Source: Paenibacillus sp. sptzw28 (GTDB lineage: Bacteria > Bacillota > Bacilli > Paenibacillales > Paenibacillaceae). Taken from it: a stretch of 64,000 bases of DNA. The DNA lies in NCBI RefSeq assembly GCF_019550795.1, contig NZ_CP080545.1, positions 2,886,001-2,950,000 of the forward strand, read 5' to 3'. A program made the position numbers and the translations under genes. Below are positions 1 through 64,000 of this stretch, one piece after another; within the stretch, counting starts at the first letter, position 1, and the number at the start of each line of letters is the position of its first letter. The notes under the pieces were generated by a model. That model was not told the DNA's origin, did no database searches, and worked only from the letters and a program-made list of their open reading frames with translations.

Positions 1-2
1 AT

Positions 3-77
3 TTGACCCGGAGCGACGTTATATTTGGGCCTATGGAATGGGACGGCAGTATCGCCGATCCAATACCGCAGCATTAA
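3..77 (+). CDS. possible 3' end of a gene cut by the window edge
   Basis: One frame is open from the left edge and ends at TAA 75-77, giving a short tail that reads naturally as protein (...VIFGPMEWDGSIADPIPQH). A second frame (2-271) is also open, so the choice is uncertain. No family can be recognised from about 24 residues. The rest of 78-267 holds no gene or clear hairpin that I can support. Confidence 0.25.
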   Translation: MTRSDVIFGPMEWDGSIADPIPQH

Positions 78-267
78 CTCCTCGAGTGAAACGGTTATCG
101 TGTATCGTCCGCACATGGAATATCACGGCTCCTCTCCTTATTTGCCCATTATACTACGATGGTTACTCTCTGAAAAAGAAAAAAGACCGGCCTTTCTCCG
201 CCAATATTGACGTTGAAGAGCCAGCCGGACGATGTTCATGCATTGTACTTTATCTCGCATGTTTGTA

Positions 268-1974
268 CTAATTCTGTGCCAGCAGCAGCTCACGGTACGC
301 CATACCATTCTCCAGGAGCTCGCGATGCGTACCTGTTTCCGCTACGGCTCCCTGACGCATAACGTATATGATGTCTGCATTCTCAACGGTGGACAACCGG
401 TGGGCGATGACGACGGTCGTCTGTCCGGCGCGCAGCTCGTCGAGCGTCTGGAACAGCTGACGCTCCGTTTCCAGATCAAGCGCGGATGTCGCTTCGTCCA
501 AGATTAACACCTCGGGATTACCCATAATCGCTCTTGCTATAGCAAGCCGCTGCCGCTGACCGCCTGAGAGTTTAATGCCGCGTTCACCGACTTCAGTGTC
601 GTATCCATCCGGAAGACTCATTATAAATTCATGAATTTGTGCGATGCGGCATGACTGGATCATCGTTTCCTCAGTCAAATCACGGCCGAGCAGCAGGTTG
701 CTGCGGATGCTGTCGGAGAACAGGTAAGGGTCTTGAAAAACGATGGCGGCCTTTCTGGACCATTCCGATTGCGACAGTTCATAAAGCGGAATGCCATTGA
801 CCGTCACATGACCCGCCGACGGGTCGTAGAACCGTTTGAGAAGCTGGGCAACCGTTGATTTGCCGCCCCCGCTAGAACCGACGAATGCGATTTTGCCTCT
901 GGCCGGAAGCTCTGTTGATAAGTTGTTCAGCACATACGGCAGGTCGGCGTCATAACGGAATGAAGTATCATGGAATCTGATGGAACTTACCGGTTGCGGC
1001 AGCTGCTTTGTTCCATCCTTCGTTTGTTCCATTTCGAGGATACGCTGTACACGGTCCACATAAGCTGATTGTCCGGATAACCCCATTATGAATTGGAAAA
1101 GGTTGCTAAACGAGTCCGCGAGCTGGATGGAGAATTGAAAGACGACCACGAAGGTCCCAACCGACATCCGATTCTGAATTAGCTGCCAGCCCCCAAAAGC
1201 AAGCACGAATAGTCCGATACCCCACCTGATGGGGTCGCTGAATGCGATTTGCTTGTTAGCTAATTTGCCTTCGGAAACGACTTGGTCGAAGTAGCGTTTG
1301 AACAGCTTGTTGTAAATAGCGCCTTCCCACTTTAAACGATGGAAGGCGATGACCTCCCGCGTGGCCGATATTCCTTCCTCAATATGTACGAGAAGATTGG
1401 AGCGGCGCTCCTGTACTTCCTTTGACGCAGCCTTAAGTTTAGGCGCAAACCTGTACCAGACGGCAAAATAAGCTATGGACATACCGAGCACGACCCACAT
1501 GATGACAGAGCTTGCATATCCGACCAGAGTCAGCAGAATAACAAGGTTTACCAGGGTCTGCAGGCCGCGCGGTATTTGCCAGCCGATTACGCTTGCCGTA
1601 TTAAACAAATCCGTCGTCATCGTATAGACGAGCTTGGCTGTCCGTTCCCTGTTAAATACGGATAGGGGAACCCGGCGCATCCGCTCCAGCATTGCGGTCA
1701 ACAGCTCACGGCTGACCGTAAACTCGTTTCGGATGAGCACGTGGCTGGTTGCCGTAAACATAAGTGAGTAAACAAGGCCTGCGGCTCCGAATAAGCAGGC
1801 GACAAGCACAAGCTTCTCGTACCGGCCGGCCACGAAAATGTCGTCGATAATAACTTTCTGCAAGTAGATGACCGCGTAGTTCGATACAGATTCCAAGAGC
1901 AGGAGCAGCAAGACCAGGAAATAGAGCTTACGTATTCGCCACGTCCAAAAAGCGAGAAATTTAATATATTTCAT
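268..1974 (-). CDS. ABC exporter half-transporter (membrane domain plus ATPase), partner 1
   Basis: A 568-residue ABC half-exporter, membrane domain first and ATPase second. The hydrophobic N-terminal ~300 residues form the six-helix domain. The ATPase has Walker A GSSGGGKST near residue 365, signature LSGGQ near 470, Walker B LILDEATSALD near 490 and the H-loop AHRLS. All ATP-site residues look intact. The ATG lies inside the 3' end of the upstream exporter gene (14-base overlap), so the two are translationally coupled and probably form a heterodimer. Known family members export drugs, lipids or peptides; nothing here shows the substrate. No regulator sits beside the pair. Confidence 0.9.
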   Translation of the reverse strand: MKYIKFLAFWTWRIRKLYFLVLLLLLLESVSNYAVIYLQKVIIDDIFVAGRYEKLVLVACLFGAAGLVYSLMFTATSHVLIRNEFTVSRELLTAMLERMRRVPLSVFNRERTAKLVYTMTTDLFNTASVIGWQIPRGLQTLVNLVILLTLVGYASSVIMWVVLGMSIAYFAVWYRFAPKLKAASKEVQERRSNLLVHIEEGISATREVIAFHRLKWEGAIYNKLFKRYFDQVVSEGKLANKQIAFSDPIRWGIGLFVLAFGGWQLIQNRMSVGTFVVVFQFSIQLADSFSNLFQFIMGLSGQSAYVDRVQRILEMEQTKDGTKQLPQPVSSIRFHDTSFRYDADLPYVLNNLSTELPARGKIAFVGSSGGGKSTVAQLLKRFYDPSAGHVTVNGIPLYELSQSEWSRKAAIVFQDPYLFSDSIRSNLLLGRDLTEETMIQSCRIAQIHEFIMSLPDGYDTEVGERGIKLSGGQRQRLAIARAIMGNPEVLILDEATSALDLETERQLFQTLDELRAGQTTVVIAHRLSTVENADIIYVMRQGAVAETGTHRELLENGMAYRELLLAQN

Positions 1975-3781
1975 TCAGCACCTCTTTTTCCCGGCCGGCC
2001 GTTTCACCCATGACAAGATCATAGAGAAGCCCTTTTCTTGAGAAAAGCTCATCGTAACTACCCGTTTCCGCGACTTGACCTTCATGAATAACGACAATTC
2101 GATCGAAATGCTTCACCGTGGACAGCCGGTGGGCGATTGCGATCGTCGTTCTTCCCAGCAGTGTGGTGTCAAGCGCTTTCTGTACTTCACCTTCACTGAC
2201 ATTGTCAAGGGAGGAGGTGGCTTCATCAAGCAGGACGATAGCGGGCTGTTTAATGAACATTCGGGCGATGGCAACGCGCTGCTTTTGGCCGCCGGAAAGC
2301 TTAAGACCGCGCTCGCCCACAAGTGTGTCGTAGCCGCCCGGCAGCTGAACAATAAAGTCATGAGCGTAGGCGGCCTTGGCGGCTTCGATAATTTCTTCAT
2401 CGGTTGCGTCCGGTTTGCCGAACCTGATGTTTTCTTTAACGCTTGCACCGAACAAGTAGGTCTCCTGAAACACATAGCCGACCGATTCCCGAAGCTGCGA
2501 CAGTGATAAATTCCGGATTGGAACGCCATCGAGCCGTATCTCGCCGTCCGTCGGGTCATAGAACCGGCCGATGAGTTTAAACATCGTCGATTTGCCGCCT
2601 CCGCTTGTGCCGATGAACGCGACGCGCTCGCCTGCCTGTATATCAAGTGTAAAACCGCGGATGACAGGAGGAAGGTCGGGATACCCGAAGTGGACGTTCC
2701 GAAATGACAGCGATCCGTTCACTGAGGGCAGCGTGACCGGGTCTGCAGGCTCGTCAATGAGTATAGGCTCCCGGATGAAATTGTAAATCGGCTGAATTTG
2801 ATAAACGAGCATTCGCTGTTCCGTCAGCTGAGTAACCAGTACCGTCAGGCGGAACATGGCGTTCAAGTACAACAAAGTGAAGGCGACGAAGCCTCCGATG
2901 CTGATCAAGCCCCACTGAAGTATATAATAGCCAAGAACGAACGTACCGATTGCCCCTGCATAGAACGTAATGCGGCGGAAGCTCCCGCGGGCGAAGCCGA
3001 ACGTGCCGGCAAGCAGATAGATTTTCGACCATTCGCGATGTGATCCGATTGTTCTCTCCATATCCCAGTCCTGGGAGCCGAAGGCGCGAAACTCGCGCAG
3101 ACCGGAGATGCTCTCGTAAACCCGCTGCTGATAGACCATTCGACGCTGCGCGTTTTGTTTCCCGTAACGGGATGCCTTTCGTTCGAAATAAGGTCCGAAT
3201 AAGTAATAAAGCGCGAAGCAGGGAATCATGACGAGCGTTAACTGCGGACTGATGCCGATCATGAAGGCGACGGAAACGGAAACGAACAGCAGGTTGTCAA
3301 TGACGCCGGGCAAATACATTCGGTAAATTTGCATCACGCTGAGGAGCTCGGTATTCATCATAGATAAACTTTCGCCAGCCGGATGCCGTTCATAATAAGC
3401 GAAGCCAAGCCGGCGCAAATGAGTGAAGATCGCATGCTGTACGTCTCGCGAAGCGCTCTCCCCCAGTATCCGCTGCAGGAGGTTTCGCGCCATTTTAGCT
3501 GCCATCATGATGATATTCATACCTAGGAGAACGATCAGCATTAGCATAAATAAATGCATATTGCGGTTTGGCATAATCTCATCGATGATGAATTGAATCA
3601 TCTTGGGTGCGGCGGTTTCGCCGGCTACTGCGACTGCCCCGGTCAAAAACAACAGCGATATCTTACCCTTATAGGGCTTCAAAAAAGACAGAACCCAACG
3701 GTAGGAAGCCCAGGAGGAATTGCCGCTTGGCGGGCTGCTGTCCCTTCCGTTGGAATCTGCTTTCTGTTTCCTTTTCTCCAT
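1961..3781 (-). CDS. ABC exporter half-transporter (membrane domain plus ATPase), partner 2
   Basis: A 606-residue ABC half-exporter and the upstream partner of the 268-1974 gene. The charged N-terminus is followed by a six-helix membrane domain and then an ATPase with Walker A GTSGGGKST near residue 394, LSGGQ, and Walker B VLLDEATSSLD. The frame is open upstream to 3865, but I place the start at 3781 (MEKRKQK...) because a GAGGGGG Shine-Dalgarno sequence precedes that ATG and no good site precedes the longer start. The pair overlaps by 14 bases. Both ATP sites look canonical, unlike the asymmetric exporter at 29.4-33.0 kb. Substrate unknown. Confidence 0.9.
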   Translation of the reverse strand: MEKRKQKADSNGRDSSPPSGNSSWASYRWVLSFLKPYKGKISLLFLTGAVAVAGETAAPKMIQFIIDEIMPNRNMHLFMLMLIVLLGMNIIMMAAKMARNLLQRILGESASRDVQHAIFTHLRRLGFAYYERHPAGESLSMMNTELLSVMQIYRMYLPGVIDNLLFVSVSVAFMIGISPQLTLVMIPCFALYYLFGPYFERKASRYGKQNAQRRMVYQQRVYESISGLREFRAFGSQDWDMERTIGSHREWSKIYLLAGTFGFARGSFRRITFYAGAIGTFVLGYYILQWGLISIGGFVAFTLLYLNAMFRLTVLVTQLTEQRMLVYQIQPIYNFIREPILIDEPADPVTLPSVNGSLSFRNVHFGYPDLPPVIRGFTLDIQAGERVAFIGTSGGGKSTMFKLIGRFYDPTDGEIRLDGVPIRNLSLSQLRESVGYVFQETYLFGASVKENIRFGKPDATDEEIIEAAKAAYAHDFIVQLPGGYDTLVGERGLKLSGGQKQRVAIARMFIKQPAIVLLDEATSSLDNVSEGEVQKALDTTLLGRTTIAIAHRLSTVKHFDRIVVIHEGQVAETGSYDELFSRKGLLYDLVMGETAGREKEVLNEIY

Positions 3782-3976
3782 TTCGGTCCCCCTCGGCATG
3801 AACGATAACATCAATTGGAAAAATAAAGATTTTCCTATCTTACGACACATTCCATTGTCTGGCAATCATAAAATACGAATAACGATTATCTCCGCTTACG
3901 CCAATCGTGCAGTGACGGCTAATGAAACTGCACCTTGACTATACTGGTTAATAATGGTATTGGAAGGAGGGTGCAA

Positions 3977-5296
3977 ATGGATTTGAACCAATCGGGAAAC
4001 GGGAGACAGCATTTTGTCGACAAGCTGGTTGCGGGCGTAATCAAACTCTTCAAGCTTCCGGCGCAGACCATTCAACTGATTTCTGCGAAAAGAGAAGCCC
4101 GGACGGCTTCGGCACGGTTTGCCCGTACCGCCCATGCTCCGCAGCTGAAAGCGGAATCGGTTCACTGCATATTTGAAGCATGGCCCAGGCTGAAGGAGCA
4201 AGTAACAGCAGGGGGCGGACTTACAGATGAGAAGGTGATTGGCGATGAAACGCAACGCAACCTGTTTTATCGAATCAAAATTGAAACCGAGCATGCAAAT
4301 CGCAATAATGTGACACGGACCGAGGCGTACCGTGCCGTTTATTTTCGCTGTCCTGAGCTGCATTGGGCGCTCTTTGCCCATGTCATCTCCCGAAATGGCG
4401 GCTGGAATATGACCGATCTGCAGGGGGAGCTGCTGCCGCGCATATTATCTCCGAAGCAGATTGAAGCTAACTTTGAGCTGCTGGAAAGAGCGAATGCACT
4501 TATTTTCTCCGATGCTTACCCGCAGCTTCTGCTCTATGAAGCGGGAAAAAAAGCGGGGCGGGACTACTCGCATCTGCTGCCGCAGTTTGGCGTTTCACGG
4601 TTTATGGTTCAGGTATGGGCTCAATTCTGGCGGAAGAAGGAATCACCTCTGCTCACGACCGCTCTGATCGTGAACGAGCAGCATTTCATCGAAGCCCGTA
4701 TTGTGCGAAACTCCCATTATAAACGGAATGTGCTGGATCAGCCCGAATTTCAGCTTCAGGCAATACTCCAGACCAATGCGGTATTTATGCCTTACAGTGC
4801 CACGGTTACCGGAGAGATGAAGCTGGCGGGGCTCGTTTTGGAGGATTTCAGCAGCCTGGAGGAGCGCATCGAGTTTGGGAAGCGGTTATATGCGCTATTG
4901 TACGGTGTGCCTGAGGTTTATGAAGGTGTGCTGGCATTCGTGCGCGCCGTTCAGCATTCAGGCTCGCGAGCCGATTACGCTCCGCATCTGTTCACGGCTG
5001 AGCGCAAGCCCGGCGATAATCGTCGGCGCAAGAGCTACAAGCAGAGGCTTAGGGGCTGCAGCTTGATAGGGGGGGCCAGGCCCCTCTACAGTCCAAAGCT
5101 TGCCGAAGCATGGTCGGATGTTCTGTTCGAGCCCGCCGAACCCGGTGATTGGGTTGATTGGGCGGATGACGTGCAGCACTTTTTCCGGGATCTTCCACTT
5201 CCACCGGTGTTTGAAATAACAAACGAGTATTGTCTCGGTATAAACAAGATTGAACTGGCCGTCTTGGCGGCCGAAGGAATTGCGGATAAGAAGTAG
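3977..5296 (+). CDS. DUF2515 family protein (YppC-like)
   Basis: A protein of about 439 residues. Its central segment (about residues 110-150) carries the run NVTRTEAYRAVYFRCPELHW followed by a SRNGGWNMTDL block, which I recognise as the hallmark of the DUF2515 family (Bacillus YppC). The biochemical function of that family is unknown to me. No signal peptide or membrane segment is evident. The start at 3977 is chosen because GGAAGGAGGG lies five bases upstream; the frame is open to 3935 without a site. It lies divergent from the ABC exporter and is followed tail to tail by the MerR-methyltransferase gene, so it is probably monocistronic. Confidence 0.75.
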   Translation: MDLNQSGNGRQHFVDKLVAGVIKLFKLPAQTIQLISAKREARTASARFARTAHAPQLKAESVHCIFEAWPRLKEQVTAGGGLTDEKVIGDETQRNLFYRIKIETEHANRNNVTRTEAYRAVYFRCPELHWALFAHVISRNGGWNMTDLQGELLPRILSPKQIEANFELLERANALIFSDAYPQLLLYEAGKKAGRDYSHLLPQFGVSRFMVQVWAQFWRKKESPLLTTALIVNEQHFIEARIVRNSHYKRNVLDQPEFQLQAILQTNAVFMPYSATVTGEMKLAGLVLEDFSSLEERIEFGKRLYALLYGVPEVYEGVLAFVRAVQHSGSRADYAPHLFTAERKPGDNRRRKSYKQRLRGCSLIGGARPLYSPKLAEAWSDVLFEPAEPGDWVDWADDVQHFFRDLPLPPVFEITNEYCLGINKIELAVLAAEGIADKK

Positions 5297-5324
5297 AAGC
5301 GGGTTTTGCCGCATAGACGGCTTT

Positions 5325-6392
5325 CTAGGCGGACTTTTTACGGGCGAAAACAATCCAAAGGGAGGGAGCAAGCTCAGGGACAAAAGCCTCATAGCCTTGT
5401 GATTCAAGAAATGCAACCAGCTTACGGGTATCAATTGGATACCCTGGTGCGGCGACAGAAAACCCTGTATCTTCTTCGTTTGCTTCCTCGGAAAATACCG
5501 CTCCCGCCAGACATATTCTGCCTTCCGGCAGCAAAATACGGTCGATTTCCTTGATCGCCAGCTGCTGCTGACGCTCATCGAGGCAGTGGAAAGCGAATGC
5601 GCATGAAGCGAAATGAAATACGGCTTCCTGGAAGGGGAGGGCCAGAAGATTGCCCTGCTTGGCTTCGACATGGGAAAGCTGTCCGCGCAGCATGCACAGC
5701 ATTTCCGCTGATTGTTCAACGGCAGCCAAAGCCGCACCCGAGCCCGCCAGCTTTGCGGTCAAGCGTCCGGTTCCAGCTCCGAGGTCCAGACCCCGTTCAC
5801 CGGTTTGCGGATCGATCCACTCCAGAATGGTCTCATGCACGATTTCATACAACCGTTCGCTGACGACTGGATAAAGCGCATGAAGGACGGCTTGCTCGCG
5901 GTAGTTGGAGGCGAGAAGGTCATAGTCCCAGCGGTCGCGCCACGATTCAAGAAGCGCTGCCGATTCGCGGACATGTCCCGCCGCTTCCTCTAATTCGTCC
6001 AGCGTGGGCTGTTGTTTCTCGAACCAGCCTGCCATTACCGTATCAAGTGCTTTCAATGCTTGCGACAATCTCGTCCAATCGCGGTAAATCGATTGCCGCG
6101 CCTCATCGAGCTTGCCCAGCACCCGGTTGCCGCTGCCCGTCGTCGCATGATTCGAATCTGAACCCAAGAATGCATCTGCTTCACCGATTAAATCGCGAAC
6201 TGCGGAAATCGGCAGCCCGAGCTCCCGCAGCGCAATAATGAAGCGAAGCTGCTTCAGATCATCCGCGTTATAAAAGCGATAGCCGTTATCAGGCGATTTG
6301 GACGGCGCCAGCAATCCTTTCTCCTCGTAAAAACGAATGGCCCGGGGTGTCGTCCCAAGCCATTTCGCAGCTTCATGAATGAATAGCGGCAA
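5325..6392 (-). CDS. MerR-type regulator fused to a SAM-dependent methyltransferase
   Basis: About 355 residues. The N-terminal ~70 form a MerR winged helix (AAKWLGTTPRAIRFYEEKGL, then NGYRFYNADDL). After a helical linker, the C-terminal half is a class I methyltransferase with motif I LDLGAGTGRLTAKLAG. I place the start at a TTG at 6392, nine bases after AAGGAG; an ATG at 6399-6401 directly abuts the Shine-Dalgarno and is sterically poor. Known MerR proteins twist promoters with a 19 bp spacer, and the promoter just upstream has exactly that spacing, so autoregulation is likely. The effector and the methyl acceptor are unknown. The methyltransferase part might act as a small-molecule sensor; that is inference. 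Confidence 0.82.
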   Translation of the reverse strand: MPLFIHEAAKWLGTTPRAIRFYEEKGLLAPSKSPDNGYRFYNADDLKQLRFIIALRELGLPISAVRDLIGEADAFLGSDSNHATTGSGNRVLGKLDEARQSIYRDWTRLSQALKALDTVMAGWFEKQQPTLDELEEAAGHVRESAALLESWRDRWDYDLLASNYREQAVLHALYPVVSERLYEIVHETILEWIDPQTGERGLDLGAGTGRLTAKLAGSGAALAAVEQSAEMLCMLRGQLSHVEAKQGNLLALPFQEAVFHFASCAFAFHCLDERQQQLAIKEIDRILLPEGRICLAGAVFSEEANEEDTGFSVAAPGYPIDTRKLVAFLESQGYEAFVPELAPSLWIVFARKKSA

Positions 6393-6416
6393 TAGAGTCA
6401 TCTCCTTGTGCTAATA

Positions 6417-6447
6417 ATCGTAAACGTTAACGTTACGTCAATGTCAA
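6417..6447 (-). promoter_or_regulatory. MerR-type promoter/operator with 19 bp spacer
   Basis: On the minus strand a -35 TTGACA (6447-6442) and a -10 TACGAT (6422-6417) are separated by 19 bases, two more than the optimum. The spacer contains the perfect dyad AACGTTAACGTT. Over-long spacers carrying a dyad are the signature of MerR-family targets, and the next gene downstream is the MerR fusion itself. Confidence 0.65.
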
Positions 6448-6472
6448 CCGTTCACTATTTCAAGGATGATTC

Positions 6473-7129
6473 CTAAACGCCTGAGCGCTGTTTGAGCAGC
6501 TCTGAGCGATAAACATATTCGAACAAAAACTCGAACGCTTCCAGATGACGTTTGGCCTCAAATGCATTTGCCCCCCAGGCGTAAATGCCGTGCTTGCGGA
6601 GCACAATGCCGGGAATACGCGGATCAAGCCTTTGGGTTACTTCAGGGACGATACTTGGAATATGGGCGTAGTTGGAAACCACCGGAATATCGATATGCGC
6701 CTCTTCGTCCCATATGTTGAATGCCTTAATAAGCTCGACGCCTTCAACCGGAATCGATTTGCGATTCCAGAACAGCTCCGAGACAACATTATTAAACACA
6801 GTATGGACATGAAATATAGCGCCGCAGCCTGTCATCCGATAGATCTCACAGTGAATCAGCGTCTCGGCGGAAGGCTTCAGCTTGGTCGGTTCGCTTGGTT
6901 GGCCTCCCTGATTGACGAACAGGAAGTCCTCCGGCGTCGATAATGATTTATCTTTGCCGCTTGCCGTAATTGCAAAATCGAAATTATCCGGCTCAAATTC
7001 GCCGACCCGTATCGACAGATTTCCGCTGGTACCCGGAAACCACCCGCGGGAGGCAAAGAGGCTCTTGACCTCGCTAAGCTCGGCCAGGACACGTTGTTTA
7101 TCTTCTAAAGCGATGCCTGCAAACCTCAT
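6473..7129 (-). CDS. mtnB: methylthioribulose-1-phosphate dehydratase
   Basis: 218 residues, class II aldolase fold. Converts 5-methylthioribulose-1-phosphate to 2,3-diketo-5-methylthiopentyl-1-phosphate in the cytoplasmic methionine salvage pathway. Visible features are the substrate-loop motif GTSGNLSIRV, a HVHT metal-binding pair near the middle and a C-terminal HGIYAWG segment, all typical of MtnB. The start ATG overlaps the TGA of mtnX by four bases. It is the last gene of the proB-proA-proC-mtnW-mtnX-mtnB run. The dioxygenase mtnD and the early genes mtnK/mtnA are not in this window. Confidence 0.92.
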   Translation of the reverse strand: MRFAGIALEDKQRVLAELSEVKSLFASRGWFPGTSGNLSIRVGEFEPDNFDFAITASGKDKSLSTPEDFLFVNQGGQPSEPTKLKPSAETLIHCEIYRMTGCGAIFHVHTVFNNVVSELFWNRKSIPVEGVELIKAFNIWDEEAHIDIPVVSNYAHIPSIVPEVTQRLDPRIPGIVLRKHGIYAWGANAFEAKRHLEAFEFLFEYVYRSELLKQRSGV

Positions 7130-7830
7130 GACGGAATCGATTCCTCCTCTTGCTTCAAGATCGTTAGGACGTCATGAAACGTCTCGTATTCGTAATAGGG
7201 AAGTCCGAGCTCTTCGCATTTGCGGATCAAATGAGATCGGGCGAACACAAGATCGGCGAGCTTCGCGCCTTCGAAATCTGTCACACTGTCCCCGATCAGA
7301 ATTCGCGTATAAGCTTCAGCGGGGAAGCGCCGGATGATGGTCGTCTTGCACATCCCGCAATCGTTACTGCAATTGTCGTCGCAGGGATGCGGCCACTTGA
7401 TTTCAATTCGCTCGCCGGTGAAATCGCTGCCGTTGCAGTATATATGGCTCTCCGGAATGCTGAAAGGCGCAAGTAGTGGATAGACGAAAAAGTCGATCCC
7501 ACCGCTTGTTACATAGAAATCGATGTCGTTCGCCCGGGCGTAGTCGAGCAGCTCTGCAAAGCCGCTTCGGATACGGGCGTTCCCGATCGCATAATCGATC
7601 ACTTCCGTTTTCCTCGAAGTCGGAAGAAGCCGGAACAGCTCCCCGACACCTTCCCTGATCGCCTTGCGCTGGCTTACGATATCGTCCACAATCGTTTCCC
7701 AGCCCGGCGGATCGAAGTGGCGAATGATTGCGACGATATTGTCGTTCTCCGTAATAGTGCCGTCAAAATCGCAAAAAATGACGCGCCGTTTCGTACCTGC
7801 TGTCCCACTATGCGGTTGTGCTTCACTCAT
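7126..7830 (-). CDS. mtnX: 2-hydroxy-3-keto-5-methylthiopentenyl-1-phosphate phosphatase
   Basis: 234 residues, HAD superfamily. Dephosphorylates 2-hydroxy-3-keto-5-methylthiopentenyl-1-phosphate in methionine salvage. HAD motif I is visible as FCDFDGTIT at the N-terminus, motif II as VTSGG and motif III/IV as LIGDSVTDFEGA. A cysteine-rich stretch (CDDNCSNDCGMC, about residues 150-165) matches the metal-binding insert seen in MtnX proteins. It overlaps mtnW and mtnB by four bases on either side, consistent with strict co-translation. Bacilli use this MtnW/MtnX pair instead of the single-protein MtnC enolase-phosphatase. Confidence 0.92.
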   Translation of the reverse strand: MSEAQPHSGTAGTKRRVIFCDFDGTITENDNIVAIIRHFDPPGWETIVDDIVSQRKAIREGVGELFRLLPTSRKTEVIDYAIGNARIRSGFAELLDYARANDIDFYVTSGGIDFFVYPLLAPFSIPESHIYCNGSDFTGERIEIKWPHPCDDNCSNDCGMCKTTIIRRFPAEAYTRILIGDSVTDFEGAKLADLVFARSHLIRKCEELGLPYYEYETFHDVLTILKQEEESIPS

Positions 7831-9059
7831 TCCTTATACCCCCAGCTGTCAAGGGCCGCTTTGAGCGCTTCGCTGCCCGGCTGTGCAGCTGCATCAGGCA
7901 GTGAAATGCCTGCGAGGGCTGCTTCGATCGCTTGGCGGAAGGCTTGGCCGCCGGCTGCGGTTCCAAGAGGGTGACCGTGAATCCCGCCTCCGGCATTCAC
8001 AACCACATCCTGACCGAAGTCACGGATAATAAGCGGAACAAGCCCGGGGTGTATGCCGGCGGACGGCACCGGAAAGCTTGTATGTACCGGAAGCGCCGGA
8101 TCTATCAGGGCTGCCTGTACCGCCAGATTCTCTTCCTTGGGCATGACGACGGAGCCGTAAGGCGACGGGAAGAGAACAAGGTCAGCTCCGGAGAGACGCA
8201 TCAGCTTGCCGAGCAGTAAAGGTGCGGCGATGCCGTAATGCGGTGACGGATAAAATGCTCCCGCCATTGCCGGATGAGCCGCGATCGGTACAGAGATATC
8301 CGGGTCGCTGCTCAGCTCGTGCAGCACATCGTAGCCGTAAGCGAGCACATTGAACAGCAGCGCGTTTGCGCCGGCGTTGATGGCCTTCTTCGCATTGTGT
8401 GCAAGCTGGGAGGTAGGGCCGGACAAATTTACAGCGTAGAGAAGCTTCTGACCTGTTTCGGCTTCCGCCAGCCGCGCGGCTTCCATACAGATCTCAACCC
8501 GTCTCTCCAGCGGAGTCAGCGGGTTCTCGAACAATATCTCGTCGTCCTTAACCAGGTCAACCCCGCCTAGAGCCTGCCGATAAAACTGTTCGCGCAGGTT
8601 CGCGAGATCGTGACCGATTACAGATTTGAAGATACTCATAAGCAGCGGCCGACGCTCGATTCCCAGTTGCTTGCGCACGCCGGCGATACCGAATTTCGGA
8701 CCGGGAAACGCCGAAGCAAACGAAGACGAGAAATCGATGTCAAGCAGCTTGATTCGTCCGTCCATCGACAATTTGCCGAAGACGGTTACGAGCAGGGCGG
8801 GGATATCGCGGCTGAAGTTGACATCCGGATAGGCGATTTGCAGATCCGCATAGCGTTCGCCGGGCGCTGCGTTTTCCGGCTCGTGCACCGTTACGGAGAC
8901 GACCCGTCCGAGATGCTTTTCCATCTCCGCTTTCCGGGCTTCCGGCAGGTCCGTCCAGCTCCCGACGGTTAACCCTACGGCTATGCCTTGCGCTTTTTTA
9001 TGAAAATCGGCTTTGTCGTCGTAGCACCGGTAAGTGGCGATACATGCTGAGCCTGTCAT
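7827..9059 (-). CDS. mtnW: 2,3-diketo-5-methylthiopentyl-1-phosphate enolase (RuBisCO-like protein)
   Basis: 410 residues, RuBisCO-like protein of the YkrW/MtnW type. Enolises 2,3-diketo-5-methylthiopentyl-1-phosphate in methionine salvage. The motif GGVDLVKDDE carries the lysine that is carbamylated and the Asp/Glu metal ligands. It lacks full RuBisCO loops and should not fix CO2. AAAGGAGTG precedes the ATG, and the start overlaps the TGA of proC (ATGA), so the salvage genes are coupled directly to the proline genes. That linkage is unusual compared with the stand-alone mtn operon of Bacillus subtilis. Confidence 0.93.
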   Translation of the reverse strand: MTGSACIATYRCYDDKADFHKKAQGIAVGLTVGSWTDLPEARKAEMEKHLGRVVSVTVHEPENAAPGERYADLQIAYPDVNFSRDIPALLVTVFGKLSMDGRIKLLDIDFSSSFASAFPGPKFGIAGVRKQLGIERRPLLMSIFKSVIGHDLANLREQFYRQALGGVDLVKDDEILFENPLTPLERRVEICMEAARLAEAETGQKLLYAVNLSGPTSQLAHNAKKAINAGANALLFNVLAYGYDVLHELSSDPDISVPIAAHPAMAGAFYPSPHYGIAAPLLLGKLMRLSGADLVLFPSPYGSVVMPKEENLAVQAALIDPALPVHTSFPVPSAGIHPGLVPLIIRDFGQDVVVNAGGGIHGHPLGTAAGGQAFRQAIEAALAGISLPDAAAQPGSEALKAALDSWGYKE

Positions 9060-9937
9060 GAATTCGCACTCCTTTCAATTTCAGCCCCCATCTCGCCTGC
9101 GCGCTCCGCGGCGCGTCCAATTGCGCGGACAACCCCTTGCGAGAAGCTGTGGGCATCAAGCGTATGAATCGCCGCTTGAGTCGTACCGTTCGGGGAGGTT
9201 ACCTTGCGCCGCAAATCTGCGGGATTTTCGTTGGTCGCCTTCACCATATGGGCGGCACCAAGTACTGTCTGCACCGTCAAGTCCAGGGCTGCCTCTTCGG
9301 TCAGTCCAAGAGAGCGGCCGGCCTCAATCATCGCTTCCATCAAATAATATACATACGCAGGTCCGCTGCCAGAAACGCCGGTCACGGCATCCAGCAGCGG
9401 TTCATCGACGACAGCAGTCAAGCCGATGGATTGAAACATGGTTTCGGCAAGCAGCCTCTGTCCATTCGATACGGTTGGGGAGAAGCTGATGCCCGTCGCG
9501 CCCAGGCCGATCGTGCTTGAAGTATTGGGCATTGTCCGGACAATATTCATCGGCTGGCCGAGCAGCGCTTCGATCGTGCGGATCGACAGGCCTGCTATAA
9601 CGGATACAATAAGCTGGTTAGACGTCAGAACGCCGCGAAGCTGCTTGAGCGCTGCAGCCGCATCCTTTGGCTTCATCATCAGAAACACAATATCCGCTTC
9701 GCGCAGCATTGCCGTCTTTCTTTCGTCGTCGGCTGCGGCTTGAACTCCGTACCGGGCGGACAAATCGTGAAGCCGCACCGCATTCTTCCGGTTCATTATG
9801 CTGATTCGCTCCGGTGAAGTAAGCCCGCGGTCGAGAAGGCCGCGCACAATCGCTTCGGCCATAGAACCCGCTCCGTAGAAGCAGAGGCGAAGCGAGGCGA
9901 TTTCCGGTATTACGCCGGAAGAAGAAAGTAGCGTCAT
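9056..9937 (-). CDS. proC: pyrroline-5-carboxylate reductase
   Basis: 293 residues. Reduces pyrroline-5-carboxylate to proline with NAD(P)H, the last step of proline synthesis. An N-terminal Rossmann motif (FYGAGSMAEAIVRG) is followed by MPNTSSTIG and the C-terminal signature GVSGSGPAYVYYLMEAMIEA through the TSPNGTTQAAI loop. GGAGG lies about 12 bases before the ATG. It follows proA by 41 bases and overlaps mtnW by four, so it joins the proline and methionine-salvage genes in one unit. Confidence 0.93.
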   Translation of the reverse strand: MTLLSSSGVIPEIASLRLCFYGAGSMAEAIVRGLLDRGLTSPERISIMNRKNAVRLHDLSARYGVQAAADDERKTAMLREADIVFLMMKPKDAAAALKQLRGVLTSNQLIVSVIAGLSIRTIEALLGQPMNIVRTMPNTSSTIGLGATGISFSPTVSNGQRLLAETMFQSIGLTAVVDEPLLDAVTGVSGSGPAYVYYLMEAMIEAGRSLGLTEEAALDLTVQTVLGAAHMVKATNENPADLRRKVTSPNGTTQAAIHTLDAHSFSQGVVRAIGRAAERAGEMGAEIERSANS

Positions 9938-9978
9938 TTTTGAATAAAACCTCCTATTATGTTGTTCCGTGCTGCGTA

Positions 9979-11229
9979 CTAACCTCTAATTTGACCGCTC
10001 CCGTAAATGCGGTATTTCGTTGAAGTGAGGGCAGGCAGGCCCATTGGACCCCGCGCATGCAGCTTTTGCGTGCTGATCCCGATTTCGGCCCCGAAGCCGA
10101 ATTCGAAGCCGTCGGTGAAGCGTGTCGACGCATTATGGTAAACTGCCGCCGCGTCGACTTCCTGCAGAAATCTCGCTGCATTCCCCGAGTTCTCAGTTAC
10201 GATACACTCGGAGTGCATTGTACCGTACTGCCGGATATGGGCAAGGGCTTCGTCAAGACTCTCAACGATACGAATATTCAAGATATAGTCGTTATATTCA
10301 GTTGAATAATCGCTTTGTACAGCAGCTTTGGCTTCGGGAAGAAGTTCAAGCGTGCGGCCGCAGCCCCGAATTTCCACGTTTGCAGCCAACATGCGTTCCG
10401 CGATCGTTTTGAGATGACCGGAGGCTGCGAAAGACTCGTGGACAAGCAGCGTTTCCATGGAATTGCAGACCGACGGGCGCTGCACCTTCGCATTGAAAGC
10501 AATATCCGAGGCCATGTTTGGCGCGGCGCTGTCATCAATAAACGTATGGCAAATGCCGGCTCCGGTTTCAATAACCGGAACGGTCGCGTTCTCCACAACG
10601 TTGCGTATAAGAGATGCGCCCCCTCGCGGTATGACGACATCAAGCAAGCCGTTCAGCCTGAGCATTTCGTCCACTGAGGAGCGGCTGGGGTCTTCGATAA
10701 GCTGAAGCGCATCTATGGGCAAATCGGTATGTTCAAGCGCACCGCGCAGCACCTCGACGATGCGCCGGTTCGTTTCGAGTGCGGCCGAACCGCCGCGAAG
10801 GACAACGGTATTGCCGGTCTTGAGACATAAGCCTGCAGCATCGACCGTGACGTTAGGCCTCGCTTCATATATCATTCCGATAACGCCGAGCGGAACCGAT
10901 ATTTTCTCAACGCGCATACCGTTCGGACGGTCAAAGGACTCCAGCGTAAGCCCGACCGGGTCGGGTAACTCCGCCACTTGGCGCAGTCCGTCCGCTATAC
11001 CGGATATGCGGGTCTCGTTCAATGAGAGCCGGTCAAGCAGCGATTCGCTGGTCCCGTTGTCGCGGCCGCGTTTGATATCAACCTCATTGGATAAAATGAT
11101 CGATGATTGCTCCCGCACCAGCGCGTCCGCCATGAGCAGCAGGGCGCTGTTCTTTTGTTCCGTTGTGAGCCTGATCATAGCCGCCGCCGCTTCCTTGGCC
11201 AGCGCCGCTTTCTCTCGTACTTCACTCAT
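9979..11229 (-). CDS. proA: glutamate-5-semialdehyde dehydrogenase (gamma-glutamyl phosphate reductase)
   Basis: 416 residues, aldehyde dehydrogenase superfamily. Reduces gamma-glutamyl phosphate to glutamate-5-semialdehyde, the second step of proline synthesis. Typical ProA blocks are visible: GVIGMIYEARPNVTVDAAGL, RGGSAA, VIPRGGASLI and the catalytic region near NAKVQRPSVCNSMETLL. The TAGGAGGG Shine-Dalgarno sequence lies directly at the end of the hairpin-repeat array that fills the proB-proA gap, so anything the array does would act on translation or transcript stability of proA and the genes behind it. Confidence 0.94.
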   Translation of the reverse strand: MSEVREKAALAKEAAAAMIRLTTEQKNSALLLMADALVREQSSIILSNEVDIKRGRDNGTSESLLDRLSLNETRISGIADGLRQVAELPDPVGLTLESFDRPNGMRVEKISVPLGVIGMIYEARPNVTVDAAGLCLKTGNTVVLRGGSAALETNRRIVEVLRGALEHTDLPIDALQLIEDPSRSSVDEMLRLNGLLDVVIPRGGASLIRNVVENATVPVIETGAGICHTFIDDSAAPNMASDIAFNAKVQRPSVCNSMETLLVHESFAASGHLKTIAERMLAANVEIRGCGRTLELLPEAKAAVQSDYSTEYNDYILNIRIVESLDEALAHIRQYGTMHSECIVTENSGNAARFLQEVDAAAVYHNASTRFTDGFEFGFGAEIGISTQKLHARGPMGLPALTSTKYRIYGSGQIRG

Positions 11230-11246
11230 TTTTTTGCCCTCCTAAA

Positions 11247-11667
11247 AGTTTTCTGCGATACTCCCTTGATAAACGTCTTCACGAGCAGAAAACTCGCTTC
11301 GAAAGCATACGCTTAGTTTTCTGCGATACTCCCTTGATAAACGTCTTCGCGAGCAGAAAACTCGCTTCGAAAGCATACGCTTAGTTTTCTGCGATACTCC
11401 CTTGATAAACGTCTTCGCGAGCAGAAAACTCGCTTCGAAAGCATACGCTTAGTTTTCTGCGATACTCCCTTGATAAACGTCTTCGCGAGCAGAAAACTCG
11501 CTCCGAAAGCATACGCTTAGTTTTCTGCGATACTCCCTTGATAAACGTCTTCGCGAGCAGAAAACTCGCTTCGAAAGCATACGCTTAGTTTTCTGCGATA
11601 CTCCCTTGATAAACGTCTTCGCGAGCAGAAAACTCGCTTCGAAAGCATACGCTTAGTTTTCTGCGAT
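11247..11667 (-). repeat. tandem hairpin-repeat array, 6 x 68 bp plus partial (family 1, proA leader)
   Basis: Six near-identical 68 bp units begin at 11247, 11315, 11383, 11451, 11519 and 11587; a 13 bp partial unit starts at 11655. I saw only two substitutions among full units (one in unit 1, one in unit 4). Read toward proA, each unit can fold with arms GCAGAAAACT and AGTTTTCTGC, an inner mini-hairpin GCTT-TCG-AAGC and a linker. There are no spacers, so it is not CRISPR. The last partial copy runs straight into the proA Shine-Dalgarno. The family recurs in front of parE (38972-39258). Confidence 0.95.
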
Positions 11668-11735
11668 GTTGTCTGCGGCATACTGCCTTGTATATACTTC
11701 CTCGCCAGTATTAAAACCGCCTGGAAAGTATATTT
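11668..11735 (-). repeat. degenerate outer copy of the family 1 repeat
   Basis: The stretch between the intact array and the proB stop retains recognisable pieces of the unit in register: a GAGGAAGTATATA block, a CAAGG-AGTAT block and a degenerate GCAGA(C)AAC arm. It is diverged relative to its neighbours. This suggests an old copy at the far end with newer copies amplified next to proA. Confidence 0.6.
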
Positions 11736-12852
11736 ACAATGTGACCCATTCGTCCCGGTGGATCACTTCGATGCGGCTTACTTCAACGCGCCGTTTGACT
11801 TCTTCGGTGCTGAGCCCGGCCACCGCTTGAATTTGCCATGCGGCGTAATTTACGACACCGCGTCCGATGGTCTGGTGCTGTAAATTCGCCACTTCCACGA
11901 CATCACCGGGGTGGAAGTCGCCGACTATCGTTCGGATACCGGCTGGAAGCAGGCTTTTGCCGCCCTGCAGGAGAGCGGCTTCCGCGCCGTCATCCACTAT
12001 AATTCGTCCTTGAGGAAGCGAGTGGAAGCCGACCCACTGCTTCTTCATCGGCAGATTGTTGAAACGGGTATCGAAATAGGTGCCTTTTCCTTCTCCCCGC
12101 ACTGCGAGCTGCATATCTCCGGGTTCCGCAACTCGCCCGACGAAGGCCGGGATTCCGCCGCGCATCGCAATGCGGGCCGCTTCGATCTTTGAACGCATGC
12201 CTCCCGTTCCGACGGATGAGCCGGAGCCGCCAGCGAGCTGCATAAGCTCCGCGGAAATTTGTTCGACGCGGTCGATTTTCACCGCTTCTGGATTTATACG
12301 CGGGTCTCCCGTGTATAAACCGTCCGTATCAGTCAGGATAAGCAGCCGCTTGGCTTTGACCATATTGGCAACCAGAGCCGAAAGGGTATCGTTATCGCCG
12401 AATTTCAAGCTTAATTCATCCGTCGCGACCGTATCGTTCTCATTGATAATCGGTACAGTTCGCAGCCTTAGAAGCTCATTAATGGTCATAAGCGCATTTT
12501 GAATCCTTTTACGGTTCGAAAAATCGGCGCGCGTAAGCAGAATTTGAGCTGCACAGATGCCGCCGTTAGCACCGTATCTGGCAAAAGCCTCCTGATAAGC
12601 CTGCATAAGCAGCGCCTGACCGACAGCCGCTGCAGCTTGTTTCTCATGAGTAAGTTTTGGCCGCGATTCATATCCTATTCTTCGAAAGCCTGCAGCTACC
12701 GCACCGGAGGTTACAAGCATTACTTCATAACCGTTTTCATGGAGCGAAGCGAGCTCGCGCGAGAAGAAGGCGATTCTGTCGCGATTAAGTCCGCCTTCAT
12801 CGGAGGTAAGCGAGCTGCTGCCGATTTTCACCACTATTCGTTCTTTCATCAT
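11734..12852 (-). CDS. proB: glutamate 5-kinase
   Basis: About 372 residues. Phosphorylates glutamate to gamma-glutamyl phosphate, the first and feedback-controlled step of proline synthesis. N-terminal amino-acid kinase domain (VVKIGSSSLT, LVTSGAVAAG, INENDTVATDEL, LTDTDGLYTGDPR) and a C-terminal PUA domain (about residues 280-360). The frame is open upstream to 12960, but that part overlaps a T-box terminator. The start is ATG 12852 or the adjacent ATG 12849, behind AAAGGGA. It is controlled by the proline T-box just upstream. The gap to proA is unusually long (504 bp) and is occupied by the repeat array. Confidence 0.94.
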   Translation of the reverse strand: MMKERIVVKIGSSSLTSDEGGLNRDRIAFFSRELASLHENGYEVMLVTSGAVAAGFRRIGYESRPKLTHEKQAAAAVGQALLMQAYQEAFARYGANGGICAAQILLTRADFSNRKRIQNALMTINELLRLRTVPIINENDTVATDELSLKFGDNDTLSALVANMVKAKRLLILTDTDGLYTGDPRINPEAVKIDRVEQISAELMQLAGGSGSSVGTGGMRSKIEAARIAMRGGIPAFVGRVAEPGDMQLAVRGEGKGTYFDTRFNNLPMKKQWVGFHSLPQGRIIVDDGAEAALLQGGKSLLPAGIRTIVGDFHPGDVVEVANLQHQTIGRGVVNYAAWQIQAVAGLSTEEVKRRVEVSRIEVIHRDEWVTL

Positions 12853-12880
12853 TTCACGATTCCCTTTCCCAGGTAAAAAA

Positions 12881-13140
12881 TAAAAAAACTTCCGTCCTCT
12901 AGTATATAGAAAGGACGAAAGTATAACTTCCGCGGTACCACCTTTGTTAACGGCCCTCATTACAGTAGGAAAGAGACGCCGTTCGGCTCATAAGCCTGAT
13001 AACAGCAGGCGCTGTCCGGCTCATCGCCGGCCGTTCAGGGGCGGGATTCCGCAGCGGTCGCGGTAAATTCTCACAGCGGATGAATTTACTCTCTGGTCGC
13101 GACTTGGGCAATGCGTACTTGTTCCCCGTCAAAACGTTGG
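12881..13140 (-). promoter_or_regulatory. T-box leader of the proline operon
   Basis: Reading toward proB, the leader holds a long stem I (with AGTACGC, AGAGAG and GTGAGA elements), a candidate proline specifier CCC (13045-13043) in the context GGAATCCCG, and the conserved T-box AAAGGTGGTACCGCG (12945-12931) that contacts the tRNA acceptor end. A terminator follows: an 11 bp stem (12922-12912 with 12898-12888) and a run of T. Established T-box behaviour is read-through when the cognate tRNA is uncharged. The T-box and terminator are read directly. The specifier codon is my best guess from spacing and from the downstream genes. Confidence 0.92.
12882..12922 (-). terminator. T-box intrinsic terminator upstream of proB
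   Basis: The arms ACTTTCGTCCT and AGGACGGAAGT form an 11 bp stem with one G-U pair, followed by TTTTTTT. It is mutually exclusive with the antiterminator that uses the T-box sequence. Confidence 0.9.
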
Positions 13141-13155
13141 TGTTTAATTGCTTCA

Positions 13156-13185
13156 AGCATATCATGCAGAGGTGCATCGTGTAAA
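13156..13185 (-). promoter_or_regulatory. promoter for the T-box leader and pro/mtn operon
   Basis: Minus-strand -35 TTTACA (13185-13180), an 18 base spacer and -10 TATGCT (13161-13156). It lies between the mtnE stop and the T-box stem I, where such a promoter is expected. Confidence 0.55.
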
Positions 13186-13228
13186 GAAACCGATCGCCGC
13201 ATTCGCTCGCAGAAGGCGATGGGAAAAG

Positions 13229-14428
13229 CTATCCGAACAGCCCAAGCCCGCCGATCCGGTTAATGGCTTCCTCGAGCCGAGCCTCCGGCGCCAGCAGGCC
13301 AAGCCGGACATAATGCTCTCCAAATTCGCCGAATCCAATGCCTGGGGCGACAACGACGTCGGCACGCTCCAGAAGGATGTCGGCAAATTCGGCCGAGCTG
13401 AAGCCTTTCGGGACGGGAAGCCAGCAGAAGAAGGAGCCGCCGGGTTTATCCGCCTGCCAGCCAATGCCGGCCAGGGCGCCGAACAGCGCATTGCGCCTGC
13501 TCTCATACACGCTGGTGAGCTCTGCCACGCATGCCTGCGGTCCCGTAAGCGCTGCTGCCGCTGCTGCCTGTATGCCGCCGAACAAGCTGCAGTAATAATG
13601 GTCCTGCATTAAATTGATAAGAGAAATAATTTCAGGATTGCCAAGAGCGAAGCCGACGCGCCAACCGGCCATGTTGTATGTTTTCGACAGTGTATAAAAC
13701 TCAATGCCGACTTCGTTGGCGCCAGGTGTCTGCAGGAAGCTGATCGGCTTAGCGCCGTCGAAGCCGAGAGCCCCGTAAGCGAAATCGCTGGCCACGACAA
13801 TTCCGTGACGAGCGGAGAATTCCACAGTGCGCGAATAGAAGTCGGCATCGGCAACGGCTCCGGTCGGATTGTTGGGATAATTAATGAACATCAGCTTCGC
13901 TTTGTCCGCTGCCTCAATCGGAACAGCGTCGTAGTCAGGCAGAAACCGGTTGTCCGCAGTAAGCGGCATATATTCCATCCGGCCGCCGGCGAGCGCCACC
14001 CCGGACCAGTAGTCCGGATAGCCGGGATCCGGTACGAGGCAGACATCGCCTGGATTAAGCAGGCATTGACTGATTTCGATAAGTCCGGTTTTACCCCCGA
14101 ACAGTATCGCTACTTCGGTTTCGGGATCAAGGTTGACACCGTAATCCTCCTTGTAGCGCTGTACAATCGCTTTTTTCAGAAACGGGTAACCCCTGAATGG
14201 GGAATACCGATGATACAACGGGTTAAGAGCCGCCTCTTGGAGGGCGGCAACAATATGAGGCGGGGTCGGCCGATCGGGATTCCCCTGCCCCAGATTTATG
14301 ACGTCGCGGCCTTTGGCGGCTTGAGCGTTCGCTTTACTTACCAGTCCGGCAAAAAATTGTGCAGGCAAACCGGCCATTCTATCGGCAGGACTTATTTGTA
14401 TAGGGTTCGTATGTTCCAATTCCATCAC
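13229..14428 (-). CDS. mtnE: methionine-salvage aminotransferase (MtnE-like)
   Basis: 399 residues, PLP-dependent fold-type I aminotransferase. In Bacillus, MtnE/YkrV transaminates 2-keto-4-methylthiobutyrate to methionine, the final salvage step. The PLP lysine lies in TLSKTYNMAGWRVGFA; NYPNNPTGA and a C-terminal Arg segment (HYVRLGLL) are also typical. The opening LPAQFFAGLVSKANAQAAKG and the DVINLGQGNPDRPTPPHI block resemble YkrV closely. The exact start is unclear: GTG 14428, ATG 14425 or a TTG two codons later all fit one GGAG site. It lies just upstream of the T-box promoter, next to the other salvage genes. The alternative is a general aromatic or aspartate-like aminotransferase. Confidence 0.78.
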   Translation of the reverse strand: MMELEHTNPIQISPADRMAGLPAQFFAGLVSKANAQAAKGRDVINLGQGNPDRPTPPHIVAALQEAALNPLYHRYSPFRGYPFLKKAIVQRYKEDYGVNLDPETEVAILFGGKTGLIEISQCLLNPGDVCLVPDPGYPDYWSGVALAGGRMEYMPLTADNRFLPDYDAVPIEAADKAKLMFINYPNNPTGAVADADFYSRTVEFSARHGIVVASDFAYGALGFDGAKPISFLQTPGANEVGIEFYTLSKTYNMAGWRVGFALGNPEIISLINLMQDHYYCSLFGGIQAAAAAALTGPQACVAELTSVYESRRNALFGALAGIGWQADKPGGSFFCWLPVPKGFSSAEFADILLERADVVVAPGIGFGEFGEHYVRLGLLAPEARLEEAINRIGGLGLFG

Positions 14429-14538
14429 TCCACTTGATTGCTTATTAACCTATGCAATAATGTAGCATATTGTTTGAATAGGTGTCGAGCATCGCATGGA
14501 GAACAGAACTGCACACAACCGGCGGCCGCTAACCGGCA

Positions 14539-14985
14539 TCAGGAGATGCCGATCGTCCTCAGAAATGGTTTAATGTCTGCAGTAAACTGCAGCAAATAAG
14601 GCCTTCTGTTTTCATCAAAAATCAGGAGCAGCTGCGGTTTGTCCGGGCAATAAAACAGGAAAACATCTGAAGTCTGCACGTTAAGTCCGGCGGTTCTGAC
14701 GGTAGCGGGCTGATCCAGAGGAATTCGAAACACGTAACCGCATTTGTCATCCGTAGTAAGCTGTGGAGCAAGACCGGTAACGGAGCCCAGCCACTTTTTG
14801 GCAAAAGCTTGATATTCCTTAGTGTTGGCAACGCTCTTGACCACCTTGCCCGCAGTAACGTCAAACACTTGAACAGGCCTCTGCAGCCCGGCTCCTTCGT
14901 CATGCGCCTGCGCGCCGGCGGCTGCGGGAAGAAGCAAGCAGAACGCAATCATCAGTATGGCGATTATTTTCGCTCTCATTTTCAT
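14539..14985 (-). CDS. small secreted protein of unknown function
   Basis: 148 residues. An N-terminal signal peptide is clear (MKMRAKIIAILMIAF... with an ALA-rich cleavage zone ending AGAQA), and the mature part is about 120 residues with no domain that I recognise. It has two cysteines (TTDDKCGYVF and FLFYCPDK) that could form a disulfide outside the cell. It lies between mtnE and mtnU, but nothing links it to methionine salvage. It may be transcribed on its own or read through toward mtnE. Confidence 0.7.
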   Translation of the reverse strand: MKMRAKIIAILMIAFCLLLPAAAGAQAHDEGAGLQRPVQVFDVTAGKVVKSVANTKEYQAFAKKWLGSVTGLAPQLTTDDKCGYVFRIPLDQPATVRTAGLNVQTSDVFLFYCPDKPQLLLIFDENRRPYLLQFTADIKPFLRTIGIS

Positions 14986-15105
14986 TCTCCTTCAATTCAT
15001 GCAAAATGGTTACCCTGTTACGGTACCCATCTTGACAGTGAACCATGAGACGTTATCATAAGGGAAAAGCTTCATTTCGGTGGAATGCTTGGAGGAGGAT
15101 TTAGG

Positions 15106-15900
15106 ATGACAGATAAACTGAGGATCGCGCTGGTGCAGATGCATGTTGAAGCCGGTGATCCCGAGGCGAACTTCGGCAGGCTGGAAGAGAAGCTTGAAGA
15201 GGCGGTACGTGGCAAGGAGAAGCCCGGCCTGATTATGCTTCCGGAGATGTGGAATACCGGGTATGCGCTGGAGCAAATCAACGCACTCGCAGATGCGGAC
15301 GGCAAGCGAACCAAGGAGTTCATCTCAGCGTTCAGCCGCAAACACGGGGTTCAGCTGATTGCAGGGTCGATTGCGGAACAGCGCCAGAGCGGCGTTTATA
15401 ATACGATTTACGTTTTTAACGAGCAGGGGAATGTAGAAGCGGATTACTCGAAAATTCATCTGTTCCGTCTTATGGATGAAGAAAAGCATTTGCAGGCAGG
15501 GGATAAAATCGGGCGCTTAAAAGTCTCCGGGGCTGATGCGGGGATGATGATCTGCTATGACATCAGATTTCCGGAGCTCTCCCGCAAGCTGGCTCTGGAA
15601 GGGGCGAAGCTCCTGTTTGTCCCTGCGCAGTGGCCGAATCCGCGGCTTCATCACTGGCGGACTCTGCTTATGGCGCGCGCGATCGAAAATCAGATGTTCG
15701 TTATTGCCTGCAACCGCTGCGGCACGAGCGGCGAAAGCTCATTCTTCGGGCATTCCCTTGTTATCGACCCTTGGGGAGAAATTATCGCCGAAGCGGGAGA
15801 GGAGGAAACAATCCTCCGGGCTGAAATCGATCTATCCATCGTCGATGCGGTGCGCGCGAAGATTCCGGTATTTGAAGACCGCCGTCCAAGCTTGTATTAA
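15106..15900 (+). CDS. mtnU: carbon-nitrogen hydrolase (omega-amidase, MtnU-like)
   Basis: 264 residues, nitrilase superfamily. The catalytic triad is visible as Glu in LPEMWNTGY, Lys in YSKIHLF and Cys in MICYDIRFPEL. In Bacillus the orthologue YkrU/MtnU sits beside mtnE and is thought to deamidate 2-oxo-4-methylthiobutyramide-type products or other alpha-ketoglutaramate-like amides left by glutamine-dependent transamination. The start at 15106 is chosen because AGGAGG lies seven bases upstream; the frame is open to 15085. It diverges from the secreted protein and ends just before the convergent LysR gene. Confidence 0.8.
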   Translation: MTDKLRIALVQMHVEAGDPEANFGRLEEKLEEAVRGKEKPGLIMLPEMWNTGYALEQINALADADGKRTKEFISAFSRKHGVQLIAGSIAEQRQSGVYNTIYVFNEQGNVEADYSKIHLFRLMDEEKHLQAGDKIGRLKVSGADAGMMICYDIRFPELSRKLALEGAKLLFVPAQWPNPRLHHWRTLLMARAIENQMFVIACNRCGTSGESSFFGHSLVIDPWGEIIAEAGEEETILRAEIDLSIVDAVRAKIPVFEDRRPSLY

Positions 15901-15919
15901 CCAGCCGTCACTTGCGCTG

Positions 15920-16822
15920 TTATCCGTTGAAATGGCTTTCCACGGTGGACTTCATCGTATCTATAAAAGCTTCCGCCGCTTTCGACAGATAACGGCCTTT
16001 GCGGCTTGCGACGACCAGCGTCCTGGAAGGGGTTGGCGCCGCGAACTGCAAATAAACGGGAGCAAACTCATTCCACTGGGCCCGAGTCACCATCTTCGGC
16101 ACAAAGGCGATTCCCATGCCGGCCGCGACAAGCGATTGCACGGTCTCGATATTTCCGCTTTCGAACACGATCCGCGGCTGAAAGCCCGCTTTTTCACATA
16201 ATTCAATCGCGATTTGGCGGAAACCTTGGCCTTTCTTCAATATAACGAACGGCTCGCTTGCAAGCTCGGCGATTTGTACCTGGTTCCCTCTGAGGGCAAG
16301 CGGATGTTCCTGGGGGACCGCCAGACAAATTTCTTCGTCAATTATCGGTTCATAAGCAAGGGATGGCTCCTGCAGCGGGAGCGACAGGAGGCTGAGGTCG
16401 GTCTGGCCGCTCGCGGTCAACTGCTCAAGCCGGGAGGAGCTGTCCTCGACGAGCACAACCTCGATTTCAGGGTAACGCTTGCCGAATACCGGCAGCACCA
16501 ACGGCAGCACATGCGAGCCCGTTATTGGCAGGCTGCCGACGACCAGCTTACCTTTGCGCATATGCGCTAAATCGTCGAGCTCCTGCTTGAGCTGCTCGAT
16601 GCTGTCTAGGATATTTTGCGCCTTATTGACGAACACCGAGCCTGCATGAGTAAGCTCGACGGAATTGGTGGTGCGGCGAAACAGCAGAACCCCGATTTCC
16701 TTCTCAAGTTTCGAGAGCTGCTGGCTGAGCGATGGCTGGGCGATATGAAGCTTTTCCGCCGCGCGGGAAAAGTTTTTTTCTTTGGCGATCTGTATGACGT
16801 ACTGCAGCTGGCGAAATTCCAA
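15920..16822 (-). CDS. LysR-type transcriptional regulator
   Basis: 300 residues. N-terminal winged helix-turn-helix (FRQLQYVIQIAKEKNFSRAA, then HIAQPSLSQQLSKLEKEIG) and a C-terminal periplasmic-binding-like effector domain (GSLPITGSHVLPLVL onward). It is transcribed away from leuCD with a 162 bp shared control region, the classical layout for a LysR regulator of a neighbouring operon. The region contains an ATAG-N7-CTAT dyad fitting the T-N11-A LysR box. Whether it controls leuCD, and what the effector is, is inference. Confidence 0.88.
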   Translation of the reverse strand: MEFRQLQYVIQIAKEKNFSRAAEKLHIAQPSLSQQLSKLEKEIGVLLFRRTTNSVELTHAGSVFVNKAQNILDSIEQLKQELDDLAHMRKGKLVVGSLPITGSHVLPLVLPVFGKRYPEIEVVLVEDSSSRLEQLTASGQTDLSLLSLPLQEPSLAYEPIIDEEICLAVPQEHPLALRGNQVQIAELASEPFVILKKGQGFRQIAIELCEKAGFQPRIVFESGNIETVQSLVAAGMGIAFVPKMVTRAQWNEFAPVYLQFAAPTPSRTLVVASRKGRYLSKAAEAFIDTMKSTVESHFNG

Positions 16823-16868
16823 GGCGGTAAACTCCTTTTTCTACGATAATTTTCCTCAATTGGTTGTT

Positions 16869-16883
16869 ATAGGCCCTACCTAT
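16869..16883. promoter_or_regulatory. candidate LysR box in the divergent lysR-leuC region
   Basis: The sequence ATAG-GCCCTAC-CTAT is an inverted repeat with T-N11-A geometry, the usual LysR recognition form, placed between the two divergent genes and upstream of the leuC promoter. Confidence 0.45.
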
Positions 16884-16904
16884 TGCTTTTATAGATATTA
16901 TATC

Positions 16905-16934
16905 TTGGATCAATGAAGAAAGAAATGCTATGAT
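16905..16934 (+). promoter_or_regulatory. leuCD promoter candidate
   Basis: -35 TTGGAT (16905-16910), an 18 base spacer and -10 TATGAT (16929-16934), about 50 bases before the leuC start. Confidence 0.5.
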
Positions 16935-16984
16935 GGTAACATCGATAAATATTAAGGAATTATTGAAATTATGAGGTGATATTA

Positions 16985-18406
16985 ATGGCTAAAAGAACAA
17001 TGTTTGAAAAGATCTGGGACAACCACGTCATTCACTCCGAGGCCGGCAAACCGAGCATTTTGTATATCGATTTGCAGCTGGTGCATGAAGTGACTTCTCC
17101 GCAAGCGTTCGAAGGACTTCGGTTAACCGGCCGCAAGGTGCGCCGTCCGGACCTGACGTTTGCGACCATGGACCATAACGTCCCTACGAAAGACCGCTTC
17201 AATATTACGGATCCGATTTCGAAGCAGCAAATCGACACCCTGACACAGAACTGTAAGGATTTCGGCGTGACCCTGTTTGACCTGGACAGCATCGACCAAG
17301 GCGTCGTGCACGTTATGGGACCTGAGCTTGGTCTGACGCATCCTGGCAAAACGATCGTTTGCGGCGACAGCCACACATCCACACACGGCGCTTTCGGCGC
17401 TCTGGCGTTCGGCATCGGCACTTCCGAGGTTGAACACGTCCTGGCAACGCAATGCCTGCAGCAATCGAAGGCGAAAACGATGGAAATCCGCTTCAGTGGC
17501 AGCCGCAAGCCGGGCGTAACGGCGAAAGATATGATCCTAGGCGTTATTGCGAAATACGGCACCGACTTTGCGACCGGCTACGTATTGGAATTCACAGGCG
17601 AAGCGATCCGCTCACTGTCGATGGAAGAACGGATGACGGTCTGCAACATGTCGATTGAAGCAGGCGCTCGCGCAGGTCTCATCGCACCGGATGAAACTAC
17701 GTTCAACTACCTGCGCGGACGGGAATACGCTCCACAAGGCGAAGCTTACGACCGTGCGGTAGCAGTATGGAAAGAGCTGGCTACCGATGAAGGCGCAACG
17801 TACGATAAGGTAGTCCATTTCGACGTGGATTCGCTTATCCCCCAAGTTACATGGGGAACAAGCCCTGGCATGGGTACCGACATTACTTCCAATGTACCGG
17901 TTCCGTCTGAGCTTCCTACCGAGAACGAACGAAAAGCGGCTGAAGCCGCTCTCGAATATATGGGCCTCACGCCCGGTACTCCAATGAGTGAAATTCCGAT
18001 AGATTATGTCTTTATCGGTTCCTGCACCAACGGACGTATCGAAGACCTTCGCGCCGCGGCCGAAATAGCCAAGGGCTACAAAGTAAGCGAACGGGTAACG
18101 GCGATCGTCGTACCGGGTTCGGGACGCGTGAAGATTCAGGCCGAGAAGGAAGGGCTTGACAAAATCTTCACGGAAGCCGGATTCGAATGGCGCGACGCGG
18201 GCTGCTCGATGTGTCTGGCGATGAACCCCGACGTGCTTCAGCCGGGCCAGCGCTGCGCATCGACCTCCAACCGGAACTTCGAAGGCCGTCAGGGCCGCGG
18301 CGGACGCACGCACCTTGTTTCGCCGGCTATGGCGGCGGCAGCTGCCATCATGGGCAAATTCACAGACGTTCGCGACTGGAAAATCAAGTCCGAAGTGTTG
18401 AACTAA
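16985..18406 (+). CDS. leuC: 3-isopropylmalate dehydratase large subunit
   Basis: 473 residues, aconitase family. With LeuD it isomerises 2-isopropylmalate to 3-isopropylmalate in leucine synthesis. Iron-sulfur cluster cysteines are visible in [17 protein letters not shown] and [13 protein letters not shown]. Other family blocks are [20 protein letters not shown] and the C-terminal [11 protein letters not shown]. The start is MAKRTMF at 16985, preceded by ATGAGGTGA. leuD follows after 63 bases. leuA and leuB are not in the window. Confidence 0.96.
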
Positions 18407-18469
18407 GTACGTATGTCCAAACCGGACTTATCATTCGAGAACTGAAAGATTCGAGAGGAGTTACGATAT

Positions 18470-19063
18470 ATGGAAGCATTCAAAAAGCTGACGGGTCTTG
18501 TTGCCCCGGTAGACCGTGTAAACGTGGACACGGACGCTATTATTCCGAAACAGTTTCTCAAACGCATCGAACGGAGCGGCTTCGGCCAGTTTCTGTTCTT
18601 CGAATGGCGCTGGGACGAGAAGGGTGAGGTTATTCCCGAATTCAGCCTTAATCAGCCGCGCTATAAAGGCGCTTCGGTTCTGATTTCCCGGGCCAACTTC
18701 GGCTGCGGGTCCTCCCGCGAGCATGCGCCATGGGCGATACTCGATTACGGCTTCAAGGTCGTAATCGCACCATCGTTCGCCGATATCTTCTACAATAACT
18801 GCTTCAAAAACGGCATTCTGCCGATCCGTCTGAGCGAAGAACAGGTTGAAGACTTGTTCCAGCGGACGAACAAACAGGAAGGCTACGAGCTGACGGTGGA
18901 CCTCGAAAACAACAAGATCACCGATAATGCCGGCCTTGAAATCGCCTTCGAGCTTGATGAGCACCGCCGCCAATTTCTTCTGCAGGGGCTTGACGATATC
19001 GGTCTTACCCTGCAGCACGAAGATAAAATCTCGGCATATGAAGCAGCTCGTACCGCATTCTGA
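18470..19063 (+). CDS. leuD: 3-isopropylmalate dehydratase small subunit
   Basis: 197 residues. The swivel-domain partner of LeuC. Characteristic segments are [20 protein letters not shown], the [18 protein letters not shown] substrate loop and [24 protein letters not shown] precedes the ATG. A strong hairpin 60 bases downstream ends the leuCD operon. Confidence 0.96.
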
Positions 19064-19126
19064 TTAAGTAAACCGGAACTGCGTTGAGGAATGGATCATA
19101 CAAGTGAAAACTCGTGCATTAAATGA

Positions 19127-19168
19127 AAAGTGGCTGAACAGGGGTACAGAACCCTGTTCAGCCACTTT
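19127..19168 (+). terminator. leuCD terminator
   Basis: A 17 bp inverted repeat (AAAGTGGCTGAACAGGG and its complement) with a short loop. The U-run is poor in the plus direction but the stem is very stable. The remaining 19169-19333 holds no gene. Confidence 0.7.
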
Positions 19169-19333
19169 ACGCTTTTGCCTGGGTGCAAGGAAGCGGAGAA
19201 TACCGGAACATTTTTAGAGTAACATTTTTCCTGAATACGCAACTTTTTCTGACAGCTTGCGTCTAAATATCGTCTGTAGGCATCGGCATGTTCGATCTGC
19301 TCGGAGGCGAAAAATCAGTCATCGAGGTGAAAG

Positions 19334-20866
19334 ATGAAGAAGTTTGTAACCGCTGTATTGCTGTTGTCGTTAATGATTACGGTGTTCCCTGCTCTTGTAG
19401 GAGCTGCAGCCGCTACCGCGCCGAAACTTTATTTGAACGGAAAGCAGCTGCAAACGACCGCACAGGCCCAGCTCGTAGGCCAGTCTACGCTTGTGCCGGT
19501 ACGGACGGTGACGGAAGGGCTCGGCTTTGACGTCGATTGGTCTCCACCCAATGTGAACATTTCCAATGGGGAAACAAGCATGGTACTGACGATCGGAAGC
19601 TCAACCGCGATCGTCAACGATCGGGAGATAAAGCTCGAATCGCCTGCAATCATCTCGAGCGGCGTCACTCTCGTCCCTCTTCGTTTTGTAAGTGAACAGT
19701 TTGGTCTTGATGTTTTTTGGGACAAGCAGACAAAGTCTGTCTATCTTAATGAGAAGGCCGAGAAGCCCCCGGTTGTACTCCCTGGTACCGACAATGGGGG
19801 AGGCACGAATGGGAATTCCGGCACGGAACAAGGTACCGGAACAGGCACGGGCGGAAACGGAACGGGAGGAAATACGGTACCGGGAGGATCTGCCGATGGC
19901 ACCGGTGCAAACGGTTCAGCGCCCGCGGAAGTAAAAGGAACATTGAAATCGATAGAGTATGATGGACTTGGCACTGTTTCCTTAGCGTATGATGGAGAAA
20001 TCGGCCATTTGGTTCAAGAAACGATAGCCGGTGAAGGAACCGTAAAGCAGAAGATCGCGATTGATTTACCGGACACCAAATTCGCATCCGACTTCACTCC
20101 AGGATTTATTAGCGGCTCAACCGGCCAGATTTTGACGGATACGCATCCATCACTGGTCGGGATCAGGTATTCGCTCTACAATGACAAGCCTTCTACCGTT
20201 CGAGTCGTGCTTGATTTGACGGCGCCAACGCCAATTAACATCGTCCGCGAGGACAAGCTTATCCGAATCGAGGTCCTTCAACCGACAGCACCGGCTGCTC
20301 CGGCAGTGCCTCAAGGACCGGTGCAAGGCGTATATAAGGTCGTCCTCGATGCAGGCCATGGCGGGAAAGACCCAGGCGCGCAAGCGGTAAACGGACGTTA
20401 CGAGAAGGAATATAATCTTGCGATTGTACTCAAAGTGAAAGCGCTGCTGGACAAAGAAACGAAAATTAAACCGTATTTGACAAGGTCCGACGATACATTC
20501 GTGGAACTGAACGAACGGGCTAAAATCGCCAATGATTTGAAAGCGGATTTGTTTATTTCATTTCATGCAAACCGGACGGACAGCTCTAGCGTGAACGGTG
20601 CAGAAACCTATTACAGCCGCGATGACAGCCGCGCCTTCGCCAATGTTATGCAAAAGCATCTCGTTGCCGGAACCGGATTCGCCGACCGCAAGGTACGGCA
20701 GGCGAACTTCGCCGTCATCAAGAAAACAACCATGCCTGCGGTGCTGATGGAAGCCGGCTATTTATCCAACAAGAGCGATACCGCGGCCCTCTTTGATGAT
20801 GCTCGCCAGAACCGGATCGCAGCCGAAATCGTAGCAGGCATTAAAGAATACCTGAAAATAAGCTAG
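19334..20866 (+). CDS. N-acetylmuramoyl-L-alanine amidase with copper-amine-oxidase-N domain
   Basis: 510 residues, secreted. Signal peptide at residues 1-28. A copper-amine-oxidase N-terminal-like domain follows (about 30-135, LYLNGKQL and LVPVRTVTEGLGF, then LVPLRFVSEQFGLDV). A Gly/Thr/Asn-rich linker spans 140-200, an AMIN-like beta domain about 205-310 and a C-terminal Amidase_3 catalytic domain about 333-508. Zn ligands are visible: DAGHGG, Glu in YEKEYN, His in SFHAN, and the catalytic Glu in MEAGYLSN. It cleaves the peptide stem from muramic acid in peptidoglycan. First gene of an envelope operon with the GerMN lipoprotein (10 bp gap) and the SLH protein. Confidence 0.93.
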   Translation: MKKFVTAVLLLSLMITVFPALVGAAAATAPKLYLNGKQLQTTAQAQLVGQSTLVPVRTVTEGLGFDVDWSPPNVNISNGETSMVLTIGSSTAIVNDREIKLESPAIISSGVTLVPLRFVSEQFGLDVFWDKQTKSVYLNEKAEKPPVVLPGTDNGGGTNGNSGTEQGTGTGTGGNGTGGNTVPGGSADGTGANGSAPAEVKGTLKSIEYDGLGTVSLAYDGEIGHLVQETIAGEGTVKQKIAIDLPDTKFASDFTPGFISGSTGQILTDTHPSLVGIRYSLYNDKPSTVRVVLDLTAPTPINIVREDKLIRIEVLQPTAPAAPAVPQGPVQGVYKVVLDAGHGGKDPGAQAVNGRYEKEYNLAIVLKVKALLDKETKIKPYLTRSDDTFVELNERAKIANDLKADLFISFHANRTDSSSVNGAETYYSRDDSRAFANVMQKHLVAGTGFADRKVRQANFAVIKKTTMPAVLMEAGYLSNKSDTAALFDDARQNRIAAEIVAGIKEYLKIS

Positions 20867-20876
20867 GGGGATGACG

Positions 20877-21440
20877 ATGAAACATCAAGCGACCATCCGT
20901 TTATTGCTCGTCATGCTTGCCGTTTCGATTGTATTTACCGTTAGTGCCTGCGGAGCGCAGACTGAAATGAAGCAAGGCTCCGGTTCGACAGACAAGCAGC
21001 CGGCAACCGCCGTAACAGGTGAACAGCAGACTACGACTGCGCCTGCAGTTAAAACGGAACAAATCAACGTCTACTATTCGGACAAGGAACTTACCGGACT
21101 TCACGAGCAAAAAGCGCAAATCCAATATAACAACACGAAGCAAAAAGCGGAAGAAGCATTCAAGCAGCTTCAGAAGGACGGAGTAAACGGAACGATGTCG
21201 TTGTGGAAAAACGTCCAGCTCTTAAGCGTCAAAGAAGAGGGCGGAGCAGTTACCTTCGATATACATATACCCGAAAATGCACGTTTCGGAGCGCCCGGCG
21301 AAGAGTATGCGCTGGAATCCATCCAGAAAACGATGTTCCAGTTTGACGATATCAAATCGATCGACCTCCTCGTTGATGGCGAGAAGGCCGACAGCTTGAT
21401 GGGACATGAATCGCTAGACCATCCGATTATGAGACAATAA
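20877..21440 (+). CDS. GerMN-domain lipoprotein
   Basis: 187 residues. A signal peptide with lipobox VSAC near residue 23 marks a lipoprotein on the outer face of the membrane. A Gln/Thr-rich linker leads to a GerMN-like domain (INVYYSDKELTGL through the C-terminus), the domain of the sporulation and germination protein GerM and of LpqB-type proteins. The start at 20877 is preferred because GGGGG lies six bases upstream; ATG 20871 is the alternative. It sits between a peptidoglycan amidase and an S-layer-type protein, so a role at the cell wall or spore envelope is likely. The domain assignment is from fold-like pattern, without a search. Confidence 0.75.
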   Translation: MKHQATIRLLLVMLAVSIVFTVSACGAQTEMKQGSGSTDKQPATAVTGEQQTTTAPAVKTEQINVYYSDKELTGLHEQKAQIQYNNTKQKAEEAFKQLQKDGVNGTMSLWKNVQLLSVKEEGGAVTFDIHIPENARFGAPGEEYALESIQKTMFQFDDIKSIDLLVDGEKADSLMGHESLDHPIMRQ

Positions 21441-21454
21441 GGGGGAAATCCTGA

Positions 21455-24160
21455 ATGCCGCAGCGAAATAAATGGCGAAAAGTGGTCTCTTCGATCGTTA
21501 TGTTTTCATTGCTTTCCAGTTACTTGATAGCAGCAAGCCCTGTATTAGCGGAAACGTCCGCCATCACGAAGTTCAGTGACGTTCCTTCCGGCCATTGGGC
21601 GGCTAAGCATATTTCCAAGCTGGCGCTACAGGGCATCGTCAAGGGGACTGCAGGCGCGTTTCACCCAAGCGACAATGTTACGCAGCAGGAAGCAGTAACG
21701 ATGGCCGTCCGTTTCATAGGCAAGGAGAATGAAATTAAGCAGGATCCAGCGGTTGTTTTCCCGCCGACATTCAAAATGAACGAGTACTTTAAGCCATACA
21801 TTGTGCTTGCTTTCGAGCAAGGACTCCTCGACAGGACAGATGAATTCAAGCAGGCTGAGGCTAGCCCGGCAGATGCATGGGGCTCCCGGATAGCTACCCG
21901 CGAATGGATTACGAAGCTTATCATTAAATCGATCGGGCAGCAGAGCATTGCGGACAACCTTGCTTCCTCTCCGGTGTCCTTCTCTGACGGCAAGAGCGTA
22001 AGCGCAGGCTTTGCCGGTTATGTCAATGCAGCGGTCTCGCTAAAGCTCGTTAACGGCGTCACGGCGGACAAGTTCGAACCGAACGGCGCTATTACCCGAG
22101 CCGCACTGGCAACTATGCTCAGCCGGGCGGAGAGGTTATTTCCTGTCGCATATGCGGGACAACAAACCGGGATACTTTCCGGCTCAGACAGTTCTTCGAT
22201 CCGTGTATACGGGCCGCAAGGTGAAACGAATTACCAATTAACACCGGAGACGAATATTTACCGGTTCGACTCGGAGAAAACATCATCCCTTGACCAGTTA
22301 AACCCATACACGAAGGTAATGGTTATCGCTGACGGCGATAAGGCGCTTTATATCGAGCAATTGGACGGCGAACAGCATATTGAGAAAATCGCGGGTACCT
22401 TTGACCGAGTGATCGCAGCCGATAATAAATTGTGGCTTTGGGTGGGGGACGAGCCGGTGTCAGTCGTATATGACAGCACAGCCGTCATTAAAGACGCATC
22501 CGGCGCAGTCATCCCGGTTACTTCATTGATCAAGGACAGCAAGGTAGAGATTACGCGCGACACCTACCGGGACAAGCCTCTGGTTCTGTCCATTACGGTG
22601 CAGTCGGCGCCCGTTAACAAATCCGGCCAAGGCGTTGTCAAAGCGATACAGCAAACACCGCCGGTGCTTACTGTAGTGAATTCGGTTTCGAATGCGGAGG
22701 AAACATACAGCGTGTCTCCGCAGGCGGACGTAGTTTGGCAGGGGACCATTCTGCAGGGCGGCATCTCTCAGGTTCGCGCTGGCGATACCGTTACCTATGA
22801 AGTGAAGGATAGTATCGTTACCAAAATTTCAGTTCAGCAAACTACTTCAAAGACGGTTCAAGGCGAATTCTATTCGGCGAGCGACGATAGTAAGACAATC
22901 CAGTATGTGCGCCAAGGCGGGACTCAGCTTGAAGCCAAATTCGTGGCGGATTCCGTTGTTGTCACGATAGAGGGTCTCACCGGAGCAAGCATGTCCGATC
23001 TCGTGAAGGGCGATAATCTCGAGCTCACCTTGAACCAGAACGACCAGGTTACTGCCGTTAAAGTGCTTGACCGTAAGGTTGAAATGGTGAACGGGGCAGT
23101 AATCGTCAGCTATGATCCGGATTTAAAAGCCTTGGTCGTTAAAAGCACCGCAGGGAAGTTGATTCCTGTTTACCTGTCCGATAAGACCAAAATCGATTAT
23201 AACGGGACAGCAATGACATTGAACGCGGCTGGCGCCATGCTGACGAAGAACCGGAAGGTTACGATCGGCTATACGGACGACAAAGCGGTTATTTTACAAT
23301 TCGTATACAAATATACCGGTACTGTAGTATCAATCAATTCATCAACCAACCAAATAACGTTGATGCTATCGAACGGTTCACCGTTTACCATCGCAATGGA
23401 TGCGCCTGGCGTTGAAATCTACGGTAAATCTCCAGCCACGCTTTCGGACGTAAAAACAGGCGATACGGTTACGGCACTATTGAACGCGAACCAGGACAAG
23501 GCAGTTGCTATACAGGTCCAAACGGCCAAACAGCTCGAGATTGTATCGGTGGACCTCACCGCCAAGAAGGTAAAGTTGAAAAGCCCGGATCAGGTAACAA
23601 CGGAGTGGGCTGCGGGCACCTGGGATCTGTTCAATGAACGCGGCGACAAGATCGCTCTATCCGGCTTGACGGCCGGACAAGTGGGCAATCTCACGTTTAT
23701 GGGCACGACTGCTGTTTCCTTCAAGACAATCGCGGTAACAAACGGGCGGATCACTTCCGTAGCCGCAGATAAAGTCGTCTTGACGGACTACAACGGAGCA
23801 TCGATCGAAGTTCCTTTGGGCAGCACCTACACCGTTGTCAAGAATGGCGCGAGCGGGTCTTCGGCATCGGTTCTGCAGGCTGGCGACCGCGTTGAAGTGC
23901 GCAAGGATGCGAAAGAGCAGATTCTTATTACGGTCAACAGCGGCATAACCAAGACGTTCTGGAAGTTCGACAGTTCCGCTAACGTTCTTTCAGTAAAGCG
24001 TTCCAGCTTGTCGGATTCAAACTATACGTATCAGGTAACAGCCAAAACAATAGTGTCTCAAGGCAATACGGCAATACCTATTACACATTTGAAAGATGGA
24101 GACAGCATTGTACTCTACCTCTCGCAGGGCGTACTGGTGGAAATTGCAAAGCAGCCTTAG
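21455..24160 (+). CDS. large SLH-domain surface protein
   Basis: 901 residues with a signal peptide (cleavage near ASPVLA). Three SLH motifs occupy roughly residues 35-225: KFSDVPSGHWAAKHISKLAL, a middle degenerate repeat ending ATREWITKLIIKSIG, and FSDGKSVSAGFAGYVNAAVS. These bind secondary cell-wall polymer. The rest is a chain of beta-rich repeats about 70-90 residues long, with recurring signatures of the type VTAVKVLD and GDxVTxxL; no catalytic motif is visible. It is the third gene of the envelope operon (14 bases after the GerMN gene) and is followed by an intrinsic terminator. Likely a structural or adhesive surface layer component. Confidence 0.88.
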   Translation: MPQRNKWRKVVSSIVMFSLLSSYLIAASPVLAETSAITKFSDVPSGHWAAKHISKLALQGIVKGTAGAFHPSDNVTQQEAVTMAVRFIGKENEIKQDPAVVFPPTFKMNEYFKPYIVLAFEQGLLDRTDEFKQAEASPADAWGSRIATREWITKLIIKSIGQQSIADNLASSPVSFSDGKSVSAGFAGYVNAAVSLKLVNGVTADKFEPNGAITRAALATMLSRAERLFPVAYAGQQTGILSGSDSSSIRVYGPQGETNYQLTPETNIYRFDSEKTSSLDQLNPYTKVMVIADGDKALYIEQLDGEQHIEKIAGTFDRVIAADNKLWLWVGDEPVSVVYDSTAVIKDASGAVIPVTSLIKDSKVEITRDTYRDKPLVLSITVQSAPVNKSGQGVVKAIQQTPPVLTVVNSVSNAEETYSVSPQADVVWQGTILQGGISQVRAGDTVTYEVKDSIVTKISVQQTTSKTVQGEFYSASDDSKTIQYVRQGGTQLEAKFVADSVVVTIEGLTGASMSDLVKGDNLELTLNQNDQVTAVKVLDRKVEMVNGAVIVSYDPDLKALVVKSTAGKLIPVYLSDKTKIDYNGTAMTLNAAGAMLTKNRKVTIGYTDDKAVILQFVYKYTGTVVSINSSTNQITLMLSNGSPFTIAMDAPGVEIYGKSPATLSDVKTGDTVTALLNANQDKAVAIQVQTAKQLEIVSVDLTAKKVKLKSPDQVTTEWAAGTWDLFNERGDKIALSGLTAGQVGNLTFMGTTAVSFKTIAVTNGRITSVAADKVVLTDYNGASIEVPLGSTYTVVKNGASGSSASVLQAGDRVEVRKDAKEQILITVNSGITKTFWKFDSSANVLSVKRSSLSDSNYTYQVTAKTIVSQGNTAIPITHLKDGDSIVLYLSQGVLVEIAKQP

Positions 24161-24179
24161 ACGTTCGTTTGTTTTCACT

Positions 24180-24207
24180 GCTCCGGCTTATGCCGGGGCG
24201 GTTTTTT
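24180..24207 (+). terminator. terminator of the envelope operon
   Basis: GCTCCGGC-TTAT-GCCGGGGC forms an 8 bp stem (one G-U pair) followed by GG and TTTTTT. Confidence 0.85.
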
Positions 24208-24345
24208 GCGTAAAAGATGAAAAGTTAATGAAATGATGATAAAAAGTTAATGAAAAACCGCTTGCATAAGGCATTTGACGGTTGCTTATTGTGACATTTT
24301 TCGCTACACTTTGATTCGAGTAGCCCAAACAGGGGAGAGAGAGCA

Positions 24346-25017
24346 TTGAACGCGAAGGACAAAATGGCTTACATTCTGCGGGTCATTGGTGAAATGTTCC
24401 CGGACGCTCACTGTGAGCTCAATCACCGCAATCCGTTTGAACTGACGATAGCCGTATTGCTTTCGGCTCAGTGTACCGATGAAACTGTGAATAAAGTCAC
24501 GGCCGATTTGTTCCAAAAATATCAGTCGCCTGCCGATTATTTGGCGGTCCCGCAAAGTGAGCTTGAGCAGGATATTCGCCGGATCGGCTTATTCCGCAAC
24601 AAGGCGGCCAACATTCAGAAGCTGTGCCGCATTCTCATTGATGAATATGGCGGCGAAGTGCCGGAAAAGCACGAGGAACTGACGAAGCTGCCGGGTGTCG
24701 GCCGGAAAACGGCGAATGTAGTCGTTTCAAATGCTTTTGGCGTTCCAGCGATCGCTGTAGACACTCATGTAGAACGAGTCTCAAAACGGCTTGGTGCTGC
24801 AAAGCCCGATGATAGCGTGTTGGAAGTTGAGAAGAAGCTGATGAAGCTTGTTCCGCGCGATCAGTGGACGGATACTCACCATCGGCTTATTTTTTTTGGA
24901 AGGTATCACTGTAAAGCCCAAAACCCGCAGTGCCACGTATGTCCGCTGCTGGAAATTTGCAAAGAAGGAAAACAACGTATGAAACCTGCCGTAAACCGAA
25001 AGGCTAAGGCTAAATGA
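24346..25017 (+). CDS. nth: endonuclease III (base-excision DNA glycosylase/AP lyase)
   Basis: 223 residues. Removes oxidised pyrimidines and nicks the abasic site. The helix-hairpin-helix is visible as LPGVGRKTANVV with the catalytic Lys upstream of the Asp in AVDTHVERVS. The C-terminal 4Fe-4S cluster has the spacing C-X6-C-X2-C-X5-C. The start is TTG (24346) behind GGGGAGAGAGAG; ATG 24364 is the alternative. In Bacillus nth lies in the dnaD-nth-ypoC neighbourhood; here it is followed by a small conserved protein and dynamin. Confidence 0.95.
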   Translation: MNAKDKMAYILRVIGEMFPDAHCELNHRNPFELTIAVLLSAQCTDETVNKVTADLFQKYQSPADYLAVPQSELEQDIRRIGLFRNKAANIQKLCRILIDEYGGEVPEKHEELTKLPGVGRKTANVVVSNAFGVPAIAVDTHVERVSKRLGAAKPDDSVLEVEKKLMKLVPRDQWTDTHHRLIFFGRYHCKAQNPQCHVCPLLEICKEGKQRMKPAVNRKAKAK

Positions 25018-25049
25018 ATATAATTTAGATGAAAAGGATGATTTCAACG

Positions 25050-25316
25050 ATGAAATGCATTTCGGTTTATACGAAGGATTTCGCATTGTTCTCAGATATT
25101 TACGAGCAGATTATGGATGCTCCTCCGGCGGACAATGAAGAACTGATCATTGAAGGAGTTACCGTCAGCGATGCGGGAGAAGTGCCCGATCAATACATTG
25201 AACGCATGCGCGTAAAGCCGGAAGTGGTCGTAATGAAAGAGAAGGAGCGTAACGTTACGATCCTTCAGCACGGCGAAGTGTTTGAGATTTGTATGCCATC
25301 CGCTCAAAGCGCTTAA
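25050..25316 (+). CDS. small conserved protein of unknown function
   Basis: 88 residues from the ATG at 25050 (a GGATGATTT site upstream); the frame is open to 25029. The sequence (KCISVYTKDFALFSDIYEQI, then EGVTVSDAGEVPDQYIERM and VTILQHGEVFEI) looks like a small soluble alpha/beta protein. I do not recognise a named family. It is sandwiched between nth and the dynamin gene in the same direction with short gaps. Confidence 0.72.
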   Translation: MKCISVYTKDFALFSDIYEQIMDAPPADNEELIIEGVTVSDAGEVPDQYIERMRVKPEVVVMKEKERNVTILQHGEVFEICMPSAQSA

Positions 25317-25382
25317 ATTTCGAGTTAAGGATTCGGCGCTTTCTACCGGTTTTTGCACGGCTTGGAATAGGGAGAGAGAGAA

Positions 25383-28300
25383 ATGAACCATACGATTGCA
25401 ACTTCAGCACATCCGCTTGATACCGCTCTTAAAGAAGTAGCGCCGCTTATGGCGGATGCGGGGGACCGGCGCAATGCGGAGCGGCTGAGTGAGCTGCGCA
25501 GCAAGCTATCTGCAGGGCGGCTTACGGTCGCATTCTGCGGCCACTTCTCCGCAGGTAAATCGACGCTGGTCAATCGGCTGTGCGGCACTGAACTGCTGCC
25601 TTCAAGTCCGATACCGACCAGCGCGAATGTGGTCACAATCGCTAACGGTAAACCGAAGGCGACGATCACTAGACTTGTGCGGGGACACGAAGAAACAATA
25701 ATAGTGCCGGTCGATCGGGTGAACGACTATTGCGTGGATGGGGAAACGGTTCAGTCCGTTTCTTTGTCGTACCCGATACCGCGGCTCGGCGACCATACGC
25801 TGCTGCTCGATACTCCAGGTATCGATTCAACGGACGACGCGCACCGGATGGCGACCGAATCGGCGCTCCATTTGGCGGACGTCGTTTTTTACGTTATGGA
25901 CTATAACCATGTACAATCGGAGATCAACTTTACGTTTGCGAAGCAGCTGAAGGATTGGGGCAAGCCGCTGTATCTTATCGTGAACCAGATTGATAAGCAC
26001 CGCGACCGTGAGCTTAGCTTTGAAGCCTATAAGCAGAGCGTTGACGATGCGTTTGCGGGCTGGCATCTTGAGCCGGGCGGAACCATCTATTTGTCGCTGC
26101 GCGAGCCTGATCATCCGCACTCGCAGTGGGAGGAGCTTGAAGATCTCCTTATCGAATTGTCGGAGGCTCGGGTGCCGCTTTCACTGTGCAGTGTTGATGC
26201 TTCCGCCCGGCATTTGATACGGATGCATGGAGAATATATGGAAGAGAACGCGGAGCCTGAACGCGAACGGCTTCTGGCCGCAACGGGCGGTGAAGGCCAA
26301 TCGGAAAGAGTGCGCTCGGAAATCGCCGCGTTCGAAAGTGAGCTGTCTGCAATTGAGGCCGAGTCCGCCGGGCTTCGGACGCGTCTTCGGCTGGAGATGC
26401 AAAGCCTTCTTGATAATGCGAACGTAACGCCGGCACCCACACGCGAGCTGGCTCAGTCTTTTCTGGAAAGCCGCAAGCCCGGCTTCAAGACCGGTCTGCT
26501 GTTTGCCGGCTCTAAGACTGCAGCCGAGCAGGAACGCCGTCTTCACGCGTTCCGCGATGACTTTGACGCTCAGGTAAAGGCCGGGATCGAATGGCACCTG
26601 AGCGATCTTCTCCGTAAAGCGGCGGATGCCGCCGGCTGGCGCGGAGAGCAAATGGAGCAGCATTTAGCGACGACCGTCCAAGGGACGATCGAGCCGCAAT
26701 GGCTCTTGGACCATGTGAAAGCCGGCGCCGTTGCGGGCAGCGAATATACGATGAATTACTGCCGTGAGCTTGCCGCGGATATTAAATCGGAATACCGCAG
26801 ACGGGCGATGGCGATGATCGATACGATCGCGGATCGAATGGCGTTGGCCGGAGAAGCTGCCGCCGCTCCGCTGCGCGCCCGGCTGAATGAGCTTGCAGTG
26901 CAGGCGGGAGCGCTTGCACAGCTAGCCGCGCTCGCAGCAGGAGCAGCCGCGCATTTGACTCGGCTTGAAGCACTGCTGCCCCCGGCGCCTTCGCGCATGG
27001 CACTGCCGAAGCCGAGCGCGCCCCGCGGCAGAGAGACTTTCGAGGCGGATTTAGACAGCTCAAGCTTGTCGGTGCCGGAGAACAACCCGGATGCGCCAAC
27101 AGGGCTGTACGGGAATGACGGAGACCGTGAGGCTCGTTCGAACCAAGAGGAAGCGCAAGCTCCCGGATTTGTGTATACGGATGCTGCCACCGCTTCACCG
27201 CTCGTGGGAGAGGTGGAGGAAGCGGCAGCTGATGCCGGCGCGCTTGCGCCGCAGCGGAGGGCTTCCGATCGGCTGCGCCGGGCTGCCGCCCTGCTGTCGC
27301 CGCACGATGCCCTTGCATCGGCGGTCCAGGCAATGCTCGATAAAGCCGACAGGCTGCAGAGCAGCCGATTTACAATCGCGCTGTTCGGCGCATTCAGCGC
27401 TGGCAAATCATCTCTTGCGAACGCACTGCTCGGCGAACCTGTGCTGCCTGTATCGCCTAACCCGACGACGGCGGCAGTCAACCGGATCGTGCCGCCAACC
27501 GCTGAATACGAACATGGCACCGCGAGCGTCATATTGAAGACGCGCGAGGCGGTGCTGGAAGATCTGCGCTACTCGCTCTCGCTGCTCGGCGAAGAAGCAG
27601 CATCGCTATCGGCGGAAGAGCTGCTGCAGAAGATCGGCAAGCTGTCGCCGGACGCCATTCATGCAGGCGGAAGGCCCCATTACAGCTTCTTGAAAGCGGC
27701 CGCCAAGGGGTGGCAGGAGCAGGAGCCGCTTCTTGGCAGGCAGTTAATTGTAGACGGAGGGGACTATCGCCGGTACGTCGCGGAAGAATCGCGCTCATGC
27801 TTCGTCAGCGAGATTGAGCTGTACCACAGCAACCCTCTTACGGAGCAGGGCATCGTTCTCGTCGACACGCCGGGAGCCGATTCGGTGAATGCCCGCCACA
27901 CAGGCGTAGCTTTCAATTATATCAAGAATGCGGACGCCATTCTCTTCGTGACGTATTATAACCACGCTTTCTCGCAGGCCGACCGCCAGTTTCTGCTGCA
28001 GCTCGGCCGCGTGAAAGACCAGTTCGAGCTGGATAAGATGTTTTTTCTGGTCAACGCCGCCGACCTGGCCGCAGACGGGGAAGAGCTAGAAGGCGTGATG
28101 GCGCACGTCGAGCGCAATCTGCAGCAGCACGGCATCCGGTTTCCGCGCATGTTTCCGGTATCCAGTCTGCAGGCACTGGACGCCAAGCTGGCCAGCGATC
28201 ATGAACAACTCGTGGGTTCCGGCATTCAAGCGTTCGAGCAATCGTTTCTCGCCTTTACCAGGGGCGATCTTGGCAATCTTGCCGTTGCTTCTGCCGAACA

Positions 28301-29126
28301 GGAGCTCGATAGAGCGCGTCTCACGATCGCGGAATGGGTGCAGGCCGCTTCCGGCGATGCCGCTTCGCGCGAGCGCGCTCAGCAGCAACTCTCTGCTGAT
28401 GCGGCCGCAGCAAGCATACTGGCCGAGGAGCTCGAACACCGGCAGGCCGGCTCGAATCCGCAGCTGGAGCAGGAAATCCGGGAGCTGCTCTTCTATGTTC
28501 AGCAGCGGGTGCAGCTCCGGTTCGGCGATCACTTTAATTTCGCCTTTAATCCCGCATCGATTCAGGACGATGGACGTGACCTTCGCAAGGCGCTCTGGAC
28601 ATCTTGGTTGGAGCTTCAGCGCCTGCTGCAGATTGAGCTGGCGCAAGAGCTGCAGGCAACGTCGCTGCGCCTAGAGCATGCACTGAACCGGCTGGCAGCG
28701 AAGAAATTCAGCGATGCAGCGGCAGAGGCGGCAAATGTGCTTCAAGGCTTTGCTCCCTCCCCATACAAGCCGCTTGAGCTTCGGACGCCTGAGGAGCAGC
28801 CGAATTGGCAGGCCCGGGCAATAGAGTCCAAGTGGCTGTGGAGCCGATTCAAGTCTCCGCGCCATTTCTTCGAGGGCGAAGGGAAGGCGGCGCTGCGCGG
28901 CGCGCTCGAATCGGAGCTGGCGGAACCGCTGAGCAGCTGGATCTCCGCCGCTGAGTCCGCTTGGAGCGCCGAATACAGCCGCTACTGGGAAGAGGCGATG
29001 CGCGCATCGGCAGCTGCCCTGCGCAAAGACATCGATTCCTTCGCCGCAGGCAAACTGTCCTCCCTGAGCGGCAGCACAGGGCTTGCAGAGCTTCAACAGT
29101 TGTACAGCACGTTGAAAGCTATTTGA
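25383..29126 (+). CDS. dynA: tandem dynamin-family GTPase (DynA-like)
   Basis: 1247 residues with two complete dynamin GTPase modules in one chain. The first P-loop is GHFSAGKSTLVN (about residue 50) with switch DTPGID; the second is GAFSAGKSSLAN (about residue 667) with DTPGAD. A low-complexity Ala/Pro/Gly-rich stretch (about 540-625) joins the halves. Each GTPase is followed by long helical segments expected to form the stalk and membrane paddle. This matches the two-headed bacterial dynamin DynA (YpbR) of Bacillus, which remodels and protects membranes under phage or antibiotic stress. The ATG is preceded by GGGAGAGAGA. An intrinsic terminator follows. Confidence 0.93.
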   Translation: MNHTIATSAHPLDTALKEVAPLMADAGDRRNAERLSELRSKLSAGRLTVAFCGHFSAGKSTLVNRLCGTELLPSSPIPTSANVVTIANGKPKATITRLVRGHEETIIVPVDRVNDYCVDGETVQSVSLSYPIPRLGDHTLLLDTPGIDSTDDAHRMATESALHLADVVFYVMDYNHVQSEINFTFAKQLKDWGKPLYLIVNQIDKHRDRELSFEAYKQSVDDAFAGWHLEPGGTIYLSLREPDHPHSQWEELEDLLIELSEARVPLSLCSVDASARHLIRMHGEYMEENAEPERERLLAATGGEGQSERVRSEIAAFESELSAIEAESAGLRTRLRLEMQSLLDNANVTPAPTRELAQSFLESRKPGFKTGLLFAGSKTAAEQERRLHAFRDDFDAQVKAGIEWHLSDLLRKAADAAGWRGEQMEQHLATTVQGTIEPQWLLDHVKAGAVAGSEYTMNYCRELAADIKSEYRRRAMAMIDTIADRMALAGEAAAAPLRARLNELAVQAGALAQLAALAAGAAAHLTRLEALLPPAPSRMALPKPSAPRGRETFEADLDSSSLSVPENNPDAPTGLYGNDGDREARSNQEEAQAPGFVYTDAATASPLVGEVEEAAADAGALAPQRRASDRLRRAAALLSPHDALASAVQAMLDKADRLQSSRFTIALFGAFSAGKSSLANALLGEPVLPVSPNPTTAAVNRIVPPTAEYEHGTASVILKTREAVLEDLRYSLSLLGEEAASLSAEELLQKIGKLSPDAIHAGGRPHYSFLKAAAKGWQEQEPLLGRQLIVDGGDYRRYVAEESRSCFVSEIELYHSNPLTEQGIVLVDTPGADSVNARHTGVAFNYIKNADAILFVTYYNHAFSQADRQFLLQLGRVKDQFELDKMFFLVNAADLAADGEELEGVMAHVERNLQQHGIRFPRMFPVSSLQALDAKLASDHEQLVGSGIQAFEQSFLAFTRGDLGNLAVASAEQELDRARLTIAEWVQAASGDAASRERAQQQLSADAAAASILAEELEHRQAGSNPQLEQEIRELLFYVQQRVQLRFGDHFNFAFNPASIQDDGRDLRKALWTSWLELQRLLQIELAQELQATSLRLEHALNRLAAKKFSDAAAEAANVLQGFAPSPYKPLELRTPEEQPNWQARAIESKWLWSRFKSPRHFFEGEGKAALRGALESELAEPLSSWISAAESAWSAEYSRYWEEAMRASAAALRKDIDSFAAGKLSSLSGSTGLAELQQLYSTLKAI

Positions 29127-29142
29127 ATCTCATGCACAAAAA

Positions 29143-29197
29143 AGAAGCTATTGCAGCGGCCCGCGAAAGCCGTCTGTAATAGCTTCTATTTTTTTTT
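29143..29197 (+). terminator. dynA terminator
   Basis: AGAAGCTATT pairs with AATAGCTTCT (29178-29187) across a partly paired loop, followed by a run of nine T. From here to 29442 the DNA is AT-rich and holds no gene I can support; it must contain the promoter of the next exporter operon. Confidence 0.88.
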
Positions 29198-29442
29198 GAA
29201 AACAATCATGCAAAAACAAAAATCAAATATGCAAAAATGGAGCATTATGTGCTTATTCTCATGATTTAAGACCATATCGGAGAATACACCCCAACTATTC
29301 GCCAGGATGGAAGAGAAAGCGGATTTTACCATCTATATGCGGTTCTGCCCTGTTTGCCGACTGGGAATGATGCTGTTAATATTCATTCATGCTCATTAAA
29401 AAATGCTCATAATAAGGCGGGAAACAAGGAGAGGGAAACCCA

Positions 29443-31224
29443 TTGGATGTCTTCAGGCAACTCAAAGAGTATTATTGGGTCGAAAGAAAAACGTTATTTA
29501 CATCGATAGCTTGTCTGATATGCGCAACCGCGCTGGGGCTTGTGTACCCCAACCTGCTGCGGATCCTGATTGACGATGTAATTAAACCTCGCAACTTTGA
29601 GCTCGTGCCTGCGATATCGCTCACGGTTGTAGGTGTCGTCACATTGAAAGGCTGCCTGCAGTTCCTGCACGGCTATTTTGGCGGAAGACTTGGAAACCGG
29701 GTCGCGTACCGGCTGCGGAACGCATGCTACGAGAAGCTGCAAACGTTATCGTTTCAGTACTACGATACGGCCAAGACAGGAGACCTGATGTCTCGCTTGA
29801 CTGCAGATCTTGAGGCGGTCCGCAACTTTATCGGCTTCGGCTTCGCTCAAATTTTGAATATGGTGCTGATGATTATATTCGGAGCTTCGATGATGTTATC
29901 CATTCATTGGCAGCTGACGCTTGTAACTCTCATAACGATGCCGCTTCTGGTGTTCACGGCATTCCGTTTCGAGAAGCGGATTCATCCGGCCTTTCGTGAA
30001 ATGCGGCAGGCAATGAGCAATCTGACAACGGCGGTACAGGAGAATATTACAGGCGTAAGAACGGTGAAATCGTTCGCCCGAGAGCCTTACGAGATCGACA
30101 AATTCTCCGCGCGCAGCGAGGAATATAAATCAAACCAGGTGGGCGCCTCTAACCTCTGGGCAAAATATTTCCCGGTTATGGAGCTGCTTGCCAACATATG
30201 CGCCGTTATTCTGCTTGTAGTAGGCGGAAGGCTCGTCATTAATGGAACGTTATCGCTAGGCTCGCTTGTTGCATTCTTCAGCATGGTCTGGTATATCATC
30301 GGTCCGATGTGGAGCATCGGTTTCCAGATCAATAACTACACGCAGTCCAAAGCTTCCGGCGAACGTCTGATCGAGCTCCTCAGCCAATATGTGCACGTCA
30401 AAAATTCCGACGAGCCGCATGCGGCTGCACACAGTCTCATTGAAGGCCACGTCCGTTTCGAGGATGTAACGTTCAACTATCCCGATAAACCTCCGGCTGT
30501 AACGGATCTGAACATCGATGCGCCTCCGGGAACGGTAATCGGCCTGCTGGGCGGCACCGGCTCCGGTAAATCGACCATCATCCAGCTGTTAATGCGGGCT
30601 TACAATATTAAGAAGGGCGTCATTACGATAGACGGCATAGATATCAAACAAATGCCGCTCCAATCGCTGCGCTCGCAGATCGCTACCGTCTTTCAGGAGA
30701 CATTCCTGTTCTCCTGCTCTATTAAGGATAACTTTGCCTACGGGGCGAAAGACGTGACAATGGAGCAAATCATTCAGGCGGCAAAGCTGGCGAAGGCCCA
30801 TGATTTCATCATGGAGCTTCCCGAAGGCTACGATACGATTGTCGGGGAACGAGGAATGGGGCTCTCGGGCGGACAGAAACAGCGGATTGCGATCGCGCGC
30901 GCCTTGATCATAAACCCGCGGGTACTTATTCTCGACGATGCGACGAGCGCGGTCGATATGGAAACCGAGCATGAGATCCAGGCAGGCTTCAAGGAGGTTA
31001 TGGCCGGCAGGACGACGTTCATAATTGCCCACCGGATTTCATCCCTGCGGCACGCCGATGAGATTATCGTGCTGGATAAGGGGCACATCGTCCAGCGCGG
31101 CAAGCATGAAGAATTGGTCCGGATCCCGGGTCCATACCAGGACACATACAATATTCAATATGCCGATCGGCCGGCAGCATCCGGCACGAAGCCGATGACG
31201 GCGGAAAGTGGGGTCGCCCAGTGA
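29443..31224 (+). CDS. heterodimeric ABC exporter subunit with degenerate ATP site (YfiB-like)
   Basis: 593 residues: a six-helix exporter domain (about 15-310) followed by an ATPase domain. Walker A GGTGSGKST and signature LSGGQ are canonical, but the catalytic glutamate after Walker B is aspartate (LILDDATSAVD). Its partner at 31221 has the complementary change (LSMGQ signature). That pattern defines a heterodimer with one active and one degenerate nucleotide site, as in the Bacillus YfiB/YfiC and BmrC/BmrD type exporters. The start is TTG 29443, seven bases after AAGGAGAGGG. It overlaps its partner by four bases (GTGA). Multidrug or lipid export is likely, substrate unknown. Confidence 0.9.
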   Translation: MDVFRQLKEYYWVERKTLFTSIACLICATALGLVYPNLLRILIDDVIKPRNFELVPAISLTVVGVVTLKGCLQFLHGYFGGRLGNRVAYRLRNACYEKLQTLSFQYYDTAKTGDLMSRLTADLEAVRNFIGFGFAQILNMVLMIIFGASMMLSIHWQLTLVTLITMPLLVFTAFRFEKRIHPAFREMRQAMSNLTTAVQENITGVRTVKSFAREPYEIDKFSARSEEYKSNQVGASNLWAKYFPVMELLANICAVILLVVGGRLVINGTLSLGSLVAFFSMVWYIIGPMWSIGFQINNYTQSKASGERLIELLSQYVHVKNSDEPHAAAHSLIEGHVRFEDVTFNYPDKPPAVTDLNIDAPPGTVIGLLGGTGSGKSTIIQLLMRAYNIKKGVITIDGIDIKQMPLQSLRSQIATVFQETFLFSCSIKDNFAYGAKDVTMEQIIQAAKLAKAHDFIMELPEGYDTIVGERGMGLSGGQKQRIAIARALIINPRVLILDDATSAVDMETEHEIQAGFKEVMAGRTTFIIAHRISSLRHADEIIVLDKGHIVQRGKHEELVRIPGPYQDTYNIQYADRPAASGTKPMTAESGVAQ

Positions 31225-33050
31225 GTGATCAACAGACGGCTCGCGGCGATAACCGCGAACGATTTATTTATAAAGACGACGACGCGATCGAAAAACCGTT
31301 TAACTGGTCGCAAATCAGAAGACTTTTCACCTATATGAAGCCATACCGGAAACAGATACTCCCAATCGTCATCGTCATGATGGTTCTTGGAACGGCAACC
31401 AGACTTGCCATTCCGACTCTCGTTATGATGGCGATCGACGAAGCGATCGCTCCGCAAAACGGCGAAACGAATTTATCCAAGCTTTATATGTACGCCGCTT
31501 TTATGTTGATTCTTTATATTATTCAGTGGGCATCCAACACGTACCGGATTAAATTCACGAATGTCATCGGGCAGCGGGTCATTTACGATCTGCGTCACGA
31601 TTTGTTCCGGCATATTCAGAAGCTTTCGTTCCGTTTCTTCGACAAGCGGCCTGCAGGCTCCGTATTGGTCCGCGTTACGAATGACGTCAATGCGCTGCAG
31701 GATTTGTTCACGAACGGTGTCGTAAACCTGCTGATGGACTGCGTCCAGCTTGTAGGTATAATCATCATTCTGCTCTTATGGAACTTCAAGCTTGGGCTCG
31801 CAGTTATGATTACAGTCCCACTCATGTTCATCGTTTCGGGCGCGCTCCGCAGAAAGATCCGCTTCGCCTGGCAGGATGTGCGGATGAAGCAATCCCGCAT
31901 CAACTCACACTTGAACGAATCGATTCAAGGGATGCGAGTCACTCAGTCTTATACCCAGGAGAAGGCAAATTTCAGCTTCTTCAACCACATCAATAATATC
32001 AACATCAACGCCTGGAACAAGGCATCGGCTATGAACCAGGCGTTCGGACCGATAATCGAAGTAACGTCTGCGGTCGGTACCCTGATTCTGTTCTGGTACG
32101 GATCTCACCTCATTCAACAAGAAGTTATTACTGTCGGCGTACTTGTCGGTTTTGCCAACTACGTCGGCAACTTCTGGGACCCGATCAACAGGCTTGGGCA
32201 AATGTACGCACAGCTGCTCATTGCCATGGCGTCATCCGAGCGGATATTCGAATTTATCGACGAGAAGCCAACTGTTGCCGAGCTTCACGAAGCGGGCAGG
32301 CTCCCGGCCATCCGGGGAGACGTTAAATTCGACAATATCGTGTTCGAATACGAGAAAGGGCGGCCGGCACTGCGGGGCATCAGCCTTGACGTTCAAGCGG
32401 GCCAGACAATAGCGCTTGTCGGTCATACCGGCTCCGGTAAAAGCACGATCATGAACCTGCTGTGCCGGTTCTATGATCCGGTCGAGGGGGCTGTCCTTAT
32501 CGACGGTATCGATATCCGGAATGTAAGCATCGAGAGCCTCCGCTCGCAAGTCGGAATCGTCCTTCAGGATACGTTTATTTTCTCGGGCAGCATCCGGGAT
32601 AATATCCGGTTCGGCCGCCTCGATGCGACAGACGATGAAGTAGTGAAAGCAGCAACGGCGGTTGACGCGCATGATTTCATCATGAACCTGCCTGACGGAT
32701 ATGATACGCAGGTGCAGGAGCGAGGCAACATCCTTTCAATGGGTCAGAGGCAGCTTCTCTCGTTCGCCCGCGCGCTTCTCGCGGATCCGAGGGTTCTCAT
32801 TCTCGACGAGGCGACTGCAAGCATCGATACGGAGACAGAGCTGAAAATCCAGGAAGCGCTCAAGAAGCTTCTTGCCGGCCGGACATCGTTTATCGTAGCA
32901 CATCGTCTCTCAACCATCAGGAATGCGGACCGTATCGTGGTGCTGGATCATGGTGTTATCGTCGAACAGGGTACTCATGATGAACTGATTCGTCATGGCG
33001 GCACGTATAACGGGCTGATAGAAGCACAGTACCGATTTTTATCGGCATAG
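31221..33050 (+). CDS. heterodimeric ABC exporter subunit with catalytic Walker B (YfiC-like)
   Basis: 609 residues, exporter membrane domain (about 30-345) then ATPase. Walker A GHTGSGKST, Walker B LILDEATASID with the catalytic Glu, and H-loop AHRLS are intact, but the signature is LSMGQ rather than LSGGQ. Paired with the upstream subunit this leaves one canonical site (this Walker A/B with the partner's LSGGQ) and one degenerate site. The start is GTG 31221, overlapping the partner's TGA, so the two are made in equal amounts. Confidence 0.9.
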   Translation: MSDQQTARGDNRERFIYKDDDAIEKPFNWSQIRRLFTYMKPYRKQILPIVIVMMVLGTATRLAIPTLVMMAIDEAIAPQNGETNLSKLYMYAAFMLILYIIQWASNTYRIKFTNVIGQRVIYDLRHDLFRHIQKLSFRFFDKRPAGSVLVRVTNDVNALQDLFTNGVVNLLMDCVQLVGIIIILLLWNFKLGLAVMITVPLMFIVSGALRRKIRFAWQDVRMKQSRINSHLNESIQGMRVTQSYTQEKANFSFFNHINNININAWNKASAMNQAFGPIIEVTSAVGTLILFWYGSHLIQQEVITVGVLVGFANYVGNFWDPINRLGQMYAQLLIAMASSERIFEFIDEKPTVAELHEAGRLPAIRGDVKFDNIVFEYEKGRPALRGISLDVQAGQTIALVGHTGSGKSTIMNLLCRFYDPVEGAVLIDGIDIRNVSIESLRSQVGIVLQDTFIFSGSIRDNIRFGRLDATDDEVVKAATAVDAHDFIMNLPDGYDTQVQERGNILSMGQRQLLSFARALLADPRVLILDEATASIDTETELKIQEALKKLLAGRTSFIVAHRLSTIRNADRIVVLDHGVIVEQGTHDELIRHGGTYNGLIEAQYRFLSA

Positions 33051-33171
33051 TTCTTGATTTTTCGAACTTGAACCTCCACAATGGAAGAAAACGATAACTA
33101 TGACCGGCAGGCATGCTTCTTTGAGGCAATCCGGCCGGACATCGTTTACTTCCAGGAGGTTTTTTTCTTAT

Positions 33172-34353
33172 ATGTCGTATGGATCACCGCTTTCCTCAAA
33201 CGCACGCAAAATGATGCTGCTCGGCTCAGGGGAGCTCGGCAAGGAAGTAATCCTTGAGGCGCAGCGGCTCGGAGTTGAAACAATCGCCGTGGATCGCTAT
33301 GAGAATGCTCCTGCGATGCAGGTGGCGCACCGCTCCCATGTTATTGACATGCTGGATGCGGCCGCACTTCGCGATGTTATTGTTCTGGAGAAGCCGGATC
33401 TTATCGTACCGGAAATCGAGGCCATTGCAACTAGCGCGCTTGTCGATCTGGAGAAAGAAGGATTTAACGTGATCCCGACTGCCCGTGCCGCTCTGCTTAC
33501 GATGGATCGCGAAGGGATTCGCCGGCTTGCTGCCGAAACGCTCGGAGTGCCGACAGCGCCGTACCGGTTTGCCGATTCGCTGGAGGAGCTGCAGGCTGCG
33601 GTATCGGAGCTCGGGACCCCGTGCGTCATTAAACCGATAATGAGCTCCTCGGGCAAAGGGCAAAGCGTTTGCCGCAGCGAAGCGGAGATCGAATCGTGCT
33701 GGCAGTATGCGATGGATGGAGGGCGCGCCAAGAAGCAGCGTGTCATTGTCGAGGGCTTCATTCATTTTGAATCGGAAATCACTCTTCTGACCGTCCGTTC
33801 AGTCTCAGGCACGTCCTTCTGCGCTCCGATCGGACATGTTCAGAAGGACGGGGATTATATCGAGTCGTGGCAGCCGCACGCCATGTCGGACAAGCAGATA
33901 GCGGAAGCTGAGGCGATTGCCCATGCGGTGACCGACGAGCTTGGCGGCTATGGCCTTTACGGCGTCGAGCTGTTCCTGACAAAGGGCGGCGTTTTATTCA
34001 GCGAAGTTTCGCCGAGGCCGCACGATACCGGCATGGTTACGATGGCGACCCAGGATTTATCGGAGTTTGCGCTTCATGCGCGCGCGATTCTCGGTTTTCC
34101 GATTCCGACGATTCGTCTGCTTACCCCAGGCGCTTCCCACACTCTTAAAGCCGACCGTGACTCGGAGTCGTTCCGTATCGGAGGCATCGACCAGGCATTG
34201 GCGCTCCCGAACACGCAGGTGCGTGTATTTGGAAAGCCGGTTACGAAGCCCGGGCGGCGAATGGCGGTTGCTCTCAGCACATCGGACAGCATAGAACAAG
34301 CGCGAGACGTCGCGAGGCAAGCGGCAGAATCGCTGACGATCGAATACAACTAG
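33172..34353 (+). CDS. purT: formate-dependent phosphoribosylglycinamide formyltransferase
   Basis: 393 residues, ATP-grasp. Formylates GAR with formate and ATP, an alternative to folate-dependent PurN in purine synthesis. Visible features: N-terminal [19 protein letters not shown], the ATP-grasp block [18 protein letters not shown] and the metal-binding [13 protein letters not shown]. The frame is open back to 33100, but the start at 33172 (MSYGSPLS) follows AGGAGG and matches family length. It is not next to other pur genes. Its 3' end overlaps the convergent DUF2935 gene by 80 bases. Confidence 0.93.
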
Positions 34354-35128
34354 CCAGGGAGATTTCGTCTAATAGTCTGGTCAAATAATCCCGAAATGCA
34401 AAGGAGAGTCTTTTATTTTCTTCAAGCAGCGGGCGCAGCCGAGTACCGGTATTTTCTACTTCTTTGGTTTGGAGCATAAGGTTTTGGTAATCATTTTTAA
34501 AACGAATGGCTGTTTCCCGGTAGCTCTCTTGAACTTCAGGCCGAAAACTCATCGAGAGGTGTTCGGCATGTTCGGAGTGGATGCGGGAGAAGAACATGCT
34601 TTCTTCGATGGCTACGGTAAAGAGTTGTTCCGGAGGCAGACGATGATACAGCAAACGTGGAACGGTTTGCGCAAAGCGTTCTCCGTCCATTAGCCCTAAG
34701 CGTTCTCGTGTGCGGGTTTGCTGATTGCTTTTCGAATGTTCCAATGTACCCACAAAACGGTCGGCTTCCCGGCGGACATGATCTACAAGAATAGCGGGTA
34801 GAATGCCGAGTCCCATACAAGCTTCGAGAGCATTGAAAAGTTCATTCTTGAATATAATCAGCTTGGTCACCAGGACAATTGTTTCTTCTCTCAGGTTATA
34901 TAGGGTTTCGTCGGGAGCTGTCGGAGGCGTCGCTATGGTACGACTGTAGAGCTTATCGAGTTCAATAGCAAATTGATCGGCCATCCTGAACAGTTCTTCC
35001 TGCTGCGGATTCGGATCCAGACCAAGACGTATAAATTTGGCATGTTCAGTCATAAGTATTGTCCATACCCGCATTTCCTCTAAAGCAGCGATAAGAGCTT
35101 CACGATCCGGAACGAATCCGCTGTTCAT
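34274..35128 (-). CDS. DUF2935 protein, paralogue A
   Basis: 284 residues from ATG 35128. Two helical repeats carry conserved acidic/His patterns: [20 protein letters not shown] near residue 20 and [17 protein letters not shown] near residue 172. This is the layout of DUF2935 proteins, probably two four-helix bundles, some of which have metal sites. The last ~27 residues are encoded by the antisense of purT, so the natural stop seems to have been lost or the tail is new. A perfect AGGAGGG lies far upstream and would position a CTG at 35173. The paralogue is at 52978. Function unknown. Confidence 0.75.
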
Positions 35129-35179
35129 TAACTGCGTCCAAATGGGCGCGTTAAGAAACGGCTGTTGATTCAGGTAAAT

Positions 35180-35220
35180 CCCTCCTAGAAATAGGTTTAG
35201 TAATACCTATCCCGGGAGGG
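35180..35220 (-). promoter_or_regulatory. hairpin sequestering a Shine-Dalgarno before DUF2935 paralogue A
   Basis: Reading toward the DUF2935 gene, CCCTCC (35220-35215) pairs with the Shine-Dalgarno GGAGGG (35185-35180), and inside it ATAGGT pairs with ACCTAT. No T-run follows, so it is not an ordinary terminator; it could hide the ribosome site. Its function is inferred. Confidence 0.45.
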
Positions 35221-35232
35221 TTGTTTTTTGTT

Positions 35233-35403
35233 CTAACTATAATTTGCTTGTGGGTAAACAGGGTAGTATAACGGATCCCTGTAATAAGGGACATATGGAA
35301 CAGGATATGAGGTCGGGTAAGGGAAAGCGCGGTCATCGCTTTGACAATTAGGACCGCACCGTCAGCTTTCACACCGACAATGAGGGTTCTTATTATGGCT
35401 CAT
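35233..35403 (-). pseudogene. tiny Cys/Tyr/Pro-rich ORF interrupted by an in-frame TGA
   Basis: A strong site (AAAGGGGGTGA) precedes ATG 35403. The frame reads MSHNKNPHCRCES, then TGA (35364-35362), then RCGPNCQSDDRAF and a Tyr/Pro-rich tail with PYPTSYPVPYVPYYRD and PVYPQANYS, ending TAG at 35235-35233. The part after the TGA is plainly protein-like (C-x3-C, then alternating Pro/Tyr as in spore-coat or surface proteins) and has no start codon of its own. The simplest reading is one nonsense mutation or a sequencing error in a 56-residue gene. A Cys or Trp codon changed by one base, or TGA recoding, are alternatives; an 8 bp stem begins two bases after the TGA. Confidence 0.5.
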
Positions 35404-35475
35404 AGACTCACCCCCTTTCTAAGCGCTTTGAGTGTCCGTTTATTTATAAATATTCAACCGGACGCTCTTTAGAGA

Positions 35476-35505
35476 TTGGTACACACTCTGCCGGGATGTT
35501 AAGAT
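35476..35505 (+). promoter_or_regulatory. promoter candidate for the GDSL/ABC operon leader
   Basis: -35 TTGGTA (35476-35481), an 18 base spacer and -10 TAAGAT (35500-35505), placing the transcript start just before the structured element that follows. Confidence 0.35.
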
Positions 35506-35550
35506 TAGTGGTGATAGCACTGTCAAACCAACCGACAATAACGCGGAGTA

Positions 35551-35655
35551 AACCCGTGCAAGCCGGAGGTTGCGGATGAAGCCTGGAATCAGGGGGAACC
35601 GTAAGCCGGCAGCCCGGGTTTTTACCCGTTTCGCCGCTATCGCGGCAATTTGCAA
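35551..35655 (+). ncRNA. structured 5' leader, riboswitch-like, class not recognised
   Basis: Nested arms are visible: AACCCG with CGGGTT (35551-35556 / 35615-35620), GCCGG with CCGGC (35562-35566 / 35606-35610), GGTT with AACC (35568-35571 / 35597-35600) and CCTG with CAGG (35582-35585 / 35590-35593). The 3' half of the outer stem can instead pair downstream as CGGGT-TTTT-ACCCG, and a second hairpin GCCGC-TATC-GCGGC follows. The competing pairings suggest a switch. I compared it from memory with c-di-GMP, c-di-AMP, cobalamin, SAM, TPP, Mg, Mn and T-box motifs and found no match. Confidence 0.4.
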
Positions 35656-35767
35656 ATTAATTACGAAAGCATTATTTTAGAACATAAGGACTTGCTTTTA
35701 GACAAAAGATTACAAAGTTTTAATCAGGCAGCATTATATTCTTAGCGGAGGGAGAGGAGAGACACGA

Positions 35768-36592
35768 ATGAGAGGCTTTCAGTCAAGCGGACTATGGAGA
35801 ATTATCAGCATTATCGCACTTGCCTGTACGCTTCTGTTAATGGTCGGATTCGGATACTCGGTCAAGGATATGCTCTGGCCTAGAGGGGAAGCGTACACAG
35901 GCGAACCCGTGACTCCGGCACCGGCTGAGACGAACAGCCTTGCCGGGAGCAAGGAAATCCGCATTACCGCTATTGGAGATTCCTTGACGAAAGGGACGGG
36001 CGATGCGACAGGTGACGGATATGTCAAGCAGGTTGTCGCTATGCTGAAGGAAAAGTATCCTGTACCTGTAAAACTAATCAATAATCTGGCTCTCAATGGG
36101 CTCCGTGCGGACCAGTTGGTTCAGCTGTTAAAGAATGATAAAGGGTATCGTTACTCGTTATCGCAGGCTAACTTGATTTTGCTTACGATCGGCGGTAACG
36201 ATTTGTTCCAAATCGCTTCAGGGGAGTCTGCCAGTGAATCGTCCGGCGAGCTGAATCTGGCCAAGCTCAAGGCGGAGCTTCCCTTAGGAATTGAACGATT
36301 AAAGCTTGTGCTGCAGCAAATAAATGAGATCAACCCAAATGCCCAAGTTATATATACGGGATTGTATAACCCATTCTTCGATGTGAAGGATTTAAGGGAA
36401 GGCAGCCTGGAGGTCCAGGAATGGAACGAGAAGGCCTACGCACATATACATTCTTATCCCAATATGACAATGGTTCCGACGTACGACCTGTTCGAGCGCA
36501 CCTTGTCCCGTTATATTTCTTCCGATCATTTTCATCCGAATCATGACGGCTACACCCAAATCGCCATACGGATCGTCCAGTCTTTGGAATAG
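35768..36592 (+). CDS. membrane-anchored or secreted GDSL/SGNH hydrolase
   Basis: 274 residues. N-terminal hydrophobic segment (about residues 10-30) acts as signal or anchor. SGNH blocks: GDSLTKGTGDATGDGY (nucleophile Ser), the NLALNGLRADQL block with its Gly, GGNDLF with the oxyanion Asn, and DHFHPNHDGY with the catalytic Asp/His. It resembles extracellular lipase/esterase-like proteins of Bacilli that sit next to ABC transporters; the natural substrate is unknown. GGAGGGAGAGGAGA precedes the ATG. The ABC ATPase follows after 14 bases, so the three genes form an operon behind the structured leader. Confidence 0.88.
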   Translation: MRGFQSSGLWRIISIIALACTLLLMVGFGYSVKDMLWPRGEAYTGEPVTPAPAETNSLAGSKEIRITAIGDSLTKGTGDATGDGYVKQVVAMLKEKYPVPVKLINNLALNGLRADQLVQLLKNDKGYRYSLSQANLILLTIGGNDLFQIASGESASESSGELNLAKLKAELPLGIERLKLVLQQINEINPNAQVIYTGLYNPFFDVKDLREGSLEVQEWNEKAYAHIHSYPNMTMVPTYDLFERTLSRYISSDHFHPNHDGYTQIAIRIVQSLE

Positions 36593-36606
36593 GAGGCTTC
36601 AGCCCG

Positions 36607-37632
36607 ATGCGCTCAACCAGTTCTGTTAAAAAGTCCGATCAACGACATGAAACGGCGGTTAAAGTGTCAACTGCGGATCAATTTGAGACCGTCTTGTCCG
36701 TCAAAGGCGTTAAAAAGAAAATCGGTGGAAAAATGATTATCCATGATGTTTCTTTCGATGTGCGGGCAGGCGAAATATTCGGGTTTCTCGGACCGAACGG
36801 TTCCGGTAAAACAACGACTATCCGGATGCTGGTCGATCTTATCAAACCGACAGCGGGCGAAATCTTTATCTGCGGGCACAATGTTCACAGGGATCCCGAG
36901 GAAGCGCTTCGCCATATCGGCTGTATTGTCGAGAACCCGGAGGTCTATACTTTCATGACGGGCTGGGAGAACCTTGAGCATTTTGCGCGTATGCAGCCGG
37001 GGATCGACGCGGCCCGCATTCAAGAGGTTGTGGAGGTCGTAGGTCTTGATCAGCGGATACAAGATAAAGTAAAGACTTATTCACTCGGCATGCGGCAGCG
37101 GCTTGGAATAGCGCAAGCGCTGCTCGGGCGTCCGAAGCTGCTCATTCTGGACGAGCCGACGAACGGGCTTGACCCGAAGGGGATCAAGGAATTGAGAGAG
37201 TTTATCCGTATGCTCGCCGGCCAAGGGATGAGCCTGTTTATTTCGAGTCATTTGCTCAGCGAAATTCAGCTCATGTGCGACCGCGTCGCGATTATCAGTC
37301 AGGGCCGCGTCCTTGCGGTGGGAACGGTGGATGAGCTTGTCGAGCAAGCCGGCACTTACGTGGTGTGGCAGTTTGACCAACCGGAAGCGGGCAGGCGGCT
37401 GCTGGCGTCCGAACAGGAGCTGCAGTTTATCGGCGACGACGAGCACCGGATCGACGAAGGCATCATTGCAGGCTTGAAGCATGCGATTATCACCACGATG
37501 CGCGTCGATCGGATACCGTTTGTAGTTGAGAAAGCGGTGCGCGCCGGCATTGGGGTCATGTCCGTACAGCGAATTGCCCCTACCCTTGAGGAGTTATTTC
37601 TGCAAATGACGGAGGGGGAGAGAATTGGATAG
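36607..37632 (+). CDS. ABC transporter ATPase (ABC-2 type, drug/polymer export)
   Basis: 341 residues. Cytoplasmic ATPase with Walker A GPNGSGKTT, signature YSLGMRQRLGIA, Walker B LLILDEPTNGLDP and H-loop SSHLLSE. The C-terminal ~100 residues are the extension typical of bacitracin/drug-export type (CcmA/YhaQ-like) ATPases. The first ~25 residues are hydrophilic and variable, so the true start could lie slightly downstream. It overlaps the permease gene by eight bases. Confidence 0.9.
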   Translation: MRSTSSVKKSDQRHETAVKVSTADQFETVLSVKGVKKKIGGKMIIHDVSFDVRAGEIFGFLGPNGSGKTTTIRMLVDLIKPTAGEIFICGHNVHRDPEEALRHIGCIVENPEVYTFMTGWENLEHFARMQPGIDAARIQEVVEVVGLDQRIQDKVKTYSLGMRQRLGIAQALLGRPKLLILDEPTNGLDPKGIKELREFIRMLAGQGMSLFISSHLLSEIQLMCDRVAIISQGRVLAVGTVDELVEQAGTYVVWQFDQPEAGRRLLASEQELQFIGDDEHRIDEGIIAGLKHAIITTMRVDRIPFVVEKAVRAGIGVMSVQRIAPTLEELFLQMTEGERIG

Positions 37633-38611
37633 AATGCTGCCGCTTATTCAGAATGAGACGCTGAAAATTTGGAAAAAAAAACGCTTTTACGTTGTCATTC
37701 TCGTACTGCTCGTACTTATCCCGATATTTACTTACGCTCAGGTGAAAATCGCCGAAAACAACAAGAAAAACTTTAAAGATTGGCGGAATCAGCTGGTTCA
37801 GCAAATTAACGATTACCAGAATGCGCTTTCCAGCGAGAGAATCCCGGAAGATTGGAAACGATACCGTAAAATTGCGGTTCAGCAGCTTCAGTATTATCTC
37901 GATCATGACGTTAATCCCAATTCGCCTGACGGCGTTACCTTCACACGCGGCTTTATGGAAAATTCCGTTTCATTGTTTTACCCGCTGCTCGTGCTTGCGA
38001 TCGCATCCGATCTTGTTTCGGGAGAACGCTCGACCGGTACCATCAAGATGCTGTTGACCAGACCCGTCCGCAGGTGGAAAATCTTATTCAGCAAGCTGGT
38101 GGCGCTGACGCTCTACGTTTCACTAATCGTCGTGACGAGCGGCATCCTCAGTTATCTCATTTCTGGCGCTTTTTTTGGATATACTGGTTGGGATATGCCG
38201 GTATTCACCGGTTTCGTCATTCACGGCTCGACGGTCGACGACGCTTACGTACACGCGGTTCCTCAATGGCTATACATTCTGATGCAATCCGGTCTTATCT
38301 GGGTCTCCTCCATGACAGTGGCCATATTGGCGCTTATGGTATCGGTTCTCATCAGAAGCTCGGCGGCAAGCATTGTGACCATGATGGCGGCGGTTATCGC
38401 CGGAACGATTCTCTCCAGTATGTCCTCGTCTTGGGAAAGCGCAAAATACTTGTTTGCCGTGAACCTCGATTTGACCAATTATTTGTCCGGTTCGCCGCCC
38501 CCGATCAACGGGATGACGCTCTCATTTTCACTCATAACATTGGCGGCTTGGGCGATTGGCGGTCTGATCGTTTCGTTCGGCGTCTTTACGAAACAGGACA
38601 TCTTGAATTAG
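37625..38611 (+). CDS. ABC-2 type transporter permease
   Basis: 328 residues. A charged N-terminal segment with one TM helix (KKRFYVVILVLLVLIPIF...), a ~70-residue external loop, and five further TM helices including the ABC-2 block SGERSTGTIKMLLTRPVRRW (coupling helix). The start is TTG 37625 behind GGAGGGGG, or ATG 37634. It pairs with the upstream ATPase; the exported substrate is unknown. Confidence 0.88.
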   Translation: MDRMLPLIQNETLKIWKKKRFYVVILVLLVLIPIFTYAQVKIAENNKKNFKDWRNQLVQQINDYQNALSSERIPEDWKRYRKIAVQQLQYYLDHDVNPNSPDGVTFTRGFMENSVSLFYPLLVLAIASDLVSGERSTGTIKMLLTRPVRRWKILFSKLVALTLYVSLIVVTSGILSYLISGAFFGYTGWDMPVFTGFVIHGSTVDDAYVHAVPQWLYILMQSGLIWVSSMTVAILALMVSVLIRSSAASIVTMMAAVIAGTILSSMSSSWESAKYLFAVNLDLTNYLSGSPPPINGMTLSFSLITLAAWAIGGLIVSFGVFTKQDILN

Positions 38612-38650
38612 AATAGCTTGAAGCGTTGTCTTGATATGAAAATAATTTGG

Positions 38651-38692
38651 CAGCGGAGGCCGCGTTCGCCGATCTATGGCTCGGCCTCCGAT
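38651..38692 (+). other. GC-rich inverted repeat after the ABC operon
   Basis: GGAGGCCG and CGGCCTCC form a stem around a 20 base loop. No T-run follows, so it is at best a rho-dependent or half terminator. From 38693 to 38900 I see nothing I can assign. Confidence 0.4.
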
Positions 38693-38904
38693 CTGTAGGA
38701 ATTATGATGCCGTGAGCGCTCGCTTCACATGTCTGCTTCGGGATTGTAAGCCGTTCCGCAGACGGAGGATATGTGATAAACGGTTAAAACCGGCTTATAG
38801 CAGCGGTTACGTGCCGGTGGGCCGACTCTAAGCAGGAAAATCCGGCTTAAGTGATGATCTTTACGGAGAGATCTTCTTTGAGTAATAATGATATAACTTG
38901 CGCT

Positions 38905-38971
38905 TCCGTAAATATTTGGTTTATGCTTACGATGCGAGATTTCTCGCATGAAAGAATATTAACGCGCTATT
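38905..38971 (+). repeat. degenerate outer copy of the family 1 repeat
   Basis: A diverged unit lies in register just upstream of the parE array: TATGCTTACGATGCGAGATT matches TACGCTTACGAAGTAAGTTT, followed by a CTCGCATGAAAGAATAT segment matching CTCGCGAAGAAGTATAT. As at proA, the worn copy is the one farthest from the gene. Confidence 0.55.
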
Positions 38972-39258
38972 CGCAGAAAACTTAGCCTACGCTTACGAAG
39001 TAAGTTTTCTGCTCGCGAAGAAGTATATCAGGGTTGTATTCGCAGAAAACTTAGCCTACGCTTACGAAGTAAGTTTTCTGCTCGCGAAGAAGTATGTCAG
39101 GTTGTATTCGCAGAAAACTTAGCCTACGCTTACGAAGTAAGTTTTCTGCTCGCGAAGAAGTATATCAGGGTTGTATTCGCAGAAAACTTAGCCTACGCTT
39201 ACGAAGTAAGTTTTCTGCTCGCGAAGAAGTATATCAGGGTTGTATTCGCAGAAAACTT
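38972..39258 (+). repeat. tandem hairpin-repeat array, 4 x 68-69 bp plus partial (family 1, parE leader)
   Basis: Units begin at 38972, 39041, 39109 and 39178 (69, 68, 69, 69 bp), and a 12 bp partial unit starts at 39247. Each unit folds with 12 bp arms GCAGAAAACTTA and TAAGTTTTCTGC. The second unit lacks one G, which breaks any reading frame through the array. The sequence is about 80 percent identical by eye to the repeat in front of proA and lies in the same orientation relative to its gene. The partial unit ends in the parE Shine-Dalgarno. Confidence 0.95.
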
Positions 39259-39272
39259 TTAGGGGGACAAGT

Positions 39273-41249
39273 ATGACTGAGCAGTTGGATCTGTTTGCGG
39301 GCGAAACTTCTTCGGCTGCTAATCGCAATTATGAGGCCGACGACATACAAGTGCTGGAGGGGTTAACCGCTGTCCGCAAACGGCCCGGGATGTATATCGG
39401 GAGCACCACGAGCTCGGGATTGCACCATCTCGTTTGGGAAATCGTCGATAATGCGGTTGATGAGCATTTGGCCAAATTTTGTTCCGCGATCGAGGTCGTT
39501 ATTCACTCAGACGGCTCCATTATGGTTCGCGACAATGGCCGGGGTATTCCGACGGGAATGCACAAGACCGGAATCCCGACGCCGCAGGTCGTCTTCACGA
39601 TTCTGCATGCCGGCGGAAAGTTCGGCGGCGGGGGCTATAAGAAGTCCGGCGGCCTTCACGGTGTGGGTGCATCCGTTACGAACGCGCTTTCGGAATGGCT
39701 TGAGGTCGAAATATCTCGGGATGGAAAAATACATAAACAGCGTTTCGAGTATTGGATCGATAAAGACGGCAAAGAGCATGTCGGTGAGCCGGTCAAAGGG
39801 CTTGAAATAATAGGAAACACGAACCGGACCGGCACCAAGGTTACGTTCAAGCCGGATGCGCGCGTTTTCCATGGAAACACGTCCATCAATTACGACACTT
39901 TGTCCGAACGTCTGCAGGAAATCGCATTTCTGAACTCGGGCCTCAAAGTGACCGTCAAAGACGAGCGAAGCGGCAAGCAGGATGTTTTTCATTATGAAGG
40001 CGGCGCGCGACAATTCGTGCAGTACCTGAACGAAGACAAGACCGTACTTCACGACGTGATTCATTTTGCGGCGGAACGAGATGATATTGAAGTTGAAGTG
40101 GCGCTGCAGTATAACGACGGCTATACGGAGACGATGGCTTCATTCGTCAACTCCATCCCGACGCGCGGCGGCGGTACTCATGAGACGGGATTTAAAACCG
40201 CTTATACACGGGTCATGAACGATTATGCGCGTAAAAATTCGCTTATCAAGGAAAAGGACAAGAACCTTGAAGGCAACGACCTGCGGGAAGGCATGATGGC
40301 TGTCATCAACATCAAGATGTCGGAGGTGGAATTCGTCGGACAGACGAAGGACCAGCTCGGCAGTGCATCGGCCAGAAGTGCGGTAGACGCTATCGTATCG
40401 GATAAAATGCAGGTGTTCCTCGAAGAAAATCCGCAGGTTGCGCAGATGCTTCTTAAGAAATCGATCCAAGCGTCAAGAGCCCGCGAAGCGGCGCGCAAGG
40501 CGCGCGAGGAAATCCGCAGCGGCAAGAAAAAGAGCGAAAGCTCCAATCTTGGCGGCAAGCTTACTCCGGCTCAATCGAAGGATTTCACGCGCAATGAGCT
40601 GTTTATTGTCGAAGGTGATTCCGCCGGCGGTTCCGCGAAACAGGGCCGGGACTCGAAACACCAAGCAATTCTCCCGCTAAAGGGAAAACCGATGAACCCG
40701 GAGAAAGCCAAGCTGATCGATATTCTCAAGAACGACGAATACAAGGCGATTATCGCTGCGATCGGCTCCGGTATCGGACCCGAGTTTGACGCGGAATCGT
40801 GCAACTATAACAAAATCATTATCATGACGGATGCCGATACGGACGGCGCTCACATTCAAGTGCTGCTTCTAACGTTCTTCTACCGCTATATGAAGCCGCT
40901 TATTGATTCGGGCCGTGTCTTTATCGCCCAACCGCCTCTGTATAAGATTTCCCGTAAAACCGGCAAGCTGAATACGGTCCGTTATGCATGGACCGACGAG
41001 CAGCTGCAAAACTATTTGAAAGAGTTCGGCAAACAGTTCGAGCTGCAGCGATATAAGGGGCTTGGCGAAATGAACCCCGACCAGCTGTGGGAGACGACGA
41101 TGAATCCGGAATCGCGGACGCTGCTTCAGGTTCAAATCGAAGATGCAGCAAAAGCCGAACGCCGCGTATCGACGCTGATGGGCGATAAAGTCGATCCGCG
41201 AAAACGATGGATCGTCGAGAACGTAGATTTTACCGAATATGAGGAATAG
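39273..41249 (+). CDS. parE: DNA topoisomerase IV subunit B
   Basis: 658 residues. The ATPase and TOPRIM subunit of topoisomerase IV, which decatenates chromosomes with ParC. GHKL ATP site: [20 protein letters not shown] and [22 protein letters not shown] motifs: [10 protein letters not shown] and the metal-binding DADTDGAH. The frame is open upstream into the repeat array; the start at 39273 (MTEQLDLF) follows TTTTAGGGGG. parC follows after 14 bases, which together with 658-residue length favours topoisomerase IV over gyrase. Confidence 0.94.
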
Positions 41250-41263
41250 GAGAAAATAGCGCC

Positions 41264-43705
41264 ATGAGCATCTTAGAACAGTTTTTGCCGGCGTTTCTGG
41301 AGGAGGTCGTAGGCGACCGCTTCGGACGCTATTCCAAATACATCATTCAAGACCGTGCCATTCCTGATGTGCGCGACGGACTGAAGCCTGTCCAGAGGCG
41401 TATTTTATACGCGATGTATGATGCAGGGAACACGCCTGACAAGCCCTACCGCAAGTCGGCCAAAACAGTGGGCGACGTTATGGGTAACTATCACCCGCAC
41501 GGCGACTCCTCGATATACGAAGGTATGGTCCGTATGGCTCAGCCTTGGAAGATGGGGCATACGCTCGTTGACGGCCATGGCAACTGGGGTTCCCTTGACG
41601 ATGATCCGGCGGCGGCGATGCGTTACACGGAAGCCCGGCTGTCCGCTATCGCGATGGAGCTCCTTCGGGATATTGAGAAACGGACGGTCTTATTCAAAGA
41701 CAATTTCGATAATACGACGAAAGAACCGGTCGTACTGCCTTCCCGCTATCCGAATCTGCTTGTTAATGGGGTCAGCGGTATTTCCTCCGGGTTCGCTACC
41801 GAAATTCCTCCGCACAACCTGCGCGAAGTGATCGACGCCTGTGTTGCGGTAATGGAGAACCCGCAGCTTGCGCTCGAGCAATTAATGGCTATCGTAAAAG
41901 GACCTGATTTCCCGACCGGCGGACTTATAATGGGCGAGGAAGGCATTCGGGAAGCGTACGAAACCGGAAAAGGCCGGATCCATGTCCGTTCAAAAACGTC
42001 TATCGAAGACATGAAGGGCGGACGCGAGCAAATCGTAATTACGGAAATACCATACCAGGTCGTAAAGTCACGCCTTGTTACGGCAATGGAAAACATCCGG
42101 ATCGAGAAAAAGGTTGAAGGTATCGCAGAAGTCCGCGACGAAAGCGGCCGCAACGGGCTTCGCATCGTCGTTGAGCTGAAGAAGGACGCCGACGCTCAGG
42201 GAATTCTCGCTTATTTGCTGAAGAAAACGGACCTCCAGGTGACCTATAACTTCAATATGGTCGCCATTGTGAATAAAACGCCCAAGCAGCTCGGCTTGAA
42301 GGACATGATGACGGCGTACATCGCTCACCAGAGAGAAGTCGTTACACACCGCACCAGGTATGAGCTTGAGAAAGCGGAAGACCGTGCCCACGTTCTGGAA
42401 GGTCTCGTAAAAGCGCTTAATTTGCTCGATGAGATCATTGCTGCGATTAAAGCGTCAAAAAACCGGCAGGATGCACAGAACAACCTCGTTGAGAAGTTCG
42501 GTTTCACCGAACGTCAAGCCGATGCGATACTGACGCTCCAGCTTTACCGGTTGACCAATCTTGAAATTACCTCACTCGAAAAGGAACTGAAGGAGATTCA
42601 GAAAAGGATCGCCTATTTTCGTTCCATTCTCGCATCCGAGAAGAAGCTGATCGGCGTGATCAAGGACGAACTGCTTGAGATTCGCGAGAAATACGGCATT
42701 GACCGACGTTCCGATATTCAGGGTGAAGTAGAGGAGCTCAAAGTGAACTTGGAGGTTATCGTACCGGCCGAGGATGTGCTTGTCACACTCAGCCAGAACG
42801 GTTATATCAAACGAACCTCCAAGCTGTCATTTACAAGGTCCGGTGGCGAGCTTGGCAGCGCAGGAGTGAAGGAAGGCGACGTCGTCCGTACATTGCTTGA
42901 CGTTAGTACCATAGACCAGCTCCTGCTGTTCACGCGTAAAGGCCAATACTATCAGCTGCCGGTGCATCTGATCCCGGAATTTAAATGGAAAGATACCGGC
43001 ACGGCGGTTGTGAATGTCGTACCGCTGCCGAAGGACGATTCGATCGTAAGCGTCATTCCGGTGAAAGACTTTGAAGAAGCGGACCGCTCGCTTGTGTTTG
43101 TTACCAAGCGGGGGCAGGTAAAGCGTACGGAGCTGAAGGAGTACCGCTCGACGCGTTCAACCGCTATAGCGGCCGTCAAGCTCGGGGAAGGTGACGATGT
43201 GCTTCGCGTATCCCTCAGTGACGGAGGTCAGGATTTGCTGCTTGTGAGCAAGCTCGGCATGAGTATTCGTTTCATGGAGAGCGAGGTCAACGCAATGGGA
43301 CGCGTTGCTGCGGGTGTACGCGGCATTCAGCTTAAGGAAGAGGATGAAATCGTGGCTGCCGAATGGGTGTCGGGCGATGAGGGTGAAGTGCTTGTCCTGA
43401 CTGAGCTCGGCTACGGCAAACGGTCGCTTCTGCTGGACTATCCGGTACAAGGCCGGGGCGGCAAGGGCGTTGCTACCTTTGAATTCAAAGAAGGCAAGCG
43501 GGTACGCTCCAACGGTGAGCGGCTTATCGGCGCGCTGCTTTGCAAAGAAGAACGCGAGCTTCTGCTTTTGACTTCCTCAGGCGCGCAGCTCACGGCTTCA
43601 ACCGAGAAAGCGCCGATCGAGGACCGGAAATCAATCGGAAAACTCCTCGCACCCGTCGACAAAAAGGATGTCCTTACTACCTTCTTCCCAAAGGCGGATG
43701 TGTAG
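41264..43705 (+). CDS. parC: DNA topoisomerase IV subunit A
   Basis: 813 residues. The DNA-cleaving subunit. The catalytic Tyr lies in [13 protein letters not shown]. The quinolone region reads [20 protein letters not shown] with the usual Ser, i.e. a susceptible-type sequence by inspection. A long coiled coil (about 370-490) and C-terminal beta-propeller blades (from about residue 500) follow. GGAGAAA precedes the ATG. It ends eight bases from a convergent small gene. Confidence 0.95.
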
Positions 43706-43712
43706 AAACCGT

Positions 43713-43955
43713 CTAATCAAAAGGCTGATGGGGCGGATCGACGCGCTCCATGAGCTTTACCATAATGTCGAGCACGACCCACAATGGCGCCGGTTCATCC
43801 AGCCGGTCCAGCCACTGTGGGTCTTTTATAATTCCCGAATCTTTCAGCTTTTGCACCAGTTCGAGCTTACGGTCGTCCATTATTGTCACGCTCCCGTTCT
43901 CATTTTCGAGCATGTTCAACAGCCCATATCGGTATTGTATGTCTAACTCTGTCAA
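43713..43955 (-). CDS. small conserved protein of unknown function
   Basis: Up to 80 residues from a TTG at 43955, or 66 from ATG 43913. No strong ribosome site is seen at either. The C-terminal part (WLDRLDEPAPLWVVLDIMVK then LMERVDPP) looks like a genuine amphipathic helical protein. It is convergent with parC. I do not recognise a family. Confidence 0.55.
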   Translation of the reverse strand: MTELDIQYRYGLLNMLENENGSVTIMDDRKLELVQKLKDSGIIKDPQWLDRLDEPAPLWVVLDIMVKLMERVDPPHQPFD

Positions 43956-44066
43956 ATGGTTCTCTATTCAATCGATTAATGACTCAAAATATTAACTGCA
44001 TTAATCTTTTATTCGACAAATCGCAATGCTATAATATGGATAAGTAGAAAACTGGAAAGAAAGCGG

Positions 44067-44483
44067 GTGATCGTTATCGTAACTGCCGAATTTGCCCGAT
44101 TGTGGATGAAGCTGACGAAGGATTGGAAAATGCACCTGGAGGATGCTCTGGCCCCGGGTTTGACGGAAGGTCAACTGGTGGTTTTGGAACTGCTTATACA
44201 GCTTCAGCCGATGAAACCGTCGGACTTGCTGGCATTTCTCACGACAACGCCGGCTGCAATTACGACTCTGCTTGACAGGATGGAGCGCGGCGGCTTAGTT
44301 GAACGCAACCGTGATGAGAACGATAGACGGATCGTATGGGTAACCGTCACGGAGAAAGGAGAAGCGGAAGCGAAACGTGGAATCGCGTTACGGGATGCTT
44401 ATATCGGGGAAGCATTGGATCGCATTTCTTCGCACAATCAACAATTGCTGGTCTATTTACTTGGCAAGGTCGCTAACTCGTAA
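44067..44483 (+). CDS. MarR-family transcriptional regulator
   Basis: 138 residues. The MarR winged helix is clear: MKPSDLLAFLTTTPAAITTL recognition segment, the RMERGGLVER wing entry and RDENDRRIVWVTVTEKG. GTG start at 44067 behind GGAAAGAAAGC. No adjacent transporter is co-directional, so its target is not evident. A strong terminator follows directly. Confidence 0.88.
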   Translation: MIVIVTAEFARLWMKLTKDWKMHLEDALAPGLTEGQLVVLELLIQLQPMKPSDLLAFLTTTPAAITTLLDRMERGGLVERNRDENDRRIVWVTVTEKGEAEAKRGIALRDAYIGEALDRISSHNQQLLVYLLGKVANS

Positions 44484-44489
44484 ATGGCG

Positions 44490-44525
44490 CCGCCCTTATG
44501 CTTATGCATAAGGGCGGTTTTTTAT
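44490..44525. terminator. bidirectional terminator between marR and capA
   Basis: CCGCCCTTATG and CATAAGGGCGG form an 11 bp stem with TTTTTT on the plus side and, read in reverse, TTTTTT after the stem for the convergent capA-like gene. Confidence 0.92.
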
Positions 44526-44535
44526 TTATGGATAA

Positions 44536-45834
44536 TCATTTTTTAGTATTCGATGCAGCAGCCATTGACGTAATCCTTTGAACCATTACATCCAAGCTGC
44601 GGATTAACGATTCATAATCCGCATCGGTAAGCTCCTTGATTTGCCGTGAATCGACCGCTCGCTCCAGCGGAAGGATCATATAGCGATAAGAGCCTTTGAG
44701 GCCGCTGCGGTATACCCACGTCGGAATCGGCTGGACATCGCCGATCGTTGTCATTCCTGACTTATCTTTATGGATGCGAACCTTGTATATTACTCCGAAA
44801 TCCTTCATGTCGCCCCGCTGATTGGAGAGGAAGTTACCCATGGAATAGATAATCAGCCCCCGTCTTGGAGAACCATCCCCGGCAGTCGTCTCTACCGTTT
44901 CGTAGGGCTGAACGACATGAGGGTGGGACCCTGCAATAATATCCGCGCCTGCAGCTATCAGCTTACGGGCGAGCGCTTTCTGCCTATCGTTTGGCTGGGC
45001 TTGATATTCCGTCCCGAAATGGAGGGCCACCGTGATAAAATCGGCGCCTGCCTCGCGGAGACGGCCGATATCCCGAATAATCGTCGCTTCTTCGATAATA
45101 GAAACCGCATACGGTTTATTCTTCGGCAGTGCAATACCGTTGGTGCCGTACGTATATGCAAGCAAGCCCATTCGAATGCCCTTATGCTTGACTATTGTCA
45201 GCTTATCGGCCTCAGCCTTGGAACGGGCCGTTCCTTTCACGGTAAACCCCTGCGCGAGCAGATTGTTCAAGGTCAGTCTTAAGCCTTCGGCACCGCGGTC
45301 AAGCGCGTGATTATTGGCGGTTGTAATTATATTGAAGCCTGCGTACTTAAGCGCTTCAGCAAGCTCGGACGGAGCATTGAATCGCGGAAATCCCGAATAT
45401 CCGAGCGATTTGCCGGCTATAGGCGTCTCCAGGTTGGCAAGTGTCCAGTCGCCTTCTTCAAGAATGGGTTTCACTTGTTCGAAGAACGGATTAAAGTTAT
45501 AACGCTTCCGTTGTTTATCGTAAGCGGCCGGAAGCTGCGGCATATGCATCATGATGTCGCCGACCGCCATCCACACCGCTTCGGTGTCCCCGTCAGCCTC
45601 GGGATAATCGGCGTCATTCCGTTTATTTTCCGGCGGCTGAACATAACCCGGCTGTTCACCATCTGTGTGGAATGAGGTGTCTTCCGGCTTCGCTTCAGCC
45701 TGCGGTTCACTGCTAATTTGTTCATTTCCTGTACCTGCGCCGGCTATTGGTTTGTCGAGGGACGGCCCATTCAGACAACCTGTCAGCAGTATAATGGCGA
45801 TCAGTAATGTCGATATCAATCGCATAACGCTCAC
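44536..45834 (-). CDS. CapA-type lipoprotein (metallophosphatase-like)
   Basis: 432 residues. Lipoprotein signal with lipobox LLTGC near residue 20, a Pro/Glu-rich linker, then a CapA domain: VGDIMMHM, FNLANLETPI-type segment ANLETPI, NHALDRG and the GSHPHVVQPYE metal-binding block. CapA/PgsA proteins take part in poly-gamma-glutamate export or other cell-surface polymer work; no cap operon is present here, so the role is open. The start is GTG 45834, overlapping the RluA-type stop by four bases; fourth gene of the operon. Confidence 0.88.
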   Translation of the reverse strand: MSVMRLISTLLIAIILLTGCLNGPSLDKPIAGAGTGNEQISSEPQAEAKPEDTSFHTDGEQPGYVQPPENKRNDADYPEADGDTEAVWMAVGDIMMHMPQLPAAYDKQRKRYNFNPFFEQVKPILEEGDWTLANLETPIAGKSLGYSGFPRFNAPSELAEALKYAGFNIITTANNHALDRGAEGLRLTLNNLLAQGFTVKGTARSKAEADKLTIVKHKGIRMGLLAYTYGTNGIALPKNKPYAVSIIEEATIIRDIGRLREAGADFITVALHFGTEYQAQPNDRQKALARKLIAAGADIIAGSHPHVVQPYETVETTAGDGSPRRGLIIYSMGNFLSNQRGDMKDFGVIYKVRIHKDKSGMTTIGDVQPIPTWVYRSGLKGSYRYMILPLERAVDSRQIKELTDADYESLIRSLDVMVQRITSMAAASNTKK

Positions 45835-46586
45835 CCGTTTGATCCTTCTGCAGGTAATAGATCACGGATACCTATAAAATCGGATTCGTCGAAACGGGTC
45901 CACGGTTCCGTTCTCGGCGGGATGGAGCGAAATGTCATCCATTCCTTCGTTACGGGATGGGTGACACCAATTAATGCAGACCAAAGCGCGATGTCTTGCT
46001 CGCCATCCTGTGCTGGCGCGCCGTATTTACGGTCCTGGAGCAGGGGGCAGCCGATCGCCGCCATTTGCGCCCGTATTTGATGAGGCCTCCCGGTGAGAAG
46101 TCTCACGGCAATGAGCGAGCAGTCCGGCCGTTTGGCGACTACAGCATAATCGAGCAGCGCTTCTTTGGTTTCGTGAGACGGAGCGTTATGGACCGATACC
46201 AGATTGCGGCTCGCATCCTTGCGTAGATAATGCCTTAGACGGCCGGAAGGAGCCGCAGGAGAGCCGTGGGCTACAGCTACGTAGATTTTCTCGAACGAAC
46301 GGCGGCGGACCGCATCGGATAGCCGTGAAGCCGCTTTGGAGGTCTTCGCGAAAAGCATGGCTCCGCCGACGGGACGGTCCAGGCGGTGAACAAGCCCTAC
46401 ATAGACATTGCCGGGCTTGGCATAGCGTTCTTTCAGATCTTCCTTGAGCAGGTTAACCATATCGGGTTCGCCGGTGTCGTCCGCTTGAGATAAAATGCCC
46501 GGCGGCTTGACCACGGCAAGCAAATGATTATCCTCATACAAAATCGGCAGCTTCCGGGAAGCCGCCGGCTGATGATCGCGAAACAT
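45831..46586 (-). CDS. RluA-family pseudouridine synthase
   Basis: 251 residues from ATG 46586. The catalytic Asp lies in VHRLDRPVGGAMLFAKTSKA; LLTGRPHQIRAQ and the N-terminal LYEDNHLLAVVKPPG are RluA family blocks. Without an S4 domain it resembles the RluC/D-like short type; the target uridine is unknown. The start is chosen because GGGAGG lies nine bases upstream; the longer frame (46619) overlaps the methyltransferase gene. One base separates it from the upstream stop. Confidence 0.9.
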   Translation of the reverse strand: MFRDHQPAASRKLPILYEDNHLLAVVKPPGILSQADDTGEPDMVNLLKEDLKERYAKPGNVYVGLVHRLDRPVGGAMLFAKTSKAASRLSDAVRRRSFEKIYVAVAHGSPAAPSGRLRHYLRKDASRNLVSVHNAPSHETKEALLDYAVVAKRPDCSLIAVRLLTGRPHQIRAQMAAIGCPLLQDRKYGAPAQDGEQDIALWSALIGVTHPVTKEWMTFRSIPPRTEPWTRFDESDFIGIRDLLPAEGSNG

Positions 46587-46587
46587 G

Positions 46588-47454
46588 CTACTCGGCCTCC
46601 CAGCGGCCCAGTATTCCACATGGCAGAGTCAAGCCGGAAGCGGTTATGGGCAGTCCGATTTCACCGCAATGAATCGTCCCGCCGCTCTTGCGTCCCATTG
46701 TCATGTGAAGCAGGTTGTGCAGTACCGACGGGGATAAGCCTGTCGTGTACGAATTAACAAGCACGAATAACGGATCCGGTGACAAAATGGTCGTACAGGA
46801 TTCCAGGAAAGGGTACAGGTTCTCCTCAAGCTTCCACATCTCGCCGTTTGGACCGCGCCCGTACGAAGGCGGATCCATGATGATGGCGTCATACTGGCGC
46901 CCTCGCCGCTGCTCGCGCTGTACGAATTTGAACACATCGTCGGTTATGTAGCGGACCCGGCTGTTCTCGAGTCCTGACAGCTGAGCGTTTTCTTTGGCCC
47001 ACTGGACCATTCCCTTGGCGGCGTCCACATGGCACACCTCCGCTCCGGCAGAAGCGGCCGCTATCGTAGCTCCGCCTGTATAGGCAAAAAGATTCAAGAC
47101 CCGGATCGGCCGCTTCGCGCTGCGGATCTTGTCCATCATCCAGCTCCAGTTGACCGCCTGCTCGGGAAAAAGTCCGGTATGCTTGAAGCTGGTCGGCTTG
47201 ATGTGAAATTTCAAATCGCCGTAAGAGATCGTCCACCTGTCGGGCATTTTCGTGCGGAAATCCCATTCGCCGCCGCCGGAGGAGCTCCGGTGATAATGAC
47301 CGTCAGCCGTTTTCCAGCGTCCCGTCTCGTCTGCAATCGGCCATATGATTTGCGGGTCCGGGCGTCTCAGCACGTACGAGCCCCAGCGCTCCAGCTTCTC
47401 GCCTCCGCCTGTGTCCAGCAGTTCGTAATCTTTCCATTGATCAGCCTTGTACAT
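46588..47454 (-). CDS. class I SAM-dependent methyltransferase (RlmI-like)
   Basis: 288 residues. SAM-binding motif NLFAYTGGATIAAA and the MDPPSYGRG catalytic loop resemble the C-terminal domain of 23S rRNA cytosine methyltransferases (RlmI/RlmK-like). No PUA domain is present. The start overlaps the response-regulator stop by 14 bases. Being next to a pseudouridine synthase it probably acts on rRNA; substrate inferred. Confidence 0.85.
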   Translation of the reverse strand: MYKADQWKDYELLDTGGGEKLERWGSYVLRRPDPQIIWPIADETGRWKTADGHYHRSSSGGGEWDFRTKMPDRWTISYGDLKFHIKPTSFKHTGLFPEQAVNWSWMMDKIRSAKRPIRVLNLFAYTGGATIAAASAGAEVCHVDAAKGMVQWAKENAQLSGLENSRVRYITDDVFKFVQREQRRGRQYDAIIMDPPSYGRGPNGEMWKLEENLYPFLESCTTILSPDPLFVLVNSYTTGLSPSVLHNLLHMTMGRKSGGTIHCGEIGLPITASGLTLPCGILGRWEAE

Positions 47455-48175
47455 ATGTGCTTGAGCTTCCTTCCTTAATGTTGAATTTGTAGCCTACCCC
47501 GCGGACAGTTACGATAAATATCGGATTAGCCGGATCGGGCTCGATTTTCTTGCGCAGGTTGCTGATATGAACCATCAGAGTACGAGTATCACCCATACTG
47601 TCATGGCCCCATACAATCGTATACAGATCGTCCAATGCAAAAGCGCGGTTCGGAGATCTGGCAAGTTGCACAAGCAGGTCGAATTCTTTGGCGGACAGAA
47701 ATACTTCTTTATCCATCACGTGGACGGTTCTGGCCGGCAAATCAATAACGAGTCCGTCGAAATTCATGACCTCCTCGAGCTCCCGCTCCGTCCTCCTCTG
47801 CTCGAACACCGACTGTCTGCGAAGATGGGCTTTGACACGGGCGACAAGCTGGCTCGGACTGAAGGGCTTGGTCATATAATCGTCGCCGCCGACCGTAAGA
47901 CCGTGTATAATATCGGTATCGTCGCTTTTACAGCTTATGAACAAAATGGGAACGCTGGAAACGGTCCGAATGCGCGTGCACACTTCAAACCCGTCCAGGC
48001 CTTTCAGCGAGATGTCAAGGATGATTAAATCCGGGTTCAGCTCATGAGCAAGCATGATAGCATCTTCTCCGTTATCCGTCGAATGAACGACAAAGCCATC
48101 CTGCTCCATATATAACGTAATAAGTTCGGTGATTTCCGTTTCATCATCAACCACCAAAATTTTATTCCCGTTCAT
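47441..48175 (-). CDS. OmpR-family response regulator
   Basis: 244 residues. Receiver domain (ILVVDDETEI, phospho-Asp in LIILDISLKGLDG, Lys in TKPFSP) then winged-helix DNA-binding domain (LSAKEFDLLVQLARSPNRAF to TVRGVGYKF). The start is ATG 48175 behind AAAGGAGGG. First gene of a four-gene operon (regulator, methyltransferase, RluA, CapA). A histidine kinase is divergent 48 bp away and is the likely partner. Confidence 0.93.
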   Translation of the reverse strand: MNGNKILVVDDETEITELITLYMEQDGFVVHSTDNGEDAIMLAHELNPDLIILDISLKGLDGFEVCTRIRTVSSVPILFISCKSDDTDIIHGLTVGGDDYMTKPFSPSQLVARVKAHLRRQSVFEQRRTERELEEVMNFDGLVIDLPARTVHVMDKEVFLSAKEFDLLVQLARSPNRAFALDDLYTIVWGHDSMGDTRTLMVHISNLRKKIEPDPANPIFIVTVRGVGYKFNIKEGSSSTYVQG

Positions 48176-48200
48176 TGCGCGCCCTCCTTTACCTCGACTT

Positions 48201-48231
48201 ATTATATCCAATGGAGGGACCTATGGGCAAT
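48201..48231 (-). promoter_or_regulatory. promoter of the response-regulator operon
   Basis: Minus-strand -35 TTGCCC (48231-48226), an 18 base spacer and a perfect -10 TATAAT (48207-48202), 26 bases before the regulator ATG; it overlaps the 5' end of the divergent kinase gene. Confidence 0.55.
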
Positions 48232-48257
48232 CCGCGTTTTTGCAGGAGGGGTCCGCC

Positions 48258-50342
48258 ATTCTTCGCCGCTTTTTGTTTTTATTCATCGCAACACTTTTCA
48301 TAGCTTTCATCGCTGCCGGCTGCAGTGCGGAGTCGGAATATGCCAATCCTTCAGCCGTCCAAGGCGAGCTGGATCTGCGCAATTGGTCCTTTGAGAAGGA
48401 CGGCGACCTGCCGTTAACCGGCCAGTGGGCGTTCTATGAGCGGCGGCTGTTGCCGCCGGATGAAGCCGCGGCAGCCAAGGACGCCCGGTTTGTAACCGTC
48501 CCCAAGTCGTGGAACAGCTACCCGCGCAGTTACGGCATTGCAGACGGTCAAGGCTATGGAACGTACCGTCTGTCCGTCTTGATCAAGCCGACCGAGCAAA
48601 TTCTGGGGCTTCGCGTGCCGAATATTTTTAGCGCGTACAAGCTCTGGGTTAACGGAAAGCCGCTTGCGGCCGAAGGGATGGTAGGCACAAACCGCGAAAC
48701 GTCCCGCGCCGAGCAATTTCCGCAGATCGTTGCGTTTGACGGAAATACAGACCGGCTTGATATCGTCGTGCAGGTGTCCAATTTTCAGCATCGTAAAGGC
48801 GGCATCTGGGTTGATTTGAAACTTGGCGAGAACAGCCGTCTTATTCGGTCGCAAACGCAAGCATCTGCTCAGGATATGGTCTTATTCGGTAGTTTGTTCA
48901 TAATAGGCATTTATCATATCGGGTTATATGCTTTGCGCAAGCAGGAACGGTTTACGATACATTTTGGGCTGCTTTGTTTGTTTGTCGCATTGCGGGCAAC
49001 CGTAACCGGAGATTCTTATTTGGTGCAGTTGTTTCCAGTCGGCTGGGAAATGGGGATGAAGATAGAATATATTTCTTTTTCCTTAAGCGCAGTGAGCGGC
49101 TACTTATATATCTACCGGCTGTTTCCGCTCGATGCTTCAAGGAAGTTCATGAAGGGCGTCGTCGGCATCGGTGTGGCACTGACTTTATTCGTTATTGTCA
49201 GCCCGGTTATCGTCTTTACGAGAACGCTGCCGCTGTTTCAGCTCTTTGTTCTTACCGTCAGTCTCTACTCCTTAGCGGTACTCATTATTGCCCGTCTTAG
49301 AAAGCGGGAAGGCTCGGCATTTGTTCTGATCGGTCTGGCGGTCTTTGTAGCGACGATTCTTAACGACATGCTGTTTTATAACGAATGGTTCGTCTATATG
49401 CAGCTCGTTCCGGTTGGGCTCTTCTTCTTTATTCTCATGCAGTCGTTTATTATTTCCACAAGATTCTCAAGCGCTCTGCGCAGGGTGGAGCAGGTGTCGA
49501 GCGAACTGCGCGAATTGAACGTGCATTTGGAGGAACGAATCGAAGAACGGACGGAGGCGCTTCGCCGGACGAATGAAACATTGGAGCAGAGAAACAGGGA
49601 GCTCGGCAGATTGGAGAGGTCCAGACGTCATCTGATGACCAATATATCCCACGATTTGCGAACGCCGATTACCCTTTTACAGGGATATTTGGAAGCGATA
49701 CAAGACGGAGTGGTAAAATCGGGGGAACAGCAGCAGAAATACATCCGGATGATGCTCGGCAAGGTAGTCGGGCTTAACCGGCTTATAGGAGATTTGTTTG
49801 AGCTTGCAAAGCTGGAAGCGGGTCAGCTGCGGTTTGATTTGTCGGAGGTCAAGCTGTCAACGTGGATGGAGCAGCTGCGCGATCAGTATGAAATCGATGT
49901 CCGCAGTGGAGGTCATGTCTTTGCTTGCGAATATAGCACCGGTACCGACGTTCACGGGAAACAAGTGGAGCCCGACCGCATTTTGCTTAATCTCGATTTG
50001 CCGAGAATGGATCAAGTTATGGCCAACCTTATCTACAATGCAATTAAACATACTGAAGCGGGAGGCAAGATAGCGCTTTCTTTCACTTATATTCACGGGG
50101 ACGGACGAGTCGTTGCAAGTGTGTCCGATACGGGCATCGGCGTTGGAGCCGAACATCTGCCGTACATTTTCGACCGCTTTTATAAGATAGAGATTTCCAG
50201 AAACTCCGCAGATGGGGGCAGCGGACTCGGCTTGGCAATTGCCAAAGAGATTGTCGAGGCTCACGGCGGCATTATCGGTGCGGATAGCGTACCGGGTACC
50301 GGCACTGTTCTATGGATTGCGCTTCCTGCTTCCCTTGCCTGA
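48258..50342 (+). CDS. 7TM histidine kinase (7TMR-DISM type)
   Basis: About 694 residues. N-terminal hydrophobic segment with lipobox-like FIAAGC, an extracellular jelly-roll domain (about 35-205), a seven-helix membrane region (about 215-405), then the kinase: coiled coil, His in NISHDLRTPITLL near residue 465, N-box NLIYNAIKHTEAGG near 590 and GSGLGLAIAKEI near 655. Intact. The start is unusual: the best ribosome site (GGAGGGG, 48245-48251) positions an ATT at 48258; a TTG at 48240 is the other in-frame option. Divergent from, and probably partner of, the OmpR-type regulator. Confidence 0.9.
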   Translation: MLRRFLFLFIATLFIAFIAAGCSAESEYANPSAVQGELDLRNWSFEKDGDLPLTGQWAFYERRLLPPDEAAAAKDARFVTVPKSWNSYPRSYGIADGQGYGTYRLSVLIKPTEQILGLRVPNIFSAYKLWVNGKPLAAEGMVGTNRETSRAEQFPQIVAFDGNTDRLDIVVQVSNFQHRKGGIWVDLKLGENSRLIRSQTQASAQDMVLFGSLFIIGIYHIGLYALRKQERFTIHFGLLCLFVALRATVTGDSYLVQLFPVGWEMGMKIEYISFSLSAVSGYLYIYRLFPLDASRKFMKGVVGIGVALTLFVIVSPVIVFTRTLPLFQLFVLTVSLYSLAVLIIARLRKREGSAFVLIGLAVFVATILNDMLFYNEWFVYMQLVPVGLFFFILMQSFIISTRFSSALRRVEQVSSELRELNVHLEERIEERTEALRRTNETLEQRNRELGRLERSRRHLMTNISHDLRTPITLLQGYLEAIQDGVVKSGEQQQKYIRMMLGKVVGLNRLIGDLFELAKLEAGQLRFDLSEVKLSTWMEQLRDQYEIDVRSGGHVFACEYSTGTDVHGKQVEPDRILLNLDLPRMDQVMANLIYNAIKHTEAGGKIALSFTYIHGDGRVVASVSDTGIGVGAEHLPYIFDRFYKIEISRNSADGGSGLGLAIAKEIVEAHGGIIGADSVPGTGTVLWIALPASLA

Positions 50343-50353
50343 TACGTTCTTGT

Positions 50354-50683
50354 CTACTCAGCTTGTCTGATGACAGCCATCATTCGATCGATCGATTGCT
50401 TCCGCTTATCCTGGTCCATGCTGTTTAGAATTCGGATAATTTCAATCGCTTCCGGTGATACCGGAGGATCGTGTTTGACCGGTTCGCCGCCAATAATATA
50501 ATCGAGCGAGACATTGAATAAAACGGCAAGCTTCTTCAAAGTTTCGTATACCGGTTGGCGGTTGTTGATTTCATAATGACTGTAAGCGGAACGGGTAATT
50601 CCAATCTGCCTGGCTACTTCTTCCTGAGAAATATTTTTCTTTAGTCGAAGTTCTCTCAATCGGTCTCCCATAGTCATAGTCAT
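50354..50683 (-). CDS. XRE-family transcriptional regulator
   Basis: 109 residues. N-terminal helix-turn-helix (LRLKKNISQEEVARQIGITR, then SAYSHYEINNRQP) like SinR/Rgg-type XRE proteins, with a short helical C-terminus that probably makes a dimer. GGAG precedes ATG 50683. A perfect 8 bp palindrome sits between the -35 and the -10 region upstream, which suggests autorepression. Confidence 0.88.
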   Translation of the reverse strand: MTMTMGDRLRELRLKKNISQEEVARQIGITRSAYSHYEINNRQPVYETLKKLAVLFNVSLDYIIGGEPVKHDPPVSPEAIEIIRILNSMDQDKRKQSIDRMMAVIRQAE

Positions 50684-50761
50684 TGTTCTGCTCCTTACGC
50701 TCGTACCGAAGAACTAGTCCTAGTACGAACGGGTACCGTAATACTCTACTACTAGTAATTT

Positions 50762-50786
50762 ATGATACAAAGTGTATCATTGTCAA
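50762..50786 (-). promoter_or_regulatory. promoter with palindromic operator for the XRE gene
   Basis: Minus-strand -35 TTGACA (50786-50781) is followed by ATGATACA-CTT-TGTATCAT, an 8+8 base perfect dyad (50780-50762) lying in the spacer; -10-like ATAAAT follows. A repressor bound here would block RNA polymerase. Confidence 0.55.
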
Positions 50787-50951
50787 GTGCACGATTGGAA
50801 AAAACTCCAACAAAGCAGGGCAAAACACGTAATTTTATGTATTTTTAATAAGTTTCGGCAACCACTTACATTTCCATTTTAAGGATACCATTGGACAATG
50901 TAAAGAAAATGAGAAAAGCTTTACATTTTGGAGTGAATGCAGAATTACCTA

Positions 50952-50980
50952 TTGAAAAAGAAACGGTGAAAGCGTACAAT
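50952..50980 (+). promoter_or_regulatory. araA promoter
   Basis: -35 TTGAAA (50952-50957), a 17 base spacer and -10 TACAAT (50975-50980). The transcript start falls about eight bases before the first AraR-like operator. Confidence 0.6.
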
Positions 50981-50994
50981 AGACTCAGTTTAAG

Positions 50995-51006
50995 TTGTAC
51001 GTACAA
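50995..51006. promoter_or_regulatory. AraR-like operator 1
   Basis: TTGTACGTACAA, a perfect 12 bp palindrome, matches the AraR recognition core known from Bacillus subtilis. It lies just downstream of the araA promoter, an expected roadblock position. Confidence 0.65.
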
Positions 51007-51092
51007 GTTGAGGGCCGAGAAAGGTTGAGATTTTGCGTAATTAACAATTTATTGATATTATGCGGATTAATCGACATATTTCCTCTCCGAAT

Positions 51093-51104
51093 TTGTTCGT
51101 ACAA
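51093..51104. promoter_or_regulatory. AraR-like operator 2
   Basis: TTGTTCGTACAA, one mismatch from the palindrome, 98 bp from operator 1 (about nine helical turns), consistent with cooperative binding and looping. Confidence 0.55.
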
Positions 51105-51116
51105 GTTGTGAAGGGC

Positions 51117-51303
51117 ATTACAATCGTCATTCGGGTTATCGAATGAACGATTGCAATTATTACTGGCAACCGAGCTGCTTGGTAATTCCGCAGCTAACGG
51201 TTGCAATTTTCACTGACAACCGAGCTGCGTTAATAACCCGCAGCTAACGGTTGCAATTTTCACTGACAACCGAGCTGCGTTAATAACCCGCAGCTAACGG
51301 TTG
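51117..51303 (+). repeat. tandem hairpin-repeat array, 50 bp units (family 2, araA leader)
   Basis: Three clear units start at 51167, 51217 and 51267, with a diverged fourth at 51117. Each contains a hairpin with outer arms CAACCG/CGGTTG and inner arms GCTGCG/CGCAGC. In the diverged copy both arm pairs changed together (CAATCG/CGATTG and CATTCG/CGAATG), so pairing is preserved. The last unit ends 17 bases before the araA ATG. Confidence 0.9.
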
Positions 51304-51322
51304 CAGTATAAAGGAGGATATT

Positions 51323-52813
51323 ATGCTTACCGTCAAACCTTATCAATTTTGGTTCGTTACCGGCAGCCAGCATTTGTACGGCCCGGAAACACTGCTGGAA
51401 GTTGCAGAACATTCCCGCATTATCACCGAAGGGCTTGACCGCGATGAGTCGATTCCGTTCGAAGTCGTGTTCAAGCCGGTTCTGACTACCCCGGAGGAGA
51501 TTTACAAGCTTTGCTCGGAAGCGAACACCGACGAGCGCTGCGCAGGCATCATCACGTGGATGCATACGTTCTCGCCGGCGAAGATGTGGATTGCAGGGCT
51601 CTCCGAGCTTCGCAAACCGCTGCTTCATCTGCACACGCAATTTAATCGCGACATTCCGTGGGATTCCATCGACATGGACTTCATGAACACGAACCAGTCG
51701 GCGCACGGCGACAGGGAGTACGGGTTCATCGGAGCGCGCATGGGCATCGCCCGCAAGGTTGTCGTAGGTTATTGGGAAGATCCGGAAGCGCGGAGCCGTA
51801 TTGCCGGCTGGATGCGGACCGCTGCTGCGTTCACGGAAGGCCGTTCGCTTAAAATCGCCCGCTTCGGTGATAATATGCGTCAGGTCGCTGTTACGGAAGG
51901 CGACAAAGTCGAAGCGCAGATCAAATTTGGCTGGTCGATAAATGGCTACGGCGTGGGCGATCTCGTTGCCAGAATCTCGGATATTTCGGAAGCGCAGGTG
52001 AATGCGCTGACAGACGAATACCAGTCGTTGTACGACATTTCATCCACGACTCGCAATACGCCTGCGCTTTGGGAAGCGATACGGGAACAAGCCCGGATCG
52101 AGCTTGGCATGAAAGCCTTCCTGGAAGAAGGGGGATTCTCCGCGTTCACCACGACGTTCGAAGACCTTCACGGCATGAAGCAGCTGCCGGGTCTGGCGGT
52201 TCAACGGCTCATGGAAGCCGGCTACGGCTTCGGCGGGGAAGGCGATTGGAAGACCTCCGCACTAACCCGTATGATGAAAATGATTGCAAACAACCAAGGT
52301 ACGTCGTTTATGGAAGATTATACGTACCATTTCGAGCCTGGTAACGAGATGATTCTCGGCGCTCACATGCTTGAAATTTGTCCGACGATTGCAGCTAACC
52401 GTCCACGCCTGGAGGTGCATCCGCTCGGGATCGGAGGCAAAGCGGACCCGGCGCGCATGATTTTCGACGGACGCAGCGGGCAAGCGGTAAATGCTTCTTT
52501 GATTGATCTTGGCAAAAGGTTCCGCCTCATCATTAACATCGTCGATGCCGTTCAACCGCAGCGCGAAATGCCTAAGCTGCCGGTGGCGCGCGTATTGTGG
52601 AAGCCGCAGCCGTCCCTTAAGGATTCCGCAGAGGCGTGGATTCATGCCGGAGGCGCGCACCATACTGTATTCTCGTATGTCGTAACGGCTGAGCAATTGG
52701 TTGACTGGGCGGAAATGACAGGCATCGAGTGTGTGATTATCGACAACTCGACGAGTACGCTGGCTTTCCGCAATGAGCTGCGTCTCAATGATTTGTACTG
52801 GAAACTTCGTTAA
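51323..52813 (+). CDS. araA: L-arabinose isomerase
   Basis: 496 residues. Converts L-arabinose to L-ribulose, the first catabolic step. N-terminal WFVTGSQHLYGPETL, central EDYTYHFEPGNEMILGAHML with metal-binding Glu/His, and C-terminal VWKPQPSL/GGAHHT-type segments fit the family. AAAGGAGG precedes the ATG. It stands alone here (no araB/araD in the window). Two AraR-like operators and a hairpin array lie in its 336-base leader. Confidence 0.96.
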   Translation: MLTVKPYQFWFVTGSQHLYGPETLLEVAEHSRIITEGLDRDESIPFEVVFKPVLTTPEEIYKLCSEANTDERCAGIITWMHTFSPAKMWIAGLSELRKPLLHLHTQFNRDIPWDSIDMDFMNTNQSAHGDREYGFIGARMGIARKVVVGYWEDPEARSRIAGWMRTAAAFTEGRSLKIARFGDNMRQVAVTEGDKVEAQIKFGWSINGYGVGDLVARISDISEAQVNALTDEYQSLYDISSTTRNTPALWEAIREQARIELGMKAFLEEGGFSAFTTTFEDLHGMKQLPGLAVQRLMEAGYGFGGEGDWKTSALTRMMKMIANNQGTSFMEDYTYHFEPGNEMILGAHMLEICPTIAANRPRLEVHPLGIGGKADPARMIFDGRSGQAVNASLIDLGKRFRLIINIVDAVQPQREMPKLPVARVLWKPQPSLKDSAEAWIHAGGAHHTVFSYVVTAEQLVDWAEMTGIECVIIDNSTSTLAFRNELRLNDLYWKLR

Positions 52814-52838
52814 CATCTTTTTATCGCACTGGCTACTT

Positions 52839-52871
52839 GACGGCGTCCCCTTCGCGGGACGTCTTTTTTTT
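52839..52871 (+). terminator. araA terminator
   Basis: GTCCC-CTTCGC-GGGAC with flanking GAC/GTC pairs, followed by eight T. Confidence 0.9.
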
Positions 52872-52977
52872 GTTCTGATAAAATTCGGTCCAGTGAACGT
52901 ACAGTCGGATGCACCTAATTGGGCGAGAGCACATAAATTGCTACTATCCAGGTGACAACGGAGAGGTGTGTATTCCG

Positions 52978-53787
52978 ATGATGACAAGAGAACCATTGCA
53001 GGATGCCCTGTTTGAGCATCGATTTTGGCTGCAAATTTTGGGTGATCACGCCCGGTTTATCAATGATTCGCTGCCACCGAAGGAGCAGGGGGATATCCGG
53101 GTTGCAGAGCATTTCATTCGCCAATTCGACCAGCTCCTCTCAGTTGCGCGAATGGCCGACGCGGGGGGCAATCTTGATACGCTTAACCGACAAGCCTATC
53201 AATTAACAACTGAGCTTAGGACCTTCAAGCTGGATTTGCTCAGAAGAATGCTGCTTGGAACGGTTACGGTGGGGCTGACGCCTACTTTCATCAATCATAT
53301 GGTAGATGAGCTTGAGGAGTACTGCAGAGTGTTGGAGGCGCTTCTTGCAGGACAGCCGGTGCCCGTCTTCAATCCTCTGCATCATGACCTGCTCTGGCTG
53401 CTTGATGCTTCCGGTCACGCGGGTGCGATTATACTCGGGCTGGATCGGGTGGAACAGCCGCTGATCAAGGCAAACGAGCAATTTGAAAAGCAGTTCCAGG
53501 CGCTTTATTTGAAAGCGGTGGAGATGGCGGGGTATATGAGAACCCAATTAGCGGATTTTCCGGCGTTCCGGTTTTTTCATAAACAAATCAATCTGGAAAT
53601 GAAGCTTTTCCGGAAGTTCCTTGCGGAGCTGCTCGAAATGGATCTTAATGCCGAGATGCTGGACCGGATTACGCCGCTGATTCCCGATCATATGGCGCGA
53701 GAAGAGTGCTATTATCTGATTAAGCTGGCTGCCTCCGGACTCGTGCCAATGCCCGGGTGTGACCCGACAAAGCCGAGAGTAGAATAA
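52978..53787 (+). CDS. DUF2935 protein, paralogue B
   Basis: 269 residues from ATG 52978 behind GGAGAGG. Two helical repeats with His/Glu patterns: LFEHRFWLQILGDHARFIND near residue 10 and HHDLLWLLDASGHAGAIILG near residue 135. Same family as the 34274-35128 gene but a normal length and no overlap. Two copies in one window suggest a small expanded family in spore formers. Function unknown. Confidence 0.8.
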   Translation: MMTREPLQDALFEHRFWLQILGDHARFINDSLPPKEQGDIRVAEHFIRQFDQLLSVARMADAGGNLDTLNRQAYQLTTELRTFKLDLLRRMLLGTVTVGLTPTFINHMVDELEEYCRVLEALLAGQPVPVFNPLHHDLLWLLDASGHAGAIILGLDRVEQPLIKANEQFEKQFQALYLKAVEMAGYMRTQLADFPAFRFFHKQINLEMKLFRKFLAELLEMDLNAEMLDRITPLIPDHMAREECYYLIKLAASGLVPMPGCDPTKPRVE

Positions 53788-53800
53788 CCGCAGAGAATAA

Positions 53801-53842
53801 AACCGGCTTCGCCTCTCTTCAGAGCGGCGAAGCCGGTTGTCT
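53801..53842. terminator. terminator between DUF2935 B and the Gln-rich gene
   Basis: AACCGGCTTCGCC and GGCGAAGCCGGTT form a 13 bp stem. The minus-strand side is followed by TTTTATTC, so it mainly serves the Gln-rich gene. Confidence 0.8.
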
Positions 53843-53854
53843 TATAACACGGTT

Positions 53855-54199
53855 CTATTGTTGTTGAAGGTTCCGCTGCTGCTGCGTGAGAAACTGGTTT
53901 TGATTGTATGCGTTGAAATTCGCTTGTTCTGCATGAACCGATTGTTCCAGTTGTCTGCAAATTTGCAAAATTTGCTGCATTTGATGCATAGCGATTTGAT
54001 GTCCGTGAAGAGCGGATTGAATGTTTTGAACAGCTTGCTGCTCGCGTTTAGCAAGTTCTTCAAGCTGCAGCGCATTTTGGTGCTCCTGCTGTGCCATTTG
54101 CTGATACATCTGAGATGCTTGCTGGGTTTGGCTCATCATCTGCTGGATGATTTGCTCACACTGAGCTACTTGCTGGGAAAGATTGTTTTGGTTAAGCAT
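53855..54199 (-). CDS. Gln-rich helical protein of unknown function
   Basis: 114 residues, about a quarter Gln, with heptad-like runs (IIQQMMSQTQQASQMYQQMA, LEELAKREQQAV) predicting a long coiled coil. No signal peptide or TM segment. AGGAGG precedes ATG 54199. Gln-rich coiled coils of this size are common among small spore coat proteins of Bacilli; that assignment is inference. The SD-proximal sequence AAAACTTTTAGGAGG is shared with the proA and parE leaders. Confidence 0.75.
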   Translation of the reverse strand: MLNQNNLSQQVAQCEQIIQQMMSQTQQASQMYQQMAQQEHQNALQLEELAKREQQAVQNIQSALHGHQIAMHQMQQILQICRQLEQSVHAEQANFNAYNQNQFLTQQQRNLQQQ

Positions 54200-54314
54200 G
54201 TTTGCCTCCTAAAAGTTTTGTCTGAGAACAGTTTAAACCGCAGCAAAGTACCGGTATTACATTTACTTTCGCTGCGGTTCCAGGGAAGAAACAAACTACG
54301 CGGTCTGACTCGAC

Positions 54315-54372
54315 AAGAACCGGCATGGCGAAGATAGCGCGCCAAAGCTCGGACCCGCGACAGCTGGTTCTT
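54315..54372. other. inverted repeat of unknown role
   Basis: AAGAACC (54315-54321) pairs with GGTTCTT (54366-54372), enclosing TGGCG/CGCCA (54326-54330/54340-54344). It lies in the 418 bp gene-free gap between the Gln-rich gene and the MBL-fold gene; the remainder holds no supported feature except a TATAAT (54567-54572) that may be the next gene's -10. Confidence 0.35.
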
Positions 54373-54618
54373 CTTTCCTTGCACTATTCTAGGGCTAGTT
54401 TGGATCTTTTATACATCAGAAGAGGCCGGTTTTTAGATTTTTTCTTTCTGTCCCGCAATGCCGGACAGACTAGAGAACTATGAATAACGGTCAGAAACGG
54501 GCATGAAACTGCATGGGGGCGGGGCTGCAGCTCATTACCCGTTAATTACTTAGAGACAGTTTGCTTTATAATTAAAGCATCTACTCTTTAATCAGAAGTG
54601 AGAATGGAGGCTGAAAGA

Positions 54619-55470
54619 ATGATTACCCTGCAAAATAACTCTGTGACATTATTTCAAAGTAATCTTTATATGACGGTATCGGCTGTCATTCAAACGGAAG
54701 ATTTGGTCGTGGTCGTCGATCCGGCATGGCTGCCGCACGAGGTGGAGGAAATTCGGAATTATACATATACGATTTTGAACGGACGCCCGCTGTACATCCT
54801 GTTCACGCATTCCGACTATGATCATATTATCGGTTACAAGGCTTTTCCGGAGGCCATCGCGAACGCCAGCGAAGCTTTAAAAACCAAAAGCGAAGAAGGG
54901 AAAGTGGCGGTTGTGGAACAGATCAAAGCGTTTGACGACGAGTATTACATTATTCGCGGCTACGAAATTGCTTTTCCCGTTGTCGATGTATGCGCGGCGA
55001 AAGATGGAGATGCATTTGTTCTCGGCAGTACCCGCTTGGTGTTTTACCCGGCGCCGGGTCATAATGACGACGGGATGTTTACGGTTATTGAGCCGCTTGG
55101 ACTGCTTATTGCAGGTGACTATTTCTCGAATGTGGAGTTCCCGTACATTTATTTCGACAGCGCTTTGTATGAGAGGAGCATATTGAAGTTGGACGACATC
55201 ATAGCTCGGCACGATATCCGGCTGTTGATTACCGGGCATGGCGATTCTACGGACCAGAGAGCCGAAATGAAGCGGAGGCAATCGGATTCTTTGGAATATA
55301 TTCGCGCAATGCGCAGCTATATATTAGCCGGTGATCAAATACGGATAGACGGGCTTATCGCAAATTGCCGCTTTCCCAGAAATATGAGAAAGTTCCATAA
55401 GAACAATCAACTGCTCATTCAAAAAGAACTTGAGTCTCGCCTCGGCAAAGATGATGGAACTATGCTTTAG
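54619..55470 (+). CDS. MBL-fold metallo-hydrolase
   Basis: 283 residues, metallo-beta-lactamase fold. Zinc motif FTHSDYDHIIG (HxxxDH variant with Ser in place of the usual second His), then APGHNDDGM, IAGDYFS and TGHGDST. The first motif THSDYDH rather than HxHxDH makes it a subgroup member, possibly with one altered metal site. The start at 54619 follows GGAGG by nine bases; the longer GTG at 54598 lacks a site. Its 3' end overlaps the convergent cyclase by 11 bases. Substrate unknown. Confidence 0.85.
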   Translation: MITLQNNSVTLFQSNLYMTVSAVIQTEDLVVVVDPAWLPHEVEEIRNYTYTILNGRPLYILFTHSDYDHIIGYKAFPEAIANASEALKTKSEEGKVAVVEQIKAFDDEYYIIRGYEIAFPVVDVCAAKDGDAFVLGSTRLVFYPAPGHNDDGMFTVIEPLGLLIAGDYFSNVEFPYIYFDSALYERSILKLDDIIARHDIRLLITGHGDSTDQRAEMKRRQSDSLEYIRAMRSYILAGDQIRIDGLIANCRFPRNMRKFHKNNQLLIQKELESRLGKDDGTML

Positions 55471-57367
55471 CATTGTATTTAAGACGATAATTGGAGAGGG
55501 CAAGCAGCGGCCATACTAGCGGATAGCTCTCATACCGCGTATAGAAATGTCCCGGCAAGCCTGCGCCGGTCGGATAGGAGGAGGCAAGTCCGTCCGAGCG
55601 GAGGCTGCGCAAAATAAAGTCAGCTGAACGCTTCACCGGTTCGAGCGGCTCGTCGTTCACCGCTGTTAGCGCGTCTAATGCCCAGGCTGTCTGTGATAAT
55701 GTTGAAGACGATAGGGGAATAAAACGCTTTACGCGGTCGCTTCCGCATGATTCGCCGAAGCCTCCGTCGCTATTCTGGACAGCAAGCAGCCAGTCCGCCG
55801 CCTTGCGAATTTTCGGATGATCGGGCGGCTCGCCGACTGCGGCCAGTCCCGTCAATGCCGCCCACGTTCCATAGATGTAGCAAACGCCCCATCTGCCGTA
55901 CCAGGAGCCGTCCGATTCCTGATGCTTGTAGAGCCAGTTCACGGCATTCCGAATAAATCGGTGTTCATTCGAGAGTCCGGCTGTCCGGCCCAAATATTCG
56001 AGAGTCCGTCCCGTTAAATCCGCAGAGGAAGGATCTGTAGCCGCGTCTGCGGCCCCGTCCAGCGGCAGCCAGGAGATGAGCGGGTTATCAATATTGCGCT
56101 CAAATGCGGCCCAGCCTCCGTCTTTATTTTGCATAGCCAATAACCATTGCAAGCCGAGGTTGCTCGCCTTCCTATAGTCCGCGGCGGCCCCCAGTTTATT
56201 AATAGCCCGCAATGAAGCTGTCGTATCATCGACATCAGGATTTATCGTATTAATGTTGGAGAAGCCCCAACCACCGGGAATCGGATGTTTCACGTTCAAT
56301 TGCCAATCGGCGGTCTTCGTATGCTGCCGCGAGAGCAGGAAGCGGCCGGCGTGCTTAATCGACGGATGTAAGGGGGATAATCCGGCCTGCTGAAGCGAAT
56401 GACTGATCAACGCCGTGTCCCACACGGTGGATGTTGCATTCTGCATGGTAAGCCGGCCGTGATCGGGCCAGAGAAAGGATTCAAGACCTTGAATGGCTCT
56501 CGCGATTACCGGATGGTCACGCCGGTAACCGATCGACCGCAGGGCATGCACCATCAGTATCGTGGAGCTCGAGTAACTGTACAGCGTACCGTCCGCTTCA
56601 AGCCGGCTGAGCATATATTGTTCTGCCCGCCGCGCGGCCTGCCGCTGAATATTCACGGAGTTGAGCGACTGTTTCATCTGCTTGAACCAGTTGTAATCAT
56701 CCGGGTGCTTACGAACACTAAAATGTTTGTCCCAGTCGAATAATTCGCTGCCTGCGGGCAGCTGAAGCATGCGAAGCCCTGGTAGCGGTGATACCGACGG
56801 CGGCTTGAATACCGGCTTCCGGTGTCCGAGCAGCAGCATCGGCGCCATGTGGACGCGGGCATAACCGGAAAATTGATAGAAATGCAGAGGTGATGAGCGG
56901 GGAAGCATCATTATGGAAAGGGGGACCGGAAACCATTTCGGCCATGGATATTGTCCGATGACGGCAAGCAAAAATTTGGTCATCAGGCTGTCGATACGGG
57001 ATAGCCCGCCAAGCTCTTCGATGGCGCTTCTCGCTTCTGCCATAAACGGCTCCGATGCATGAATGCCTGCATGTAACAGTGCGAAGTAGCATTCCAAGCT
57101 CGCCGATATATTGGCGTACGGCTCATCCGGATAGACCCGCCATGCTCCATCATCGCGTTGACCGGCGAGAATACGCTCTGCTAGGGACGAGATTAATTTC
57201 CCTTTGCTCAGGCCAAGCGTTGTAATGAGCATTATGGTTGCAGCGTCGGACATCATTCCGCTCTCGATAAATCCAAGTCGCCAGCTCCCATCGCGAGACT
57301 GGATATTTAATAAACGGTCCACGAGTTCGCCGATTCCGGAATTCACTCGCTCAAGCAAAGAAATCAC
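55460..57367 (-). CDS. sqhC: squalene-hopene / sporulenol-type triterpene cyclase
   Basis: 635 residues from GTG 57367 (TTG 57358 is better spaced to GAGGTG). Class II triterpene cyclase: catalytic acid motif PDVDDTTASL near residue 374, QW repeats such as QNKDGGWAAFE, QESDGSWYGRW and QNSDGGFGES, and the segment WYGRWGVCYIYGTWAALTG. Length and these blocks resemble Bacillus SqhC, which cyclises tetraprenyl-beta-curcumene to sporulenol, more than the classic hopene synthase, but the product cannot be decided from sequence reading. Membrane-associated. The LysM-GMC oxidoreductase gene lies immediately upstream on the same strand. Confidence 0.9.
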   Translation of the reverse strand: MISLLERVNSGIGELVDRLLNIQSRDGSWRLGFIESGMMSDAATIMLITTLGLSKGKLISSLAERILAGQRDDGAWRVYPDEPYANISASLECYFALLHAGIHASEPFMAEARSAIEELGGLSRIDSLMTKFLLAVIGQYPWPKWFPVPLSIMMLPRSSPLHFYQFSGYARVHMAPMLLLGHRKPVFKPPSVSPLPGLRMLQLPAGSELFDWDKHFSVRKHPDDYNWFKQMKQSLNSVNIQRQAARRAEQYMLSRLEADGTLYSYSSSTILMVHALRSIGYRRDHPVIARAIQGLESFLWPDHGRLTMQNATSTVWDTALISHSLQQAGLSPLHPSIKHAGRFLLSRQHTKTADWQLNVKHPIPGGWGFSNINTINPDVDDTTASLRAINKLGAAADYRKASNLGLQWLLAMQNKDGGWAAFERNIDNPLISWLPLDGAADAATDPSSADLTGRTLEYLGRTAGLSNEHRFIRNAVNWLYKHQESDGSWYGRWGVCYIYGTWAALTGLAAVGEPPDHPKIRKAADWLLAVQNSDGGFGESCGSDRVKRFIPLSSSTLSQTAWALDALTAVNDEPLEPVKRSADFILRSLRSDGLASSYPTGAGLPGHFYTRYESYPLVWPLLALSNYRLKYNAKA

Positions 57368-57420
57368 CTCATTTCTGAAGCCGAGGTTACGAGTAATGTA
57401 TTGAGTGAGGCATCTGCTTA

Positions 57421-59097
57421 TTATTCGAGCATCTGTCTGACTATGTTATCTGCCGTTCGGATCGCCATAGCTGTGATTGTCAAGGTTGGATTGGAAGCTC
57501 CCATTGAGGGCAGAATGCTGGCATCGGCTATATAAAGACCCGGAACGCCGTGAATTTGTCCGTAAGGATTCGTTGCCGAGGTCTCCGGATCATTCCCCAT
57601 ACGGCATGTTCCGGCTTCGTGGTTATCCGTACCAGGCGGCATCAGACATATGGCGGGAACGCCGTTCATTGTGGCGAAGTTTAATTGCATCGCCGAGGAA
57701 GCGCGCACCAATCCCGCCGACATTTGCTCCAAAACCGCTTCATCCCGTGCACTGTATGAGAAATTCACTTGCAATTCGGGGACCCCGTATTCATCCCGTC
57801 TGTCAGGTTCAACAAAGACCCTGTTTTCGTAACGCGGTTCAACCTTTCCGGAAGCGCCGAAAAAGCTGATCCTCCATTCATTCTTAATCGGCTTTTTCTC
57901 GTAGTGGTAATCAAAATATTGCTCCGGTCCTTGAAGCTGCAGCTGATAGGGGCGGTCTTGAGTCTCCGGTATCATAATCCCCAATACTCCCAATGGCTCA
58001 GGGAAATTCGTCGTATTTACGCTTGCCGTAGCGACCAAATAGGAATGGTTCATGAGGTACCTGCCGATCGCTTTCCCCGGAATATTAGAGTTAAGCAGGA
58101 TGCGCGGGGTTTGTAATGCGCTTGCCGCCAGTACCACGTTCTTGGCCCTTATGATGTGGGATTTCTTATCCCGGGTCATTACCCGGACGCCTGCCGCTTT
58201 ACCGTCCTCCGTAATTACCTCCGCCGCATAAGTGTTAACGGCCAGATCAAAGGTACGCATGCTTAAAGCTCTTGCGAATAACAGTATTGTGCTGTAAAAG
58301 ACATTGGAATTCAGCTTGCCGTATCGTGTCTGGGCAAGGTTGGTGGCAGTCGGAATATAGTCCGCGTTGTAAAATCCATTTTCTCTAAGTCGCTTCAGAA
58401 GGATTGACGTAATCGACGAGTCTCTCGCATAGTCTGTAGTCACATTCATGATTTCTTCGGCGATATTGTAATAAAGATCCATTTCACTAATCGAAACCGG
58501 CCATTGCGCGATTTCAAAATCTACCATACGCGGAGTGATGGCTCCCCAAAGTATCGTCCTTCCGCCTAAAGCATAAATCAGCTTCGCGCCCGAATATTCG
58601 GGAAGTCTGTTCCCGATCAGATCGGTTATTTCAGGCGGTGCAAACAGACGGAAGCTTTCACCGTCTATGGTAGCTATATTGGCGACATGAGTGGGGACGT
58701 AAAGCTCACCCCGCTCCACGATTCCGATCCGTTTTTCATTGTTCCCCCACTGTTCGCATAACCTCCAAAGCGCTGCTCCGCCACCCGCGCCCGATCCGAC
58801 AATGAGGACGTCGTATTCATTCTCAGCCATTTGTTCGGCGGATGTAACCGGCATCCAGCTGTGAAGAAATTGCTCCTGGGGCACAGGCGGACAGAAAGGA
58901 GCAACGACTCTGTGCTCCGCGGCCGCGGTTGGCCTTGATTCAGAAGGTATATTAACCCGAAGGCCAGAGATCATCAAATAGGGGCTGGAGATTTGCGGGT
59001 TTACCGCCATCAATTGATCCAGTCCGATTTGATATTTATTTGAAATATTAAAGAGAGTATCTCCATTCCCGGCGACATAGACCTTCAAAAATTTCAC
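57421..59097 (-). CDS. LysM-domain GMC-family oxidoreductase
   Basis: 558 residues. The first ~52 form a LysM peptidoglycan-binding repeat (VAGNGDTLFNISNKYQIGLD, then GLRVNIPS) without a signal peptide. After a Pro-rich linker comes an FAD-dependent GMC oxidoreductase: Rossmann VGSGAGGGAAL near residue 100, the second FAD block, and the C-terminal NHEAGTCRMG/GASNPTLTITA active-site pair. A cytoplasmic enzyme that binds peptidoglycan makes most sense in a spore coat or in a mother-cell-lysed context. It is upstream of the triterpene cyclase (54 bp) and probably co-transcribed; it might oxidise a terpenol or sugar. Substrate unknown. Confidence 0.85.
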   Translation of the reverse strand: MKFLKVYVAGNGDTLFNISNKYQIGLDQLMAVNPQISSPYLMISGLRVNIPSESRPTAAAEHRVVAPFCPPVPQEQFLHSWMPVTSAEQMAENEYDVLIVGSGAGGGAALWRLCEQWGNNEKRIGIVERGELYVPTHVANIATIDGESFRLFAPPEITDLIGNRLPEYSGAKLIYALGGRTILWGAITPRMVDFEIAQWPVSISEMDLYYNIAEEIMNVTTDYARDSSITSILLKRLRENGFYNADYIPTATNLAQTRYGKLNSNVFYSTILLFARALSMRTFDLAVNTYAAEVITEDGKAAGVRVMTRDKKSHIIRAKNVVLAASALQTPRILLNSNIPGKAIGRYLMNHSYLVATASVNTTNFPEPLGVLGIMIPETQDRPYQLQLQGPEQYFDYHYEKKPIKNEWRISFFGASGKVEPRYENRVFVEPDRRDEYGVPELQVNFSYSARDEAVLEQMSAGLVRASSAMQLNFATMNGVPAICLMPPGTDNHEAGTCRMGNDPETSATNPYGQIHGVPGLYIADASILPSMGASNPTLTITAMAIRTADNIVRQMLE

Positions 59098-59271
59098 TTC
59101 CTTACTTGGGTTTGAAAAAAAGTACGCTTCCCATATTTATGTGAGTGACGCATATTCTATACGATAAAATATTGCCTAAGTGGTTTTTCATAAGGGAGAA
59201 ACATATATATCCTTAAAAAGAAGATGGTGATCGCGCGCATGGAAATCAGTTGGAAACGGGGCGTTATGCAG

Positions 59272-61056
59272 ATGAAAACGATAAATGTGACCATCTGGAA
59301 TGAATTTATACATGAAAGAACGGAACCTAAGATTGCCGCCATTTATCCATGGGGCATTCATGAAGCGATTGCGGCTGGAATCGGAGCCAGCGGATTTCGT
59401 ATCCAAACCGCTACATTGGAACAGCCGGAGCATGGACTCTCGGAAGAGGTCCTGAACCGTACGGATGTATTGATCTGGTGGGGGCATTTGGCTCACGAAC
59501 AGGTAAGCGATGCGGTTGTAGATAGAATTCAAGCCAGGGTTCTGCAGGGAATGGGGCTGATCGTCCTGCATTCCGGACACCGATCGAAAATATTCCGGAA
59601 ATTGATGGGTACTACTTGCGATCTGAAGTGGAGATCGGATTTCGAGCGCGAAAGATTGTGGGTCGTAGACCCGTCCCATCCGATAACCGAAGGAATCGGC
59701 GAATACATCGAGCTGGAGAAGGAGGAGATGTACGGAGAGTTCTTTGATATCCCGGCTCCGGAAGAGCTAGTGTTTATTAGCTGGTTCCAGGGAGGGGAAG
59801 TATTCCGCAGCGGATGCGGCTACCAAAGAGGACTTGGGAAAATCTTTTACTTTCGGCCGGGAGATCAGGAATATCCAACATATTATAACAAGGAGGTATT
59901 ACGGGTTATATCGAATGCGATACGTTGGGCCGCTTCACCGCATGGGGCGGAACCGGTGTACGGCAATACGGCTCCGATAGAGCAAATGCCCTCTAAAATC
60001 GTCAAACAATATTTCGGCCAAACCCCTGATGGTCAGAGTGTATTTCTATATATCTTGAGTAATATCAACGGTATGCAAGCCGCCATTACGAATTACGGCG
60101 GTATAATGGTCAGCCTGAAAGTCCCCGATCGCAACGGAATCCTAGAAGATGTCGTGCTGGGCTATCCCACACTGGACCAGTACGTGAGAACTGGCAACAA
60201 GTATTACTATGGTGCGATAATAGGCCGCTATGCGAATCGAATTGCAGGTGGCCGGTTCACCCTTGACGGAGTAACCTATCAACTTCCGGTAAATAACGTA
60301 ACCAACATGCTGCACGGCGGTATAAGGGGATTTGACAAGAGAGTTTGGGAAGCCGAGGAAGTATACAAGGATGGAGAGGTCGGTCTTGCTCTTAGTTATC
60401 CAAGTAAAGACGGCGAAGAGGGGTTTCCGGGGAATCTGGCGGTAAAAGTGATCTATACGCTGACTAACAACAATGAGCTCAGGATCGACTATACCGCCGT
60501 AACCGATAAGAAAACAGTAGTAAACCTGACCCAGCATAACTATTACAATCTGGCGGGAGCAGGGAACGGTAATATCCTCGGACACATTGTGACCATTAAT
60601 GCCGAGCGGTTTACGACTGTGAATGCTGACGTTATACCGACGGGTCAATTGCAAAGTGTCGCAGGAACGCCGCTTGACTTTCGTAAACCGGTATCTGTCG
60701 GGTCAAGGATCCATTCGAACCATCCGCAAATGCAATTTGCATCGAACGGCTACGATTTCAACTATGTACTGGAACAAGACGGGCGTCCCATAGTGTTCGC
60801 CGCAGGAGTTTATGAACCGCAATCCGGCCGTTTAATGGAGGTTTATACATCTGAGCCTGGCGTTCAATTCTATACCGGACAAAGGATCGATGGAGATATC
60901 GGGAAAGACGGGAAGGTTTACAATCAATATGCCGGTCTCGCTCTGGAGACGCAGCACTTTCCGGATTCGCCGAATCACCCGAATTTCCCAAGTACGGAAC
61001 TCAGTCCGGGACAGACCTACAAGCAAACTACCATATATAAATTCTCCTCCTTATAA
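59272..61056 (+). CDS. fusion of a ThuA-like domain and aldose 1-epimerase
   Basis: About 594 residues from ATG 59272; the frame is open to 59224 and ATG 59239 is an alternative, with no strong ribosome site at any. Residues ~1-235 form a ThuA-like class I glutamine-amidotransferase-like fold ([35 protein letters not shown]). Residues ~250-594 form a GalM-type mutarotase: [16 protein letters not shown], catalytic His in [12 protein letters not shown] and Glu in [15 protein letters not shown]. Both modules look intact with no frame break. ThuA proteins act on disaccharides or their keto forms, GalM interconverts alpha and beta sugars; a coupled sugar-processing role is inference. Confidence 0.88.
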
Positions 61057-61066
61057 TGGCGTGGCA

Positions 61067-63658
61067 TTAAGCAAAAAACTTTCGAATCATATTACTAACC
61101 GTCTTATTGTTGATCGGTTTGCTTATATATTCGTCCATCCCGGCAGCGAGGCATTTCTCTCGGTCACCCTTGAGTGCATTTGACGTAACGGCGACAATGA
61201 CGGGACATTTTTCAGGTGTGAGCGCGTTTTTAATAATTGATGTCGCTTCGAATCCATTGATAAGAGGCATGTGCACATCCATAAATATAATATCATAGGA
61301 TTCCGACAAAGCCTCTTCAATCGCTCTGCTGCCATTCTCCGCGATAGTGAGGCGGTGCCCCTGGTTATCAAGCATTTTGATCAGGACCAGCTGGTTGATT
61401 TTGTTATCTTCGGCGATTAAAATATTGAGTGGCCGTAGAGGCTTCATCTCCTCATAATTCAGCTGAACGGCAGCACTGGCAGGTTTCTTTACTAATTTCA
61501 GAGAAACGCTGAATAGAAAGGTAGCTCCTGGATCGTCCGAGTGCTCAATCCATATATCTCCGTCCATCAGGTTCACAAGCTTCTTGCTGATCGCAAGACC
61601 AAGGCCCGTTCCTTCCGATGTTCGTGTCATAAAGTTATCCAGCTGAAAAAACGGCTGAAAAAGTTGGTCGCTCTTTTCACGGGGTATGCCGATACCCGTG
61701 TCTTTTACCTTAAAGATTAATTTTACCGAATGACCGTTCTGCGACAGTTTTTTGACAGAGACTGAAACACCGCCTGAATTTGTGAATTTTATTGCATTTC
61801 CCACCAAATTAATCAGTACCTGCTTCAGCCTTTTTTCGTCGCCAAGAAGGCGTGGCGGCACCTCTTGGCCCAAGGAGAATGAAATTTCAAGCTTTTTTTC
61901 ATGCGCTTTGGGCATGAGGAGGTCGACCGCTTCAAAGATGCAGTTTCTGATATCGATCGTTTCCTCGACCAGCTCCGTTTGTCCCGAATCAATTTTGGAA
62001 AAGTCCAGAATATCGTTAATGATGCGAAGGAGCGTTTCTCCGCTTTTACGAATAATTTCCAGATATTCTCTTTGCTGCGCGTTCAGGGACGTAGTCTCCA
62101 TGAGAAGATCCGTCATACCGATCACGCCGTTCATTGGAGTGCGAATCTCATGACTCATCATCGCCAGAAATTCACTTTTAGCTTTGTTTCTCGATTCTGC
62201 AGCTTCCTTATCAATGATCAGCCTTTTCTGATCTGTTATATCCTTTGCAATAATATAATAGCCGACGTTTCCGTTATTGATAAATATAGGGGCGATGGTC
62301 GTCAATACTTCAACCGCATGACCGTCCTTATTAATAATCCTATCGATGCTTTTTTCTACCGAGGCATCTTTTAAAGAAGTTATTAAAAGCTCTTTGACAT
62401 TACTATTCGGGACAAAACGGGAGAAGCTTGCACCCTGCATTTCCTGGATCGAATATCCTGTTAATACCTGGGCCATCTTGTTTGCATTAATAACGCATCC
62501 ATCCAAATCTAACGAAATTACGGCATCGTGGTTATATTTTTTGAGTGACGTGTATCGTTCGACTGTTTCCTGCAGCTTTAACTCGATATTTTTGCGTTCC
62601 GTAATATCCTGAACAGTTCCTTGAATCTTAAGAGGATCACCTGTTACCGCGCGGGAAACAACTCCGCGAATGTGCAGGTATTTGTATGTGCCATCCGTGT
62701 GTATGATACGGTACTCAAAATTCAAATCGTTAGTTTTAAGCGCTTTTTCGATTTCCTTTAGAAACTGCTGCTTAATTTCGAGGGGGACCAAACCCGTGAT
62801 ATGATTAAACCCTTCATTATCTCTGGGTATATTTGCGATTTCATACAAATAGTCGGAGAAGATCGCCTCCTTGTGAAGGATGTCCCATTCCCAACTTCCG
62901 ATCAAGGCGGTACGGTGGGCTTCCGAGATGATATTCTCGTTCTTCTTGTGCTGGGAAATATTGCTTCCCATATTCAAATACATTTCATCGTTCAGCTTCA
63001 TTCTTTTTATATCAAACCATAAGTATTTTCCATTTTTGTGCCGCAGTCTGAATTGCTGAGCATACTCTCTTGTTCCTTTGTTTTCCTGCAGCCTATGTAA
63101 ATCTTCGGCATGGTAAAATGAACTTTCCTGCATGCCGGTTATATTTTCTGGCCAATAACCCAATAGCTTCCGGAAGGAAGGGGAGGAATCAAGAATGCTG
63201 CCATCGGTTGCAGTCGTAAAGAGAACATCCTGTGAATGTTCGGAAATAAGGCTATACAGCTGCTCTATTCTATTGAATTTCTTTTCAGCCTCTTTCGTTC
63301 CGGAAATATCAGTCACTTGAATAATAAAATACGATTCCTCGTCAACTGCCTCCTCCTCGACTATTGAGATTATAATTGAAGACCATATGATGTTTGTATT
63401 TTTATGAATAAGACGAACCTCGACTGCCGAATGCTGCCGCTGCAGAAGATGTTGAACCTTATCAAACCGGTCCTCCGGGTGTATCAGGTCATAAATGGTG
63501 AGCTTAGTCAGCTCCTCGCTTGAATAACCGCAAATTCGATTCAAAGCCTCATTCGCCTTAATCCAATTCCCGTCAGACTTGATCAGTGCAATCCCATTGA
63601 ATGAATTGGTAAAAAGGCATTCAAATAAGGATTGATGATTTATTTGCAAACTTGGCAT
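61067..63658 (-). CDS. multi-PAS hybrid sensor histidine kinase
   Basis: About 863 residues from ATG 63658 (upstream options to 63709). No transmembrane helix. Four PAS segments span roughly the first 490 residues (NSFNGIALIKSDGNWIKANE; a second with DGSILDSSPSFRKLLGYWPE; a third PAC-type with GTVQDITERKN; a fourth with DGCVINANKMAQVLTGYS). HisKA with the His in MMSHEIRTPMNGVIGMTDLL, HATPase with GTGLGLAISKKLVNLM, and a C-terminal receiver domain (ILIAEDNKINQLV, Asp in FMDVHMPLINGFEAT). A cytoplasmic redox/ligand sensor with an internal receiver; output partner not in the window. The gene ends 10 bases from the convergent ThuA-GalM stop. Confidence 0.92.
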   Translation of the reverse strand: MPSLQINHQSLFECLFTNSFNGIALIKSDGNWIKANEALNRICGYSSEELTKLTIYDLIHPEDRFDKVQHLLQRQHSAVEVRLIHKNTNIIWSSIIISIVEEEAVDEESYFIIQVTDISGTKEAEKKFNRIEQLYSLISEHSQDVLFTTATDGSILDSSPSFRKLLGYWPENITGMQESSFYHAEDLHRLQENKGTREYAQQFRLRHKNGKYLWFDIKRMKLNDEMYLNMGSNISQHKKNENIISEAHRTALIGSWEWDILHKEAIFSDYLYEIANIPRDNEGFNHITGLVPLEIKQQFLKEIEKALKTNDLNFEYRIIHTDGTYKYLHIRGVVSRAVTGDPLKIQGTVQDITERKNIELKLQETVERYTSLKKYNHDAVISLDLDGCVINANKMAQVLTGYSIQEMQGASFSRFVPNSNVKELLITSLKDASVEKSIDRIINKDGHAVEVLTTIAPIFINNGNVGYYIIAKDITDQKRLIIDKEAAESRNKAKSEFLAMMSHEIRTPMNGVIGMTDLLMETTSLNAQQREYLEIIRKSGETLLRIINDILDFSKIDSGQTELVEETIDIRNCIFEAVDLLMPKAHEKKLEISFSLGQEVPPRLLGDEKRLKQVLINLVGNAIKFTNSGGVSVSVKKLSQNGHSVKLIFKVKDTGIGIPREKSDQLFQPFFQLDNFMTRTSEGTGLGLAISKKLVNLMDGDIWIEHSDDPGATFLFSVSLKLVKKPASAAVQLNYEEMKPLRPLNILIAEDNKINQLVLIKMLDNQGHRLTIAENGSRAIEEALSESYDIIFMDVHMPLINGFEATSIIKNALTPEKCPVIVAVTSNALKGDREKCLAAGMDEYISKPINNKTVSNMIRKFFA

Positions 63659-63813
63659 AATGAAGTTCACATCTCCCCAACATATGATAAAATGCCATTC
63701 TTTCAGCATCGACTCTTGAAATATATCAAAGCAAAAAGCCGTTTCTTTTTGTTACCCTCTCTATTTAAACTGAAACAAAACGTAATAAAAACCGGGGGGC
63801 AGCATAAAAAAAC

Positions 63814-63876
63814 GGGGCTGTCCCATAAGTCATCAAAGATAACGATGAGACGGCCCCTCGTTTTTAATTTGGGTTA
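63814..63876. mobile_element. possible insertion-sequence end
   Basis: GGGGCTGTCCCATAAGTC resembles terminal inverted repeats of IS1182-like elements. It is followed by a partial complementary arm (GACGGCCCCTCG) and TTTTT, so a terminator is the alternative. If it is an IS end, the element extends beyond the right edge. Confidence 0.35.
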
Positions 63877-63906
63877 AACACAGGGAACTGCGCGGGTCGA
63901 ATGTTT

Positions 63907-63999
63907 TTACGATCGATGTTGTTCGGGGATTCCTTGAATGGATGAGCTAACTTGGGAATCCTCGAACAAAGGCGACCGCTGACGCTTCTCCAGAATCAT
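63907..63999 (-). CDS. possible 3' end of a gene cut by the right edge
   Basis: A frame open from the right edge reads MILEKRQRSPLFEDSQVSSS then IQGIPEQHRS and stops at TAA (63907-63909). It could be the tail of a transposase within the suspected IS. Too short to identify. Confidence 0.2.
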   Translation of the reverse strand: MILEKRQRSPLFEDSQVSSSIQGIPEQHRS

Positions 64000-64000
64000 T

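Follow-up and report, generated by a model that had tools for sequence, protein, structure and literature searches.

The window analysed here is a 64,000-nt stretch of the Paenibacillus sp. sptzw28 genome (contig NZ_CP080545.1, positions 2,886,001 to 2,950,000, forward strand). The genome is a single contig of 6.10 Mb. The window holds two arrays of tandem repeats, each of which runs into the Shine-Dalgarno sequence (SD) of a gene, parE on the plus strand and proA on the minus strand. The features are given below, where R1 denotes a covariance model with 10 pairs built from 15 sequences.

9979..11229, minus strand: proA (NCBIfam PRK00197, 592.6 bits)
11238..11667, minus strand: array of proA, with roughly six units of 68 bp followed by a half unit and the SD AGGAGG (TRF; R1 90.7 and 65.7–68.2 bits; the 3′ unit is one of the R1 training sequences)
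11734..12960, minus strand: proB (NCBIfam TIGR01027, 431.3 bits)
38922..38985, plus strand: degenerate 5′-most unit of the parE array (R1 22.8 bits, E 0.00078)
38972..39246, plus strand: four tandem units (69, 68, 69 and 69 bp) 5′ of parE (TRF; unit lengths; R1 53.8–58.1 bits)
39194..39266, plus strand: gene-proximal hairpin of parE, with core, arm, loop, arm and the SD AGGGGG (R1 79.4 bits; itself one of the 15 training sequences)
39273..41249, plus strand: parE, topoisomerase IV subunit B (NCBIfam TIGR01058, 949.8 bits)
41264..43705, plus strand: parC/gyrA-type topoisomerase A subunit (NCBIfam PRK05560, 970.7 bits, and TIGR01061, 935.3 bits, both above cut-off)

The parE array is placed by TRF at 38968–39258, with a period of 69, 4.2 copies and 98% matches. 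The units measure 69, 68, 69 and 69 bp, in agreement with the four units of 68–69 bp counted in the first-pass annotation, and are followed by a half unit that leads into AGGGGG, 6 nt before the ATG of parE. The downstream genes had been read as parE and parC. NCBIfam identifies the first as ParE, and the protein after it clears the cut-offs of both GyrA and ParC and is taken as ParC by its position. Between proB and proA stands the proA array, for which TRF gives 11247–11667 on the minus strand, a period of 68 and 6.2 copies. The two arrays, which had been judged by eye to be about 80% alike, show 84% identity across 291 aligned columns and 85% across the last 90 bases. They also have, as described before, the same orientation relative to the gene and an end that runs into an SD before the ATG, namely CGCAGAAAACTTTTAGGAGG, 8 nt from the ATG of proA, and CGCAGAAAACTTTTAGGGGG, 6 nt from that of parE. 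The two arrays belong to one family. The window contains 10 occurrences of GCAGAAAACTT, where 0.02 would be expected.

All three TRF arrays in the window with a period of at least 50 end at an SD. The array at 51146–51305 (plus strand; 50 bp, 3.2 copies) ends just before the araA SD AAGGAGG and folds very well (z −6.5). It was considered as a member of the family and rejected, as its sequence is unrelated and its hairpin pattern matches only its own three copies in the genome. An 11-bp tandem repeat, ATGAAAAGTTA, is found at 24217–24256 (3.6 copies).

The unit of the family has the order AAGCNT-ATGCTTNCGAWGYN-arm-loop-complementary arm, followed by a few nucleotides and the SD, with ATGCTTNCGAWGY as the conserved 5′ core. 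The 5′ arm is mostly AGTTTT with 1–4 further nucleotides and the 3′ arm mostly AAAACT, the two arms pair, and the loop either spans about 30 nt or is short and TTCG-like. Neighbouring arms differ in 61 of 230 triples, and in these the pairing Y(n)–X(n+1) is stronger in 44 and the pairing Y(n)–X(n) in 14, with 3 ties (p 1e-4 for a comparison in which rows are not independent and arm windows are crude, some of them misplaced). Over all 230 triples, Y(n)–X(n+1) is stronger in 95 and the within-unit pairing in 61. The within-unit hairpin was therefore rejected as the main structure, since pairing between units is the stronger where arms differ. At one locus, L379, two hairpins alternate, each self-matched. 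This alternation and the Y(n)–X(n+1) pairing make an SD-facing hairpin a more likely candidate for the real unit than the repeat as it was read at first. It is clear from the mosaic arrays that the individual units are self-contained hairpins.

The stem was tested on the 150 rows listed for a pattern in which no stem is required. Arms from the same locus pair more strongly than arms dealt among loci, with means of −5.75 and −4.69 kcal/mol (0 of 10,000 permutations), and none of 5,000 permutations reaches the same-locus pairing when arms are dealt within genomes. Arm lengths are correlated (r 0.82, n = 135), the highest value in 20,000 permutations being 0.42, and the top column pair by mutual information among the 150 rows listed lies in the stem. 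Wholly different stems that keep their complementarity are also present (GCGTTTTC/GAAAACGC, GACTTTGC/GCAAAGTC, AGTTATCC/GGATAACT and AGCTTTAC/GTAAAGCT). In 36 long-loop sites of the sptzw28 genome, a set that leans towards pairing because R1, the finder of most sites, models this stem, changes on both sides occur in 6 of 10 stem pairs. In the same 36 sites, taken from 54 listed after 12 short-loop and 6 irregular or other long-loop sites had been excluded by hand, 15 tested pairs, the SD helix included, give 28 double-changed cells, where the shuffles average 8.5 and 0 of 500 reach that number. The family thus has a covarying stem in transcribed orientation, as in a structured RNA leader.

RNAalifold returned no structure on alignment A4 or on a 140-row alignment (default scoring), and it returns the hairpin with ribosum scoring on 103 hand-picked rows. 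The terminal units of the window fold little better than shuffled sequences (z −0.87 and −1.11). No excess of G-U over A-C was found inside the stem (1 against 7; 3 against 2 in short-loop stems; 8 against 20 in another count). A whole-arm count of 263 hairpins gave 109 G-U against 22 A-C, with 107 of the 109 at the first position, the base before AGTTTT; in the count that gave 8 against 20, G-U pairs at the outer end numbered 7. G-U pairs at the outer end hint no more than weakly at pairing in RNA at that position, and the lack of a G-U excess inside the stem means that the arms could also pair in DNA.

A search of the whole genome with the exact SD-fused end, allowing up to three mismatches, gave 20 matches, almost all before a start codon, against 3 for the reversed control. 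R1 gave at least 149 hits at E ≤ 1, grouped as at least 53 sites, a lower bound from 150 scored candidates of 2516 at first look. A core-only pattern gave 169 matches against 2 in the control. This pattern asks for no SD, yet all of the matches listed, a part of the 169, fall in SD-adjacent sites that are included in the count, two of them new. A later pattern added four sites, for a total of at least 59. An open reading frame (ORF) of at least 60 aa starts −1 to 13 nt after the SD at 56 of the 59 sites (53 of 55 and 3 of 4). Site L377 has a 32-aa ORF at 9 nt; at site L305 the usual starts give only a 31-aa ORF and a longer frame can be read by eye from an ATT; site L106 has no ORF after the SD and looks degenerate. 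The commonest end point of homology between unrelated loci of the genome is exactly the final G of the SD (58 of the 150 best pairs).

The genes that carry the element include, by NCBIfam name, parE, proA, atpD, mutS, pdhB, hslV, flgG, pth and those for alanine dehydrogenase and fructose-bisphosphate aldolase. For uvrA, the best family was assigned from the first 439 aa with a score below the cut-off. Judging by N-terminal sequence, the element also appears to precede gyrA, rplO, ffh, thrS, tatA, cheW, cheY, tsaE and hrcA. No functional theme was seen among these genes. By mechanical ORF calls, the upstream ORF is on the same strand at 34 of the 53 sites with a call, and at 29 of these 34 it is within 150 nt, so that the hairpin lies between cistrons just before the downstream ribosome-binding site (RBS). 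At the other 19 of the 53 the upstream ORF is on the opposite strand, and a strictly intercistronic role was rejected on that ground. The element points with the leading strand at 47 of 59 sites if the origin is near gyrB, a position that is assumed, and no strand bias follows from this count. Before hrcA, it is located 3′ of a TTAGCACTC-N9-GAGTGCTAA repeat, which we take to be CIRCE-like, and because it is downstream of that repeat it is probably transcribed as part of the leader.

A long array of short units precedes mutS (site L078, at about 3005339–3006935 of the genome), and the thrS array (L103) has a nearly identical unit. A coding function of the repeats was set aside, as periods such as 67, 68 and 70 bp lose the reading frame.

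Beyond this genome, R1 (E ≤ 0.001, 127 candidates scored per genome) found matches in 25 of 39 genomes, sptzw28 included. All 22 genomes of the genus are among them, with 2 to 79 matches in each of the 21 besides sptzw28, as are 3 of 17 others. A scan of named sequences yielded at least 120 stretches; of 80 loci examined, two are from Brevibacillus panacihumi and the rest from Paenibacillus or Paenibacillaceae. At 77 of the 80, an ORF that is 60 aa or longer, or that runs off the locus, begins 0–11 nt after AGGAGG, with a mode of 7. A second core is absent from the 200 nt upstream at 27 of the 80 (three of the 27 are cut by the locus edge), and single units therefore exist. A pattern of the core and TTAGGAGG, with the stem left free, matched 90 of 197 genomes of the family, sptzw28 included, with 0 control matches; the named loci are the basis for assigning these genomes to Paenibacillaceae. 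A draw across the class gave matches in 12 of 299 genomes, 10 of 27 within the family and 2 of 272 outside it, and one control match, in a third genome outside the family. With the family assigned from the named loci, the element is thus nearly restricted to Paenibacillaceae.

Both matches outside the family are letter-identical to the two Brevibacillus panacihumi loci, and the gene concerned carries the element in Paenibacillus too. This gene, with the N-terminal sequence SYIVDFKNVS or a close variant, has the element in Brevibacillus panacihumi and several Paenibacillus (loci L167 and L182; Paenibacillus L181, L183, L211 and L214), which suggests that gene and leader were transferred together between genera. 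A viral or plasmid origin was rejected: the exact pattern has 1 match in 2.9 million viral contigs, and a blastn search of plasmids and phages with the parE array gave no hit.

The first-pass annotation had proposed a dispersed, directional leader element, to be sought with a covariance model across Firmicutes. This proposal is supported. The searches with R1 and with patterns returned many gene-linked copies in this genome and its relatives, in a family larger than had been supposed, and the copies respect gene orientation, pointing to an ORF at 56 of 59 sites here and at 77 of 80 named loci. The description of the repeat as fused to the SD has to be amended. The elements do abut the SD, but the SD need not belong to them, as seen at parE and rplO, where the bases around the SD are largely alike with and without the element.

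Presence of the element at the same gene varies between species, and many orthologous genes have none or a decayed one. Upstream of parE, an intact core is found within 450 nt in 9 of the 22 genus genomes (5, 5, 4, 3, 3, 3, 1, 1 and 1 cores), one genome (G015) matches the core pattern with what is by eye a degraded remnant, and 12 of 22 have no core. At rplO, 2 of 22 have intact cores, diverged or degraded hairpins are present in many, and four genomes (G017, G021, G016 and G007) have short spacers of 46–50 nt. The rplO upstream regions L350–L353, from genus relatives that lack the consensus core, are rearranged and retain a well-paired hairpin, by eye roughly ACGAGTTT..AAACTCGT inside TGCTTTC..GAAAGCA. 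The 30 cdd loci listed among 41 genomes include arrays, single units, decayed remnants and sites that look unfilled (G229 is not readable in this way). Two different cdd units stand in opposite order in G234 and G237. The cdd arms are 4+4 in G244 and G063, one arm is shortened in G219, and both are shortened in G231. No target-site duplication was evident by eye at the parE, cdd and rplO orthologs, among which no near-identical pair of filled and empty sites was found.

We regard the family as secure, together with its directionality and its hairpin: it is a dispersed family of hairpins directly 5′ of the SD, in sense orientation at start codons, with tandem and mosaic arrays. We prefer, with moderate confidence, the reading in which the hairpin acts in mRNA, because the element stands on the side that is transcribed, borders directly on the SD and has preserved its hairpin. 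In the most likely form of this reading, an mRNA leader hairpin of fixed orientation spreads to positions next to the RBS and would have modest effects in cis. Transcribed as a leader or intercistronic hairpin adjoining the RBS, the element may tune ribosome loading or shield the downstream cistron from decay, and its conserved core may be read by a factor. New units would be added next to the gene, arrays would grow by local duplication, and distal units would decay.

The element may instead be a selfish or neutral DNA repeat, a unit forming a hairpin in single-stranded DNA and inserting just 5′ of SD-like sequences, so that its orientation and gene linkage come from the target and not from a function in mRNA. 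We regard this as the main alternative, possible and tentatively held. It accounts for the varying presence and for the absence of a common theme among the genes no less well than the mRNA reading does, and the intact core at only 9 of 22 parE genes, the range at cdd from unfilled-looking sites through arrays to remnants, the largely preserved bases around the SD at parE and rplO, the reversed order of the two cdd units in G234 and G237 and the missing G-U excess inside the stem all agree with it. Two observations are against it: a Y1 transposase, the one type of enzyme sought, is absent from 21 of the 22 genus genomes, including sptzw28, and the stepwise changes of the cdd arms suggest that the hairpin is kept after arrival. 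The mRNA-acting and selfish readings are compatible with each other. A bolder proposal, which we consider unlikely, is that an undescribed self-spreading regulatory hairpin homes to RBSs, where it would be inserted unit by unit, in one orientation, before the SD, and that it would place dozens of housekeeping genes under shared post-transcriptional control through a factor.

Sequestration of the SD was at first favoured as the main mechanism. In this model, which we now hold to be improbable, CTTNC pairs with GGAGG and an alternative hairpin frees the SD, as in a thermometer or a switch controlled by a ligand or protein. Minimum free energy (MFE) folds of some loci do pair GCTTCC with GGAGGC, the ribosum RNAalifold run on the hand-picked subset predicts the SD helix, and this helix is 90% paired in the 36 sites of the genome, its sides carrying hardly any covariation because they are mostly fixed by the search pattern. 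The arms also allow a competing within-unit hairpin, and the isolated parE unit favours the within-unit form and the proA unit the SD-side form. By contrast, the mean predicted anti-SD/SD pairing is only 0.14–0.24, and in 33 of 103 rows an A stands at the N of CTTNC and breaks the pair. Predicted SD accessibility is 0.378 for 65 long-loop and 0.425 for 15 short-loop elements, against 0.412 for 87 control SDs from the same loci (long-loop against control, p 0.36). Sequestration as the main mechanism was dropped on the basis of this control and of the frequent A. Nor was thermometer behaviour predicted, as accessibility rises only from 0.36 at 20 °C to 0.46 at 55 °C and resembles the controls at 37 °C.

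RNA thermometers such as ROSE and fourU, and the cis-regulatory leaders of Rfam, are likewise structured leaders adjoining an SD. The present family differs from them: the arrays searched match nothing in Rfam, the SD is predicted to be no more occluded than control SDs, and no theme was seen among the genes. Rfam 15 gave no match at E ≤ 5 in 38600–39400, and with gathering scores over 20 sources it found only T-box, L10 leader and 5_ureB, none at an array. The known leaders (L10 leader and T-box, at L003 188–351 and L021 624–900, minus strand) are located away from arrays.

REP and REPIN elements of Pseudomonas and enterobacteria are, like the present family with its 59 sites, short hairpins dispersed outside genes in many copies. 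A REPIN consists of two inverted REPs and is linked to RAYT transposases (PMC3116915). Mobilisation of a repeat of this type by a REP-associated Y1 transposase would account for palindromes that are dispersed next to genes and share a conserved foot motif, but is disfavoured and, in our judgement, very improbable. The elements here have one orientation relative to the gene, abut the SD and form direct arrays; the Y1 family PF01797 is present in 1 of 22 genus genomes, not in that of sptzw28 (G000), against 5 of 14 control genomes; and no reverse-complement core lies in the up to 1000 nt upstream at any of the 80 named loci. Local replication slippage alone, with look-alike repeats arising independently, fits the near-identity of units within many loci and the varying array lengths, but the same core at 59 sites here and in 90 of 197 family genomes, the single-copy elements at 27 of 80 named loci and the mosaic arrays refute it as the sole explanation and leave it scarcely credible; the earlier statement that slippage is not enough stands for the dispersed family, with the qualification that local duplication is also real.

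MITEs, RUP, BOX and ERIC are also small dispersed repeats near genes, sometimes modular. Here the position is locked to the SD, and a terminal inverted repeat or target-site duplication was not seen. The main text of a review of MITEs does not mention Shine-Dalgarno sequences, ribosome binding or hairpins (PMC10969869). Stem-loops that process or stabilise transcripts between genes are known from cggR-gapA. In the cip-cel operon, intergenic stem-loops set the stability of the flanking transcripts (PMC10311766). Those stem-loops belong to one operon, whereas a single family here precedes dozens of unrelated genes and is not always intra-operonic. No earlier description of the element was found in searches of open-access papers without their supplements, and the core sequence used as a literature query returned unrelated matches only.

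Under either main reading, the family is large, easy to recognise, without a match in Rfam 15 where searched, and directly testable. If it is selfish, these would be repeats whose insertion site is the RBS itself, placed there by some enzyme. If the hairpins act in mRNA, they would constitute a portable post-transcriptional module before housekeeping genes (parE, atpD, mutS, hslV and others) that differs between species, and the leaders of the same gene in close relatives would offer a natural experiment on the way expression is set by a hairpin next to the RBS.
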